Assembly: GCA_025353105.1 (NCBI GenBank)
Contig: JANXRG010000003.1
Span: 1-44,925, forward strand
Source: Verrucomicrobiota bacterium
GTDB taxonomy: Bacteria; Verrucomicrobiota; Verrucomicrobiia; Chthoniobacterales; SZAS-18
Direction: 5' to 3'
DNA: 44,925 nucleotides
Position 1 is the stretch's first letter. Each line of letters opens with the position of its first letter. The translations under genes and the position numbers were made by a program. This document shows, in pieces, positions 1 through 44,925 of this stretch. The notes below the pieces were generated by a model. That model was given only the letters and a program-made list of their open reading frames with translations. It made no database searches and was not told where the DNA came from.

Positions 1-292
1 TGTCATCGCCCTCGACCACGACTTTGTAACTTGGAACGCCCTTCTGCGCTGGCGGCCCCACGACGGCGCCCGTTTTCAGATCGAAATCCGCGCCGTGCCA
101 GGGGCAGGTGACCTTGGTGCCTTGAACGTCGCCCTCCGACAGCGGTCCGCCACGGTGCGTGCAGGTGTCGCCAATGGCATAATAAGTTCCCTCGACATTG
201 AAGAGGGCGATTCTCTGGCCCTCGACTGTGAACGCAGCCGTTTGGCCAGGTGGCACGTCTTTGGCTGCCGCTATTTTGATGAGCTTTGCCAT
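1..292 (-). CDS. Rieske [2Fe-2S] ferredoxin-like protein (3' end cut by window edge)
   Basis: Small soluble Rieske-type electron carrier, with 97 codons visible before the left edge. The cluster ligands are clear: Cys44 and His46 in a CTHRGG box, and Cys63 and His66 in a CPWHGADFD box. This is the pattern of the NirD/dioxygenase-ferredoxin type, not the disulfide-containing bc1 type. The start is an ATG at 290-292. No signal peptide or membrane segment is seen, so a cytoplasmic location is inferred. It is the last gene of a minus-strand run after the ferredoxin and the glutaredoxin-like gene, which suggests a shared redox or iron-sulfur role. The electron acceptor is unknown and the C-terminus lies outside the window. 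Confidence 0.9.
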   Translation of the reverse strand, partial: MAKLIKIAAAKDVPPGQTAAFTVEGQRIALFNVEGTYYAIGDTCTHRGGPLSEGDVQGTKVTCPWHGADFDLKTGAVVGPPAQKGVPSYKVVVEGDD

Positions 293-352
293 AATGCTCG
301 TGTCGGTTTGATGGTCGCTGAACGAGCCGGAGCCTCTGGCTCCTGTCAGGCG

Positions 353-667
353 TTATTCATGGTGATGCGCGTCACAGGCCTGATTGGTCGGCGCATCGGC
401 GGCGACGGCGGTCGCCTGCACGAGTCCCGCTTTGAGCAGGTAGGCTTCCACCTCGTCGCCGCTGACATCGGCCAGCATCTGGCCATCGATTTCCACGCAG
501 GGCGAAAGCATCTGCCCGCTTTTCTCAACCATCTCCGCGTGGAGTGATCGGTTGTTGATGACATCGCGATCTTCGTAAGCCAGGGTGTATTTGCGCATGA
601 TGGCGCGCACGCCCTGGCTCCAGCCGCAGGAGGGTTTCAAGTAGGCGATGATTTTTGGTGGGTTCAT
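353..667 (-). CDS. Glutaredoxin-like thioredoxin-fold protein (CGWS active site)
   Basis: A 104-residue thioredoxin-fold protein of the glutaredoxin family. The N-terminal beta strand leads into a CGWS active-site motif (Cys14, Ser17), as in monothiol-type CxxS proteins. The expected cis-proline loop is at Pro56 in LSPCVEIDG, with an extra Cys57 right after it. The protein ends in a short acidic, His-rich tail (Cys98 then HHH). Monothiol glutaredoxins often carry or deliver Fe-S clusters, which fits its place between a 4Fe-type ferredoxin and a Rieske protein. Whether this one binds a cluster or only reduces disulfides cannot be read from the sequence. It starts 254 nt downstream of the ferredoxin stop codon. 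Confidence 0.85.
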   Translation of the reverse strand: MNPPKIIAYLKPSCGWSQGVRAIMRKYTLAYEDRDVINNRSLHAEMVEKSGQMLSPCVEIDGQMLADVSGDEVEAYLLKAGLVQATAVAADAPTNQACDAHHHE

Positions 668-921
668 TGATGTTTTGCGTTTTGTTTTGCTTTTTTGCTT
701 GTGGTCGCTCGGAGCCTTGTGGGTTCCTCCCGCCGGTAAATTGGTCGCACAAACGGGTGAAGCCCAAGGCGCTTATCTGCGAGGAAGTCGCCACGCCACG
801 CCACTTCATTCCCTTTCAAACGCCGAAAGCGCTCCGGAATGCCGGCTTTCGCGGGTGCTTCTGGTTTGACCGTTCGCTGCGTCGGTTTGGCTGGGCAATT
901 CATTGTCTGGTTCAAGCAGGC

Positions 922-1158
922 TCAGCCTTCGCCGTTGTCCCCGATCGCTTCGACCGGGCATCCCTCCATTGCCTGACGACAGAGGTCTTCTTCCTCCGGC
1001 GTGGTGGGTTGTTTGAAAACGTAGGAATAACCGCCGTCGTCGCTGCGCGTGAAATTGGCCGGTGCGGTTTCCCGGCACAGATCGCAGTCGATGCACTGAT
1101 CATCGACGTAGAATTTTCCAGTCGTGTTTTCCGCATATTTATTCGCAATGTCAGCCAT
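922..1158 (-). CDS. Single-cluster 4Fe-4S/3Fe-4S ferredoxin
   Basis: A 78-residue acidic ferredoxin. Cys22, Cys25 and Cys28 form the CxxCxxC box and Cys67, followed by Pro, supplies the fourth ligand (CPVEAI). Cys60 may form a disulfide, as in other single-cluster ferredoxins. It would act as a low-potential cytoplasmic electron carrier. The ATG start has an AAGAGAA-like ribosome site just upstream. It is the first gene of the minus-strand redox run and diverges from the SufR-like regulator across about 200 nt, so that regulator is the obvious candidate to control it. The redox partner is unknown. Confidence 0.93.
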   Translation of the reverse strand: MADIANKYAENTTGKFYVDDQCIDCDLCRETAPANFTRSDDGGYSYVFKQPTTPEEEDLCRQAMEGCPVEAIGDNGEG

Positions 1159-1224
1159 AGATTCTCTTTAGTTTCTTGCCCTCGGGCTCAGGTCACCTTA
1201 GTTGGTTCGGCGTCGAGCGCGCGA

Positions 1225-1312
1225 CTTTCTAAAGATTACGCTTTGGAAAAGAATCGACCGCGCAACTGTGCCTGGCAAGCGAATTTCCAAAAAATTATCT
1301 TTAAAAAGAAAG
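1225..1312. promoter_or_regulatory. Imperfect palindrome between the ferredoxin and SufR-like regulator genes
   Basis: The divergent intergenic region holds a long imperfect inverted repeat. CTTTCT-AAAGAT (1225-1236) faces ATCTTT-AAAAAGAAAG (1297-1312). TTTGGAAAAGAATCG (about 1242-1256) faces CGAATTTCC (about 1280-1288). The segment is AT-rich compared with its neighbours and probably holds both promoters. It is a candidate operator for the adjacent regulator. The cyanobacterial SufR box (CAAC-N6-GTTG) is not present, so any recognition sequence would differ. Confidence 0.35.
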
Positions 1313-1360
1313 CGTTCATGCGGCTGGCTTGCGAAACAGGTTTGCCGTAAGCTCTCCCGC

Positions 1361-2026
1361 ATGAAGAAACGCGGTGCTATCTGCAAGAAATCAGAGCTGG
1401 TCCCCAATCGGCAAGCGATCCTGCATCTGCTCAAGCAACAAGGGCCGAGAGATTCGGAAACCCTGGCCTCACAACTGAAGATCTCGGCCATGGCCGTCCG
1501 CCAACACCTCTACGCCCTCCGCACGCAGAGACTGGTGAACTACCAGGAAGAGCAACGCCCAATCGGGCGGCCAGCCAAGATGTGGTGTCTGACCCCGGCG
1601 GCCGAGTTCCATTTTCCAGACGCCCATGCGGGCTTGAGTGTGAATTTGCTGAACGCGGCCGAACAGACCTTCGGCCAGAAGGGCGTCCAGCGCCTCGTGA
1701 CGCGATGCGCCAAACAGCAGATCGCGGATTACCGCTCACGCATCCCTGCGCGCGCCCCTCTCCAAGTGCGCCTGGGAACCCTGATTTCAATCCGCAACGA
1801 AGAAGGCTTCATGGCTGAAGTGCAGCGCCAGCGTGACGGGTCGTTCCTGCTGATCGAGAACCACTGCCCGATTTCCGCAGCTGCCAACGTCTGCCCCAGG
1901 CTATGCGATGCGGAAATGGCCGTCTTCCGCGCCATTCTTGGCGAGGGTGTCACCATCGAGAGAACGGAGCACATGTTGGCCGGCGCCCGTCGCTGCGTTT
2001 ACCGCATTCGGACGGGCGAGTCTTAA
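1361..2026 (+). CDS. SufR-like iron-sulfur-sensing transcriptional regulator
   Basis: A 221-residue regulator. Residues about 10-70 form a winged helix (RQAILHLLKQQG, then DSETLASQLKISAMAVRQHL), with the GRPAKMW wing typical of SufR/DeoR-like proteins. The C-terminal part carries cysteines at about 169, 182 and 212, a C-x12-C-x29-C arrangement plus an extra Cys178. It lies in the EN-x-C-P ... ERTEHMLAGARRCVYRI context of SufR, where these cysteines hold a [4Fe-4S] or [2Fe-2S] cluster. SufR proteins repress Fe-S assembly genes when the cluster is loaded. No suf genes are in the window; the divergent ferredoxin group is the likely target. The ATG at 1361 is chosen because the longer reading would need a TTG inside the regulatory palindrome. 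Confidence 0.85.
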   Translation: MKKRGAICKKSELVPNRQAILHLLKQQGPRDSETLASQLKISAMAVRQHLYALRTQRLVNYQEEQRPIGRPAKMWCLTPAAEFHFPDAHAGLSVNLLNAAEQTFGQKGVQRLVTRCAKQQIADYRSRIPARAPLQVRLGTLISIRNEEGFMAEVQRQRDGSFLLIENHCPISAAANVCPRLCDAEMAVFRAILGEGVTIERTEHMLAGARRCVYRIRTGES

Positions 2027-2551
2027 AAACATTTTGCCCCAAATTGAAAACCTTTTTGTCCCACGCCGACTTCTTCCTCGAAAGCTGCGGATGTGGAAAT
2101 ACCAGCGGTAGCGAGGGACTTTCGCGCTTCCTCTTAGTCAACGTGAACGCAATTTCGAGTAGGAGAAAAAACGTGACGTGAATCTTGAGGTCGCTGCCGT
2201 CAATTCGGGCGATGGGGAAGGATCCGCGCATCTTATTTCTATTCTTTGCCCGCGCCTTCTGCGCGAGCGTGGTTCGGGAGCACCAGCACCTCGACAGCGC
2301 CGATTTCCTCGGCAAAAAGCGCGTCATCAAGAAAGCGTGGGGCTACTCGGGCGGGAGGATGTCACGGAATTACTCCAAGCAGGAAGAACACAAAATAAGG
2401 CCGAGCCATAGAATTGGGGAGTGATTTTACGCGCAGTCCTCTAGCGGAAGAAATTCTGAGCACACCGCAGTGATCGCGCGTTGTCGGATGAAGTGCGCAG
2501 CTGAGCTTGCGAAGTTGCGGCGAAGGGAGGGTTCAAGGTCGTTTCGATCTG
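2027..2551. other. 525-nt gap without an intact gene
   Basis: No convincing complete reading frame is seen here. Composition is less GC-rich than the flanking genes, with short A/T tracts near 2035-2060 and 2160-2172. The only recognisable content is the site-2-protease-like fragment listed separately (2140-2231, minus). The rest looks like decayed or noncoding sequence. Confidence 0.6.
2140..2231 (-). pseudogene. Truncated N-terminus of a site-2-protease-like (M50) membrane peptidase
   Basis: Read on minus from an ATG at 2229-2231, the first about 27 residues (RGSFPIARIDGSDLKIHV then TFFLLLEIAF) match the characteristic start of SpoIVFB/M50 peptidases, which begin with S-F-x-I-x-R-I-x-G-I and H-x-T-F-L-L-L. 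After that the frame turns into basic, low-complexity sequence, and no HExxH zinc motif follows in any frame downstream. It is best read as a decayed 5' remnant. The match is short, so chance similarity cannot be excluded. Confidence 0.4.
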
Positions 2552-2938
2552 ATGATCAAAGCGAGTCACGCCGGGAGCGATACCGACAGTGATGCCAGTA
2601 CGAATTCACGAAATCTGGAGTGCTGGAGTCGAGATGCTCAGGCTCAAGCACTGCGAGTCGAGCTCGGTGGCGGCTCATGGTTCGTTTTCCCCTACAGTCA
2701 TTTCCTCTTCGCCTCACTCGAACGCTCCGAAGATCAAGACGTGCCGCGGATTTCATTCACGACTCATGATGTTCGAGTCCGCGGACATGGTCTGATGGCG
2801 CTGCTAAACGCTGCGCAAAAAATGTCGATTGATTGGATTAAGCCGCTGCCGGTTCGGTATGAGAAACTTGTCGCGGGCGATGCGGTGTTCGTCGGGAAAA
2901 TCGCTGTGGAAGAGCTCCGCGACACGGCCGTTCCGTGA
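2552..2938 (+). CDS. Hypothetical protein, 128 aa
   Basis: I do not recognise a named family. After a polar, probably disordered N-terminus of about 35 residues, the rest has the alternating pattern of a small alpha/beta domain: LRVELGGGSWFVFPYSHF, then RISFTTHDVRVRGHGL, a helix (MALLNAAQKMSIDWI) and a final strand ending KIAVEEL. No signal peptide or membrane segment is seen. The start at the ATG 2552 is preferred over 2507 because the upstream extension has no coding character. It is followed by the tRNA-Val gene on the other strand, with no obvious operon partner. Confidence 0.6.
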   Translation: MIKASHAGSDTDSDASTNSRNLECWSRDAQAQALRVELGGGSWFVFPYSHFLFASLERSEDQDVPRISFTTHDVRVRGHGLMALLNAAQKMSIDWIKPLPVRYEKLVAGDAVFVGKIAVEELRDTAVP

Positions 2939-3005
2939 AAATCCGAAAAGTGTGACCGTAAAAGTGTGACAATGCCCGAAACGGAAAATCTTTGCGAAAA
3001 CGTAA

Positions 3006-3026
3006 ATCCCTCTCCCCGAGAGGGAT
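3006..3026 (-). terminator. Hairpin downstream of tRNA-Val
   Basis: On minus, a perfect seven-pair stem (CCCTCTC/GAGAGGG, three-base loop GGG) starts a few bases after the tRNA-Val CCA end. A moderately T-rich stretch (ATTTACGTTTTCG) follows. This fits a factor-independent terminator of modest strength. Confidence 0.5.
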
Positions 3027-3030
3027 CAAA

Positions 3031-3105
<75 letters not shown>

Positions 3106-3134
3106 GGATGACAGCGAACGGGAAATAAGCACCG

Positions 3135-3830
3135 CTACCCCTTTTCGCAAGCCTCGATTTCCACGCCGCAGACCGCCATCACGAAACGCCGAAGCTTGTC
3201 GGCGTCAAGCAACCCATCGGTCCGCACGCCCGTGCAGACGTCCACCCCAAATGGCCTCACCTGTGCAATCGCGCGGCCGACGTTTTCCGCGTGCAGGCCG
3301 CCGGCGAGGAAGACCGGCCGGTCCACCGCATCGCGGATGGCCCGGCTGATTTCCCAGTCGTGCGTCTGGCCGGTGCCACCGAGCGTGCGCTGCGCGGCCA
3401 GCGGCCGACCGGAGTCGAGCACGAGAGCATCACTCGTCTCCGCCGCCTCGCGGGCTTCGGGAATCGATGACGCGCTGCGCACATGGATGACTTGCATGAT
3501 GCGCACGCCGGGCAACGCATCGCGCAATCCCCGGCGGGTATCGGGCGTGACCGCATCGCACAGCTGCAGCATCGAGGCGCGGCAGCAATGTTGTTGTTCG
3601 AGGATGTCGGCGGTGCTCACACGTGAGGTGAGGAGTACGCTCATCACGGGCGGCGGGACAAGCATGGCGAGGTGCGCGATGATGTCGTCGGCGAGGACGC
3701 CAGGCCCGCTGGGCATGGCCGAGACCAGGCCAATGGCAGACGCGCCGGCCGCGACGGCGAGGGCGATTTCGGCGGCGTTTGCAATGCAGCAGATCTTAAC
3801 GCGCGGAGTGGATGCGGACGGACCGAACAT
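3135..3830 (-). CDS. trpF: Phosphoribosylanthranilate isomerase (TrpF-like)
   Basis: A 231-residue TIM-barrel protein of the TrpF family, which turns N-(5-phosphoribosyl)anthranilate into CdRP in tryptophan synthesis. The N-terminal VKICC strand supplies the catalytic cysteine (normally KICG). LVLDSG supplies the catalytic aspartate and GGTGQTHDW is the usual substrate loop. PVFLAGGL and GVDVCTGVRTDG are the two phosphate-binding strands. The second is less typical than the usual VDxSSGxE-x-x-G. No other trp gene is nearby, so the gene is isolated from its pathway. A sugar-phosphate isomerase with another substrate is possible but less likely. Confidence 0.82.
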   Translation of the reverse strand: MFGPSASTPRVKICCIANAAEIALAVAAGASAIGLVSAMPSGPGVLADDIIAHLAMLVPPPVMSVLLTSRVSTADILEQQHCCRASMLQLCDAVTPDTRRGLRDALPGVRIMQVIHVRSASSIPEAREAAETSDALVLDSGRPLAAQRTLGGTGQTHDWEISRAIRDAVDRPVFLAGGLHAENVGRAIAQVRPFGVDVCTGVRTDGLLDADKLRRFVMAVCGVEIEACEKG

Positions 3831-3947
3831 ATGGTGAGCGTAGCATGAATGGAGGTGGGGCCGCGCGTCCTCGCGCGTCCCAAACTTCGCGGGAGTGGTT
3901 TCCAGGCGGACTTGAGTTGCATGATGGATGTGACGTCGTTGCGAATT

Positions 3948-4048
3948 GGTGGAACGTGATCTCCGAGCGCGTTGGCAAAGGGGTTTGGCCGCCCGCGGGC
4001 GCGGGCTGCATTTGCTTCTGGCAACGCGCCCGGAAATCGCGTTCCACC
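3948..4048. repeat. Dispersed inverted-repeat element, short copy
   Basis: An element of about 100 bp. The left arm GGTGGAACGTGATCTCCGAG (continuing GCGCGTTG, from 3948) is the inverted complement, with about three mismatches, of the right arm ending at 4048. The arms belong to the same family as the perfect 28-bp ends of the element at 11930-12124, but the interior is shorter and holds a GC hairpin (CCGCCCGCGGGCGCGGG). It sits between the divergent trpF-like and CxxC-cluster genes, just before the likely start of the latter. Confidence 0.75.
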
Positions 4049-4081
4049 TTGATCAGACGCGGATCGCCGCGAATTTCGGGA

Positions 4082-4549
4082 ATGCGCCAGCGCAATCCGA
4101 CGCCGACCCCGCGCCACGCCCAGGTCTCCGCGGCGATCGCCGAGGTGCGGGCGGTGTACGCGGATCTCGAGACGCGGCCCGTCGAGCGCGATTGTCAGCG
4201 GCGAACCGGCTGCTGCCACTTCAAACTGACCGGCGAGGTGCCGTCCCTCACGCACGCCGAGGCGCTGCTGATGCTGAAGGCGTGGCGCGCGAGTGGGAGA
4301 AAAAACATTCCTGAACCGGCGGACGGCGCCTGCCCGATGTTCGACGCGAAGACGGCGGCGTGCCGCATCTACGAGGCGCGCCCGTTTGGTTGCCGTACCC
4401 ATTTTTGCGCAGCGGCCGGCGGGCCATACGCTCGACGGGAGGTGCTCGATCTGATTCGTCGGCTCGAGGTCACGAGCGAGCGCCTGGGCGTACGCGATCC
4501 GCGGCCGCTGGGCGCGGCGTTGGACCGCGCCAGCGACGGCCACCTTTAA
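4082..4549 (+). CDS. YkgJ-family CxxC-cluster protein
   Basis: A 155-residue protein of the YkgJ/UPF0153 type, predicted to chelate zinc or an iron-sulfur cluster. Cysteine groups lie in RDCQRRTGCCHF, ACPMFD and CRIYEARPFGCRTHFC, the classical order in this family. The reaction catalysed by such proteins is not established. The frame is open further upstream, but that part runs straight through the dispersed inverted repeat at 3948-4048. The ATG at 4082, just after the repeat, is therefore taken as the start. Its stop codon overlaps the stop of the convergent PEP-CTERM gene. Confidence 0.8.
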   Translation: MRQRNPTPTPRHAQVSAAIAEVRAVYADLETRPVERDCQRRTGCCHFKLTGEVPSLTHAEALLMLKAWRASGRKNIPEPADGACPMFDAKTAACRIYEARPFGCRTHFCAAAGGPYARREVLDLIRRLEVTSERLGVRDPRPLGAALDRASDGHL

Positions 4550-5292
4550 TCCCGCGGTAAATCCGGGGGGCTCGTGACGGCCGCGCGCGCGCTCCGTCGA
4601 GAGCGGACGCGCCAGCCCACCAACCCGAGCGCGAACGCGCCCGCGATGCACGTGACCGGCTCGGGGACGAGCGTCAGTGAAACGTTATCGAGCGACGCAT
4701 TGCTGTCCGAGGTGCTGATGTCGCTGAAGAGAATGGTGAGATTACCGTTTCGGGTGGCCGTGAATGTTTCTGTCACATGAACCCAGACGGCGTTCCCCTG
4801 GGTCACCGTGGAGGAGGCTGTCGTGCTGTAGGTGTTCGTCGAGGAAAAAGCGCCGGAGAGAGTGGTCTGGATGATACTGGTCAAATTAGCCTTCACCTCG
4901 GTGTTGAACCAAAAGGACAGCAGGTAACTTTGACCCGAGGTGACTTTGAGGGTTTGGGAAATGCTACTGGAAGTTTGGAGTGCGTCGTTCGACGTGCTGT
5001 CGAGCTGGATCGAGTATGTGCCGCTTTGTGGATTCGGAATCCAAGTCGCTCCGCTGTTGGCGGTCGCGACGTACACATTCGCGTTGGCGGCCGTTCCAGC
5101 CACCGTGGTCCATCCGGGAATCAGGCCGCCCGAACCCACGGCCGCGTACCCATTGTTCAGCGTGATGGTGCCGATGTTCTCGAAGTCGCCGTTCGTCAGC
5201 AGATTTTGCGCAGACGTGCGACCCGCACTAAACGCCAGGAACAAAAGCGGGAGACTAGTCGTGAGGAAGGCACGGAGAAAAACGCGAAACAT
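4546..5292 (-). CDS. PEP-CTERM sorted extracellular protein
   Basis: A 248-residue exported protein. It has an N-terminal signal peptide (basic FRVFLRAF, then a Leu-rich core ending in TSAQ) and a Ser/Thr/Asn-rich beta-sandwich body beginning NLLTNGDFE, typical of DUF642/carbohydrate-binding-like PEP-CTERM proteins. The C-terminal sorting signal is complete: VPEP, a hydrophobic helix and an arginine cluster (RVRSRRS). In this system the tail is processed by an exosortase and the protein goes to the surface or extracellular matrix. No exosortase gene is in the window. The ATG at 5292 is used; an upstream start would put 19 residues before the signal peptide. Confidence 0.85.
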   Translation of the reverse strand: MFRVFLRAFLTTSLPLLFLAFSAGRTSAQNLLTNGDFENIGTITLNNGYAAVGSGGLIPGWTTVAGTAANANVYVATANSGATWIPNPQSGTYSIQLDSTSNDALQTSSSISQTLKVTSGQSYLLSFWFNTEVKANLTSIIQTTLSGAFSSTNTYSTTASSTVTQGNAVWVHVTETFTATRNGNLTILFSDISTSDSNASLDNVSLTLVPEPVTCIAGAFALGLVGWRVRSRRSARAAVTSPPDLPRD

Positions 5293-5529
5293 CAAGAGTT
5301 GGTATGCAGCATTTGTGCCAGAAGGTCGCGAGCATGACGTTGTCCGCAAGCGGCATCTTCGTGCCTGATCCCGTCGTCCGAGGCATCTTGTTCCCGCGAA
5401 CGGCCCGGGCTGCGGCCGGATTTCCGGATCGATTCCGGCAACGTTTGGGAGGTGGCCGCGACATCACGACTCGATTCGCCCGGCAAGATTCCCCGCGACC
5501 CATCGACTGATGCCGGGTTGAAGGAACCC

Positions 5530-5895
5530 ATGAACCGATTCCTTCTTCCCCGATTCCTCACGTTTTCCGCGGGCGTGTTTGCGAGCGGTTTGCTCTTTGC
5601 CCAAGACCCGGTGCCTCCCGGCGGCCCAGGTGTGGTTGATCCAGGGCATCCCCGCATCAACGAGGTCAACCAGCGGGAGGCCAATCAGCAGCGACGTATC
5701 AATCAAGGGGTGCAATCCGGACAGTTGACCCCGCAGGAAAGCGCAAACCTGCAGAAGCGCGAGACGGCCCTGCAGACCCGTGAGAACAAGATGATCGTCC
5801 GCGACGGCGGAAGGTTGACGAAGCGCGACGAGCGCAAGCTGAACAAGCAGGAGAATCGCGACAGCCGCGCGATTCATCGGAAAAAGCATAATTAG
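5530..5895 (+). CDS. Small secreted basic protein, 121 aa
   Basis: It starts with a signal peptide (MNRFLLPRF, a hydrophobic core, then FAQ). The mature part is Gln/Arg/Lys/Asn-rich and helical, with a two-fold repeated pattern: QRRINQGVQSGQLTPQES followed by RDGGRLTKRDERKLNKQEN. Similar short periplasmic proteins are common in Gram-negative genomes, but I know of no established function. It is a single-gene unit: the upstream PEP-CTERM gene is divergent and a strong terminator follows at 5946-5975. A periplasmic location is inferred from the signal peptide. Confidence 0.8.
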   Translation: MNRFLLPRFLTFSAGVFASGLLFAQDPVPPGGPGVVDPGHPRINEVNQREANQQRRINQGVQSGQLTPQESANLQKRETALQTRENKMIVRDGGRLTKRDERKLNKQENRDSRAIHRKKHN

Positions 5896-5945
5896 GATCG
5901 CCGCAGGTTGGCATTCACGAAAGGAAGGAATTAATTTCCGCGCGA

Positions 5946-5975
5946 GAGACGGCCGCGGTCGGCCGTCTCGTTTTT
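5946..5975 (+). terminator. Rho-independent terminator
   Basis: A nine-pair perfect stem (GAGACGGCC/GGCCGTCTC, loop GCGGTC) is followed by G and five T. It lies 50 nt after the stop of the small secreted protein gene and is a textbook factor-independent terminator for it. Confidence 0.9.
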
Positions 5976-6286
5976 CCCCGGGTTCACGCCTGCCAGCTGA
6001 AGTGCCACGGTCTGGGGACCACCAGGGATCGACTGCCCGCGGAGGATGAGGCGCGTGGAACGCCGGGATGGATCGCCACGACGTCCGATATCTCGCCGCG
6101 GCTAGGTTCGAATTTGGTTTGGTGTCTGGTGGCTTTCACCACGGCTACCGGCCGTCGCATCTTCCGCGCGGGTTAAGACTGATTGGGCAATGGTGCAAGG
6201 ATGGATGTAGATTGCGTTTCGGGAAACGCCGTGATGGTCTGGGCCTCCGCAGCTCTGATCCCATCCGATGCCGCGAAATTAATCCC
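5976..6286. other. 311-nt intergenic region before the amidohydrolase
   Basis: The amidohydrolase frame is open through part of this region (from 6068), but the translated sequence there has no domain or signal-peptide character. I take it as noncoding leader holding the promoter. No clear promoter, riboswitch or repeat could be identified. Confidence 0.5.
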
Positions 6287-8086
6287 ATGAAATTCTCTTC
6301 CTTGCCCCGCTCGGCGCTGGTCGGCGTCATCGTCGCGTCGTTCGCGGCGCCATCCCTGCGCGCGCAGGCGCCCGCGGAGAAATCGTCCCCCGTCGCAAGC
6401 AAGACCGCTCTCGTCGGCGCGACGGTGATCCAGCCCGGCCGCGGGCAGGTGCTGGAAAATGCTGTCATCGTGATCGAGGGCGATCGCATTTTCAGCGTCG
6501 GCCCCGCGGCGACCACGAAAATCCCGGCGGGCGCCAAGGTGATCGACGCCAAGGGGCGTTGGATCGTGCCCGGCTACATCGATTCGCACGTGCATTTTTT
6601 CCAATCGGGCGGCCTCTACACGCGGCCCGATGCGATCGATCTGACCAAGGTGCGCCCCTACGCGGAGGAAATCGCGCTGGTGAAGCGCCGCCTGCCGGAT
6701 GCGTTTGCGCGCTACCTGCGCAGCGGGGTCACGTCGGTCGTCGACATCGGTGGACCTTTCTGGAATTTCGAAATGCGGAAGGCGGCGGGCGAGACCGCGC
6801 TCGCGCCGCGAGTGGCGGCGGCGGGCCCCTTGATTTCAAGCGTGGCGCGGCCGCAGCTCGACTTGGGCGATCCGCCGATCGTGAAGATTTCCACGCCGGA
6901 CGAAGGGTGCGAGCTGGTGCGGAAGCTCGCGGCGCAAAAGGCGGACTACATCAAAATCTGGTACATCGTGGACGGCGACGGAGCGGTGGAGCGATTCCGT
7001 CCGATTGTCCGCGCGGTCGCGGAAGAAAGCCGAAAGCAGAAAATCCGCCTCGCGGTCCATGCCACCGAGCTGGAGGCGGCCCGCGCCGCAGTGGAGGAGG
7101 GGGCGGATCTGCTCGTCCACAGCGTGACCGACAAGGAGGTCGACGAGCGCTTCGTGAAGCTGCTGCGCGAAAAGGGCACGATCCTCACGCCGAGCCTGGT
7201 CGTCTTTGAGCGTTACGCGCGGACGTTTGCGCAGCAGTTGAACCTGACGGCGGAGGAACTCGCGTGGGGCGATCCGGCAGTCATCTCCACGCTCTTTGAT
7301 CTGGCGCATCTTCCGCCCGACGTGGTCCCCGAGCGGATCCAAACCGCGACGGCAAATCCGAAATTTGTCGAGCAGCGCCTGACGGGACAGCGGATTGCGC
7401 TCAAGAATTTGAAGACGCTGCAGGATGCCGGCGTCATCATCGCGGCGGGAACGGACGCGGGAAACATCGGCACGATTCATGGCCCGGCGATCTACCGTGA
7501 GTTTGCGTTGATGAAGGAGGCGGGCCTGACGTCGATGCAGATTCTTTCGGCGGCGACGAACGGCGCGGCCAAGGCCTTCGGCGTCGATGCGAAGATCGGA
7601 TCGATCGAGTCCGGCTATTTTGCTGACCTCGTCGTCTTGCGTTCCAATCCGCTCACCGACATCGCGCACGCGTCCGACATCGAGAGCGTGACGAAGAACG
7701 GCGTCCTTTATCTGGCGAAGTCTCTCTCGCCGGATTCACCAGCCGACGTGGTGCAGCGACAGGTCAATGCGTTCAACGCCCACAACGTGGAGGCGCTCCT
7801 CAAGACCTATGCGGAGGACGTGAAGATTTACGAGAACCCGGACCGGCTGCTGAGCACCGGCCGCGCCGCGCTGCGGGAACAGTTCGGGAAGCGCCTGGGT
7901 GATGACGCAAAAGCTCATTGTGAGGTGCTCAAGCGGGTGGTGGCCGATGGCAACATCATCGACGAGGTGCGGTTGTCCGGCGCGGAGACCACGGAGAGTA
8001 CCGTCATCTACGAGGTGAAAGACGGCCTCATTCGCAGCGTCCGCGTGGTCCGCGCGAAAGCCCCGGTGGAGGTCAAGACTGGATGA
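6287..8086 (+). CDS. Secreted metal-dependent amidohydrolase with C-terminal SnoaL/NTF2-like domain
   Basis: A 599-residue protein with a signal peptide (MKFSSLPRSALVGVIVASF, cut near LRAQA). The body is an imidazolonepropionase/prolidase-type amidohydrolase: an N-terminal beta sandwich, the HVH metal motif near residue 101, a candidate metal-bridging Lys in IKIWYIVDGD near 223, His in VHATE near 258 and VHSV near 278, and the catalytic Asp in AGTDAGN near 390. From about residue 485 (SPADVVQRQVNAFNAHN onward) a second domain follows with the SnoaL/NTF2 fold. The substrate, perhaps a cyclic amide or dipeptide, is unknown. A periplasmic site is inferred. The ATG at 6287 places the signal peptide at the N-terminus. 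Confidence 0.86.
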   Translation: MKFSSLPRSALVGVIVASFAAPSLRAQAPAEKSSPVASKTALVGATVIQPGRGQVLENAVIVIEGDRIFSVGPAATTKIPAGAKVIDAKGRWIVPGYIDSHVHFFQSGGLYTRPDAIDLTKVRPYAEEIALVKRRLPDAFARYLRSGVTSVVDIGGPFWNFEMRKAAGETALAPRVAAAGPLISSVARPQLDLGDPPIVKISTPDEGCELVRKLAAQKADYIKIWYIVDGDGAVERFRPIVRAVAEESRKQKIRLAVHATELEAARAAVEEGADLLVHSVTDKEVDERFVKLLREKGTILTPSLVVFERYARTFAQQLNLTAEELAWGDPAVISTLFDLAHLPPDVVPERIQTATANPKFVEQRLTGQRIALKNLKTLQDAGVIIAAGTDAGNIGTIHGPAIYREFALMKEAGLTSMQILSAATNGAAKAFGVDAKIGSIESGYFADLVVLRSNPLTDIAHASDIESVTKNGVLYLAKSLSPDSPADVVQRQVNAFNAHNVEALLKTYAEDVKIYENPDRLLSTGRAALREQFGKRLGDDAKAHCEVLKRVVADGNIIDEVRLSGAETTESTVIYEVKDGLIRSVRVVRAKAPVEVKTG

Positions 8087-8108
8087 GGCGGCCGTGCGTC
8101 GCAGCGCT

Positions 8109-8783
8109 TCAGAGCAGGCCGGAAATGATGTTGATGCTTAGGGCGACGATGACGGTGTTGTAGATGAACGCGAGCACGCCGTGCGCGAGGGCGAGGCGCC
8201 GCAGCGGACGCTCGGTGATCTGGACGTCGGAAACCTGGCAGGTCATGCCGACGACAAACGAGAAATACGCGAAGTCGAGATAATCGGGCCGGTCCTCGCC
8301 GGGGAACTGCAGCCCGCTGCCGTCGCACTCGGCGTCATCGTTCCCGTCGATCGAATAATAGAGATGGGCATAACGCAGCGCGAAGAGCGTGTTGATCAGC
8401 GCCCACGACACCATCACGGTCGTCGCCGCGAGCACGAGCTGCCCGGTGAAGCGCGTGCCGGTCGACGACTTTGCGCCACCGAGGAGGAAGCCAACGGCGA
8501 ACAGGCTGGCGAACGCGGCGACGATGACGAACAGGAAAATCAGCAAGCGGCTGGAGTCCTGAAGCTTGGCCATGCGAACGACGACCGCGGGTTCGGAAAC
8601 GAAAATTTCCCACCAAGCCAGCGCGAGCGCCGTGGCGGCGAAGACATTCCAGGTCACGATGACCTGCGTCGGGAAATGCACCCTCGTTCCGGCACCAAAA
8701 AAAGCGATCAGCGCCGCCCCGACCGCGAAGGCCAGGCGATGATGGGCGTCGACATGGGGGAACAGTCGTGGGGTCGTGGGCAT
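8109..8783 (-). CDS. DUF1345 family integral membrane protein
   Basis: A 224-residue protein with about five hydrophobic segments: AFAVGAALIAFFGAG, VTWNVFAATALALAWWEIF, LIFLFVIVAAFASLFAVGFLL, LVLAATTVMVSWALINTLFAL and the final LAFIYNTVIVALSINIISGLL. The conserved block YLDFAYFSFVVGMTCQVSDV, with the preceding YAHLYY, is the hallmark of DUF1345. The family has no proven function. Its start codon faces no close partner. The downstream amidohydrolase is convergent, with a 22-nt gap between stop codons. Confidence 0.9.
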   Translation of the reverse strand: MPTTPRLFPHVDAHHRLAFAVGAALIAFFGAGTRVHFPTQVIVTWNVFAATALALAWWEIFVSEPAVVVRMAKLQDSSRLLIFLFVIVAAFASLFAVGFLLGGAKSSTGTRFTGQLVLAATTVMVSWALINTLFALRYAHLYYSIDGNDDAECDGSGLQFPGEDRPDYLDFAYFSFVVGMTCQVSDVQITERPLRRLALAHGVLAFIYNTVIVALSINIISGLL

Positions 8784-8865
8784 ATTTCATCCTTCCGCGG
8801 TGCGGGCCGGAAAGGCAATCCTCGCCTGTGCATCTACCGGTTTTGTCACGAAGCCGCGGGCCGGC

Positions 8866-9873
8866 TCATGGTTTTCGCTCGGTCGCGCCGCCACTTGTCA
8901 GAATCTTGAAGCCGGGCGGGCTCTGCGTCCGGCCGCTGACCGGGGCGGCGGTCAGCACAAGGGTCGTTCCCGGCGTGAGGAGCGCCTGAACGCGATCGAT
9001 GAATTCGCGCGGGATGGCGAGCTGGTTGGCGAGGCCGGTGAGCTCCGGTGCCTGGCCGCCGACGCTCGCGGTCGTGATCCAATTTCGTCGCCCGTCCGCA
9101 TCCGAGGTCCCCATCAGCGAGTACACGTGCGCGCCCGTCAGGGGCAGGGAGCCGGAGAAGGCAACGCGCCCGATTTCCACGCCGTTGCGGTACACATAGC
9201 CCGCGCGATCCGCCGTGCTGACGATGATCGACACGGGTCCGGTCGGCGATTTTTCCGGGGTCCACAAAAACGCGCCGGAGTTTGGCAGGTCCGTGGCGGC
9301 AGCCGGAGCGGTCGTGAAAAGAAAGCCCGGCCGCACGGTGAACGTAGGGGCAGTCTTGTGATCGGCGATGATGACGGTCGTGCCGAGCGTAGTGATCGCG
9401 TAGAGCTTTTCGGCGAAGTCCGCGGGAAGCCGGACGCAGCCATGAGAGGCGGGGTAACCCGGCAAATAACCGGCGTGCACCGCGACGCCGCGCCAGGTGA
9501 GCCGCTGCATGTGTGGCATTTGGGCGCCCTTGTAGATGGTCGAGACGTGATGGACGTGTTTCTCCAGGATGGTAAAGACGCCGGTGGGCGTGCGATGCCC
9601 CGGCGTGCCCGTGCTCACACTCGCACGCCCGATGCGCACGCCGTTACGATACACATGGAGCGATTGTTCGGGCAGGCTGATGATGATAACCACCGGGCCC
9701 GCGGGTGAGACCTCGGGGTACCAAAGATATTCGCCGGCCTTTAACGAAGGCGTGAATGGTTCGGCGACGCGACCCTTCGTGAGGCCGGCCGAGCCAGCCT
9801 GCGGTGCCTGTTCTACAAACCACGCGGCGATGGCGCACCACACGATGACAAGAATAAATCGTTGGCGCGGCAC
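8866..9873 (-). CDS. L,D-transpeptidase (YkuD) with a second, degenerate YkuD-like half
   Basis: A 335-residue exported protein with a short N-terminal hydrophobic segment (FILVIVWCAIAAWFV). Residues about 55-190 form the catalytic YkuD domain: ISLPEQSLHVYRNGVRIG, STGTPGHRTPTGVF and the active-site block HAGYLPGYPASHGCVRLP, with the nucleophilic cysteine. These enzymes form 3-3 cross-links in peptidoglycan or attach proteins to it. From about residue 225 a second copy of the fold starts (SPTGPVSIIVSTADRAGYVY, then NGVEIGRVAFSG) but has no SHGC motif, so it looks non-catalytic. The start is a GTG at 9871-9873. Confidence 0.88.
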   Translation of the reverse strand: MPRQRFILVIVWCAIAAWFVEQAPQAGSAGLTKGRVAEPFTPSLKAGEYLWYPEVSPAGPVVIIISLPEQSLHVYRNGVRIGRASVSTGTPGHRTPTGVFTILEKHVHHVSTIYKGAQMPHMQRLTWRGVAVHAGYLPGYPASHGCVRLPADFAEKLYAITTLGTTVIIADHKTAPTFTVRPGFLFTTAPAAATDLPNSGAFLWTPEKSPTGPVSIIVSTADRAGYVYRNGVEIGRVAFSGSLPLTGAHVYSLMGTSDADGRRNWITTASVGGQAPELTGLANQLAIPREFIDRVQALLTPGTTLVLTAAPVSGRTQSPPGFKILTSGGATERKP

Positions 9874-10112
9874 GATCTGATGCTATCACGGGTTTTGAGA
9901 GCGGGAAGCGAACGCAACACGGCTGGGGACGTCTGGTCCACCACGCCGTGGCGCGGTGCGCGCGAAGCGTCGCGCCGAACGATTGAGATTGGAAGTTCAT
10001 GGATTGGCGGGCCCAGCCGGTGGTTTTCGCTTTTGTTTTAAGGACGAATCGTTCCGAATGCGATCGCGCCGCGCTGGCCTTGGTGCCAGATGCTGCCGCG
10101 TAAACGCCCCCC

Positions 10113-11804
10113 ATGAATTCTCCCCGGTCTGCCGCCGTCGCCTCCACCGATCCTCTCGCAAACGCAATACTCCAGCCGATCACGGAAATCGCCGCGAAGC
10201 TTGGCCTCGCCCCGGACGAACTCGAGCTGCACGGCCGCTTCAAGGCCAAGTTGCCGCTGTCGCGGATCGATCTGAGCCGGGCGGCGGGGGCAAAATTGAT
10301 TCTCGTTTCCGCGATTTCGCCGACGCCGGCGGGCGAGGGGAAGACGACGACGACGATTGGCCTCGCCGATGGACTGTCGCGGCTGGGACGCCGCGCCGTG
10401 GCGGTGTTGCGCGAACCGTCCCTTGGTCCGGTCTTTGGCCTGAAGGGCGGGGCGACCGGCGGCGGCCAGGCGCGTGTGGTGCCACATGCGGACATCAACC
10501 TGCATTTCAACGGTGATTTTGCCGCGGTCGAGAAGGCCCACAATCTTCTCGCGGCGATCATCGACAATCATCTTCACAGCCGCAAGAGCCCGCACGATCT
10601 CGATCCGCTGACGATCCGCTGGAAGCGCGTGTTCGACATGAACGATCGCTCGCTGCGGCACATTGTCATCGGTCTCGGCGGCCGCGGCTCGGGTGTCCCG
10701 CGCGAAACCGGCTTCGACATCACGGCGGCATCCGAGGTGATGGCCATCCTCTGTCTCGCGCAGTCACTCGCCGACTTGAGAGAACGGCTCGGCCGCATCT
10801 TCATCGGGTTCTCGCGCGAGCGCCGGCCGGTTTACGCGCGCGATCTCCGGGTGCATGGCGCGATGGCCGCTTTGTTGCGCGAGGCGCTGCGGCCGAATCT
10901 GGTTCAAACCCTCGAAGGCACGCCCGCGATTATTCACGGGGGTCCGTTTGGCAACATTGCGCAGGGCACCAACTCCGTGCTCGCGACGCAGCTCGGGCTG
11001 AGCCTGGCCGACTGGGTGGTGACGGAAGCGGGCTTCGGCTTTGATCTCGGCGGCGAGAAATTCCTCGATCTGAAATGCCGCTCATCCGGCCTTTGGCCCG
11101 ATGCGGTGGTGCTGGTCGCGACGATTCGCGCGCTCAAGTATCAAGGCGGCGTACCGGTCAAGGAACTGCTCGCGCCGAACGCCGGCGCAGTCCGCAAGGG
11201 GTTTGCCAATCTCGCGCGCCACCTGGAGAACGTGCGTTTTTTCGGGCTCGCATCCGTGGTGGTCATCAACCGGTTTCCCACCGACCTCGACGAGGAGATC
11301 GCGCTCGTCCGCGAACTTTGCGCGGAGCTGGGCGCCACGGCCGTCACGAGCGATCATTTCAGCTTGGGCGGCGAGGGGGCGCGCGACGCGGCGGCCGCGG
11401 TCATCACGGCGGCGCAGAGCGGTCCGCGCGTGCCGAAATTTGCCTACGAGTTGGACGCGCCGGTCGAGAAAAAAATCGAGACGCTCGCCCGCCGGATTTA
11501 CGGCGCGGGTGAGATCGCATTCGCACCGAAGGCCCGCGCGGATTTGAAGACGATCGAAGAATTAGGGCTGGCGGGCCTGCCGATCTGCATGGCCAAGACG
11601 CAGTACTCGTTTTCCGACCAGGCGGCTCGACTGGGCCGGCCGGAGGGTTTCTCGTTCACGGTCCGCGAAATTGAAATCGCGGCTGGGGCCGGATTTCTGA
11701 TCCCGATTTGCGGAGACCTCATGCGCATGCCCGGCCTGCCCGATGTGCCTGCGGCGGAGCATATCGATGTCGACGAAAACGGCGACGTGGTCGGGCTGAT
11801 GTAA
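10113..11804 (+). CDS. fhs: Formate-tetrahydrofolate ligase
   Basis: A 563-residue enzyme of normal family length (about 555). It makes 10-formyl-tetrahydrofolate from formate, ATP and tetrahydrofolate in one-carbon metabolism. The P-loop is seen in TPAGEGKTTTTIGLADGL. Other family blocks are REPSLGPVFGLKGGATGGG, DINLHFNGDFAA, the helix starting HNLLAAIIDNHL, RETGFDITAASEVMAILCL and GFGFDLGGEKFLDLKCR. It is cytoplasmic. It stands alone between a divergent transpeptidase gene and a repeat-rich spacer, with no folate gene nearby. The ATG at 10113 has no clear ribosome site. Use in acetogenesis is unlikely from this context; supply of formyl groups for biosynthesis is the default role. Confidence 0.96.
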   Translation: MNSPRSAAVASTDPLANAILQPITEIAAKLGLAPDELELHGRFKAKLPLSRIDLSRAAGAKLILVSAISPTPAGEGKTTTTIGLADGLSRLGRRAVAVLREPSLGPVFGLKGGATGGGQARVVPHADINLHFNGDFAAVEKAHNLLAAIIDNHLHSRKSPHDLDPLTIRWKRVFDMNDRSLRHIVIGLGGRGSGVPRETGFDITAASEVMAILCLAQSLADLRERLGRIFIGFSRERRPVYARDLRVHGAMAALLREALRPNLVQTLEGTPAIIHGGPFGNIAQGTNSVLATQLGLSLADWVVTEAGFGFDLGGEKFLDLKCRSSGLWPDAVVLVATIRALKYQGGVPVKELLAPNAGAVRKGFANLARHLENVRFFGLASVVVINRFPTDLDEEIALVRELCAELGATAVTSDHFSLGGEGARDAAAAVITAAQSGPRVPKFAYELDAPVEKKIETLARRIYGAGEIAFAPKARADLKTIEELGLAGLPICMAKTQYSFSDQAARLGRPEGFSFTVREIEIAAGAGFLIPICGDLMRMPGLPDVPAAEHIDVDENGDVVGLM

Positions 11805-11810
11805 GGGGGA

Positions 11811-11837
11811 GTCGAGGGTCGAGAGTCGAAAGCCAGC
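11811..11837. repeat. GTCGA-rich dispersed repeat, copy 1
   Basis: A 27-nt segment with three spaced GTCGA units ending in GTCGAAAGCCAGC. It lies six bases after the fhs stop codon. A copy with about four differences occurs at 42175-42201, also just after a stop codon. The following 60 nt (to about 11895) continue as short direct repeats of the type CGAAACTCGAAAC/CGAAATTCGAAAC. Confidence 0.65.
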
Positions 11838-11929
11838 AACCGAGCGCCGGATGTAGCGGGAAACTCGAAACCCGAAATTCGAAACTCGAAGAAAATTCAA
11901 AGAACAAAATTCGAAAGTGGAAACGGCCA

Positions 11930-12124
11930 AGGTGGAACGCGACCTCCGGGCGCGTTGGCGAAGGGTAGGGACGACCGTCCCCGGTCGCCCCAAACTGTTG
12001 GCTGAAAAATCGCACGCGAGCTCGTCACTGCTTCGCGTCAAGTGGGTCGCGGAAGCGTAATTTGGGACGTTTCGGCGAAACGTCCCTACCAAACCTCAAC
12101 GCGCCCGGAGGTCGCGTTCCACCT
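11930..12124. repeat. 195-bp element with perfect 28-bp terminal inverted repeats
   Basis: The left end (11930-11957) begins AGGTGGAACGCGACCTCCGG, and the right end (12097-12124) is its exact inverted complement over 28 bases. Inside is a second inverted pair, GGTAGGGACG (11964-11973) with CGTCCCTACC (12081-12090). Two local hairpins also occur: GACCG-TCCC-CGGTC and the palindrome GGGACGTTTCGGCGAAACG (to 12086). There is no coding sequence and no clear target-site duplication. The layout is that of a nonautonomous MITE-like or REP-type intergenic element. A divergent short copy is at 3948-4048 and an end fragment at about 43276. Confidence 0.85.
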
Positions 12125-12160
12125 GTGAATGCGCTCAAATTTCGGCCTTTGTGGTAATAC

Positions 12161-12193
12161 AAAAAGGCCCGCCAGGCGCGAGCCGGGCGGGCC
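12161..12193 (-). terminator. Rho-independent terminator of the DUF3597 gene
   Basis: Read on minus, a GC stem GGCCCGCC/GGCGGGCC with a twelve-base loop is followed directly by five T. It lies about 30 nt beyond the stop of the DUF3597 gene and is oriented to end its transcript. Confidence 0.85.
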
Positions 12194-12221
12194 GAAGTTT
12201 TGGAGCGGCTGGCGATGCGCG

Positions 12222-12620
12222 TTAGACGAGATGCGCAGGCAGTTTCCCGCCGTTGGCGGCGAAACGCGTCATCACTTCCTTGTGCAGCCAGATGTTCATC
12301 GACGCGGAATCGTGCATGTCGCCGGTGTAATTCAGATCCTTGGCGAGTTCCTGGCGCGCTTTGAAGCTGCTGTCCATGCCGACCAATTTCATCAGGTCGA
12401 CGATGGATTTCTGCCAGTCGAGATCCTCGCTGTTCTTCCCGGCCATTTCATCCAGGACGGCCTCTACGTCGACCTCCGCCATGGGGACGGGCGCTACCGG
12501 GGCCGCAACCGTCGCGGGATCGGAGCCTGAAGGAGCCGTGGGCGAAGGAACCACGGCGGCGGGAGTCTCGGGCGCTTTATGGCCGAAGACCTTTGACATT
12601 AGTGTGGCGAACATTCCCAT
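12222..12620 (-). CDS. DUF3597 domain protein
   Basis: A 132-residue protein. The N-terminus has a short amphipathic stretch (MGMFATLMSKVFGHKA) and then a Pro/Ala/Val-rich linker to about residue 50. The C-terminal half matches DUF3597: VDVEAVLDEMA, LDWQKSIVDLMKLVGMDSS, ARQELAKDLNYTGD and MNIWLHKEVMTRFAANGG. The domain is small and helical and is found as single-copy genes in many bacteria; its function is not known. The ATG at 12618-12620 is preferred, since the longer reading adds residues with no domain character. A terminator follows at 12161-12193, so it is monocistronic. Confidence 0.85.
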   Translation of the reverse strand: MGMFATLMSKVFGHKAPETPAAVVPSPTAPSGSDPATVAAPVAPVPMAEVDVEAVLDEMAGKNSEDLDWQKSIVDLMKLVGMDSSFKARQELAKDLNYTGDMHDSASMNIWLHKEVMTRFAANGGKLPAHLV

Positions 12621-12735
12621 AATGTGGCCATGATACACCGATTTGTCGCCCGCCGGGCAAATGCTTTTCCAAGGAAAATTCGGCACGCGGCTAATGGATA
12701 GCTCGCGCGCACGACCGGCCGCCGCGACCGCAGAA

Positions 12736-15267
12736 TTACGGCCCGCTCGAGATGACGTTCAGTCGGAGGAATTTCTGGGCGCCCGGTCCTACGGGCATGG
12801 ACACATTCGCGCGGACAGTCTGCACCGTGCCGTCATCGGACAAAATCGTCTCGCTGTTCACGGTGGCTGGCGAGAAGGCGCCGGACAGGGCGAGCGATTC
12901 CTGCACGATGTACTGGACCGTGCTCGCGCCGACGAGTCTCCGATATGTCAGCGTGACGAAGCCGCTGGCGGTGCCGGCGCTGGGCAGGTTTTGCGCGTCG
13001 GGCAGCTTCGGATTCAGATGCAGCGCGAATTCGACTAGGTTCACGATGCCATCGCCGTCAGGATCGGCCAGCGGTCCGCTCTTGAGTGGGTCCGCAAGCT
13101 CGGCGGGCGTAAAGTTTTGGCTCCGCCAACCGCTGAATGATTGCGCGGCGACGAAGTTGAGGATGACCGTGCCGGACGGGACGAACGCACTCTGGCTTGC
13201 GACCGGTTGGTAGCCCTGCGTGGCCAACCCGTTGCTGTCCACGCCGACTGTCCACGTGCTCGAGAATACCGGAAGCGAGTAGCTCCCGCCCGCATCGGTG
13301 GTCGCCGAGCTCGAATACGTGTTTCCGCCATTCGTCGCGGAACCGAAGACATTCACGCCGCCGATCGCGACGTTCGTCGTGCTCTTGACCGTCCCGCTGA
13401 TCGTGGCGGTGCCGTGCAAGGCACGAAAGACGAGGCCGTTTTGGTCCACATTGTTCACCACGGTGATCGAATAATCCTGCGGAATCAGGCCGAGGCCAAA
13501 AATATTGCTGAGGCCGAGCTGCCAGTTCCCGGCAAACAGCGGAATGTCGAAATTCCCGCCGGCATCGACGTTGCTGCCGGTGTTGATGGCCCCGTTGTTC
13601 GTGCCGGCGAAGATGGCGATGTTCCCGATCGGAGCGTTGGTCTCGTCCAGGACCTTGCCGCGGAGGTGGGCGGTGACGATGTAAACAAGATACGTGATGT
13701 TATTTTGGTCGACGTTGTCCACCACGGCGAAGGTGGGGCTGGTACCGACGTAATTCTGCGGTCCATTGTTGGTTATCAAGACCTGGAGCTGCCACGTTTT
13801 TGAGATGGCGCCGCCGCCGCCGTACACCCCGAGGTCGAAGTTGCCGCTCGCGTCCGAGGTCGCGAACGAATTGATTCCATTGTTCCCGTTCAACGTCGGG
13901 TCGACCGCGATAATCGGCAGGTTGGGGACCGGTTGGTTGAGGTTGTCGCGAATCTGCCCGCGCAGGTGGGCCGTGATGGGATGAGCGACGAGATCCTGCA
14001 GCACGGCCGTCGCGTTGTTATTGACCACAACCGTTTGCTGTTGCACGAGGAACCCGGGGGCTCTTGCCTGGACCTGCCAGGCTCCAATCGTGACCCCGAG
14101 CGTGTAATTGCCATTTGCGTCACTGACCGCAGCCGTCTTGTAGTTGGGCAGCCCGTTCGTGTTGCTTGAGATGTCGATGAAGGGGACGGGCACGCTGGCT
14201 GGCGTCTTGACGCTCCCGTAGATGAGCGAAGTCACCCTCGGCAGATCGATGTTGAATCCGGTGACGCTGCCGGAACTTGGTTCGGTGCTCTTGAAACCAA
14301 CAAAGCCGTGCTGGGCGATTTCCACCTCCGCGCCCTGGAGTTTCCAGGGCTCCGCGGTGGCATCCAGCAAGAAGTTTCCATTCGCGTCCGTGAACGTGAT
14401 CGCGACGAAGCCGCTATTCGAGGCACTTCCTTGCAGGGCTAGTCCGGGCACCCCGACCACCAGGGGCAGGCTTCCCGCGTCCCGCACCGTGCCTGCGATC
14501 GTGCGCTGGCTCGCGGTGAGCGTGACGGTCTGATTCGTCGAGAAGATCCCCGACGCAACCGTGACGACTGGCGCCGTGGCGAGATTCTGCACGAAGCCCG
14601 CTTTCACGCCAATGGCTTGGTAATTTCCAGGCGGAAGATTGAGCGAGTAGTTACCGGTGGCATCCGTGCCAGTAATCGCGACAATTTCTTTGCCGCCCCC
14701 AGATCCCGTCACAAACAGGACGATTGATCCGAGTTGCGGGCTGCCGCCAGTGACTTGTCCGGAAATGCCGCTACCGCCGTAGTTGTGCTGGGTGACCACC
14801 AGGATGGCCGTGAACGGCGTGAATACCGGTCCGCTGGCTGCTGCAACGCGAAAGATGTACTGGCCGGGAATGCGCCCGACGATTTCGCCCGGACTATAGA
14901 GGAGTCGCGTTTTAATCTGTTGATCCGCCACCCCGTCCTCGTCACCGGGAATGTTCAGATTTCGCTGCCCCGCAATGCTCGTGACCACTCCGTCCGTGAC
15001 GTTGAACTTCCGAACCAAGAGATCGGCGCTGTCAATCGTGCCGTTCGCGTTTGCGTCGAAGAACTCCTCAATCACGACGCTTTGACCAACGCTGCCGAGC
15101 CCGGTAATCGTGAGATCGATCGGGCCGACGTAGTTGTTCTCGATGGAGCTCTGCGAGAGCACCACGCCCGCGGATGCGGCGCCGGCGGAAGCCAGGGAGG
15201 CGAAGGCGACCAGGGCGGCCACCGCGAGAAATTTCCGGTAGGGAGTAGCGAACGCGAGAAGATTCAT
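12736..15267 (-). CDS. Large secreted protein with carboxypeptidase-regulatory-like repeats and DPDGDG module
   Basis: An 843-residue exported protein. The signal peptide is FLAVAALVAFASLASAGA-type. Next comes a region with an EF-hand-like DANANGTIDSADLL. After that come about six repeats of a beta-sandwich resembling the carboxypeptidase regulatory domain, each with I-x-G-x-V, a DAxGNYxL block (TDATGNYSLNLPPGNY, SDANGNYTL, SDASGNFDLG, VDAGGNFDIPL, TDAGGSYSL) and a Trp-x-(V/L) strand. Near residue 705 lies FTPAELADP, followed by the calcium-binding DPDGDGIVNLVEFAL and a C-terminal beta domain common in verrucomicrobial exoproteins. No enzyme motif is seen; a surface or adhesive role is inferred. 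It diverges from the kinase gene at 15485. Confidence 0.8.
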   Translation of the reverse strand: MNLLAFATPYRKFLAVAALVAFASLASAGAASAGVVLSQSSIENNYVGPIDLTITGLGSVGQSVVIEEFFDANANGTIDSADLLVRKFNVTDGVVTSIAGQRNLNIPGDEDGVADQQIKTRLLYSPGEIVGRIPGQYIFRVAAASGPVFTPFTAILVVTQHNYGGSGISGQVTGGSPQLGSIVLFVTGSGGGKEIVAITGTDATGNYSLNLPPGNYQAIGVKAGFVQNLATAPVVTVASGIFSTNQTVTLTASQRTIAGTVRDAGSLPLVVGVPGLALQGSASNSGFVAITFTDANGNFLLDATAEPWKLQGAEVEIAQHGFVGFKSTEPSSGSVTGFNIDLPRVTSLIYGSVKTPASVPVPFIDISSNTNGLPNYKTAAVSDANGNYTLGVTIGAWQVQARAPGFLVQQQTVVVNNNATAVLQDLVAHPITAHLRGQIRDNLNQPVPNLPIIAVDPTLNGNNGINSFATSDASGNFDLGVYGGGGAISKTWQLQVLITNNGPQNYVGTSPTFAVVDNVDQNNITYLVYIVTAHLRGKVLDETNAPIGNIAIFAGTNNGAINTGSNVDAGGNFDIPLFAGNWQLGLSNIFGLGLIPQDYSITVVNNVDQNGLVFRALHGTATISGTVKSTTNVAIGGVNVFGSATNGGNTYSSSATTDAGGSYSLPVFSSTWTVGVDSNGLATQGYQPVASQSAFVPSGTVILNFVAAQSFSGWRSQNFTPAELADPLKSGPLADPDGDGIVNLVEFALHLNPKLPDAQNLPSAGTASGFVTLTYRRLVGASTVQYIVQESLALSGAFSPATVNSETILSDDGTVQTVRANVSMPVGPGAQKFLRLNVISSGP

Positions 15268-15484
15268 GACATTTGATGGGAGCAAGCAGGATGGCGCCGA
15301 TTTCGTCGCCAAAATCGACGGCCTTTCACCAATGGAATAGCATGGCGCGCACCACGAAGGCCGAAAGGGTGAACAATTAACTCCGCCCACTTCAAGGTCT
15401 CGTGGGGCCAGGCTTTTGAATTGACCCTTTCCAGAGTGGAATCGATCTGACAGTCTCGGTTCTCTCGCGCTGGGTGCGCTGGCC

Positions 15485-18337
15485 ATGACGGAGAAGCGGC
15501 AACTTGTGTTTGGTCACTTCCGGGTCGCCTCGCAGCCCGATGGCACGCCCATGGAGTTGGGGCGCGGCGCCATGGGCGTGACGTACAAGGCGTTCGATGA
15601 GCGGCTGCGCATCGACGTGGCCCTGAAAATCATCGCCCCCACGCAGATCGACAACCCGAAGGCGCAGGCGTCGTTCCTGCGCGAGGCTCGGGCGGCGGCA
15701 CGGGTGCATCATTCGAACGTGGCGAGCGTCGTATATCTCAACGACACGCCGGGGAATTTTTTCTACGCGATGGAGTTCGTCGAAGGCCAACCGCTGCGCG
15801 AATGGATGCGCGCGCAACACGTCGTGCCGCCCGTCACGGCCATTGCTCTGGCCATCCAGATCGCCCGCGGGCTCGAGGCCATCCACGAGCAGCACCTGGT
15901 CCATCGCGATCTGAAACCGGCCAACGTGATGCTGGTGAAGTCGCCGACCGCGGGCGGCACGGCGCGGCCAGTGTCCGACCCGGATGCCTGGAAGGTGAAG
16001 ATTATCGACTTCGGCCTGGCACGCGTGATTTCGGCGGACGGCTTTGGCGGCGTGGCGGCGACGCAGACCGCCGGCTTTCATGGCACGGCGCTCTACGCGA
16101 GTCCAGAGCAGTGCGAGGAGCGGACCGACCTCGACGGTCGCTCCGATTTTTACTCCCTCGGCTGTATTCTTTGGGAGATGTTGTGCGGCGCGCCGCCGTT
16201 TCGCGCGCGGACGCACCGGGCACTGATGAACCAGCACGTCTCGGAACCGGTCCCGCTCGACCGGCTTGCGCACGTGCCGCCGAGTCTGGCGGCGGTCGTG
16301 GCGCGGCTGCTGATCAAGGATCCGGTGAATCGTTTTCCGAATGCAGCCGCGCTGATCAAGGCGCTCGAGCGGGCGCGCGAAAAAATCGAAAGCGGCGAGG
16401 AAGTGGCCACGTCGCCCGAGGACACCACGGTCGATCCGGCGGGCGCGGTCGCATCCTCGGGCGCGCCGCGGCCACCGTCCAGCGGGATGCCCTTGCCGTC
16501 GTCGACCACGGGTGGATCGCGGAGGGATTTGTTCGTCGCCGCCGCCGCGGTGCTGGCGCTGCTCGTGCCCGGTTGGTTCATTTTTAACGGGCGAAAAATT
16601 GAGACGCCGCGCTCCGCCCCTGCGCCCGATCCGACAACGTCCGTTTCTGCCGCCAGCGCGCCCGCCACCCCCGCCTCGACCAACAAAAAACCTATTCCTT
16701 TACCGACCTTGGGCAGCATGAAAGGCTCGGTCGCCGTGCTGCCGTTCACGAACCTCAGCTCCGACAAGGACAGCGAGTATTTTGCGGCTGGCATGTATGA
16801 GGAGGTACTCGTCTCTTTGACGAAAATCCGCGACCTGCGTGTGATTTCGCGCACGGCCGTCCAGCGGTTCCAGGACGAAGGCGGTCGCAAACAGCGCGAG
16901 GTCGCCCGCGAGCTTGGCGTCGAAGCGGTTCTTACGGGCACGGTCAAGCGTTCCGGAAACCGAGTGCAGGTGGTGGCGCGTTTAATCGATCCCGAAACCG
17001 AGCAGAGCATCTGGACGGAATCGTACGACGAGGAACTGACGGATATCTTCGCGATCCAAGGTCAGATTGCCAGGGCGATCGCGAGCTCATCGCGGTCGAA
17101 TCTCACTCCCGCGGAGCGAACGGAGCTGGCGCGCCCGGTGATTGCGAACGCGACGGCTTACCCATTGTATATGAGGGCCCGCGGCCTGTACGCGGATTTT
17201 AGCGACCGGCGAAACTTGGATTCGGCTGAGACGGCATTGAGTTCGGCGGTCGAAGCGGACCCGAACTTCGCGTTGGCCCACGCCTGGCTGTCCATGTTAC
17301 ACACGACCGTCTACGATTGGGGTGAGCATTCGCCAGAGCGACTCGCTCTGGCCCTGAAATCAGGGGAAATGGCTTTGCGTCTTCAGCCTTCCCTGCCGGA
17401 AGGCCAGTTGGCCATGGCGATGTATTTTAGCCGGGGACTTCGAGACTACGTCCGAGCGCTGCCGCATTTCCAGCTGGCGTTGGAGGCAAGACCAAGCGAT
17501 GCGGAAGCGCACTATGAGTTGGCGGCTATGCAGCGCCGCGAGGGGAAATGGGCGGAGGCGGCGGAGAGATTTGAGCGTCTGGCGGAGTTGAATCCGTATG
17601 ACGATAAGAAGCAATACCAAGCGGCGAACACCTACGCGTTTATGCGTCGATACCAGGACTCGTGGCGGATCCTCGAAAGCGCGTTGAGCCGGATGCCGAA
17701 TTCTCTGCCGCTGAAAGTGCTCAAGGGAAACCTCTTCCTGGCGTGGAAGAACGACCTCGAGCCAATGCGGGACGATTTTGCAACGCGTCCGGCGACGGTG
17801 CCGACTCGAGATCTTTACGTGCGCGACAAAATTCAGCTGTTGCTGTTCGAACGGAAATTTGACGAGGCTTTGACAGAGCTTCGAAACAGCAAATTTCAAC
17901 TCTTCGAAGGTCAGGCTGAATACGTCACGAGGGATGGTCTGGAGGCGGAGATCCTGACCCAAGCCGCTAGATCCCTCGAGGCCCGCGCAATCTGGAAGCG
18001 CGCCTGTCGCGAATTGGCGCCACTGGTCGCGGCCCGTCCGAACGATACGAGGATTCGAATGGCGTACGCGGCTGCGCTTGCCGGAACGGGCGAAGACGCC
18101 AGAGAAGCGGGTCGCCAGGCGACGATCGTCACGGAAATCGTCCCGGTTAAGGCGGACGCCATGGATGGTCCGTTTTTTCAGACGGGCCTGGCCCTGGTCT
18201 GCCTGCGGACAAACCGGCTGGATGAGGCTCGGCAAATTGTGGCGCGGGTGCGAAAAAACCCCTCGATCTATTACGATTCAATGTTCAACCTGTCACCCGC
18301 TTGGGACGCGCTGCGTCCCGCCAAAACACCACCCTAA
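15485..18337 (+). CDS. Transmembrane Ser/Thr protein kinase with TolB-like and TPR regions
   Basis: A 950-residue Hanks-type kinase. The cytoplasmic kinase domain spans residues about 20-285, with all key motifs: GRGAMGVTYKAFD (Gly loop), VALKII (ATP lysine), HRDLKPANVML (catalytic loop), IDFGLA (Mg2+) and GTALYASPEQC. A Pro/Ser/Thr-rich linker leads to one transmembrane helix at about 347-367. Outside, residues about 412-535 form a TolB-N/FlgO-like domain as in adenylate cyclase-TPR proteins (GSVAVLPFTNLSSDKDSEYF, ARELGVEAVLTGTVKRSG). TPR helices fill the rest. It probably senses an envelope signal and phosphorylates cytoplasmic targets; substrates are unknown. It diverges from the secreted repeat protein. 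Confidence 0.93.
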   Translation: MTEKRQLVFGHFRVASQPDGTPMELGRGAMGVTYKAFDERLRIDVALKIIAPTQIDNPKAQASFLREARAAARVHHSNVASVVYLNDTPGNFFYAMEFVEGQPLREWMRAQHVVPPVTAIALAIQIARGLEAIHEQHLVHRDLKPANVMLVKSPTAGGTARPVSDPDAWKVKIIDFGLARVISADGFGGVAATQTAGFHGTALYASPEQCEERTDLDGRSDFYSLGCILWEMLCGAPPFRARTHRALMNQHVSEPVPLDRLAHVPPSLAAVVARLLIKDPVNRFPNAAALIKALERAREKIESGEEVATSPEDTTVDPAGAVASSGAPRPPSSGMPLPSSTTGGSRRDLFVAAAAVLALLVPGWFIFNGRKIETPRSAPAPDPTTSVSAASAPATPASTNKKPIPLPTLGSMKGSVAVLPFTNLSSDKDSEYFAAGMYEEVLVSLTKIRDLRVISRTAVQRFQDEGGRKQREVARELGVEAVLTGTVKRSGNRVQVVARLIDPETEQSIWTESYDEELTDIFAIQGQIARAIASSSRSNLTPAERTELARPVIANATAYPLYMRARGLYADFSDRRNLDSAETALSSAVEADPNFALAHAWLSMLHTTVYDWGEHSPERLALALKSGEMALRLQPSLPEGQLAMAMYFSRGLRDYVRALPHFQLALEARPSDAEAHYELAAMQRREGKWAEAAERFERLAELNPYDDKKQYQAANTYAFMRRYQDSWRILESALSRMPNSLPLKVLKGNLFLAWKNDLEPMRDDFATRPATVPTRDLYVRDKIQLLLFERKFDEALTELRNSKFQLFEGQAEYVTRDGLEAEILTQAARSLEARAIWKRACRELAPLVAARPNDTRIRMAYAAALAGTGEDAREAGRQATIVTEIVPVKADAMDGPFFQTGLALVCLRTNRLDEARQIVARVRKNPSIYYDSMFNLSPAWDALRPAKTPP

Positions 18338-18348
18338 TTACTCTTCTT

Positions 18349-18906
18349 ATGGGCACTGCCACTTGGGACAAGCGCTTCATCAGCGACGTTCAGATTATAT
18401 ACTCGAGCGTCATTTTTGACAAAGCGATCGACCTCTTCGAGCTACATCGTGAGTTGAATATTCCCAAGGGCAAAGTTCATTCGTTGGCCAAGGCGCTCGC
18501 AAGCGATAAGCTGTTCAAAATTAGGGTTCCAAAATTTTTGCGGTATTGTAAGAAGCACGGGACTAAGCCTCTCGGTTTTGGATTCGGGCTGGAGGAGCTC
18601 GCCGAACTCATAGAGTCGGGGAAGCTGACTGGAAAAACCGAGTGGAGATTCGGGATCAGTCCAACTCCGAGTCCCATCAACAAGAAGTCAAGGTTGAGGT
18701 ATTTTTTTGAAATTCGATTTGTGATGGATCCGGTTGCAGCGTTTGCGAAAGTCGGATTGCGCGGCAAGGACGCTGAAGATGCAATCGAATTTCTCAAGGA
18801 GTGCGATGGCGGAATATCGAAGGGTTTTTTGTTTGCCGCGGGCAAATTGGCAAAGGCCTACAAAAGCGTTTCGGGTTCGTTCCTGCCCAGCGTGTTTTCG
18901 CCCTAA
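18349..18906 (+). CDS. Orphan hypothetical protein, 185 aa
   Basis: I do not recognise a family. The protein is soluble, Lys/Phe-rich and has no signal peptide. An N-terminal helical part (FDKAIDLFELHRELNIPKGK, then VHSLAKALASDKLFKI) has the look of a helix-turn-helix or winged-helix domain. The central SRLRYFFEIRFVMDPVAAFA region is more beta-like. The C-terminus is helical. It begins 11 nt after the kinase stop, so it is probably co-transcribed. Base composition is clearly less GC-rich than in neighbouring genes, and it ends close to the 3' end of ssrA, a common integration site. Recent acquisition is therefore possible. Confidence 0.65.
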   Translation: MGTATWDKRFISDVQIIYSSVIFDKAIDLFELHRELNIPKGKVHSLAKALASDKLFKIRVPKFLRYCKKHGTKPLGFGFGLEELAELIESGKLTGKTEWRFGISPTPSPINKKSRLRYFFEIRFVMDPVAAFAKVGLRGKDAEDAIEFLKECDGGISKGFLFAAGKLAKAYKSVSGSFLPSVFSP

Positions 18907-18950
18907 GCGCGCACGGCGGAGTGACGTTTCGTTCGCTGTAGCCGGGAAAC

Positions 18951-18971
18951 CTCCACCCGAACGCGGTGGAG
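18951..18971 (-). terminator. Hairpin downstream of tmRNA
   Basis: On minus, CTCCACC and GGTGGAG form a seven-pair stem around a seven-base loop. It starts about eight bases after the mature tmRNA 3' end. Only a short T run (GTTTCCC) follows, so this may be a processing or weak termination structure. Confidence 0.45.
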
Positions 18972-18979
18972 AAAGAAAG

Positions 18980-19330
18980 TGGAGGCGAGGGGAGTCGAAC
19001 CCCTGTCCTCGAGATGTTCAGTGCAAGCTTCTACAGGTATAGCCAGGTGCTTGCTTTAGCTCCTGCGACTCGCACCGGCACGATTCGCAAGACCGAGCAC
19101 GCATGTGGTCTGTCTCGCTCCCCGCCGCGCGTACTCCGGCCGGAAGCCAGCCTGCTGTCGTCGCTCCCCGCCTCAGCAGGCGTCAAACGGGAAACGTCAC
19201 GGTCAATTAAGCCGCAAGAGCCAGGTCAGTATTGGCGTTTGATTTTTGACCCGATTTTTTACGAGGCCAACGGATCGTCCTCGACCTGCCACCTGCACCT
19301 CCGACCAAGAGTCGAAACCAGTGCGCCCCC
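18980..19330 (-). ncRNA. ssrA: Transfer-messenger RNA (tmRNA), predicted tag ANTDLALAA
   Basis: The single-piece tmRNA rescues stalled ribosomes. Its ends pair as a tRNA-like acceptor stem: 5' GGGGGCG (19330-19324) with 3' CGCCTCC, discriminator A at 18980. The 5' part has the conserved GGTTTCGACT. The T arm GGACAGGGGTTCGACTCCCC is near the 3' end. CCA is not encoded. The tag frame at 19207-19236 reads GCC AAT ACT GAC CTG GCT CTT GCG GCT TAA, giving ANTDLALAA, with the AAATCAAAC upstream context expected near a resume codon and the usual LALAA degradation signal. No smpB gene is in the window. Confidence 0.95.
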
Positions 19331-19350
19331 GTTATTTTCTGGGGATCAGA

Positions 19351-19378
19351 ACCATAGCCACCTCTGCCAGAATGTCGA
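19351..19378 (-). promoter_or_regulatory. Candidate sigma-70 promoter of ssrA
   Basis: On minus, TCGACA (-35-like, 19378-19373) and TATGGT (-10-like, 19356-19351) are separated by 16 nt. Transcription would begin about 15-20 nt upstream of the mature tmRNA 5' end, consistent with a short processed leader. This is a pattern match only. Confidence 0.4.
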
Positions 19379-19472
19379 ATTCGGAAATTGGAAGTGTGAA
19401 TGACGTGAGGTCAATAGGCCGTAGTCAGTGATCGGTAGTTCGGCATTCCCAATTCCGGCTTCCGCATTCCGG

Positions 19473-20132
19473 TTACGCCGCGGCCGATGTCGTGTATTCA
19501 GACACGAATTCACGCGAGACGCCCTTCAAGGCCCGCTCGATCTTCGCCAGCGCGAGTTGCAAGCGGGTCTTGATCGTGCCCACCGGGATGCCGGTCTCGG
19601 CGGCAATCTGGCGTTGACTCAGGCCGCGAAAGAACGCGAGCTCAACGGCCTGGCGCTGGTTCTCCGGCAGCCGGTTGAGGATTTCCGCGATGACCTCGCG
19701 CGTTTCGGCGGAATTCAACTCTTCTTCCGCTCGATTGCGCGGTCGCGTTTCCACCGTCGTGGCGAGTTCCAGCTCGGCTCGATCGCTTGAGCGCTGGTAC
19801 GCCTGATTTCGCCGGATGCGATCAATGGCCCGGCGACGGGCCAGCGTGATCATCCATCCAAGCGCGCGGCCCTTCTCGGGCGCAAAGCTGTCCGCCCGAT
19901 TCCAAATCTCGATGAAGACCTCCTGCAGGACGTCGTCCGCGTCGGCATCCTGATGCACCGCGCGAAAGATGACCGCCCGCAGAAGCGAAGAGTGCCGCCG
20001 ATATAAAAATTCGAGAGCGGTCCCGTTGCGACCTTGGACGGCCCGCATCAGCAATTCGTCGGAGGACTCATGCGACGCGGACATACCGGGCAACGTGGAC
20101 GATTCAGACGGGCATGAAGTTGTTTGGGTCAT
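19473..20132 (-). CDS. ECF-family RNA polymerase sigma factor
   Basis: A sigma-70 family factor of about 219 residues with only regions 2 and 4. Region 2 holds LEFLYRRHSSLLRAVIFRAV, DADDVLQEVFIEIWNRADSF (the core-binding and -10 part) and the DRIRRN basic helix. Region 4 holds RLPENQRQAVELAFFRGLSQ and the DNA-binding helix AETGIPVGTIKTRLQLALAKI. The spacing resembles the SigK-like group. No anti-sigma factor gene is adjacent: upstream on the same strand is a small TPR-like protein. Several in-frame ATGs exist (20144, 20132, 20084); region 2 begins after all of them, so the exact start is open. Confidence 0.93.
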   Translation of the reverse strand: MTQTTSCPSESSTLPGMSASHESSDELLMRAVQGRNGTALEFLYRRHSSLLRAVIFRAVHQDADADDVLQEVFIEIWNRADSFAPEKGRALGWMITLARRRAIDRIRRNQAYQRSSDRAELELATTVETRPRNRAEEELNSAETREVIAEILNRLPENQRQAVELAFFRGLSQRQIAAETGIPVGTIKTRLQLALAKIERALKGVSREFVSEYTTSAAA

Positions 20133-20280
20133 TCCAACTCTCATAGCGTTCTCGATGCCGTTCGACTTTCCTTCTGGAGAGGGAGTGGATTGCCCGATTA
20201 AAGCGGTAAATATGCGTGCAATTCGCAATGGAATGCACCAGCAATCGTGCACATTGCACGGCTGCAAGCTCACCGAGAGT

Positions 20281-20637
20281 TCAGCTCAGCAGATCGCGCG
20301 TTTCAACGAACTCTTTGACCAGCCCCGCGTCGAACGAGATGGTTGCCATCAGCTGGCACGCCTCGTTCGATTTCATCAATTGCGCGAGGCAGCGCACGCG
20401 GCCGAGATCGGCCAGCACGCAGCACTCAATCCGTTCGTATATTTCCAGCGCCTCCTCAAACCGGCCCAGCCGTTCTATCAGTTTGGCCCGTCGCAGAGCC
20501 AGGTATGGGAGGTCCCGCAAAGCGATCGGCAGCTCGCTCATGTTGCGGACTGCGTCTTCGAGCAGCCCGATGTCCTCGTATCCTTGAATCCGTGCCAGCT
20601 TTCGGGCGAGGGCTTCGATGGAAGAGGTGTTGGGCAT
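20281..20637 (-). CDS. Small TPR-like helical protein, 118 aa
   Basis: The predicted protein is all-helical with pairs that resemble tetratricopeptide units: LARKLARIQGYEDIGLLEDA, LRDLPYLALRRAKLIERLGR then FEEALEIYERIE, and LGRVRCLAQLMKSNEACQLM. There is no signal peptide. TPR-like proteins mediate protein contacts; the partner is unknown. It lies directly upstream of the ECF sigma gene on the same strand, with about 150 nt between them, so a regulatory link is conceivable. The ATG at 20635-20637 starts the helical part; upstream residues are Pro/Arg-rich and probably untranslated. Confidence 0.65.
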   Translation of the reverse strand: MPNTSSIEALARKLARIQGYEDIGLLEDAVRNMSELPIALRDLPYLALRRAKLIERLGRFEEALEIYERIECCVLADLGRVRCLAQLMKSNEACQLMATISFDAGLVKEFVETRDLLS

Positions 20638-20926
20638 GACCGGGAATGTCCGAGGAATCCCCGTCGTCGGGGGCGGCCAGTAATCCCGGCGCGCCCACAA
20701 TGCAGAGCCGATGGACGGTGTTATCATATTTTCATGACGCGAAGCCGTTGGAGAGCGGGGATGGAAGGGCATCCTGCGGCCGGGCGTGTTCCTCGGTCGG
20801 CTCCCGCGGAGGGAGCAAGGCTTTCGGGAGAGCTGAACCGTTCCATATCAACGACCTTTCGAAGCGCGGGCGCCGGTCGGGTGTATCGACCGCGTTTTCG
20901 TATTCAAATTTTTTTCGCGCGGCGTC

Positions 20927-20959
20927 AAAAAAAGCCGCCCCGACGCATCGGGGCGGCCA
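20927..20959 (-). terminator. Rho-independent terminator of the small lipoprotein gene
   Basis: On minus, GCCGCCCCGATGCGTCGGGGCGGC is a nine- to ten-pair GC stem with a four-base loop, followed by seven T. It begins about 20 nt after the stop at 20979 and is one of the strongest terminators in the window. Confidence 0.92.
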
Positions 20960-20978
20960 TTTTGGAGAGAAGTTTGAA

Positions 20979-21140
20979 TCAGCGGGGATTCGCCGCCCGG
21001 GTGATGTAGGCAACCTGCACATCCGAGGAGACCTTCGACGCGGAATCATTTTTGACGTTAATCCGGCCGCTGGCGGAGCAGCCGACGGAAGCGAGCGCGA
21101 AGGTGATGGCGAGAAGAGAAAAGAGACGCGAAATTTTCAT
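20979..21140 (-). CDS. Small lipoprotein, 53 aa
   Basis: A 53-residue protein with a lipoprotein signal peptide: MKISRLFSLLAITFALASVG followed by the lipidated cysteine in the S-V-G-C lipobox, leaving a mature peptide of about 33 residues. The mature part is polar (SGRINVKNDSASKVSSDVQV). No family is recognised. It is last in a minus-strand run after the NtrC-type activator, with about 110 nt between them, and a strong terminator follows. The short length is supported by the clear lipobox and terminator. Confidence 0.75.
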   Translation of the reverse strand: MKISRLFSLLAITFALASVGCSASGRINVKNDSASKVSSDVQVAYITRAANPR

Positions 21141-21252
21141 GAGAGTGGGTTTCTTGGAGTAGTTGATGCTGAACGCACTAGATTCGCATCCAGAGGGCGG
21201 GATGCGCCTATCGAATCGCGGAAATTCCGGTCGGGGGTCGCCACCGGACAAA

Positions 21253-22602
21253 TCAATCGAAGCCGAACCGTTTGCGCTTTCGGTAAAGCGTCGCCGCGTC
21301 GATCCCGAGAATCCCGGCCGCCTCGGACATGTTCGTCGTTCGTTCCACCACGAGACGGATGTGCTCGCGTTCGAGAGCATCGAGTGAGACCAGCGCGCCG
21401 ACGCCGGCGGGCGCCGGCCTGTCGCCGTCGGCGCCCTTGAGTTCTGGCGGCAGATCAAGCGGCGTGATCATTTCGTCACGGGAAAGAATGACGGCGCGCT
21501 CGACGACGTTGCGCAGCTCGCGCAAATTTCCGGGCCACGAGTGGGCGCAAATCGACGCGCGCGCCTCGGGCGAGTACTGCTTGGAGCGCTTCGTCCGCTT
21601 GGCAAAGTGCTGCAGGTAGTGTTCGGCCAGGCGCAGGATATCGAGCGGGCGCTGGCGCAGCGGCGGCATCTCGACGCTGATCACGGCCAGTCGGTAGTAT
21701 AGATCCTCGCGGAAGACACCCTGTGCGACCTCGTGCTTCAGATCGTGATTCGTCGCCGCGATGACGCGTACATTGGCCGTGCGGGTGGCGGTCTCGCCGA
21801 GTCGTTCGTATTCCCCTTCCTGCAGCAGCCGCAGCAACTTGGCTTGAACCTCCGGCGCGATGTCGGCGATTTCGTCGAGGAACAGCGTGCCGCCTTCCGC
21901 CGCCTTCACCTTCCCCCAGTGGTCGCGCACGGCCCCGGTGAAGGCTCCGCGGGCGTGGCCGAAGAGTTCGCTTTGCAGCAGTTCGCCCGAGAGGCTCGGA
22001 CAACTTACGGTCACGAATGGCCGGTCGGAGAGGCCGCTTCGCTCATGGACGCTGCGCGCCGCGACGCTTTTGCCGGTGCCACTTTCGCCGAGAAGCAGGA
22101 TCGATGCGGTCGAATCCGCCGCGCGAAAAAGCAGGTCCATCAACTCGCGCATAACGGGCGTTTCGAACGCGAAGACCATCTCCGGCATCTCGGCGCGCAC
22201 TTCGCGAACGCGAGTTTCGAGCCCCTCGATTTTTTGTCCGAGCTGGCGAAAGCGCTGCACGCGCGCCAGCACCGTCAGGAATTGTTGCCGCGTGAATGGC
22301 TTCTCGAGAAAATCGATCGCGCCGCGGCGCATGGCCTCGACCGCGGAATCAATTCCGCCCTGCGCGGTGACCATGACAACCGGGATGGCGGGCCGCTCCT
22401 TCGTGATGGTGGCCAGCAGGTCGAGTCCGTTTTCGCCGCGCAAGTTCAGATCGAGCAGGATGCCGTCGTAGCGTTCTTCTTTGAGGCGTTGCAGAGCGGA
22501 CGGACCGTCGGGCGCGGGATCCGCGTAGTGACCTTCATCGTCGACCAGCGTGCAGGCCGCATCACGCATGATCTTTTCGTCATCGATTACGAGGAAATCC
22601 AT
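21253..22602 (-). CDS. NtrC-family sigma-54-dependent response regulator
   Basis: A 449-residue activator with three domains. The receiver (1-120) holds the phospho-acceptor Asp in GILLDLNL and the KP pair in FLEKPF. The AAA+ sigma-54 interaction domain (about 150-375) holds Walker A GESGTGKS, the GAFTGA loop that contacts sigma-54, Walker B GGTLFLDEI and the arginine finger region near FREDLYYRL. A Fis-type helix-turn-helix closes the protein (NMSEAAGILGIDAATLYRKR). It turns on sigma-54 promoters when phosphorylated. It lies 5 nt after the receiver-kinase gene in the same operon, which suggests that kinase or the upstream hybrid kinase as phosphodonor. The target promoters are unknown. Confidence 0.95.
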   Translation of the reverse strand: MDFLVIDDEKIMRDAACTLVDDEGHYADPAPDGPSALQRLKEERYDGILLDLNLRGENGLDLLATITKERPAIPVVMVTAQGGIDSAVEAMRRGAIDFLEKPFTRQQFLTVLARVQRFRQLGQKIEGLETRVREVRAEMPEMVFAFETPVMRELMDLLFRAADSTASILLLGESGTGKSVAARSVHERSGLSDRPFVTVSCPSLSGELLQSELFGHARGAFTGAVRDHWGKVKAAEGGTLFLDEIADIAPEVQAKLLRLLQEGEYERLGETATRTANVRVIAATNHDLKHEVAQGVFREDLYYRLAVISVEMPPLRQRPLDILRLAEHYLQHFAKRTKRSKQYSPEARASICAHSWPGNLRELRNVVERAVILSRDEMITPLDLPPELKGADGDRPAPAGVGALVSLDALEREHIRLVVERTTNMSEAAGILGIDAATLYRKRKRFGFD

Positions 22603-22607
22603 GATGA

Positions 22608-23735
22608 CTATTTCTGCGTGCCGGCGGGCAAACGCAGGCGGAAAACCGCGCCTCCCGCCCCCGGAGGTTCGCACACCAGGTCCCCTTTCATCATTTCGGC
22701 CAGGCGCTTGGCGATGCTCAGCCCCAACCCGGTGGACGGTTCGCCGGCGGTGGGCCGGGCGGTCAACCGCGCATACCGTCGGAATAACTTTTCCCGATCT
22801 GCCTGGGGAATCCCGGGTCCGCCGTCGCGGATCTCGACGAAGGTGGTTCCCTCGTCGTCATTGGCCTCCACGGTCACCGTCACGCGCTCGCCCGGGGGCG
22901 AGAACTTGACCGCATTCGAAATCAGGTTGTCGAGAATCCGGCCCAAGCCCTCGGGATCCGCGGAAGCTTCGACCTCGCGGCCGGGCTCGTGAAGGTTGAT
23001 GAGAATCTGCTTTTGGGCCGCGGCCTCCCGGTATCGGCGCACGGCCATCGTTGCGTGATCCACGAGGTTGATGCGCTGCGGCTGGGTCATCAACGCGTGT
23101 TCGACGGAGGAATTCGCGAGGAGTTCCTTCACGAAAGAAAGCAGCTTCGTCGTGGAGTCGGCCATGTTCTCGACGAGCTGCCGCGACTTGTCGTCGAGAA
23201 CCGCGGTCGCGCGATCGCGAAGCAATTGCGCGCTCAGTTGCATGCCGCTGAGATGGTTCTTCAGATCATGAGCCAGCATGCCGAGCAGTTCATCCTTGTC
23301 GGCGGCGAGAAGTTTTAGCTGGTCGCGCGTTTCCTTGAGCGCGATGTGGGTGTTGACCCGCGAAAGCAGCTCTGCCTTGTTGAAGGGCTTGGCCACATAA
23401 TCGACGCCGCCGCTCTCGAGCCCCTCGACCACGAGATTCTTGTCGTCGGCGGCGGAGAGAAAAATGATCGGGATGTCTTCACAGCCGGGCGTCGCCTTGA
23501 TCTGCCGGCAGGCCTCGAGCCCGCTCATGCCGGGCATCAACACGTCGAGCAGGATCAGATCCGGCACGCGCGCCGCGATCCGCTTGAGCGCTTGTTCACC
23601 ACTGGTGGCGGGAACGATCTCGTAATTGAACAACTGGAGCAGCGTCCCGACGAGCTGGACGTTTCGCTCCTGATCATCGACGACGAGAATGGTCGGCTTG
23701 CGGTTGCGCTGGAAGCTGGAGGGAGAAGTGGGCAT
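22608..23735 (-). CDS. Response regulator-histidine kinase (receiver-HisKA-HATPase)
   Basis: A 375-residue soluble protein with an N-terminal receiver and a C-terminal kinase. The receiver has the DD pair in ILVVDDQ, the acceptor Asp in LILLDVLMPGMSG and the Lys in YVAKPF. The kinase has the H box DELLGMLAHDLKNHLSGMQL, N box DNLISNAVKFSPPG, and G boxes DGGPGIP and STGLGLSIAKRL. No membrane segment is present. Its ATG overlaps the stop of the hybrid kinase by one base, so translation is coupled. The likely role is an intermediate that receives phosphate from the hybrid kinase and signals to the NtrC-type activator. This order is inferred. Confidence 0.93.
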   Translation of the reverse strand: MPTSPSSFQRNRKPTILVVDDQERNVQLVGTLLQLFNYEIVPATSGEQALKRIAARVPDLILLDVLMPGMSGLEACRQIKATPGCEDIPIIFLSAADDKNLVVEGLESGGVDYVAKPFNKAELLSRVNTHIALKETRDQLKLLAADKDELLGMLAHDLKNHLSGMQLSAQLLRDRATAVLDDKSRQLVENMADSTTKLLSFVKELLANSSVEHALMTQPQRINLVDHATMAVRRYREAAAQKQILINLHEPGREVEASADPEGLGRILDNLISNAVKFSPPGERVTVTVEANDDEGTTFVEIRDGGPGIPQADREKLFRRYARLTARPTAGEPSTGLGLSIAKRLAEMMKGDLVCEPPGAGGAVFRLRLPAGTQK

Positions 23736-25882
23736 CACGAAATGGATTGGGTCGTCGCTTCGACCAGTTTCGGAAAGTCCTCCAACTGGCGCTCGAGCTC
23801 GATGAGCCGGAACGTACGCGCGTACCGCTCGAGGTCGCGGCTGTATTCCTCCAGGATGGGATGGCCCGACGCGATCGCGCTGATTTCTTCCGCAAACGCC
23901 GTGGTCTCGCCGATGGCGAGGCTGCCCCGGACATTCGGCCAGCGATCCCTGAGTAATCTTTGCAACGCTGCCCGCATGCGCGGGGCGTCCCCGGCGGCAA
24001 AGGGCGCCGGTGCCGTTTCCACCGAGGCCGGATGACCAGGCATCGCATCGCTGGTGGCGTCGGAGGTTATGGCCTTTGGGATGAAGTGAACCATTTCGTC
24101 ATAAATCTGGCGGCGACCATACGGCTTGCGAATGTATCCGCTAAACGCGCAACGCATTTCGGTCTCCTGATCAAGAAGGCTCGACGCCGTCACGGCGATG
24201 ACCGGCAGAATCTCCATGCCAGGGTGTTTACGAATTTCCACGAGCGCCTCCCGACCATCCATCGTCGGCATGCGGATGTCCATGAACACGACGTCCGGTT
24301 TTTCCCGGGTCGACACCTCGACGGCTTCGCGGCCATCCTGCGCGAAGAGCAGCGTATGGCGCGTTTTAGCAAACATGCCGGCTAGGAGGTCGCGATTCGT
24401 CGCGTTGTCGTCGACCACCAACACTCGCGAGGGACGGAAGTCGTCGAAATTCACGGACTTGTCGTCTGGGGCCAGATCGCTCACCGGAATTTTCGCGGAG
24501 ATTTCGATGTCGGGAAAATGGAGGCGGAACATGGTGCCGGACCCGACGGTGCTTTCCAATCCGACGGTGCCACCCAGGGCAGCGGTCAACCGGTTCACGA
24601 TCGTCAGGCCGAGACCACTGCCCTGACGTTCGGCGTCGCGCTTGGGATCGGCCTGCACAAAGGGCTCGAATACTTGGGCCCGGCGCTGGCTCGGAATGCC
24701 GACCCCGGAATCGGACACTTCGAAGATCAAATGCAGGCGGCTGCGGTCACTCAGGTTGCTTTCCCACGTGGCAGCCAGTCTCACGAAGCCGTGATCGGTG
24801 AATTTCACCGCATTGCCAACCAGGTTCACGAGGATTTGCCGGAGCCTGCCGCGGTCGATCAAAAGGGCGGTGGGCAGGGCGGATGCGACGTCGACCTCGA
24901 GCTTCAGTCCTTTGCGCGCCGCGCTTTGGGCGACCACCGTGCGGACGAACTCACACACCTCGCGGACGTCGGTCGGCTCGAGATGAAGCTCCAGCATGCC
25001 GGCCTCCACTTTCGAGAGGTCGAGGATGTCGTTAATGAGTTGGATGAGCGATTGGCCAGCGCCGCGAATGTGGTGAACAAAACCCCGCTGCTCATCCGAG
25101 AGACCCTCCCGGTCGAGCAGGTCGCTGAATCCGAGAATGGCATTCATGGGCGTGCGAATCTCGTGGCTCATGTTGGCGAGGAAGGCGCTTTTCTCCCGGC
25201 CGGCAACCTCGACACGTTCCTTTTCAATGAGAAGTTGAGACTCCTTCTCCGTCTGTCGTCGCGCCACATAGGAAAAATAGAGTGCCAGGACGCCCGCGCC
25301 GATTCCGATGGAGCCTGCGACAATCGTCGTCGTCTCGGCCTTGCGCATTTGCGAACGCCGTTCGGCGCCTTGCACGGAGAAAATGCTCTCCTGCTGCCCC
25401 TGCATCCGCACCACCACGGCCCGGATCTTGTCCATCGTCTTCTTCCCTTCCAAGCCACGGGCCGGGGTCGAGATTCCCGCGAGTCCGCGTTTTTTTCGAT
25501 CTTCAATGGACGAACGAAGAAGATTCATCCGCACCTCAGCCAACGCCCTCAATTCGATCAAGTCTTTCTGCATTTCCTGGTTTTGGAAAACCATTTGCGT
25601 CAGGATTTCAAACGCGCTGGGCAACTTCTGCTCCGCGTTTTCATAGGGCTCCAAATATTCAGCATTGGCTGTGATTATGTAGCCCCGCGCGCCGGTCTCC
25701 GCATCCTGCAGCAAGGAAAACACGTTCTGCAGAGCGTCCCGCGTATTCCCTGCCTGCTCCGTGGCATTGATGGCGCGGGTCAGGTCCCGCCACGTATAAG
25801 CTCGAAGGAGCAGGCTTCCGACCGTGAGAACCAGCCACGTGACCACGAACGCCTGCTGGATATATTTCTTGGTTGCAGCCAT
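23735..25882 (-). CDS. Membrane hybrid histidine kinase with CHASE3 sensor
   Basis: A 715-residue kinase. A first transmembrane helix (FVVTWLVLTVGSLLLRAY) is followed by a CHASE3 periplasmic domain (LLQDAETGARGYIITANAEY) and a second helix (IVAGSIGIGAGVLALYFSYV). Next come a HisKA domain with SHEIRTPMNAILGFSDLL, a HATPase with N box VGNAVKFTDHG and G boxes SGVGIP and GSGLGLTIV, and a receiver with VLVVDDN and VVFMDIRMPTMDG. The last about 110 residues may form an HPt-like helical bundle but show no clear phospho-His motif. The ATG at 25882 starts the first helix. It heads the phosphorelay operon; the stimulus is unknown. Confidence 0.94.
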   Translation of the reverse strand: MAATKKYIQQAFVVTWLVLTVGSLLLRAYTWRDLTRAINATEQAGNTRDALQNVFSLLQDAETGARGYIITANAEYLEPYENAEQKLPSAFEILTQMVFQNQEMQKDLIELRALAEVRMNLLRSSIEDRKKRGLAGISTPARGLEGKKTMDKIRAVVVRMQGQQESIFSVQGAERRSQMRKAETTTIVAGSIGIGAGVLALYFSYVARRQTEKESQLLIEKERVEVAGREKSAFLANMSHEIRTPMNAILGFSDLLDREGLSDEQRGFVHHIRGAGQSLIQLINDILDLSKVEAGMLELHLEPTDVREVCEFVRTVVAQSAARKGLKLEVDVASALPTALLIDRGRLRQILVNLVGNAVKFTDHGFVRLAATWESNLSDRSRLHLIFEVSDSGVGIPSQRRAQVFEPFVQADPKRDAERQGSGLGLTIVNRLTAALGGTVGLESTVGSGTMFRLHFPDIEISAKIPVSDLAPDDKSVNFDDFRPSRVLVVDDNATNRDLLAGMFAKTRHTLLFAQDGREAVEVSTREKPDVVFMDIRMPTMDGREALVEIRKHPGMEILPVIAVTASSLLDQETEMRCAFSGYIRKPYGRRQIYDEMVHFIPKAITSDATSDAMPGHPASVETAPAPFAAGDAPRMRAALQRLLRDRWPNVRGSLAIGETTAFAEEISAIASGHPILEEYSRDLERYARTFRLIELERQLEDFPKLVEATTQSIS

Positions 25883-26014
25883 GCTGGCAAAGGGGCGGAA
25901 TTCGGACGGGTTGAACAAGGGGTTCGTTGCAATTCGCACGAGTGGGTCTGTGTGGACGTTGCAATTTGACCGACCGGCCTTGCTCAAAACCGGGTGACAA
26001 ACGCCATTTCAGAG

Positions 26015-26045
26015 ATGTAAATCGTTAGTGCCTCTAGTTTTACAT
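26015..26045. promoter_or_regulatory. Candidate operator: spaced inverted repeat ATGTAAA-N17-TTTACAT
   Basis: A perfect seven-base inverted repeat lies in the AT-rich divergent region between the hybrid kinase (minus) and the DUF1328 gene (plus). It could bind a dimeric regulator of either gene, or be chance in this AT-rich stretch. Confidence 0.3.
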
Positions 26046-26171
26046 GTATTCTCGAGGTCACGGAACAAAGCTTGCAGGGTCATTTACGTCAAATTGCTCT
26101 AAATTTCCTGATTGGCACCAAATAAAAGTTAGACGGATCTCATCGCCTTAAACCAACCCGACGTTCGCCCT

Positions 26172-26327
26172 ATGCTTCATTACTCACTCGTCTTCCTCGT
26201 AATCGCGCTGGTCGCGGCCATCCTCGGTTTCTCCGGTATCGCGGGTACCGCAGCGTGGATTGCTCAAATTTGCTTTGTCATTTTCCTCGTCCTGGCCCTC
26301 ATTGGTTTAGTCCGTCGAAAGGCTTGA
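26172..26327 (+). CDS. DUF1328 family small membrane protein (YtjA-like)
   Basis: A 51-residue protein with two hydrophobic helices: [19 protein letters not shown] and [20 protein letters not shown]. The central GFSGIAGTA block and the short basic tail (LVRRKA) are the DUF1328/YtjA signature. Such proteins sit in the inner membrane and are often induced by envelope or oxidative stress; the molecular role is not known. It diverges from the phosphorelay operon and is followed after 10 nt by another tiny membrane protein gene, so the two probably form an operon. Confidence 0.92.
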
Positions 26328-26337
26328 CTGCCATCCC

Positions 26338-26568
26338 ATGAAAAACCTGACCATCGCCGGCATCATCCTCATCATTGTGGGCGTCGTTCTCCTCGTCTAT
26401 CAGGGTTTCTCCTACAACCGGGAGAAGACGGTCGTCGACGTCGGACCAATCCATGCCACGGCCACCACGAAAGAGCGTTTCCCGATTCCACCCATCGTGG
26501 GTTGGATCGTCACGGCCGGGGGCGTGGTGCTTCTCGTCACGGGGCTGACGCGCACGCGTGCGGCTTGA
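26338..26568 (+). CDS. Small two-helix membrane protein, 76 aa
   Basis: The first helix is KNLTIAGIILIIVGVVLLVY and the second is VGWIVTAGGVVLLVTGL. Between them is a polar loop with the motif YNREKTVVDVGPIHATATTK. Proteins with this layout and a VD-(V/I)-G-P loop are widespread and often near DUF1328 genes. I am not certain of the family name and no function is known. It begins 10 nt after the DUF1328 stop codon. Confidence 0.82.
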   Translation: MKNLTIAGIILIIVGVVLLVYQGFSYNREKTVVDVGPIHATATTKERFPIPPIVGWIVTAGGVVLLVTGLTRTRAA

Positions 26569-26596
26569 AAGTACCGAACGCCGAATCCCCATCGGC

Positions 26597-27265
26597 CTAC
26601 CGCTCCAGCGCCTTGATCGCGTCGAGGACGCGATTGGCGCAATGCTGGTAGTCGACCCGGTCGCCGCTCTCGAAGTCGGCCTTCGTGAAGCGCAGCGGCG
26701 GGCCGACGCGCACCGTTATCGGATGCAGGCGCGGGCGACCGCCCATCGGGTACGCCTCGTAGGCGCCCCAGATTCGCATGGGGACAACGGGGCAGAGGGT
26801 CTTGCCGACGACGAAGCCGATGCCGGGCTGCGCGGGTTGGATTTCGCCGTCCGGCGTGCGGCCGCCTTCCGGGAAGATCACCGCGACATGGCCGGTGCGG
26901 ACGATATTGATCAAGTGTCGCAGGGCGGTGCGATCGGCGTTTTGTTGATCGACGGGGATGACATGCAAGTCCGGGAAGAGCCGGCCGATGATGGGCCATT
27001 GCATGATCTCTGATTTGGCGAGGTAAACGATGTCCTGGCGCGGCGAGGCGAGCGCGACGAGCGGCGGATCGATAAAACTCTGATGATTCATCGCGATGAT
27101 GATGCCGCCGTCCATCGGGATGTTCTCGCTGCCAGCGCAATCCCACTGGCAGCCGGACTTCACGATCAATCGGAAGAGATTCAGCGTGAACCAGTGCGCG
27201 ATGTTCATGCCGATCGGCACGGGGAGTTCGCGGGAGGCGGGTTTGTAGACGTGGACCTTGCTCAT
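26597..27265 (-). CDS. plsC: 1-acyl-sn-glycerol-3-phosphate acyltransferase (PlsC family)
   Basis: A 222-residue acyltransferase. The catalytic NHxxxxD motif is in IAMNHQSFIDPPL (His61, Asp66). The substrate-binding block is VIFPEGGRTPDGE, with the usual FPEG-x-R-(S/T). In phospholipid synthesis, PlsC adds the second acyl chain to lysophosphatidic acid at the membrane. The N-terminal AHWFTLNLFRLIV stretch may be membrane-associated. A PlsC paralogue acting on another lysolipid is possible, since such paralogues are frequent. It is convergent with the tiny membrane-protein gene (28-nt gap), and its upstream neighbour is divergent. Confidence 0.88.
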   Translation of the reverse strand: MSKVHVYKPASRELPVPIGMNIAHWFTLNLFRLIVKSGCQWDCAGSENIPMDGGIIIAMNHQSFIDPPLVALASPRQDIVYLAKSEIMQWPIIGRLFPDLHVIPVDQQNADRTALRHLINIVRTGHVAVIFPEGGRTPDGEIQPAQPGIGFVVGKTLCPVVPMRIWGAYEAYPMGGRPRLHPITVRVGPPLRFTKADFESGDRVDYQHCANRVLDAIKALER

Positions 27266-27410
27266 GCGGCGAAAGAAACTCAGACCCTATTCCGGCCGGG
27301 CGGGGAACGCTGACGTTGGGCACCAAATACCGAAATGCAAGGACGCATTACGCAACATTCATCCGCGGGCGGACCTTGCTGCCGCGCGTCTTCGCGGGTC
27401 TAGTCCGGTC

Positions 27411-28088
27411 ATGCTGATGCGACCATTCCTTCGTGCGGGCCTGCTGGCGCTGCTGCTCTTCCCCGGCGTTCATCCGGCGGGCGCGGCCGACCTGGCCACG
27501 ATCCCCTACGCGAAACTGGATGAGATTTGGCAGAAGACCGATGCGATCGACCGGAAGAAGCTGATCGTGCTGGCGCAGTTTGGTTCGTCGAACAAGGCGG
27601 TGAAGCCGTCCGACATCGTACTCAGCATCAGGAGCAGTTCCGGCGCGATCCCGATCCGCTTGAGCCCGGAAGGCGACGTGCTGGATTTCCCGCGGACGGA
27701 GGCATTGCGAAAGGAGAATCCGCCGATCGAGACGAATCAGCCCAAGGGCACGCTCGCGCTCGGCATGAGTCTCGGCGTCGTGGTTCCTGACTCGCTTACG
27801 TTTCGCTACGCTCGGATCGCGGAAGGGCTCGCCGAGGGCAACAAGGCCGTGAAGGCGCAGGCCGGCATGCTCTCGCTCGTCGCGCCGTCGCTGAAATGCG
27901 TCGTATTCTTTTTTCCACCGCCCGGCGCCGGCAAGGCGACGGTGGAAATCGCGGCGGCCGGCGGAAAGAAAGTGCTCACCGCCGACGCGAGTGGCCAGGT
28001 GAAGCTCATGCTGGGTTCAAAAATCGCCGCCGAAAACCCCGAGGTTCGTGTCTCCGAGCGGCCGACCCGAATTCTCCTCAGCCCGTAG
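27411..28088 (+). CDS. Hypothetical secreted protein, 225 aa
   Basis: It starts with a signal peptide (MLMRPFLRAGLLALLLFPGV, cleaved near AGAA). The mature protein begins DLATIPYAKLDEIWQKTDAI and is followed by a mixed alpha/beta region and a C-terminal Gly/Ala-rich beta part. No catalytic motif is visible and I cannot assign a family with confidence. A periplasmic or outer-membrane-associated location is inferred. The ATG at 27411 is chosen because it places the signal peptide at the N-terminus. It stands alone between divergent plsC and convergent cmk. Confidence 0.75.
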   Translation: MLMRPFLRAGLLALLLFPGVHPAGAADLATIPYAKLDEIWQKTDAIDRKKLIVLAQFGSSNKAVKPSDIVLSIRSSSGAIPIRLSPEGDVLDFPRTEALRKENPPIETNQPKGTLALGMSLGVVVPDSLTFRYARIAEGLAEGNKAVKAQAGMLSLVAPSLKCVVFFFPPPGAGKATVEIAAAGGKKVLTADASGQVKLMLGSKIAAENPEVRVSERPTRILLSP

Positions 28089-28101
28089 CGATTGCGCCGG
28101 G

Positions 28102-28776
28102 TCACGCCCGCGTGAGCCGCGCGGTGGCGGGCATCGGAAAATCCTTGAGCTTGAGTCGGCCGATGATTTCTCCCACGACGCCCTCGATCGTCAGGCGCGA
28201 ACTGTCGATGACCTGCGCGTCCTCCGCGATCATCAGCGGCGAATTCCGGCGCGAGGAATCGACCGAATCCCGCGCGGCGATTGAATCGCTTTCGCCCTGC
28301 GCCGAGCGCCGCTGCGCGCGCACGTCGGGCGAGGCGTCAATGTAGAATTTGTACGGGGTCTGTGGAAACACCGCGGAGCCAATGTCGCGGCCTTCCATCA
28401 CGACGTTGCCCTGCTCATGGTACGCGCGCTGCCGGGCCACGAGCAACTCGCGCACGCGAGGGACCATCGAGACCGCGGACACGTGCTGGTTGATGGCGGG
28501 ATCGCGCAGATGCGGTGCTGGATCCTCGCCGTCGAGCCGGATGACGGACTCATGACTGGCGTCCAGCCCGCATTCGATGCGCGCGGCGTCCATCGTCGCC
28601 GCCACGGCGTTGGCGTCGGCTGGGTCGACCCCTTTCTGTAAGACAAGCCACGTCGCGGCGCGGTACATCGCGCCGGTGTTCACGTAGGCAAAGCCAAAGG
28701 CATGCGCCAGCGCCCGGGCCACGCTGCTCTTTCCGGAGGCGGCCGGGCCGTCGATGGCGATGACGACGTGGGACAT
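28102..28776 (-). CDS. cmk: Cytidylate kinase
   Basis: A 224-residue P-loop kinase that phosphorylates CMP and dCMP with ATP. The nucleotide-binding loop is GPAASGKSS near the N-terminus, followed by FAYVNTGAMYRAAT, the characteristic (V)MEGRDIGSAVFP block and the lid region RAQRRSAQGESDSIAARDSV. It is cytoplasmic and essential in many bacteria. It is the last gene of the minus-strand run tyrA-aroA-cmk, with about 20 nt after the aroA stop. The aroA-cmk pairing is widespread in bacteria. A few residues at the C-terminus (TARLTRA) extend past the usual end. Confidence 0.96.
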   Translation of the reverse strand: MSHVVIAIDGPAASGKSSVARALAHAFGFAYVNTGAMYRAATWLVLQKGVDPADANAVAATMDAARIECGLDASHESVIRLDGEDPAPHLRDPAINQHVSAVSMVPRVRELLVARQRAYHEQGNVVMEGRDIGSAVFPQTPYKFYIDASPDVRAQRRSAQGESDSIAARDSVDSSRRNSPLMIAEDAQVIDSSRLTIEGVVGEIIGRLKLKDFPMPATARLTRA

Positions 28777-28795
28777 GCGGGGGGTCGCGCCGCTG

Positions 28796-30160
28796 TCAGT
28801 TTTTCAGCGACGAAATTACTTTCGTGGCTTCCGCGCCCGAGGTCGATGATTTCAACACCTCGAGCAACGTTTCCTCGAATCCCGGATACGAAGTCAGAAT
28901 GCAGTCGGTGTCCTCGATCGTCGTTTCGCCCTTCGCAAAAAGGCCGGCGATGGTGAACGCCATCGCGATGCGGTGGTCGCCGAAACTCTTCAACTTCGCC
29001 CCTTTCAGCGGCTGCCCGCCCGTGATGATCAAGCCATCGGGGCGCTCGTCCACCGGCACGCCCATCGCCCGCAGATTCGTGGCCACCGCGGCGAGGCGAT
29101 CGGTCTCCTTCACCCGCAGTTCGGCCGCATCGCGAATGATCGTCTCGCCCTCCGCGAGCGCCCCCAGCACGGCGAGGATCGGAATTTCGTCGATGACGTT
29201 GGGTATTTCCGCGCCTTCCACGACCGTTCCGCGGAGATGATCGCCCACGATCTCGACCGCGCCAACCCGCTCCATCTGGTCGATGTTCTCGATGATTTCG
29301 CGAACGCGCGCGCCCATGCGCAACAGCACGGCGAGGATACCCGTGCGCGTGTCGTTCAGGCCGACATCCTTGATCAGCAGGTGCGAACCCGGTTGGGCGG
29401 CTGCTGCAGCGAGCCAGAACGCCGCGCCCGACATGTCGCCCGGAATCTGGAAATCACGCGACTCTGGCATAGCGCCGCCTTGCACCGTAAGTCGGATCTG
29501 GCGCTGGCCGGATTCCTCGGTTACGACGCGCTCCACCGGGACGAGGAAATACTCGAGCAGGCGCTCGGTGTGATCGCGGCTCTGGCCCGGCTCGATCACG
29601 GAGGTGGCCCCTTCGGCAAAGAGCCCCGCGAGCAGCACGCAGCCTTTGACCTGGGCGCTCGCCATGGGGAGAGAATAGGTGATGGGTTGAAGCGGCGATC
29701 GTCCCCCGACCACGAGTGGCGCGCCCTCTTTGACGCCTTGCGAGACGATCGTTGCGCCCATCTGCATGAGTGGTTTGATAATGCGACCCATCGGTCGGGC
29801 GGTGAGCGAATCGTCCCCGGTGAGGATGGAACGAAAATCCTGTCCGGCGACGACGCCCGCGAGCAGGCGCATGGTCGTGCCGGAGTTGCCGCAGTCGATC
29901 ACGTCGGCCGGGGCGGTGAGGCGGCGGTGGTTGCCGTGGATGATTAGCGTGGTTGACTCGGGTTGTTCGATGCGGATGCCCATGGCGCGCATCGCATTCA
30001 CGGTCGACAGGCAGTCCGCGCCCGGCAAAAAACCGCGCAGCACGCAGGTGCCGTTGCTCAGCGAAGCCAGGATCACGGCCCGGTGCGAGATGCTCTTGTC
30101 GCCGGGCACGCGAATTTCCGCCTGGATCAGGGGAGCGCGACGAACACGAAGCCGGGACAT
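28796..30160 (-). CDS. aroA: 3-phosphoshikimate 1-carboxyvinyltransferase (EPSP synthase)
   Basis: A 454-residue enzyme that joins shikimate-3-phosphate and phosphoenolpyruvate in the shikimate pathway. Family blocks are VPGDKSISHRAVILASLS, CGNSGTTMRLLAGVV, GDDSLTARPMGRI, the central SAQVKGCVLLAGL and, near the C-terminus, DEIPILAVLGALAEGET with RVKETDRLAAV and FGDHRIAMAF. The NSGTTMR and VKG variants resemble the class II (Bacillus-type) enzymes rather than the E. coli type. The ATG at 30158-30160 is preferred over a TTG at 30193 next to the tyrA stop. Confidence 0.96.
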   Translation of the reverse strand: MSRLRVRRAPLIQAEIRVPGDKSISHRAVILASLSNGTCVLRGFLPGADCLSTVNAMRAMGIRIEQPESTTLIIHGNHRRLTAPADVIDCGNSGTTMRLLAGVVAGQDFRSILTGDDSLTARPMGRIIKPLMQMGATIVSQGVKEGAPLVVGGRSPLQPITYSLPMASAQVKGCVLLAGLFAEGATSVIEPGQSRDHTERLLEYFLVPVERVVTEESGQRQIRLTVQGGAMPESRDFQIPGDMSGAAFWLAAAAAQPGSHLLIKDVGLNDTRTGILAVLLRMGARVREIIENIDQMERVGAVEIVGDHLRGTVVEGAEIPNVIDEIPILAVLGALAEGETIIRDAAELRVKETDRLAAVATNLRAMGVPVDERPDGLIITGGQPLKGAKLKSFGDHRIAMAFTIAGLFAKGETTIEDTDCILTSYPGFEETLLEVLKSSTSGAEATKVISSLKN

Positions 30161-30196
30161 AAGGGAGCGGGAGCGTGGGGGATCAGTCGACAAATT

Positions 30197-31111
30197 TCAA
30201 GGGCTTTTGCGGCGGGGAAAATCGCCGGTCCCACCGGCATCATGGGCGGATTTTTGCGATTTCTGTGGCAGTCGATCGCGCAAGTGGACCGCGCGATCGA
30301 GGAAGGCCCTGAGCCCGGAATCATCGCCCGCGGCGAGCAGGGCCTCAACCCGTTCGAGTTCGCGGCGCAAATCGCACAGCGCGCGGCCGACGGCGTCGCG
30401 ATTGTGCGCGAGAATGCCGGTCCAAAGTTCGGCCGGGCCCGAGGCGAGCCGCGTCGTATCGCGCAGGCCCGGCCCGCTGAATCGGAGCGGATCGCCGGCC
30501 AGGTGCTCGGCCCCCGTGAGCAGCGCCGCCGCCACGACGTGCGGCAGATGGCTGACCCGCGCGACGATTTCGTCGTGTTCCGCGGCCGCGCATTCAGCGA
30601 CCTCGCAGCCCAGTGACTGCCAGAAGGCGCGGACCCGCGCGTTGTTATCTGCGTTGGCGCCGGGGATCTGAAAGCAGATCGCGCCCTCGAACAGATCGGC
30701 CCGCGCAGCCTCGAGGCCGCCGCGTTCCGACCCTGCCATGGGATGCGCACCAACGTAGCGCGACCCGAAAATCGCATTTAATTCAGCGACGAGCCATCGC
30801 TTCACGCTGCCGACATCGGTAACGACCGCGCCGGCCGCGAGCTCGGGTGCAATGCGTTGCGCGATCGCGGGCATCACGTCGGGCGGCGTGCAGAGGACAA
30901 CGAGATCGGCCCCGCGGGCGGCATCGATCGGATCATCGGTGATCACCGCGGCGAGTTGCAGCGCGCGGGCGCGCTCGATCTCCGCGGCGTGAAAACCGGC
31001 GATTCGCAGTTGGCTGGCCGGACAATTCCGGTGCAACGCCAGTGCGACGGAACCTCCGATGAGGCCCGGGCCAATAATGGCGACCGTCTCGCGAAACGGA
31101 ACGGCGTCCAA
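30197..31111 (-). CDS. tyrA: Prephenate/arogenate dehydrogenase
   Basis: A 304-residue NAD(P)-dependent enzyme of tyrosine synthesis. The Rossmann loop is IIGPGLIGGSVALAL. Family blocks follow: LCTPPDVMPAIAQRI, DVGSVKRWLV, the catalytic region YVGAHPMAGSERGGLEAA, and HDEIVARVSHLPHVVAAAL with the His expected in prephenate binding. The last about 25 residues are polar. No chorismate mutase or ACT domain is fused. The best start is a TTG at 31109-31111, only 2 nt after the lipoprotein stop, suggesting translational coupling. It lies upstream of aroA in the same transcript, grouping aromatic amino-acid genes. Confidence 0.94.
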   Translation of the reverse strand: MDAVPFRETVAIIGPGLIGGSVALALHRNCPASQLRIAGFHAAEIERARALQLAAVITDDPIDAARGADLVVLCTPPDVMPAIAQRIAPELAAGAVVTDVGSVKRWLVAELNAIFGSRYVGAHPMAGSERGGLEAARADLFEGAICFQIPGANADNNARVRAFWQSLGCEVAECAAAEHDEIVARVSHLPHVVAAALLTGAEHLAGDPLRFSGPGLRDTTRLASGPAELWTGILAHNRDAVGRALCDLRRELERVEALLAAGDDSGLRAFLDRAVHLRDRLPQKSQKSAHDAGGTGDFPRRKSP

Positions 31112-31113
31112 CG

Positions 31114-31437
31114 TTACGGGACCAGGAACAAAGCGCCCGTCGCCGGATCCTTAACCTGTTCGCCCGGCGAAAATCCCCGGACGTCGATCAAGCCGGTGCT
31201 TCCCGGCAGCGTGACAAATCCCGGCTTCCCCGGCACGGGCTTCGCGACCTGAATGTCCCTGACCGCCGGTGGTGGCGGGGCCGCGGTGATGGGCTTCGGC
31301 GTCGGCGTCGGCGTCGGCATGGGCACCGGCGTGACTTGCGGGACGACGCGCGGCGGTGGTTTCGGCGTAGTGTTGCAGGCGGAAATGGCCAGCGTCGCGA
31401 CGGCGACCGCCGCGGGGAAGAGTAGGAAACGAGTCAT
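31114..31437 (-). CDS. Lipoprotein with C-terminal VDVRGFSPGEQV domain, copy 1
   Basis: A 107-residue lipoprotein. The signal peptide ends in the lipobox I-S-A-C (Cys21). A Pro/Thr-rich linker (TPVPMPTPTPTPKP) follows. The last about 40 residues match the end of the next gene upstream: PVPGKPGFVTLPGSTGLIDV then RGFSPGEQV and a final FLVP. In this copy the position held by Cys in the paralogue is Asp (KDPATG). No function is known. It lies directly before tyrA with a 2-nt gap and is probably co-transcribed with it. An outer-membrane or periplasmic anchor is inferred. Confidence 0.82.
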   Translation of the reverse strand: MTRFLLFPAAVAVATLAISACNTTPKPPPRVVPQVTPVPMPTPTPTPKPITAAPPPPAVRDIQVAKPVPGKPGFVTLPGSTGLIDVRGFSPGEQVKDPATGALFLVP

Positions 31438-31473
31438 AGCAATCGGTAGCCATTAGGGATGGATGCAAAGCCG

Positions 31474-31881
31474 TCAGGGAACAAGGAAAATTTTGCCTGA
31501 GTAGGGACACTTCACCTGTTCGCCGGGGGAGAATCCGCGCACGTCGACGTAACCCGCGGTCGGTTTGTAGGGGCTGGTGACGAAACCGGGCTTCCCGGCC
31601 ACCGGCGTGCCGATGGGAATCTCCCGAGCGAGCGTCGGAGCGCTGGACGGCAGTTGCGTGGTTTGAGAACTCGAGCTGCGCGGGACGGGCGTCGCCGGCG
31701 GGCGATAGACATCGGTGGGACTCACCGGCGCGACCGGCTCGTTCGGCAGAACCGTGGTCGGCATTTGCATGTAGTTCTCGTTGAAACGGAGCCGCGGCGG
31801 GTCGTCGTAGGACACCGTCTGACAGCCAGCGACGGCCAGCAACGAGCTGCAAGTGAGAATGGAAAAAACAGAACGGATCAT
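31474..31881 (-). CDS. Lipoprotein with C-terminal VDVRGFSPGEQV domain, copy 2
   Basis: A 135-residue lipoprotein with lipobox V-A-G-C (Cys20). A Pro/Ser-rich linker (about residues 40-90) follows. The C-terminal module is GTPVAGKPGFVTSPYKPTAG, then YVDVRGFSPGEQVKCPYSGK and a final FLVP. It is paralogous to the next gene downstream and retains a Cys in the KCPYSG turn. The family is not one I can name; the module may be a small beta domain. It is the likely first gene of the lipoprotein-lipoprotein-tyrA-aroA-cmk run. The ATG at 31879-31881 puts the signal peptide at the N-terminus. Confidence 0.82.
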   Translation of the reverse strand: MIRSVFSILTCSSLLAVAGCQTVSYDDPPRLRFNENYMQMPTTVLPNEPVAPVSPTDVYRPPATPVPRSSSSQTTQLPSSAPTLAREIPIGTPVAGKPGFVTSPYKPTAGYVDVRGFSPGEQVKCPYSGKIFLVP

Positions 31882-32023
31882 GATCGATGCAAGGCGTGCC
31901 CGAAACGGCGCCGACACGCAGCGTCATGTATCGCACGATGCGCGCGGTCACAACCGGATTCGTCGCCGCACGTCCAGTCGCGCGCATCCGTTTAAGAATT
32001 GCACGCCGCAAGAGATATCCGCC

Positions 32024-32052
32024 TTGACCCGATCCGTTGGGACAGGTACGGT
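32024..32052 (+). promoter_or_regulatory. Candidate sigma-70 promoter of tRNA-Pro
   Basis: TTGACC (32024-32029), a 17-nt spacer and TACGGT (32047-32052) lie upstream of the tRNA at 32069. The predicted start falls about 8-10 nt before the mature 5' end, leaving a short leader. The -35 box and spacer are near consensus and the -10 box is weaker. Confidence 0.55.
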
Positions 32053-32068
32053 CGGCATTCCGAGAAAT

Positions 32069-32145
32069 CGGGCTGTGGCTCAGCTTGGTAGAGCGCCTCG
32101 TTCGGGACGAGGAGGTCCAGGGTTCAAATCCCTGCAGCCCGACCA
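32069..32145 (+). tRNA. tRNA-Pro(CGG)
   Basis: A complete cloverleaf: acceptor CGGGCTG/CAGCCCG, D arm GCTCAGCTTGGTAGAGC, anticodon stem CCTCG/CGAGG with loop TTCGGGA (anticodon CGG, proline), and T arm CAGGG-TTCAAAT-CCCTG. Discriminator A and an encoded CCA end at 32145. The OmpA-domain gene starts about 43 nt downstream on the same strand. Confidence 0.97.
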
Positions 32146-32188
32146 CTCGGGGCTCGTCGACGGTCCCGCCCCTCCAGATTTTTCTCCT

Positions 32189-33220
32189 GTGCCAGCTGGT
32201 CGCGATCCGAACGAAACCTTCGCGAATGCGGGCGCCGGTACGCCCCATCGGATTCGCGTTCTGCCCCTTGTCCTCGTGGCCTTGGTCGTCATCGGCCTCG
32301 GATTTCTCATCGCTTGGGGCTTGAATCAGCTTTTACGCTCCGCCTTCACGCGCACGCTGGCCGCCTCGGCCGAGGCCGGCCCGGCGCCGACCGCGGCGCC
32401 CGCGGTGGGCCCCGTGCGAGAAACGCTTCCCGCGTCCCCGCCACCGGGGGACGTTCGCGTTGTCTCCGCCCAGCCCACGCTGCCGCCCACGGCGAGTCGC
32501 TCCGTTGATCCCGACCTCGTGCCCACCAGCGTCGCGGCTGGGCCGGTGGTGCAGAGTCTTCCATCCAATGACGGGGCGGTTGCGCCGGCCCCCAAGCCGT
32601 CCAGGCCGAGGGCGGAAACGACGATTGCCCCCTCGGTGGCTGCGGAGATCGCGCGTCGCGTCGAGGAAACGACCGCCCCGACCCCGCGGGCCTTTGCCGC
32701 CCTGGCGGCCGCACCCGCGCCGGCGGTACCGCCTGAGGTCATCGACACCAACCTGCGCAATCCGGAGAATGCGTTGATTAAGCAGGAGGTCCTCAAGCGC
32801 GTGGATCAGATGCCTGATCTTTCGCCGGAGAATCGCGACAAGCTTTACGCCCGCGTCGAGCGCACGCCGGGGATGGGGCGGGTGGCGACGATACTTTTTG
32901 ATACCGGGGAATCGCGGGTGCGTTCCACGGATATCGAACGGCTGCGCTCCGATTTGAGTTCCCCGGCCGCACAGCGGCTGGTCGATGACCCGACCGTTGT
33001 GCTCGTCGTGTTGGGCTACGCGGATCCCACCGGGGGCGCGGACTTGAACAAGACAATTTCGCAGGCCCGCGCCAATGCCGCCGTGACCGCCATGCGCGAC
33101 CGGCTCAAGCTTTCGAATGTGATGCACTCAGTGGCCATGGGAAGCTCCACGCTGTTTGGGGAAGGTCGCGATCAACTGCAAAAGAATCGCGTGGTTGAAG
33201 TCTGGGCGGTGATGCCGTGA
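32189..33220 (+). CDS. Membrane-anchored OmpA-domain (peptidoglycan-binding) protein
   Basis: A 343-residue protein. A single N-terminal transmembrane helix (VLPLVLVALVVIGLGFLIAW) is followed by a long Ala/Pro/Val-rich linker of about 140 residues. The C-terminal OmpA domain starts near VATILFDTGESRVRSTDIER and has the GYADPTGGADLNKTISQARA block and the closing KNRVVEVW. The Asp and Arg in these two blocks match those that hold diaminopimelate in peptidoglycan. It probably links the inner membrane to the cell wall, like MotB/TolR-type stators or anchors, but no partner gene is adjacent. The frame is open back through tRNA-Pro, so a GTG at 32189, after the tRNA, is the most reasonable start; this is uncertain. 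Confidence 0.8.
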   Translation: MPAGRDPNETFANAGAGTPHRIRVLPLVLVALVVIGLGFLIAWGLNQLLRSAFTRTLAASAEAGPAPTAAPAVGPVRETLPASPPPGDVRVVSAQPTLPPTASRSVDPDLVPTSVAAGPVVQSLPSNDGAVAPAPKPSRPRAETTIAPSVAAEIARRVEETTAPTPRAFAALAAAPAPAVPPEVIDTNLRNPENALIKQEVLKRVDQMPDLSPENRDKLYARVERTPGMGRVATILFDTGESRVRSTDIERLRSDLSSPAAQRLVDDPTVVLVVLGYADPTGGADLNKTISQARANAAVTAMRDRLKLSNVMHSVAMGSSTLFGEGRDQLQKNRVVEVWAVMP

Positions 33221-33302
33221 TCTTCAGGTTGGGGGCACCGGCACCGCGTGCCGCGCATCTTGTCTTGAGGGTGCAGCGCCTGCTACGTTAGCGTTCATTC
33301 GC

Positions 33303-35741
33303 ATGAGTGGCATTGCCCCCGATCCAGCTTCACCCGCCTCCTCGCCTTCACCGGCTGACGCGCCCCGGCTTTCAATTCTTTCGGGTCTGCCGGCGGGTCA
33401 AATCGCGCTGCGAGCGGGCACGCTGCTGATCGGCCGGTTGGCGGAGTCGGACATCCAACTCGATCACCCGGAAATCTCGCGCTATCACTGCAAGCTGCAT
33501 TGGAATGGGCAAGACGCGCAGCTCGAGGATCTCGGCAGCCGTCGCGGGACGCGACTCAACGGCGCCGTGCTCCCGAAAGGCGCGCTGGCACCGCTGCACT
33601 CCGGCGACCGCATCGACGTCGGACCGGTCGCGCTGCAATTCGGGGGCGAAGGCGCGATGCCGGCTCCCGCTCCGGCCGCGCGTCCGGAATCAGCGCCGGT
33701 GGGCGTTTCGATCGCGCGGGTCGTGATGGGCGGTCATGAAGTGTCGATGATTCCGCTGCGCGACAAGGTGGTCTTCGGCCGCGCGAGCGAATGCGAAGTG
33801 GCGATGAACGACGCCGGCGTCTCGCGTCAGCACGCGAGCGTCGAGCGCAGTTCGACCGGGTTTCTCGTCACGGATCTGCGCAGCCGCGGCGGGTCGTTCG
33901 TCAACGGCCACCGTTTCGAGCGCCACGAACTTGTCATCGGCGACCAGTTGCAGATCGGCCCGTTTTTTTTCCGCTTCGATGGGCGGCAGCTCGTGCGCAC
34001 GCGCGGCGGCGCGGGCGTCACGATCGAGGGCCGCGAGGTGACGAAGCGCGTCGGAGCCCTCACGATTCTCGACCACGTTTCGCTCCGCATCGAGCGCGGA
34101 CAGTTCGTCTGTATTCTCGGTCCCTCTGGCAGCGGCAAGTCCACGCTCCTCGACGCGATCACGGGCCTGCGCCCCGCGACGGGCGGCACGGTTTTGTACG
34201 ACGGCATGGATTTGGTGCGCGAGTATGAACAACTCCGCTCGATGCTCGGGTACGTACCGCAGGACGATATTGTCCATCCCGAGTTGACCGTTCGGGCGGC
34301 GCTCCTCTACAGCGCGCAACTCCGCCTTCCGGCCGGCACGCCGCAGCACGAGATCGAGAAGCTCGTCGATCAGACGATCGTCCAGCTTGGCTTGCAGGAG
34401 CGGGCGCAAATTCCGATCGGCCGGCTCTCGGGCGGCCAGCGCAAGCGCGTGAGCGTCGGCGTGGAATTGCTCGGGCGTCCCAGCGTGTTGTTCCTCGACG
34501 AGCCGACCAGTGGGCTCGATCCCGCGGCCGAGTTCAAGATGATGGAACTGCTGCGCCATCTCGCGGACGGTGGTTGCACCGTCGTCTGCACCACCCACCT
34601 GATGGAAAACGTCTACCTTGCGGACAAACTTTTTGTCATCGCCGAGGGCAAGCTCGTATTTTCGGGCGGACCGCAGGAGACGCGCGATCATTTCGGCGTG
34701 CAGAAACTTACGGCGCTCTACGATCGACTTTCCGAGCGCCCCGCCACCGACTGGCAGCGAGATTTTGAACGCGTGAAGGCGGAGCGCGCGGCGTTGGAGG
34801 AAACGGGATCCGCGGCGATGCCGGCGACGGCCACCACCTCCAGCGCGCTTTCGATTCCGGCCGTTACACCGGCGAAGTCGTCGCCGGCGCTGCCCATCCT
34901 GCTGCGGCGCCAATGGTCCATCCTGACGTCGGACATCAAGAATTTTCTCATCCTCTTCGGCCAGCCCGTGGTGATCGGCGTCCTGGTCGCTTTGGTCACC
35001 AACGAAAGCTCGCTCAACTTATTTTTTGCCTACCTCTCGGCGTTGTGGTTCGGCTGCAGCAATTCGGCGCAGGAAATTGTGAAGGAAATCGCCATCTACC
35101 GGCGCGAGCGCATGGTTGGACTCGGACGAAATTCCTACCTGCTGTCGAAATTCCTTCTCGTCGGCTCGCTGACTGCGGTGCAGAGCCTCATTTTACTTTT
35201 CGTCCTGGAGGGTGGCCACTGGCTAGTGCACACCATCCAGCCGAATAACAATGAGGGCCGCGAGTTCCTGATGGGCATCGCGAGCTGGCAGGCGGGAGCC
35301 CTGATCATGATCTCGCTGGCCGCGGTCGGCATTGGCCTCGCCATCTCGGCGTTGAGCAAGACCACGATGCAGGCGGTCATGATCGTGCCACTCGCACTCA
35401 TTCCGCAGATTCTTTTCTCGGGGCTGGTGGTCAAGGCCCCCGAAATGAAGCCCCTCGCTTATTTTGTCACCCAGTTCTCGCCCAGCTACGCGGCTCAGAC
35501 CATCATGGACCTTAGCTGTTTCCACCGGGAGTTTCCGACGGGGTTGCGCGCCGCGAACAACCGTCCCGGCTTTGATCACGTCAGTTTTTTGAACCAGCGT
35601 GCGACCGGCAAGCGGTTGATGGCGGGCGACCAATTTTATGCCGGTGCGCGGGGCTGGCTGGCGGCCTTCAAGCTCCTCGCCTGGACGGCCGCAGGCTATG
35701 TGGTGTCGTTCTTCGGTTTGAAGGCCCGCGAGCGGGGGTGA
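33303..35741 (+). CDS. ABC transporter with two FHA domains, ATPase and ABC-2 permease in one chain
   Basis: An 812-residue half-transporter. Two FHA domains come first: about 25-100 (LIGRLAESDIQLDHPEISRY, SRRGTRLNG) and about 140-225 (FGRASECEVAMNDAGVSRQH, SRGGSFVNG). Both keep the GR, S-R-x-H and NG residues that bind phospho-threonine. The ATPase (about 240-470) has Walker A GPSGSGKST, signature LSGGQRKRVSVG, Walker B VLFLDEPTSGLD and the H-loop TTHLMENV. The ABC-2/ABCG-like permease follows, with about six helices from residue 550. It is an inner-membrane transporter, probably an exporter; the substrate is unknown. FHA domains suggest control by Ser/Thr kinases such as the one at 37581. 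Confidence 0.94.
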   Translation: MSGIAPDPASPASSPSPADAPRLSILSGLPAGQIALRAGTLLIGRLAESDIQLDHPEISRYHCKLHWNGQDAQLEDLGSRRGTRLNGAVLPKGALAPLHSGDRIDVGPVALQFGGEGAMPAPAPAARPESAPVGVSIARVVMGGHEVSMIPLRDKVVFGRASECEVAMNDAGVSRQHASVERSSTGFLVTDLRSRGGSFVNGHRFERHELVIGDQLQIGPFFFRFDGRQLVRTRGGAGVTIEGREVTKRVGALTILDHVSLRIERGQFVCILGPSGSGKSTLLDAITGLRPATGGTVLYDGMDLVREYEQLRSMLGYVPQDDIVHPELTVRAALLYSAQLRLPAGTPQHEIEKLVDQTIVQLGLQERAQIPIGRLSGGQRKRVSVGVELLGRPSVLFLDEPTSGLDPAAEFKMMELLRHLADGGCTVVCTTHLMENVYLADKLFVIAEGKLVFSGGPQETRDHFGVQKLTALYDRLSERPATDWQRDFERVKAERAALEETGSAAMPATATTSSALSIPAVTPAKSSPALPILLRRQWSILTSDIKNFLILFGQPVVIGVLVALVTNESSLNLFFAYLSALWFGCSNSAQEIVKEIAIYRRERMVGLGRNSYLLSKFLLVGSLTAVQSLILLFVLEGGHWLVHTIQPNNNEGREFLMGIASWQAGALIMISLAAVGIGLAISALSKTTMQAVMIVPLALIPQILFSGLVVKAPEMKPLAYFVTQFSPSYAAQTIMDLSCFHREFPTGLRAANNRPGFDHVSFLNQRATGKRLMAGDQFYAGARGWLAAFKLLAWTAAGYVVSFFGLKARERG

Positions 35742-35749
35742 ACGCGGGA

Positions 35750-36520
35750 ATGAAGACCAAGGCCGAAATTGTCTCCGACTGGCTTCCGCGCTACACCGGC
35801 ACGCCCGCCTCCAGCTTCGCGAAATACGTGCTGCTGACGAACTTCACAAATTACGTGAAGATGTTTGCCGACTGGCATGGCGTACCCGTGCGGGGCGTGG
35901 ACCGGCCGATTCCCAACGCAACCGCGGACGGGATCTCGATCCTGAATTTCGGGATGGGGAGCGCGAGCGCGGCGACGGTGATGGATCTCCTCAGCGCAAT
36001 CGAACCGAAGGCCGTGCTTTTCCTCGGCAAATGCGGCGGTCTCAAGCGCAAGAACAAGCTCGGCGATTTGATCCTCCCCATCGCGGCGATTCGCGGCGAG
36101 GGCACGTCCGACGATTATTTTCCGCCGGAGGTTCCCGCGCTGCCGGCCTTCTCTCTGCAGAAGGCGATTTCCACGACGATTCGCAATCACCAGCGTGATT
36201 ACTGGACCGGCACGGTGTACACGACGAACCGCCGCGTCTGGGAGCACGACGAGAAGTTCAAGAAATATCTGGCGAAGGTGCGCTGCATGGCGGTCGACAT
36301 GGAAACGGCGACGATTTTCACCACCGGATTCCACAACGAGATTCCGACCGGCGCTCTGCTGCTCGTATCCGATCAACCAATGGTGCCCGAGGGCGTCAAG
36401 ACGGCGGCGAGCGACGAACTGGTGACCTCGAAATTTGTGGAGGCGCACCTCCGCATCGGGATGGATTCGCTCAGCGAGCTCATCAACAACGGCCTGACCG
36501 TGAAGCACCTGCGGTTTTAG
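35750..36520 (+). CDS. AMP nucleosidase (PNP/UDP phosphorylase fold)
   Basis: A 256-residue protein of the nucleoside phosphorylase superfamily, closest in pattern to the short AMP nucleosidases that split AMP into adenine and ribose-5-phosphate. Family blocks are ISILNFGMGSASAATVMDLL, VLFLGKCGGLKRKNKLGD and the active-site CMAVDMETATIF, followed by ALLLVSDQPMVPEGVK with the catalytic Asp in SDQP. It lacks the N-terminal regulatory domain of the long E. coli enzyme. Substrate choice is inferred from the family and needs assay. It starts 9 nt after the transporter stop. A GTG at 35738 overlapping that stop is an alternative start, so the two are probably one transcript. It is convergent with the FHA-cyclase gene. 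Confidence 0.82.
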   Translation: MKTKAEIVSDWLPRYTGTPASSFAKYVLLTNFTNYVKMFADWHGVPVRGVDRPIPNATADGISILNFGMGSASAATVMDLLSAIEPKAVLFLGKCGGLKRKNKLGDLILPIAAIRGEGTSDDYFPPEVPALPAFSLQKAISTTIRNHQRDYWTGTVYTTNRRVWEHDEKFKKYLAKVRCMAVDMETATIFTTGFHNEIPTGALLLVSDQPMVPEGVKTAASDELVTSKFVEAHLRIGMDSLSELINNGLTVKHLRF

Positions 36521-36541
36521 TTTTTTAGACCGGCTCGGCGC

Positions 36542-37489
36542 TCAGAACTCGAAGTCCGGCTTCATGCCGAACACCCGGACGAGCTGGGCCTTGCCCTTGA
36601 GGGCCTTCTCGCCCAGATCGACGAAGATTTCGCGGTCGGGCATCAGATCGACGATGCGCTCGGAAAGCAGGAGCTTCTGCTTCAGTTCCTTCATGATGCT
36701 CTCGAGCCGGAAGGCGGTGTTCACGGCGTCGCCGATGATCGTCGCGTCGCGTTGGGCGACGAGGCCGATATTGCTAAAGCTGACCTTGCCGTGGTGGAGG
36801 GCCACGCCGACCTCGAACTGGTTTTCGTTCGGCCACTTCATCTTGGCCGCCATGCGGAGCATCGAGCGGCCGGCCTCAAAGGCGGCGTTGCATTCCGGCG
36901 AGGGGCCGTCGGGGGTGCTTTCCCCGGGCGTGATCGTGCCGGGCTGCCAATAGGCGAGGATGGCGTCGCCGATGAACTTGTCGATGATGCCGCCGCTGGC
37001 CTGGACGGTATTGCCGGCCTCGCGGAACCACTGGCCGAGAATCTGCGAGAGGCCTTCGGCGGGGATTTTCTCGGACTGGGTGCTGAAGCCGCGGATGTCG
37101 CACACCAGGATGGCGGCGGGGCGGACGCTCTGGGCGTGCTGATCGGTGCTGGCCGCGAGGGTGGCCTCGATGGCATCCTCGCCGCCATGCTCGGCTTCTT
37201 GTTCAAAAAGGATCTCGTTGTTTGCGATGCGAATTTTCGCACCGTTGACGAGGGTGACGGGCAGGACGACGCGCTGATCGTTGACGTAGGTGCCGTTGCG
37301 GCTCCCGAGGTCCATGATCTGGTACTCGTAGCCATTGTGGCAGCGAATGATGGCGTGTTGCCGGCTGATGTGCGCGCTCGTGTTAAGGCACACAGTGTTG
37401 TCGCTCGTGCGCCCGATGGTCGCCGTATTCTGGATCGGGACCTCGAATTTTTCGCCGGTAACGGTATGGATGCGGAGTTTGGCGGCCAT
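36542..37489 (-). CDS. FHA-domain class III adenylate/guanylate cyclase
   Basis: A 315-residue soluble protein. The FHA domain (about 5-90) has IGRTSDNTVCL, AHISRQHAII and GSRNGTYVN, with all phospho-threonine-binding positions. The class III cyclase domain follows (about 125-310). The two metal-binding aspartates are in LVCDIRGFS and GDAILAYW. A purine-binding Lys lies in IIDKFIGD and the matching Thr in ATIIGDAVNTAFRLES, which also supplies the transition-state Asn and Arg. The Lys/Thr pair favours ATP, so cAMP is the likely product. It diverges from the kinase-pseudokinase gene over 91 nt, making that kinase a natural candidate for its FHA ligand. Confidence 0.93.
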   Translation of the reverse strand: MAAKLRIHTVTGEKFEVPIQNTATIGRTSDNTVCLNTSAHISRQHAIIRCHNGYEYQIMDLGSRNGTYVNDQRVVLPVTLVNGAKIRIANNEILFEQEAEHGGEDAIEATLAASTDQHAQSVRPAAILVCDIRGFSTQSEKIPAEGLSQILGQWFREAGNTVQASGGIIDKFIGDAILAYWQPGTITPGESTPDGPSPECNAAFEAGRSMLRMAAKMKWPNENQFEVGVALHHGKVSFSNIGLVAQRDATIIGDAVNTAFRLESIMKELKQKLLLSERIVDLMPDREIFVDLGEKALKGKAQLVRVFGMKPDFEF

Positions 37490-37580
37490 GGGGAAGAGAC
37501 CCTGTCGATATAAACAATGTGAACCGGCCCGGCAAATCTTATATTAGCATGAACTAAGCCCTGTTCTCTCGCGAGGACTT

Positions 37581-40500
37581 GTGGCACACAATGACGCGCT
37601 CCCGATGGCCGAAATCGAAAAATTTCATCATTACGAGGTCTTGCGACGCGACGACGGCTCGCTTTACGAGCTCGGCCGCGGGGCGATGGGCATCACGTAC
37701 AAGGCTTTTGACACGAATCTGCGGTGCACCGTGGCCCTGAAGGTCATTAATGGCGCCTACCTGAACAGCGAGGTTGCACGCCAGCGCTTTGTGCGGGAGG
37801 CGCGGGCGGCGGCGCGGCTGAGCCACCCGAACGTCGCCGCCGTCTTCCACCTCGGCGAGGACGTCAATTCATACTTCTACGCGATGGAGTTTATCGCGGG
37901 CGAAACGGTCGAGGACCGCGTCAAACGCGTCGGCCCGCTGAACGCCGCCAACGCGCTGGAAATCACCCTGCAGGTGGCCAAGGCGCTGCGGGCGGCCGAC
38001 CGCGAGGGCCTCGTGCACCGCGACATCAAGCCCGCGAACCTCATGCTCATCACCAACGATGACGAGGGCGACACGTTCGTGAAGGTCATCGACTTCGGCC
38101 TCGCCAAGTCGGCCGTCAAAGAAGTCGGCGACGCGACCGTAACCATCGCCGGATTCGTCGGTACGCCCCATTTTGCCAGCCCGGAGCAGCTCGAGGAACA
38201 CGAACTCGATGTCCGCTCGGACATTTATTCCCTCGGCATCACGTTGTGGTGGATGCTGACGGGCAAACCGCCTTTTTCGGGCGCGCTCGCGGCCATCATG
38301 CGGGACCACCTGCAACGGCCGCCGCCGTTTGAAATGCTCGCCGGCCAGCCGCCCGAGGTCGTCACGCTGCTCCGGCGCATGCTCGAGAAGGAACCGGGCA
38401 AACGCCAGCAAAACGCCACAGAATTGCGCAAGGAGATTGAGGCCGCCCAAAAGACCGTCGCCGCCTCCGATGGTTTCGCCACCAAGGTCGGCAAGCCGGC
38501 GACCAGCGGGGACGCGTTTGCGACGCAAGCGCTGACCGCGACGCCCTCGACCACGACCTCGACCGTCTCCCCGACGACGATGAGCAGTGCGCCGGCGCCG
38601 ACGGTGGGGGTGGTCCTTTCGCGCCGCTACCGGCTGCTGCGCGATTGCGGCGAGAGCACCAGTGGCCGGACGTTTCAGGCTCTCGACCTCGATCACAATC
38701 GACTGGTCGCGCTCAAGGTCATCCATCCCGCGCTGCTCGCGGCGCCTGACGCGCAGGCGCGCATCGAGCGCGCGGTGGCGGCCACCCAAGCGGCCGCCCA
38801 TCCGGGATTGATCGCCATTTACTCTTTGGAGCGCACGCCCGAGGGCCATGCGATTTTAGTTTCGGAATGGGTGAACGGATTCACGCTGCTCGATTTGTTG
38901 CGCGGGCGGAGCCGCCTGCCTGCCGGCGAGGTCGCGCGCCTGCTCGAACCGCTCGCCGCGGCCGCGGACCACGCGGCGACCGGGAATGTCGACTCGCTCG
39001 AGTTAGCGCTTAACCAAGTGATGGTGGGGTTCCAGGTTGACTTCGAAGTTGGCTCCCACCCGGATTTTCTGACGGCGCCGATCGCCGAATGGCCCGATTT
39101 CATGCCGAAAGTATCGACCGTGTCGGTGGCGACGGGGAACGAGGCCAGCACCTACCTCCCCGAGCAGACCATGGTCCCGGCGGCGGGTGCCGGCGGCACG
39201 GGTGCGGGCGGCACGGCGGATTATCCGCGGCGACTGGCGATGATCGCATTCGAGCTTTTGAGCGGATCGCCGCCACCGCAAACGACGCCCGGCGGTCCCG
39301 TGCGCATCGCACCGCTGCCCAGCTTGAACGAGGAAGGCAACAACGTGCTGCGCCGTGCGCTGGCTCCAGGGGGATTTGGCACTTCGGTGCAGTTTGCCGA
39401 AGCATTGAAATCGGGCGCGGGCACCAGTGTGCCGACGGTGTCGGCCCGCGCGACCGTGCCCGTCAAAGCTCCAAGCGTAACGCCGTTGACTCCGCCTGGC
39501 GGCGGCTCGCCGGCGTCCAAGCCGCCCCTCATCCCGATCCTCATCGGCGTGGGTGTGTTGGTGCTCGGTGGCGCCGCGTATTTTTTCCTGGGCCGCGGCA
39601 AGCCGGGTCCGGGGCCGGTCTCGCCCACGCCCACGCCGGCGGTGGCCGTCGCGACTTCGGTGCCATCGGTTGCGCCGTCCGCCGCGCCCACGCCGGTCGT
39701 GACCGCACCGCCCACGCAGGTCGTGATCGCCCCGACCGCGGCGCCCACCGGTGCGTCGCAGCCATCGCGGCGCGAACGATTCCAAGCCGCGTTGGAAGAG
39801 GCGCGCAAGACTGAGGCGAGCAACCCGGTCGAGCAGCTCAATGCCTACTTGAAGCTCTCCGAGGATTTTCCGGAACAGGATCAAGGCCTGAGCCGGCTCG
39901 ATTCCGTGATCGCCAACCTTGTCGAGTCGGCCAAGACGCCGGAGACGCGAGCGCGGCGGTTCCAGCAGGTGAAAGGGCAGCTGGAGCGCGCGGCGAATCT
40001 TGGCTCCGAGTCCGCGCTGGTCTTTCTCGGGGAGCAATTGTCGCCGGTCGATGCCGCCGCGTCCGCGAGCTACTACCAGCGGGCCGCGGAAAAGGGCAAC
40101 ACGCGGTCGATGGTGGCGCTGGGCAACCTGCTCTTCAAGGGCGGCCCCAAGCTGCCGGAACGGCCCGAGGACGCATCGCGTTGGTATCGCGCGGCCAGCG
40201 ACAAGGGCGATGCCAAGGGCAAGGTGTTGCTGGCCGAATGCTACCGCGACGGCAAGGGCGGCGTGGCGCGGGATTTTTTCCAAGCGGCGATGTTGCTCAA
40301 CGAAGCGCTCGCGCTCGAGCCGAACGATGCCCGCGCGCTCGACCTGCTTGCGGTCGCCTACGAGCGCGGGGAGGGTGTGAAACTCGACACGCGGAAAGCC
40401 TTTGAATTGATGGACCGAGCCGTGCAATTGGGAAATCCGAACTCGATGGGCAACCTGGGCGTATACTACATGAAGGGTCTCGGCATGGCGCGCCCCGATC

Positions 40501-40709
40501 CGGTCAAGGCGGCGCAACTCTTCAAGCAGGGCGCGGATCTCGACAGTGGCCTGAGCATGTTTTTCCTGGCGCAGTGCTACGAGGGCGGGCTGGGCGTGGC
40601 GAAAAACATCGCGGAGGCGCGGTCCTATTACCGCGCGGCGGCCGAGCGCGGAGTGCCGCCGGCGATGCGCTGGTGCGAGGAACACAACGTGCCCTACACG
40701 AAGCGCTGA
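37581..40709 (+). CDS. Transmembrane Ser/Thr kinase with pseudokinase domain and Sel1 repeats
   Basis: A 1042-residue protein. The first kinase domain (about 25-285) is intact: GRGAMGITYKAFD, VALKVI, HRDIKPANLML, IDFGLA and GTPHFASPEQ. From about 348 a second kinase-like domain begins (RYRLLRDCGESTSGRTFQAL, LVALKVIHPAL). It has no HRD or DFG motif and a degenerate catalytic loop (GNVDSLELALNQVMV), so it is a pseudokinase. A transmembrane helix at about 649-670 (ILIGVGVLVLGGAAYFFLG) leads to a Pro/Thr-rich linker and Sel1 repeats from about 810 (YYQRAAEKGNTRSMVALGNL and similar). A GTG at 37581 has a GAGG ribosome site; an ATG at 37605 is the alternative. The external Sel1 part may sense the envelope. 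Confidence 0.94.
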   Translation: MAHNDALPMAEIEKFHHYEVLRRDDGSLYELGRGAMGITYKAFDTNLRCTVALKVINGAYLNSEVARQRFVREARAAARLSHPNVAAVFHLGEDVNSYFYAMEFIAGETVEDRVKRVGPLNAANALEITLQVAKALRAADREGLVHRDIKPANLMLITNDDEGDTFVKVIDFGLAKSAVKEVGDATVTIAGFVGTPHFASPEQLEEHELDVRSDIYSLGITLWWMLTGKPPFSGALAAIMRDHLQRPPPFEMLAGQPPEVVTLLRRMLEKEPGKRQQNATELRKEIEAAQKTVAASDGFATKVGKPATSGDAFATQALTATPSTTTSTVSPTTMSSAPAPTVGVVLSRRYRLLRDCGESTSGRTFQALDLDHNRLVALKVIHPALLAAPDAQARIERAVAATQAAAHPGLIAIYSLERTPEGHAILVSEWVNGFTLLDLLRGRSRLPAGEVARLLEPLAAAADHAATGNVDSLELALNQVMVGFQVDFEVGSHPDFLTAPIAEWPDFMPKVSTVSVATGNEASTYLPEQTMVPAAGAGGTGAGGTADYPRRLAMIAFELLSGSPPPQTTPGGPVRIAPLPSLNEEGNNVLRRALAPGGFGTSVQFAEALKSGAGTSVPTVSARATVPVKAPSVTPLTPPGGGSPASKPPLIPILIGVGVLVLGGAAYFFLGRGKPGPGPVSPTPTPAVAVATSVPSVAPSAAPTPVVTAPPTQVVIAPTAAPTGASQPSRRERFQAALEEARKTEASNPVEQLNAYLKLSEDFPEQDQGLSRLDSVIANLVESAKTPETRARRFQQVKGQLERAANLGSESALVFLGEQLSPVDAAASASYYQRAAEKGNTRSMVALGNLLFKGGPKLPERPEDASRWYRAASDKGDAKGKVLLAECYRDGKGGVARDFFQAAMLLNEALALEPNDARALDLLAVAYERGEGVKLDTRKAFELMDRAVQLGNPNSMGNLGVYYMKGLGMARPDPVKAAQLFKQGADLDSGLSMFFLAQCYEGGLGVAKNIAEARSYYRAAAERGVPPAMRWCEEHNVPYTKR

Positions 40710-40758
40710 CCCGATTCGCGCTTGCGCGGATCGCGTTCGTTCCTACGGTGCGGCGTCG

Positions 40759-41292
40759 ATGCGTACGGATGATTTTGAATTTGCGCTGGAGAACACGCGG
40801 GTCCTGCTCGCGCCGCGGCGCAAGATTCAGACGTTTGGTGCCACGACGTTTCAATTTCATCTGCTGACCGAGACCATGGATCGGCCGGATTGGATTCGGG
40901 TCCGGCGTGGCACCATCGAGGCGGAGAAGCCCGCGATTTTCACCCTTGAAAACGCCGCGCGGCTCATGCTCGAAGGCTTTGGCGAGCAGGCGGAGGCCTT
41001 CGCCGACGCGCTCCGCCGGCTGCGCGATCCGAATTCCCCGCAGGCCGCGCTGCTCCGTTACGGCTTCCAGGTGCGGCGTTCGCGCTTGGTCGAGGATTTG
41101 GTCAGCGGTTCGATCGAGGCACTCGGGGATCGCGTCTGCCGCGAGGTGAGCAACGGCAGCGATCCGCTTTCGGCTGTGCTGGTCGGCGTCGAGGATGGTT
41201 GGGAAGTCGGGCTGCTCAAGTTCACGCTGGATCTCGTCGCGGCGTCCGGTCCCGGAAACCTTGAGGACTTCCGCCGCGGCGCCGGGTTGTAG
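40759..41292 (+). CDS. Conserved-looking hypothetical protein, 177 aa
   Basis: I do not recognise the family. It is a soluble protein with an N-terminal beta-rich half (FEFALENTRVLLAPRRKIQT, FGATTFQFHLLTET, DWIRVRRGTIEAEKP) and a helical C-terminal half (AARLMLEGFGEQAEAFADAL, RRSRLVEDLVSGSIEALGDR). There is no signal peptide or membrane segment. It lies 49 nt after the kinase stop and 13 nt before the LysM gene, all on plus. It may therefore belong to the kinase transcript and be a substrate or partner of it, which is an inference from position. Confidence 0.75.
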   Translation: MRTDDFEFALENTRVLLAPRRKIQTFGATTFQFHLLTETMDRPDWIRVRRGTIEAEKPAIFTLENAARLMLEGFGEQAEAFADALRRLRDPNSPQAALLRYGFQVRRSRLVEDLVSGSIEALGDRVCREVSNGSDPLSAVLVGVEDGWEVGLLKFTLDLVAASGPGNLEDFRRGAGL

Positions 41293-41305
41293 ACATCTTC
41301 CCCAC

Positions 41306-42166
41306 ATGAAGTTCGCCAAGATCGTCATTCTCGTGGTCCTCTGTCTCGGCGTCTTCGGCGGCGGCGGATATCTCGCGTATCGCAACCTGATCCTGCCCGC
41401 GCAGCCGAGCGCCCGGGAGATCGACGCTCAGAGGGCCGCCGCACTGCCACCCACGCCGCCGCCCGATCCCGCGGGTCCCGAACTGGCGAAGGTGCAGGCG
41501 CTGCGCAAGGCCAAGAAACCGGCCGAAGCGCGCGAATTGCTCGCGGCCATCCTCGCCAATTATCCGAACTCACCACGCATCGACGAGGCGCGCACCGCGC
41601 TCGGTGAGATGAATGCGGACATGGCGCTATCCACCGCACCGTCGCCCGACAAGGTCGAGTACGTCGTGAAGCCCGGGGATTCGCTCGACAAGATCGCGCG
41701 GCAGTTCAAGTCGAGTAGCGAACTGATCATGCGTTCGAATAATCTCGTGAACACGATCATCCAGCCCGGCCAGCGCCTGGCGATTTTTCAGCCGGAATTC
41801 TCGCTGGAAATTTACCTCGCCGAGAAACGCGTGGTCCTGCTGCAACACGGGAAGTTTTTCAAGCAATTCGCGATCGTGTCGGCCAGCCTGCCCGGCGGCA
41901 CCAAGCCGGTCGAGACGAAGACCCGAATCGCGGAGAAGGCGGCGTTTCGCGACGGCAAGCGCGTGACGTTCGGCACCAAGGAATACGCCGGCAGTGCGCG
42001 CTGGATTATCCTGGCGCAGCCGGGCTACACCATCTTTGCCGAGACGCCCGCCGGAACCCCGGGTGCCGCCGCCAAGCCCCCGACCGGCCTCGGATTATCG
42101 GAAGGCGACATGGAGGAACTGCACGCTCTCGTCGGCAACAGCCAGCCGGTGACCATTTTCCCCTGA
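41306..42166 (+). CDS. Membrane-anchored LysM protein with cysteine-less L,D-transpeptidase-like domain
   Basis: A 286-residue protein with an N-terminal anchor (FAKIVILVVLCLGVFGGGGY), a short TPR-like helical pair (KVQALRKAKKPAEARELLAA) and one LysM domain (EYVVKPGDSLDKIARQFKSS, then a final PGQRLAIF). The C-terminal domain follows the YkuD fold order: FSLEIYLAEKRVVLLQHGKF, then a glycine turn and ending GLGLSEGDMEELHALVGNSQ. Where active enzymes have SHGC-(I/V)-R the sequence reads PTGLGLSEG, so the nucleophilic cysteine and its histidine are missing. It should bind peptidoglycan without transferring it. It is last in the kinase-led run. Confidence 0.85.
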   Translation: MKFAKIVILVVLCLGVFGGGGYLAYRNLILPAQPSAREIDAQRAAALPPTPPPDPAGPELAKVQALRKAKKPAEARELLAAILANYPNSPRIDEARTALGEMNADMALSTAPSPDKVEYVVKPGDSLDKIARQFKSSSELIMRSNNLVNTIIQPGQRLAIFQPEFSLEIYLAEKRVVLLQHGKFFKQFAIVSASLPGGTKPVETKTRIAEKAAFRDGKRVTFGTKEYAGSARWIILAQPGYTIFAETPAGTPGAAAKPPTGLGLSEGDMEELHALVGNSQPVTIFP

Positions 42167-42174
42167 GCAGGGCG

Positions 42175-42201
42175 GTCGACCGTCGACCGTCGAAAGCCAG
42201 C
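42175..42201. repeat. GTCGA-rich dispersed repeat, copy 2
   Basis: GTCGACC is repeated twice and then GTCGAAAGCCAGC follows, starting 8 bases after the LysM gene stop codon. It matches the copy at 11811-11837 in length and in its 3' half, with about four differences. The next 100 nt to accA contain a pyrimidine-rich run (TTTCCTCCTTCCTCCCTGCT) just before the accA start. Confidence 0.65.
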
Positions 42202-42301
42202 CGATCGACCGCATTGCTTCCGCGAGCTAACGCGTGCAGAATCATCCAGCGAGGCAGGTCCATTTCCTCCTTCCTCCCTGCTCCTTGTTCCTTTTCCCCC
42301 G

Positions 42302-43261
42302 ATGACTGTCGCCCCGCTCGAATTCGAAAAGCCCGTGCTCGAGCTCGAGAAGAAGCTGGAGGATCTGAAGCGTCATTTGAAGGGGCACGAGGTCGACGCC
42401 GACCCCGAGGTGAAACGCATCTCGATCCGCATCTTGGAGATGAAGAAGGATCTCTTCGAGAACCTCACGCCATGGCAGCGCGTGCAGATTGCCCGGCACA
42501 CGTCGCGGCCGTACGCACTCGATTATCTCGCGAACATCTTCGAAAACTTTGTCGAGCTGCGCGGCGATCGTCTGTACGGCGAGGATCGCGCCATGCCGGG
42601 CGGATTCGCCACCATTGGCGGCCATTCGTGTGTGGTGGTCGGCCACCAGAAAGGCCGCGAGACCAAGGAGAACATCCTGCGCAATTTCGGCAGCGCGAAT
42701 CCGGAGGGCTACCGCAAGGCGCTGCGCCTGATGAAGCTGGCGGAAAAATTTGGCCTCCCGGTCATCACGATGATCGACACGCCCGGAGCGTACCCCGGGG
42801 TGGGCGCGGAGGAACGGCACATCGCCGAGGCCATCGCGGTGAACTTGCGCGAAATGATGATGCTCGAGACGCCGACGATTGCGTGCGTGATCGGCGAGGG
42901 CGGCAGCGGGGGCGCACTGGGCATTGGCGTGGCGGACCGCGTCTTGATCCTGGAGAACGCCTATTACTCGGTCATCAGCCCCGAGGGTTGCGCGGCGATC
43001 CTCTGGAAGCACCGCAGCTTCGCGCCCGAGGCGGCGGCGGCCTTGAAACTCAGTTCGCCGGATCTGAAGGCCTTCGGCATGGTGGACGACGTCGTGCCCG
43101 AGCCTCCCGGCGGCGCCCATCGCGATCCTGCGACGGCCGCGGAAAATTTGAAGCAGGCGATCTTGAAGCACCTCCGCGAACTGCTCCCGATGTCCAAGAA
43201 GAAGCTGCTCAACGCGCGCTACGCGAAATTCCGGAAGTTCGGCCTTTACGCAAACGCTTGA
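42302..43261 (+). CDS. accA: Acetyl-CoA carboxylase carboxyltransferase subunit alpha
   Basis: A 319-residue subunit of normal length. With AccD it moves the carboxyl group from biotin to acetyl-CoA, giving malonyl-CoA for fatty acid synthesis. The coiled N-terminal helix (LEFEKPVLELEKKLEDLKRH) is typical. Further family blocks are WQRVQIARHTSRPYALDYL, RGDRLYGEDRAMPGG, GYRKALRLMKLAEKFGLPVI, DTPGAYPGVGAEERHIAEAI and the oxyanion-hole GEGGSGGALGIGVADRV, plus SPEGCAAILWK. The start at ATG 42302 is well supported. accD is not in the window. No gene upstream is functionally related. It is convergent with the permease gene. Confidence 0.97.
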   Translation: MTVAPLEFEKPVLELEKKLEDLKRHLKGHEVDADPEVKRISIRILEMKKDLFENLTPWQRVQIARHTSRPYALDYLANIFENFVELRGDRLYGEDRAMPGGFATIGGHSCVVVGHQKGRETKENILRNFGSANPEGYRKALRLMKLAEKFGLPVITMIDTPGAYPGVGAEERHIAEAIAVNLREMMMLETPTIACVIGEGGSGGALGIGVADRVLILENAYYSVISPEGCAAILWKHRSFAPEAAAALKLSSPDLKAFGMVDDVVPEPPGGAHRDPATAAENLKQAILKHLRELLPMSKKKLLNARYAKFRKFGLYANA

Positions 43262-43275
43262 GGTGAATTGAGTCT

Positions 43276-43302
43276 GGTGGAACGCGCCCGGAGGCGCCTC
43301 CC
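43276..43302. repeat. End fragment of the dispersed inverted-repeat element
   Basis: GGTGGAACGCGCCCGGAGGC matches the terminal sequence of the element at 11930-12124 but appears as a fusion of its two arm motifs (GGTGGAACGCG and GCGCCCGGAGG). It is followed by a GGAGGCGCCTCC palindrome. It lies between the convergent stops of accA and the permease, where it could act as a transcription barrier. Confidence 0.5.
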
Positions 43303-43306
43303 AGCC

Positions 43307-44925
43307 TCACACCCGGAATAGCACCCCGAGGCGTTTTCCGAGCACGAGGCTCGCGACCAGAATCGTGAATCCCAGGAAGACCATCGCCCACACGCCCAGC
43401 GCGGCCGCGACCGCGCGACCATCGCCGAGCAATTGGAACAACTCGAAGATCGCTTTCGTGATCGGGTAGTCCGCCTGGCGTTGCGCGAGGATGAGCGAGT
43501 CGCTCACCTCGAGCATGGCGAAGGAGAACGTCAGCAGTCCACCGGCGATCAGATTCGCGGCGATGAGCGGCACGGTGATGCGGCGCAGGGTGCGCAGCGG
43601 CGGACAGCCCAGGGTCTGCGCCGCCTCCTCGAGCGTCACGCTGGTCTGCTCGAAACCCGCCACCGCCGAGCGCACCATGTAAGGCAGCCGGCGCACCGCG
43701 TATGCGATGACGAGCAAGGGCAGTGGATTCCGGATGGGATTCAGGAAAGCAAACGTCTTGCCCTCCTGCGTCATCGCGAGGTAGCCGAAGGCGAGCACGA
43801 GTCCGGGCACCGCGAGCGGCAGCATCGCCACGGTGTCGAGAATCTTCCGGCCCGGCAATTGCGTGCGCACGATGATGTACGCGATCGCGACACCGAGGAA
43901 GACGTCGATGACCGTCGCGAGGCCGGCGTACTTCAGGCTGTTCGCGATGGAGGGAACGGTGAGGTTGTGGCCGAGGGCCGTCTGAAAGTTTGCCAGGGTA
44001 AATGACTGCGGCAGGATCGTGCCGTACCAGTCCTGCGAGAAGGCGAACAGCGTGACGCCGATGTGCGGGAGCAATGCCACAAACGACACCAACGCAAAAG
44101 CCGCGGTGCAGGCGAGACCGGTGGCCAAGCCGAGCCGGCGCGGCCCGCCCTGGGTGGTGGCCTTGGGCATCATCGCGTGCCCGCCCCGGCCGAGCGTGAA
44201 GCGCCCGAGGGCATAGAGCAGCACCGTCGCGGTCAGCATCACCGCCACGAGCGCGTACGGAAACGGGCTGCCACCGATGTCCTTGAGGCCATAAAAAATC
44301 TGGACCGACGTCACGCGTTCGAATTCGAAGATGAGCGGTACGCCGAGTTCCGTAAACGCCCAGATGAACACGATGGTGCCACCGGCGAACAGGCCGGGCA
44401 GAATGAGCGGCAGCGTGATCTTGTAGAATTTTCGCAGGCCTGTGCAACCGAGATTTTCCGCCGCCTCCTCCATGGCGGGGTCAATGTTCGCGAGCGCCGC
44501 CGTGAGATTGAGATAAAGCACGGGATAGAGATTGAGCCCGATCAAAAGCACGCATCCCCAGAACCGACCGTTCCCGAGCCAGTCGATGGGTTCGCGCAAC
44601 AATCCCAGATCCGAAAGCGCGGCGTTGAGCGCGCCGGCCTGTCCGAATATTTTCTTGATGCCAATCGCGCCGACGAACGGCGGCAGGATCATCGGCGCCA
44701 GCACCAGCGCGCCGAACAGTTTCTTGCCCGGGAAATCGTAGCGGTCCGCGAGCCAGGCCAGCGGCATCGAGATGCCGAGCGCGGCCAGCGTGCCGAACAA
44801 CCCGAGCAGGAACGAATTGCGCAGTCCCTCGACGTAAAGCGGGTTGCGGAAAACTTCGGCGACATATTCGAAGGTCGGTCGACCGTTCACCACGAATGCG
44901 CCGGCGAGAGTCTGCGCAATCGGAA
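43307..44925 (-). CDS. Iron(III)-type ABC transporter permease, two fused BPD domains (5' end cut by window edge)
   Basis: At least 539 residues with about 11-12 hydrophobic helices arranged as two fused binding-protein-dependent permease domains. Each half has an EAA loop that contacts the ATPase: EEAAENLGCTGLRKFYKITL and EEAAQTLGCPPLRTLRRITV. The fused layout and surrounding sequence fit the FbpB/SfuB-like iron(III) or related (thiamine, 2-aminoethylphosphonate) uptake permeases. The substrate cannot be fixed without the binding protein and ATPase, which should lie beyond the right edge. The frame stays open to position 44925, past the first possible start at 44893, so the true N-terminus is probably outside the window. 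Confidence 0.9.
   Translation of the reverse strand, partial: PIAQTLAGAFVVNGRPTFEYVAEVFRNPLYVEGLRNSFLLGLFGTLAALGISMPLAWLADRYDFPGKKLFGALVLAPMILPPFVGAIGIKKIFGQAGALNAALSDLGLLREPIDWLGNGRFWGCVLLIGLNLYPVLYLNLTAALANIDPAMEEAAENLGCTGLRKFYKITLPLILPGLFAGGTIVFIWAFTELGVPLIFEFERVTSVQIFYGLKDIGGSPFPYALVAVMLTATVLLYALGRFTLGRGGHAMMPKATTQGGPRRLGLATGLACTAAFALVSFVALLPHIGVTLFAFSQDWYGTILPQSFTLANFQTALGHNLTVPSIANSLKYAGLATVIDVFLGVAIAYIIVRTQLPGRKILDTVAMLPLAVPGLVLAFGYLAMTQEGKTFAFLNPIRNPLPLLVIAYAVRRLPYMVRSAVAGFEQTSVTLEEAAQTLGCPPLRTLRRITVPLIAANLIAGGLLTFSFAMLEVSDSLILAQRQADYPITKAIFELFQLLGDGRAVAAALGVWAMVFLGFTILVASLVLGKRLGVLFRV

Follow-up and report, generated by a model that had tools for sequence, protein, structure and literature searches.

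Results

The window, by which we mean the whole stretch of DNA that was analysed, is a complete contig of 44,925 bases in the 3.72 Mb, 121-contig assembly of a member of the Chthoniobacterales (Verrucomicrobiota), an order of soil bacteria. It was placed in this order because its relatives among named genomes are Chthoniobacter flavus, a Terrimicrobiaceae MAG and further MAGs of Spartobacteria/Verrucomicrobia. A sequence-only reading had united an FHA-bearing ABC exporter, an AMP nucleosidase, an FHA-cyclase, a Hanks-type kinase, an uncharacterized protein (UNK) and a LysM protein in one phospho-threonine signalling module. The existence and position of all six genes were borne out by Pfam, NCBIfam and the open reading frames (Table 1). 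That reading had left out the strand of the cyclase, which is transcribed from the minus strand so that it faces the exporter and the nucleosidase and diverges from the kinase. It had also omitted an OmpA-like gene upstream (ending at 33220) and, downstream, accA, a housekeeping gene that marks the other operon.

Table 1. Features of the locus and its flanks, with positions in the window
Feature	Position	Strand	Basis and remarks
OmpA-like envelope protein	32150..33220	+	Start approximate; weak Pfam OmpA match
ABC-2 type exporter, two N-terminal FHA domains	33303..35741	+	Pfam; orthologue alignment
AMP nucleosidase, short PRK07115 type	35750..36520	+	NCBIfam; judged outside the conserved block
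FHA + class III adenylate cyclase	36542..37489	-	Pfam, PDB matches; hub of the conserved block
Divergent intergenic region, cyclase/kinase	37490..37604	.	Gene starts from orthologue alignment
Hanks-type membrane kinase	37605..40709	+	Pfam; alignments
Uncharacterized protein of the UNK-LysM-accA operon	40759..41292	+	Outside the block
LysM protein of the UNK-LysM-accA operon	about 41303..42166	+	Pfam LysM; outside the block
accA, acetyl-CoA carboxylase carboxyltransferase alpha	42302..43261	+	NCBIfam 460 bits vs cut-off 357

Orthologues of the kinase begin at the ATG at 37605 and not at the GTG at 37581, and the divergent intergenic region is likely a promoter region shared by cyclase and kinase. 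The orthologues of the AMP nucleosidase begin at the ATG at 35750, which makes the GTG at 35738 an unlikely start. The longest OmpA-like open reading frame (31853-33220) overlaps a tRNA-Pro gene (32069-32145), and its true start is therefore placed after the tRNA.

FHA domains are few in this genome. Four matches were found in the whole assembly, three of them at this locus, and the fourth is part of a kinase. The genome is rich in Hanks kinase genes (about 38) and class III cyclases (15), so that their mere presence is unremarkable; what is notable is that the same neighbours recur in other families. Nine open frames carry a cNMP-binding domain and are possible cAMP receptors. At 15485-18337, the window encodes a second Hanks kinase, which has TPR repeats as well as a FlgO-like domain and is unlinked to the FHA block. 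Another contig of the genome (G000:C119, 26385-45237) combines three Hanks kinases with five matches to class III cyclases in about 19 kb.

The cyclase protein consists of an FHA domain (residues 24-88) and a class III adenylate cyclase domain (119-303; Pfam), and its PDB matches are the photoactivated adenylyl cyclase OaPAC and the FHA domains of EmbR and GarA (E 1e-8 for GarA). By the published motif definition (PMC1262709), its FHA domain has the GR, SxxH and NG motifs together with the Asn of the NGT loop, as in readers of phospho-threonine. R27, S42, H45 and N65 of this domain are identical in 38/38 aligned orthologues, as are D131, K171, D175, T250, N257 and R261 of the cyclase domain, which include the two metal-binding Asp, the Lys and Asp/Thr for adenine and the transition-state Asn and Arg of class III enzymes. 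Lys and Thr at the positions that recognize the base are the adenylate-specific set of class III cyclases. From this and from the alignment of K and T with OaPAC, we predict that the substrate is ATP. The structure model of the protein (pLDDT 57, FHA part unresolved) was too poor for a fold search. In family f9, three loci (L153, L155, L158) encode a possible cAMP receptor about 2-4.5 kb from the cyclase on its upstream side: a histidine kinase whose N-terminal domain is of the cyclic-nucleotide-binding type.

The exporter has the Rv1747-type chain order, with two FHA domains (about 42-107 and about 157-224), a nucleotide-binding domain (NBD, 256-403) and a transmembrane domain (TMD, 532-732) on one polypeptide (Pfam, alignment). 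In both FHA domains GR, S, H and NG are invariant, and the Asn of the NGT loop is replaced by R/W/G in FHA1 and by G/A/S in FHA2. The GR, SxxH and NG motifs of FHA2 are retained in 15/15 aligned orthologues. Two orthologues (L163, L178) lack FHA1 and keep FHA2, which suggests that FHA2 is the essential reader of the exporter. The linker between the FHA domains is about 25 residues long and has no Thr in the window protein; four other two-FHA members also lack Thr in this linker. The exporter is not in an operon with the kinase, which lies beyond the cyclase or is unlinked. Directly upstream of the exporter, an OmpA-like orthologue is found at L096, L098, L100, L146, L154, L163 and L178, and we regard this gene as a loosely attached partner.

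The kinase starts with an active-type kinase domain carrying GxGxxG, the catalytic Lys, HRD and DFG (alignments). A Thr-rich linker, a second kinase-like domain, one transmembrane segment and Sel1 repeats follow, the repeats being predicted to lie outside the cytoplasm. In the window protein, the second kinase-like domain is devoid of HRD and DFG; the f11 orthologues have no such domain at all. The linker before the membrane is poorly conserved save for one short Thr-containing motif, [DE]-x-F-x-T-hydrophobic, shared by the majority of the linked kinases in f1, f4 and f11. It is matched by 1/37 kinases of the window genome, the one being the block kinase. The pattern was drawn post hoc from these same sequences, with low leave-one-out scores for the f1 members; as a docking site the motif is thus suggestive, a lead on which we do not rely. 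Loci of f4, f5 and f11 (e.g., L146 in f4 and L145 in f11) have a gene for a small putative lipoprotein after the kinase.

Conservation across the order

Orthologues were searched for in 213 Chthoniobacterales genomes, and the neighbourhoods of the cyclase were then mapped with the window proteins. The FHA-cyclase is present in 40/213 genomes. Of the roughly 38 genomes that could be assessed, 19 (families f1, f4, f5, f6 and f11) have a kinase orthologue divergently upstream of the cyclase, at a spacing of about 90-220 bp. In 12 genomes (f4, f7, f9, f10 and, in the window only, f1) exporter and cyclase are tail-to-tail, the side and orientation of the exporter being constant in 12/12. Kinase and exporter are the only neighbours within 9 kb to reach five taxonomic families; with shadow ORFs set aside, the others reach three at most. 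Conserved adjacency in related genomes, which the sequence-only reading had named as the check on its module, was thus found for three of its genes: kinase and FHA-exporter each pair with the FHA-cyclase in five families, and the residues of the FHA and cyclase domains are intact. The AMP nucleosidase, the uncharacterized protein and the LysM protein were not supported as members.

The full three-gene block is confined to the window, Chthoniobacter flavus Ellin428 (G025) and G009. Strict orthologues of the exporter are present in 36/213 genomes; 28 genomes have both cyclase and exporter, 12 the cyclase only, eight the exporter only and 165 neither (Fisher p about 1e-18, a statistic that ignores shared descent). 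The two genes co-occur also when they are unlinked. On a tree of 38 cyclase sequences, adjacency to the kinase changes about four times and adjacency to the exporter about seven times. In f7, f9 and f10, the cyclase and often the exporter are kept and an unrelated gene occupies the position of the kinase; in f11, kinase and cyclase are kept and no full exporter orthologue adjoins them. Neither kinase nor exporter was the neighbour of any of eight FHA-cyclases belonging to other orders of the class, which makes the arrangement a feature of the Chthoniobacterales.

In every other genome of the window's family that has the cyclase, the same kinase is retained in the divergent position upstream of it, and the exporter is either on a different contig or separated from the cyclase by kilobases at least. 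A comparison restricted to the family would wrongly have dismissed the block; the order-wide search showed the arrangement elsewhere. In G001, of the same genus, and in G003, the kinase-cyclase pair is inverted relative to the UNK-LysM-accA operon as compared with the window, and a block of aroA, tyrA, OmpA-like gene and exporter is syntenic in the window, G003 and partly G002. Within the family, the simplest account of these two observations is that the window re-formed the exporter-cyclase junction; over the whole order, the simplest is that the junction is ancestral. If it is instead the product of a misassembly, the error must by chance have copied an arrangement found in eleven other assemblies.

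Genes outside the block

The AMP nucleosidase is a clear member of its family (PRK07115, 431 bits vs cut-off 264; AMN-like, 341 bits; NCBIfam). It was rejected as a member of the block, and hence of the module to which it had been assigned: it is found in 8/213 genomes of the order, adjoins the exporter only in the window and is absent from all other block loci. Its orthologues (G001:C32, G143:C43, G128:C34, G129:C168) are 83-85% identical whether they come from the genus of the window or from a distant family. Such even identity in near and distant relatives suggests recent transfer, and this is a sporadic gene that was probably acquired horizontally.

The uncharacterized and LysM proteins, also counted into the module at first, belong to a separate operon. 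Their genes are adjacent in 7/7 genomes of the family, with accA next wherever the locus reaches. The operon is present even in G004, a genome that lacks an FHA-cyclase orthologue and in which the exporter is represented by a fragment at a contig edge only. The uncharacterized protein (40759-41292; homologues L253-L258) occurs as one full-length copy per genome (7/7) in the family, has no Pfam or NCBIfam match and gave a structure model too poor for a fold search (pLDDT 52).

Discussion

The reading towards which we lean, with slightly better than even confidence, is that the core of the locus is a divergent unit of a Hanks kinase and an FHA-cyclase, that phospho-threonine on the kinase recruits the cyclase, and that the FHA exporter is a looser, second client. 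Recruitment of the cyclase is suggested by the divergent pairing, by the invariant FHA pocket and by the small number of FHA domains in the genome. The exporter is proposed as second client because of its recurrent adjacency, its co-occurrence with the cyclase and the precedent of PknF and Rv1747 discussed below. That one kinase serves two FHA clients is a reasonable inference from the conserved neighbours and the intact residues. The points against this reading are that the full trio is found in three genomes only, that the FHA domains of the exporter lack the Asn of the NGT loop, that f7, f9 and f10 have another gene at the position of the kinase, that the pair of f11 has no full exporter orthologue next to it, that exporter and cyclase are apart in the other genomes of the window's family, that the linker motif is statistically weak, and that the FHA-cyclases of other orders have neither neighbour.

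From the genes and their domains, the intact residues, the recurrent order and the co-occurrence, we infer the following possible course of events. With its variable outer part, the membrane kinase would detect a signal from the envelope or the periplasm and then phosphorylate itself on Thr, the candidate sites being the activation loop and the Thr-containing linker that precedes the membrane. This phospho-threonine would be where the cyclase docks with its canonical FHA domain, and docking may bring cyclase dimers to the membrane and thereby switch cAMP synthesis, the sign of this effect being part of the model. The FHA domains of the exporter may read the same or related phospho-threonines and in this way gate the export of a putative envelope component. 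The more extended version, in which a single membrane kinase uses phospho-threonine to recruit a cAMP-forming enzyme as well as an ABC exporter, and in which the exporter-cyclase junction may even have been re-formed in the window, is put forward tentatively, at clearly less than even confidence. If the junction was indeed re-formed after loss in the family, this would point to selection for contact.

The exporter could be a historical neighbour of a functional kinase-cyclase pair and have a phospho-threonine partner of its own, such as itself or another kinase. The pair is found without the exporter in f11, f5 and f6, the exporter is unlinked in the other f1 genomes and in several f4 and f10 genomes, and its FHA loops are non-canonical; the same-side, tail-to-tail order in five families and the strong co-occurrence even of unlinked genes speak against a purely historical association, which we consider unlikely. 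It is the kinase, conversely, that would be interchangeable if cyclase and exporter were stable co-clients for which any of about 40 Hanks kinases may supply the phospho-threonine. Cyclases of f9, f7 and f10 do lack the block kinase upstream, several of them with an adjoining exporter, and the window genome has about 38 kinase genes to choose from. Yet the same kinase subfamily is kept divergently in f1, f4, f5, f6 and f11 with about four changes of state on the tree, and an interchangeable kinase seems improbable to us.

Gene order may also be inherited vertically without any shared function, the FHA domains then acting in unrelated pathways. This would agree with the restriction of the arrangement to one order, such neighbours being missing in other orders, and with co-occurrence figures that ignore phylogeny. 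Against it, the other neighbours have decayed to three families or fewer while kinase and exporter persist in five, and two FHA proteins side by side with a kinase are a nonrandom association in a genome with four FHA domains, so that we judge inheritance alone to be quite improbable. Finally, the original module in full, with the AMP nucleosidase clearing AMP from cAMP turnover, has in its favor the spacing of 8 bp between the exporter gene and the nucleosidase gene that follows it in the window, where the two are probably co-transcribed. The sporadic distribution and the identity pattern of this gene leave such a role only the faintest probability.

Among known systems, the closest to the kinase and exporter is the two-gene operon of PknF and Rv1747 in Mycobacterium tuberculosis (PMC3908365, PMC5549992, PMC9312465), in which PknF phosphorylates the two-FHA ABC exporter encoded with it (PMC3908365). 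In both cases a Hanks kinase gene is found near an exporter with the order FHA-FHA-NBD-TMD on one polypeptide, and the FHA domains that link kinase and exporter in Rv1747 are proposed to do the same here. The published operon, however, has no cyclase, and Rv1747, which PknF phosphorylates, has a disordered inter-FHA linker, unlike the linker of about 25 residues without Thr in the exporter of the window. Because this exporter has neither a Thr-bearing inter-FHA linker nor a common operon with the kinase, we do not class it with PknF-Rv1747 systems; by analogy, it may work like one.

The cyclase has relatives of another kind. CyaD of Anabaena, which we take to be an FHA-class III adenylate cyclase, combines the same two domains, and to our knowledge such cyclases have not been paired with a kinase or an exporter gene. 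The FHA domain of the block cyclase is related in sequence to those of the actinobacterial GarA and OdhI, which control enzymes downstream of Ser/Thr kinases (PknB, PknG); these are small FHA proteins acting on metabolic enzymes and not on cyclases. Hanks kinases are physically joined to cyclase-like domains in Pkn2 of Myxococcus xanthus (PMC1262709) and in the TOMM kinase/cyclase fusions (TIGR03903). These, in contrast, are single polypeptides without an FHA reader, and the nucleotide specificity of the cyclase-like domain of Pkn2 is ambiguous. No kinase/FHA-cyclase gene pair was found in the literature searched. FHA-cyclases and kinase-FHA pairs are each known separately, and we know of no description of a direct wiring of Hanks-type phosphorylation to cAMP through an FHA reader. 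The earlier statement that no such system had been described therefore stands for the whole set within the literature searched and gives way for the kinase-exporter half, of which PknF-Rv1747 is a close precedent.

In conclusion, recruitment of a cyclase and an exporter by one kinase would, if true, couple eukaryote-like phosphorylation to second-messenger synthesis and to envelope export. Chthoniobacterales genomes hold dozens of Hanks kinases without a known client, and the conserved pair names one kinase together with its likely client. The presence of the block in the genome of an isolate, Chthoniobacter flavus Ellin428, makes the question of kinase and client directly testable.
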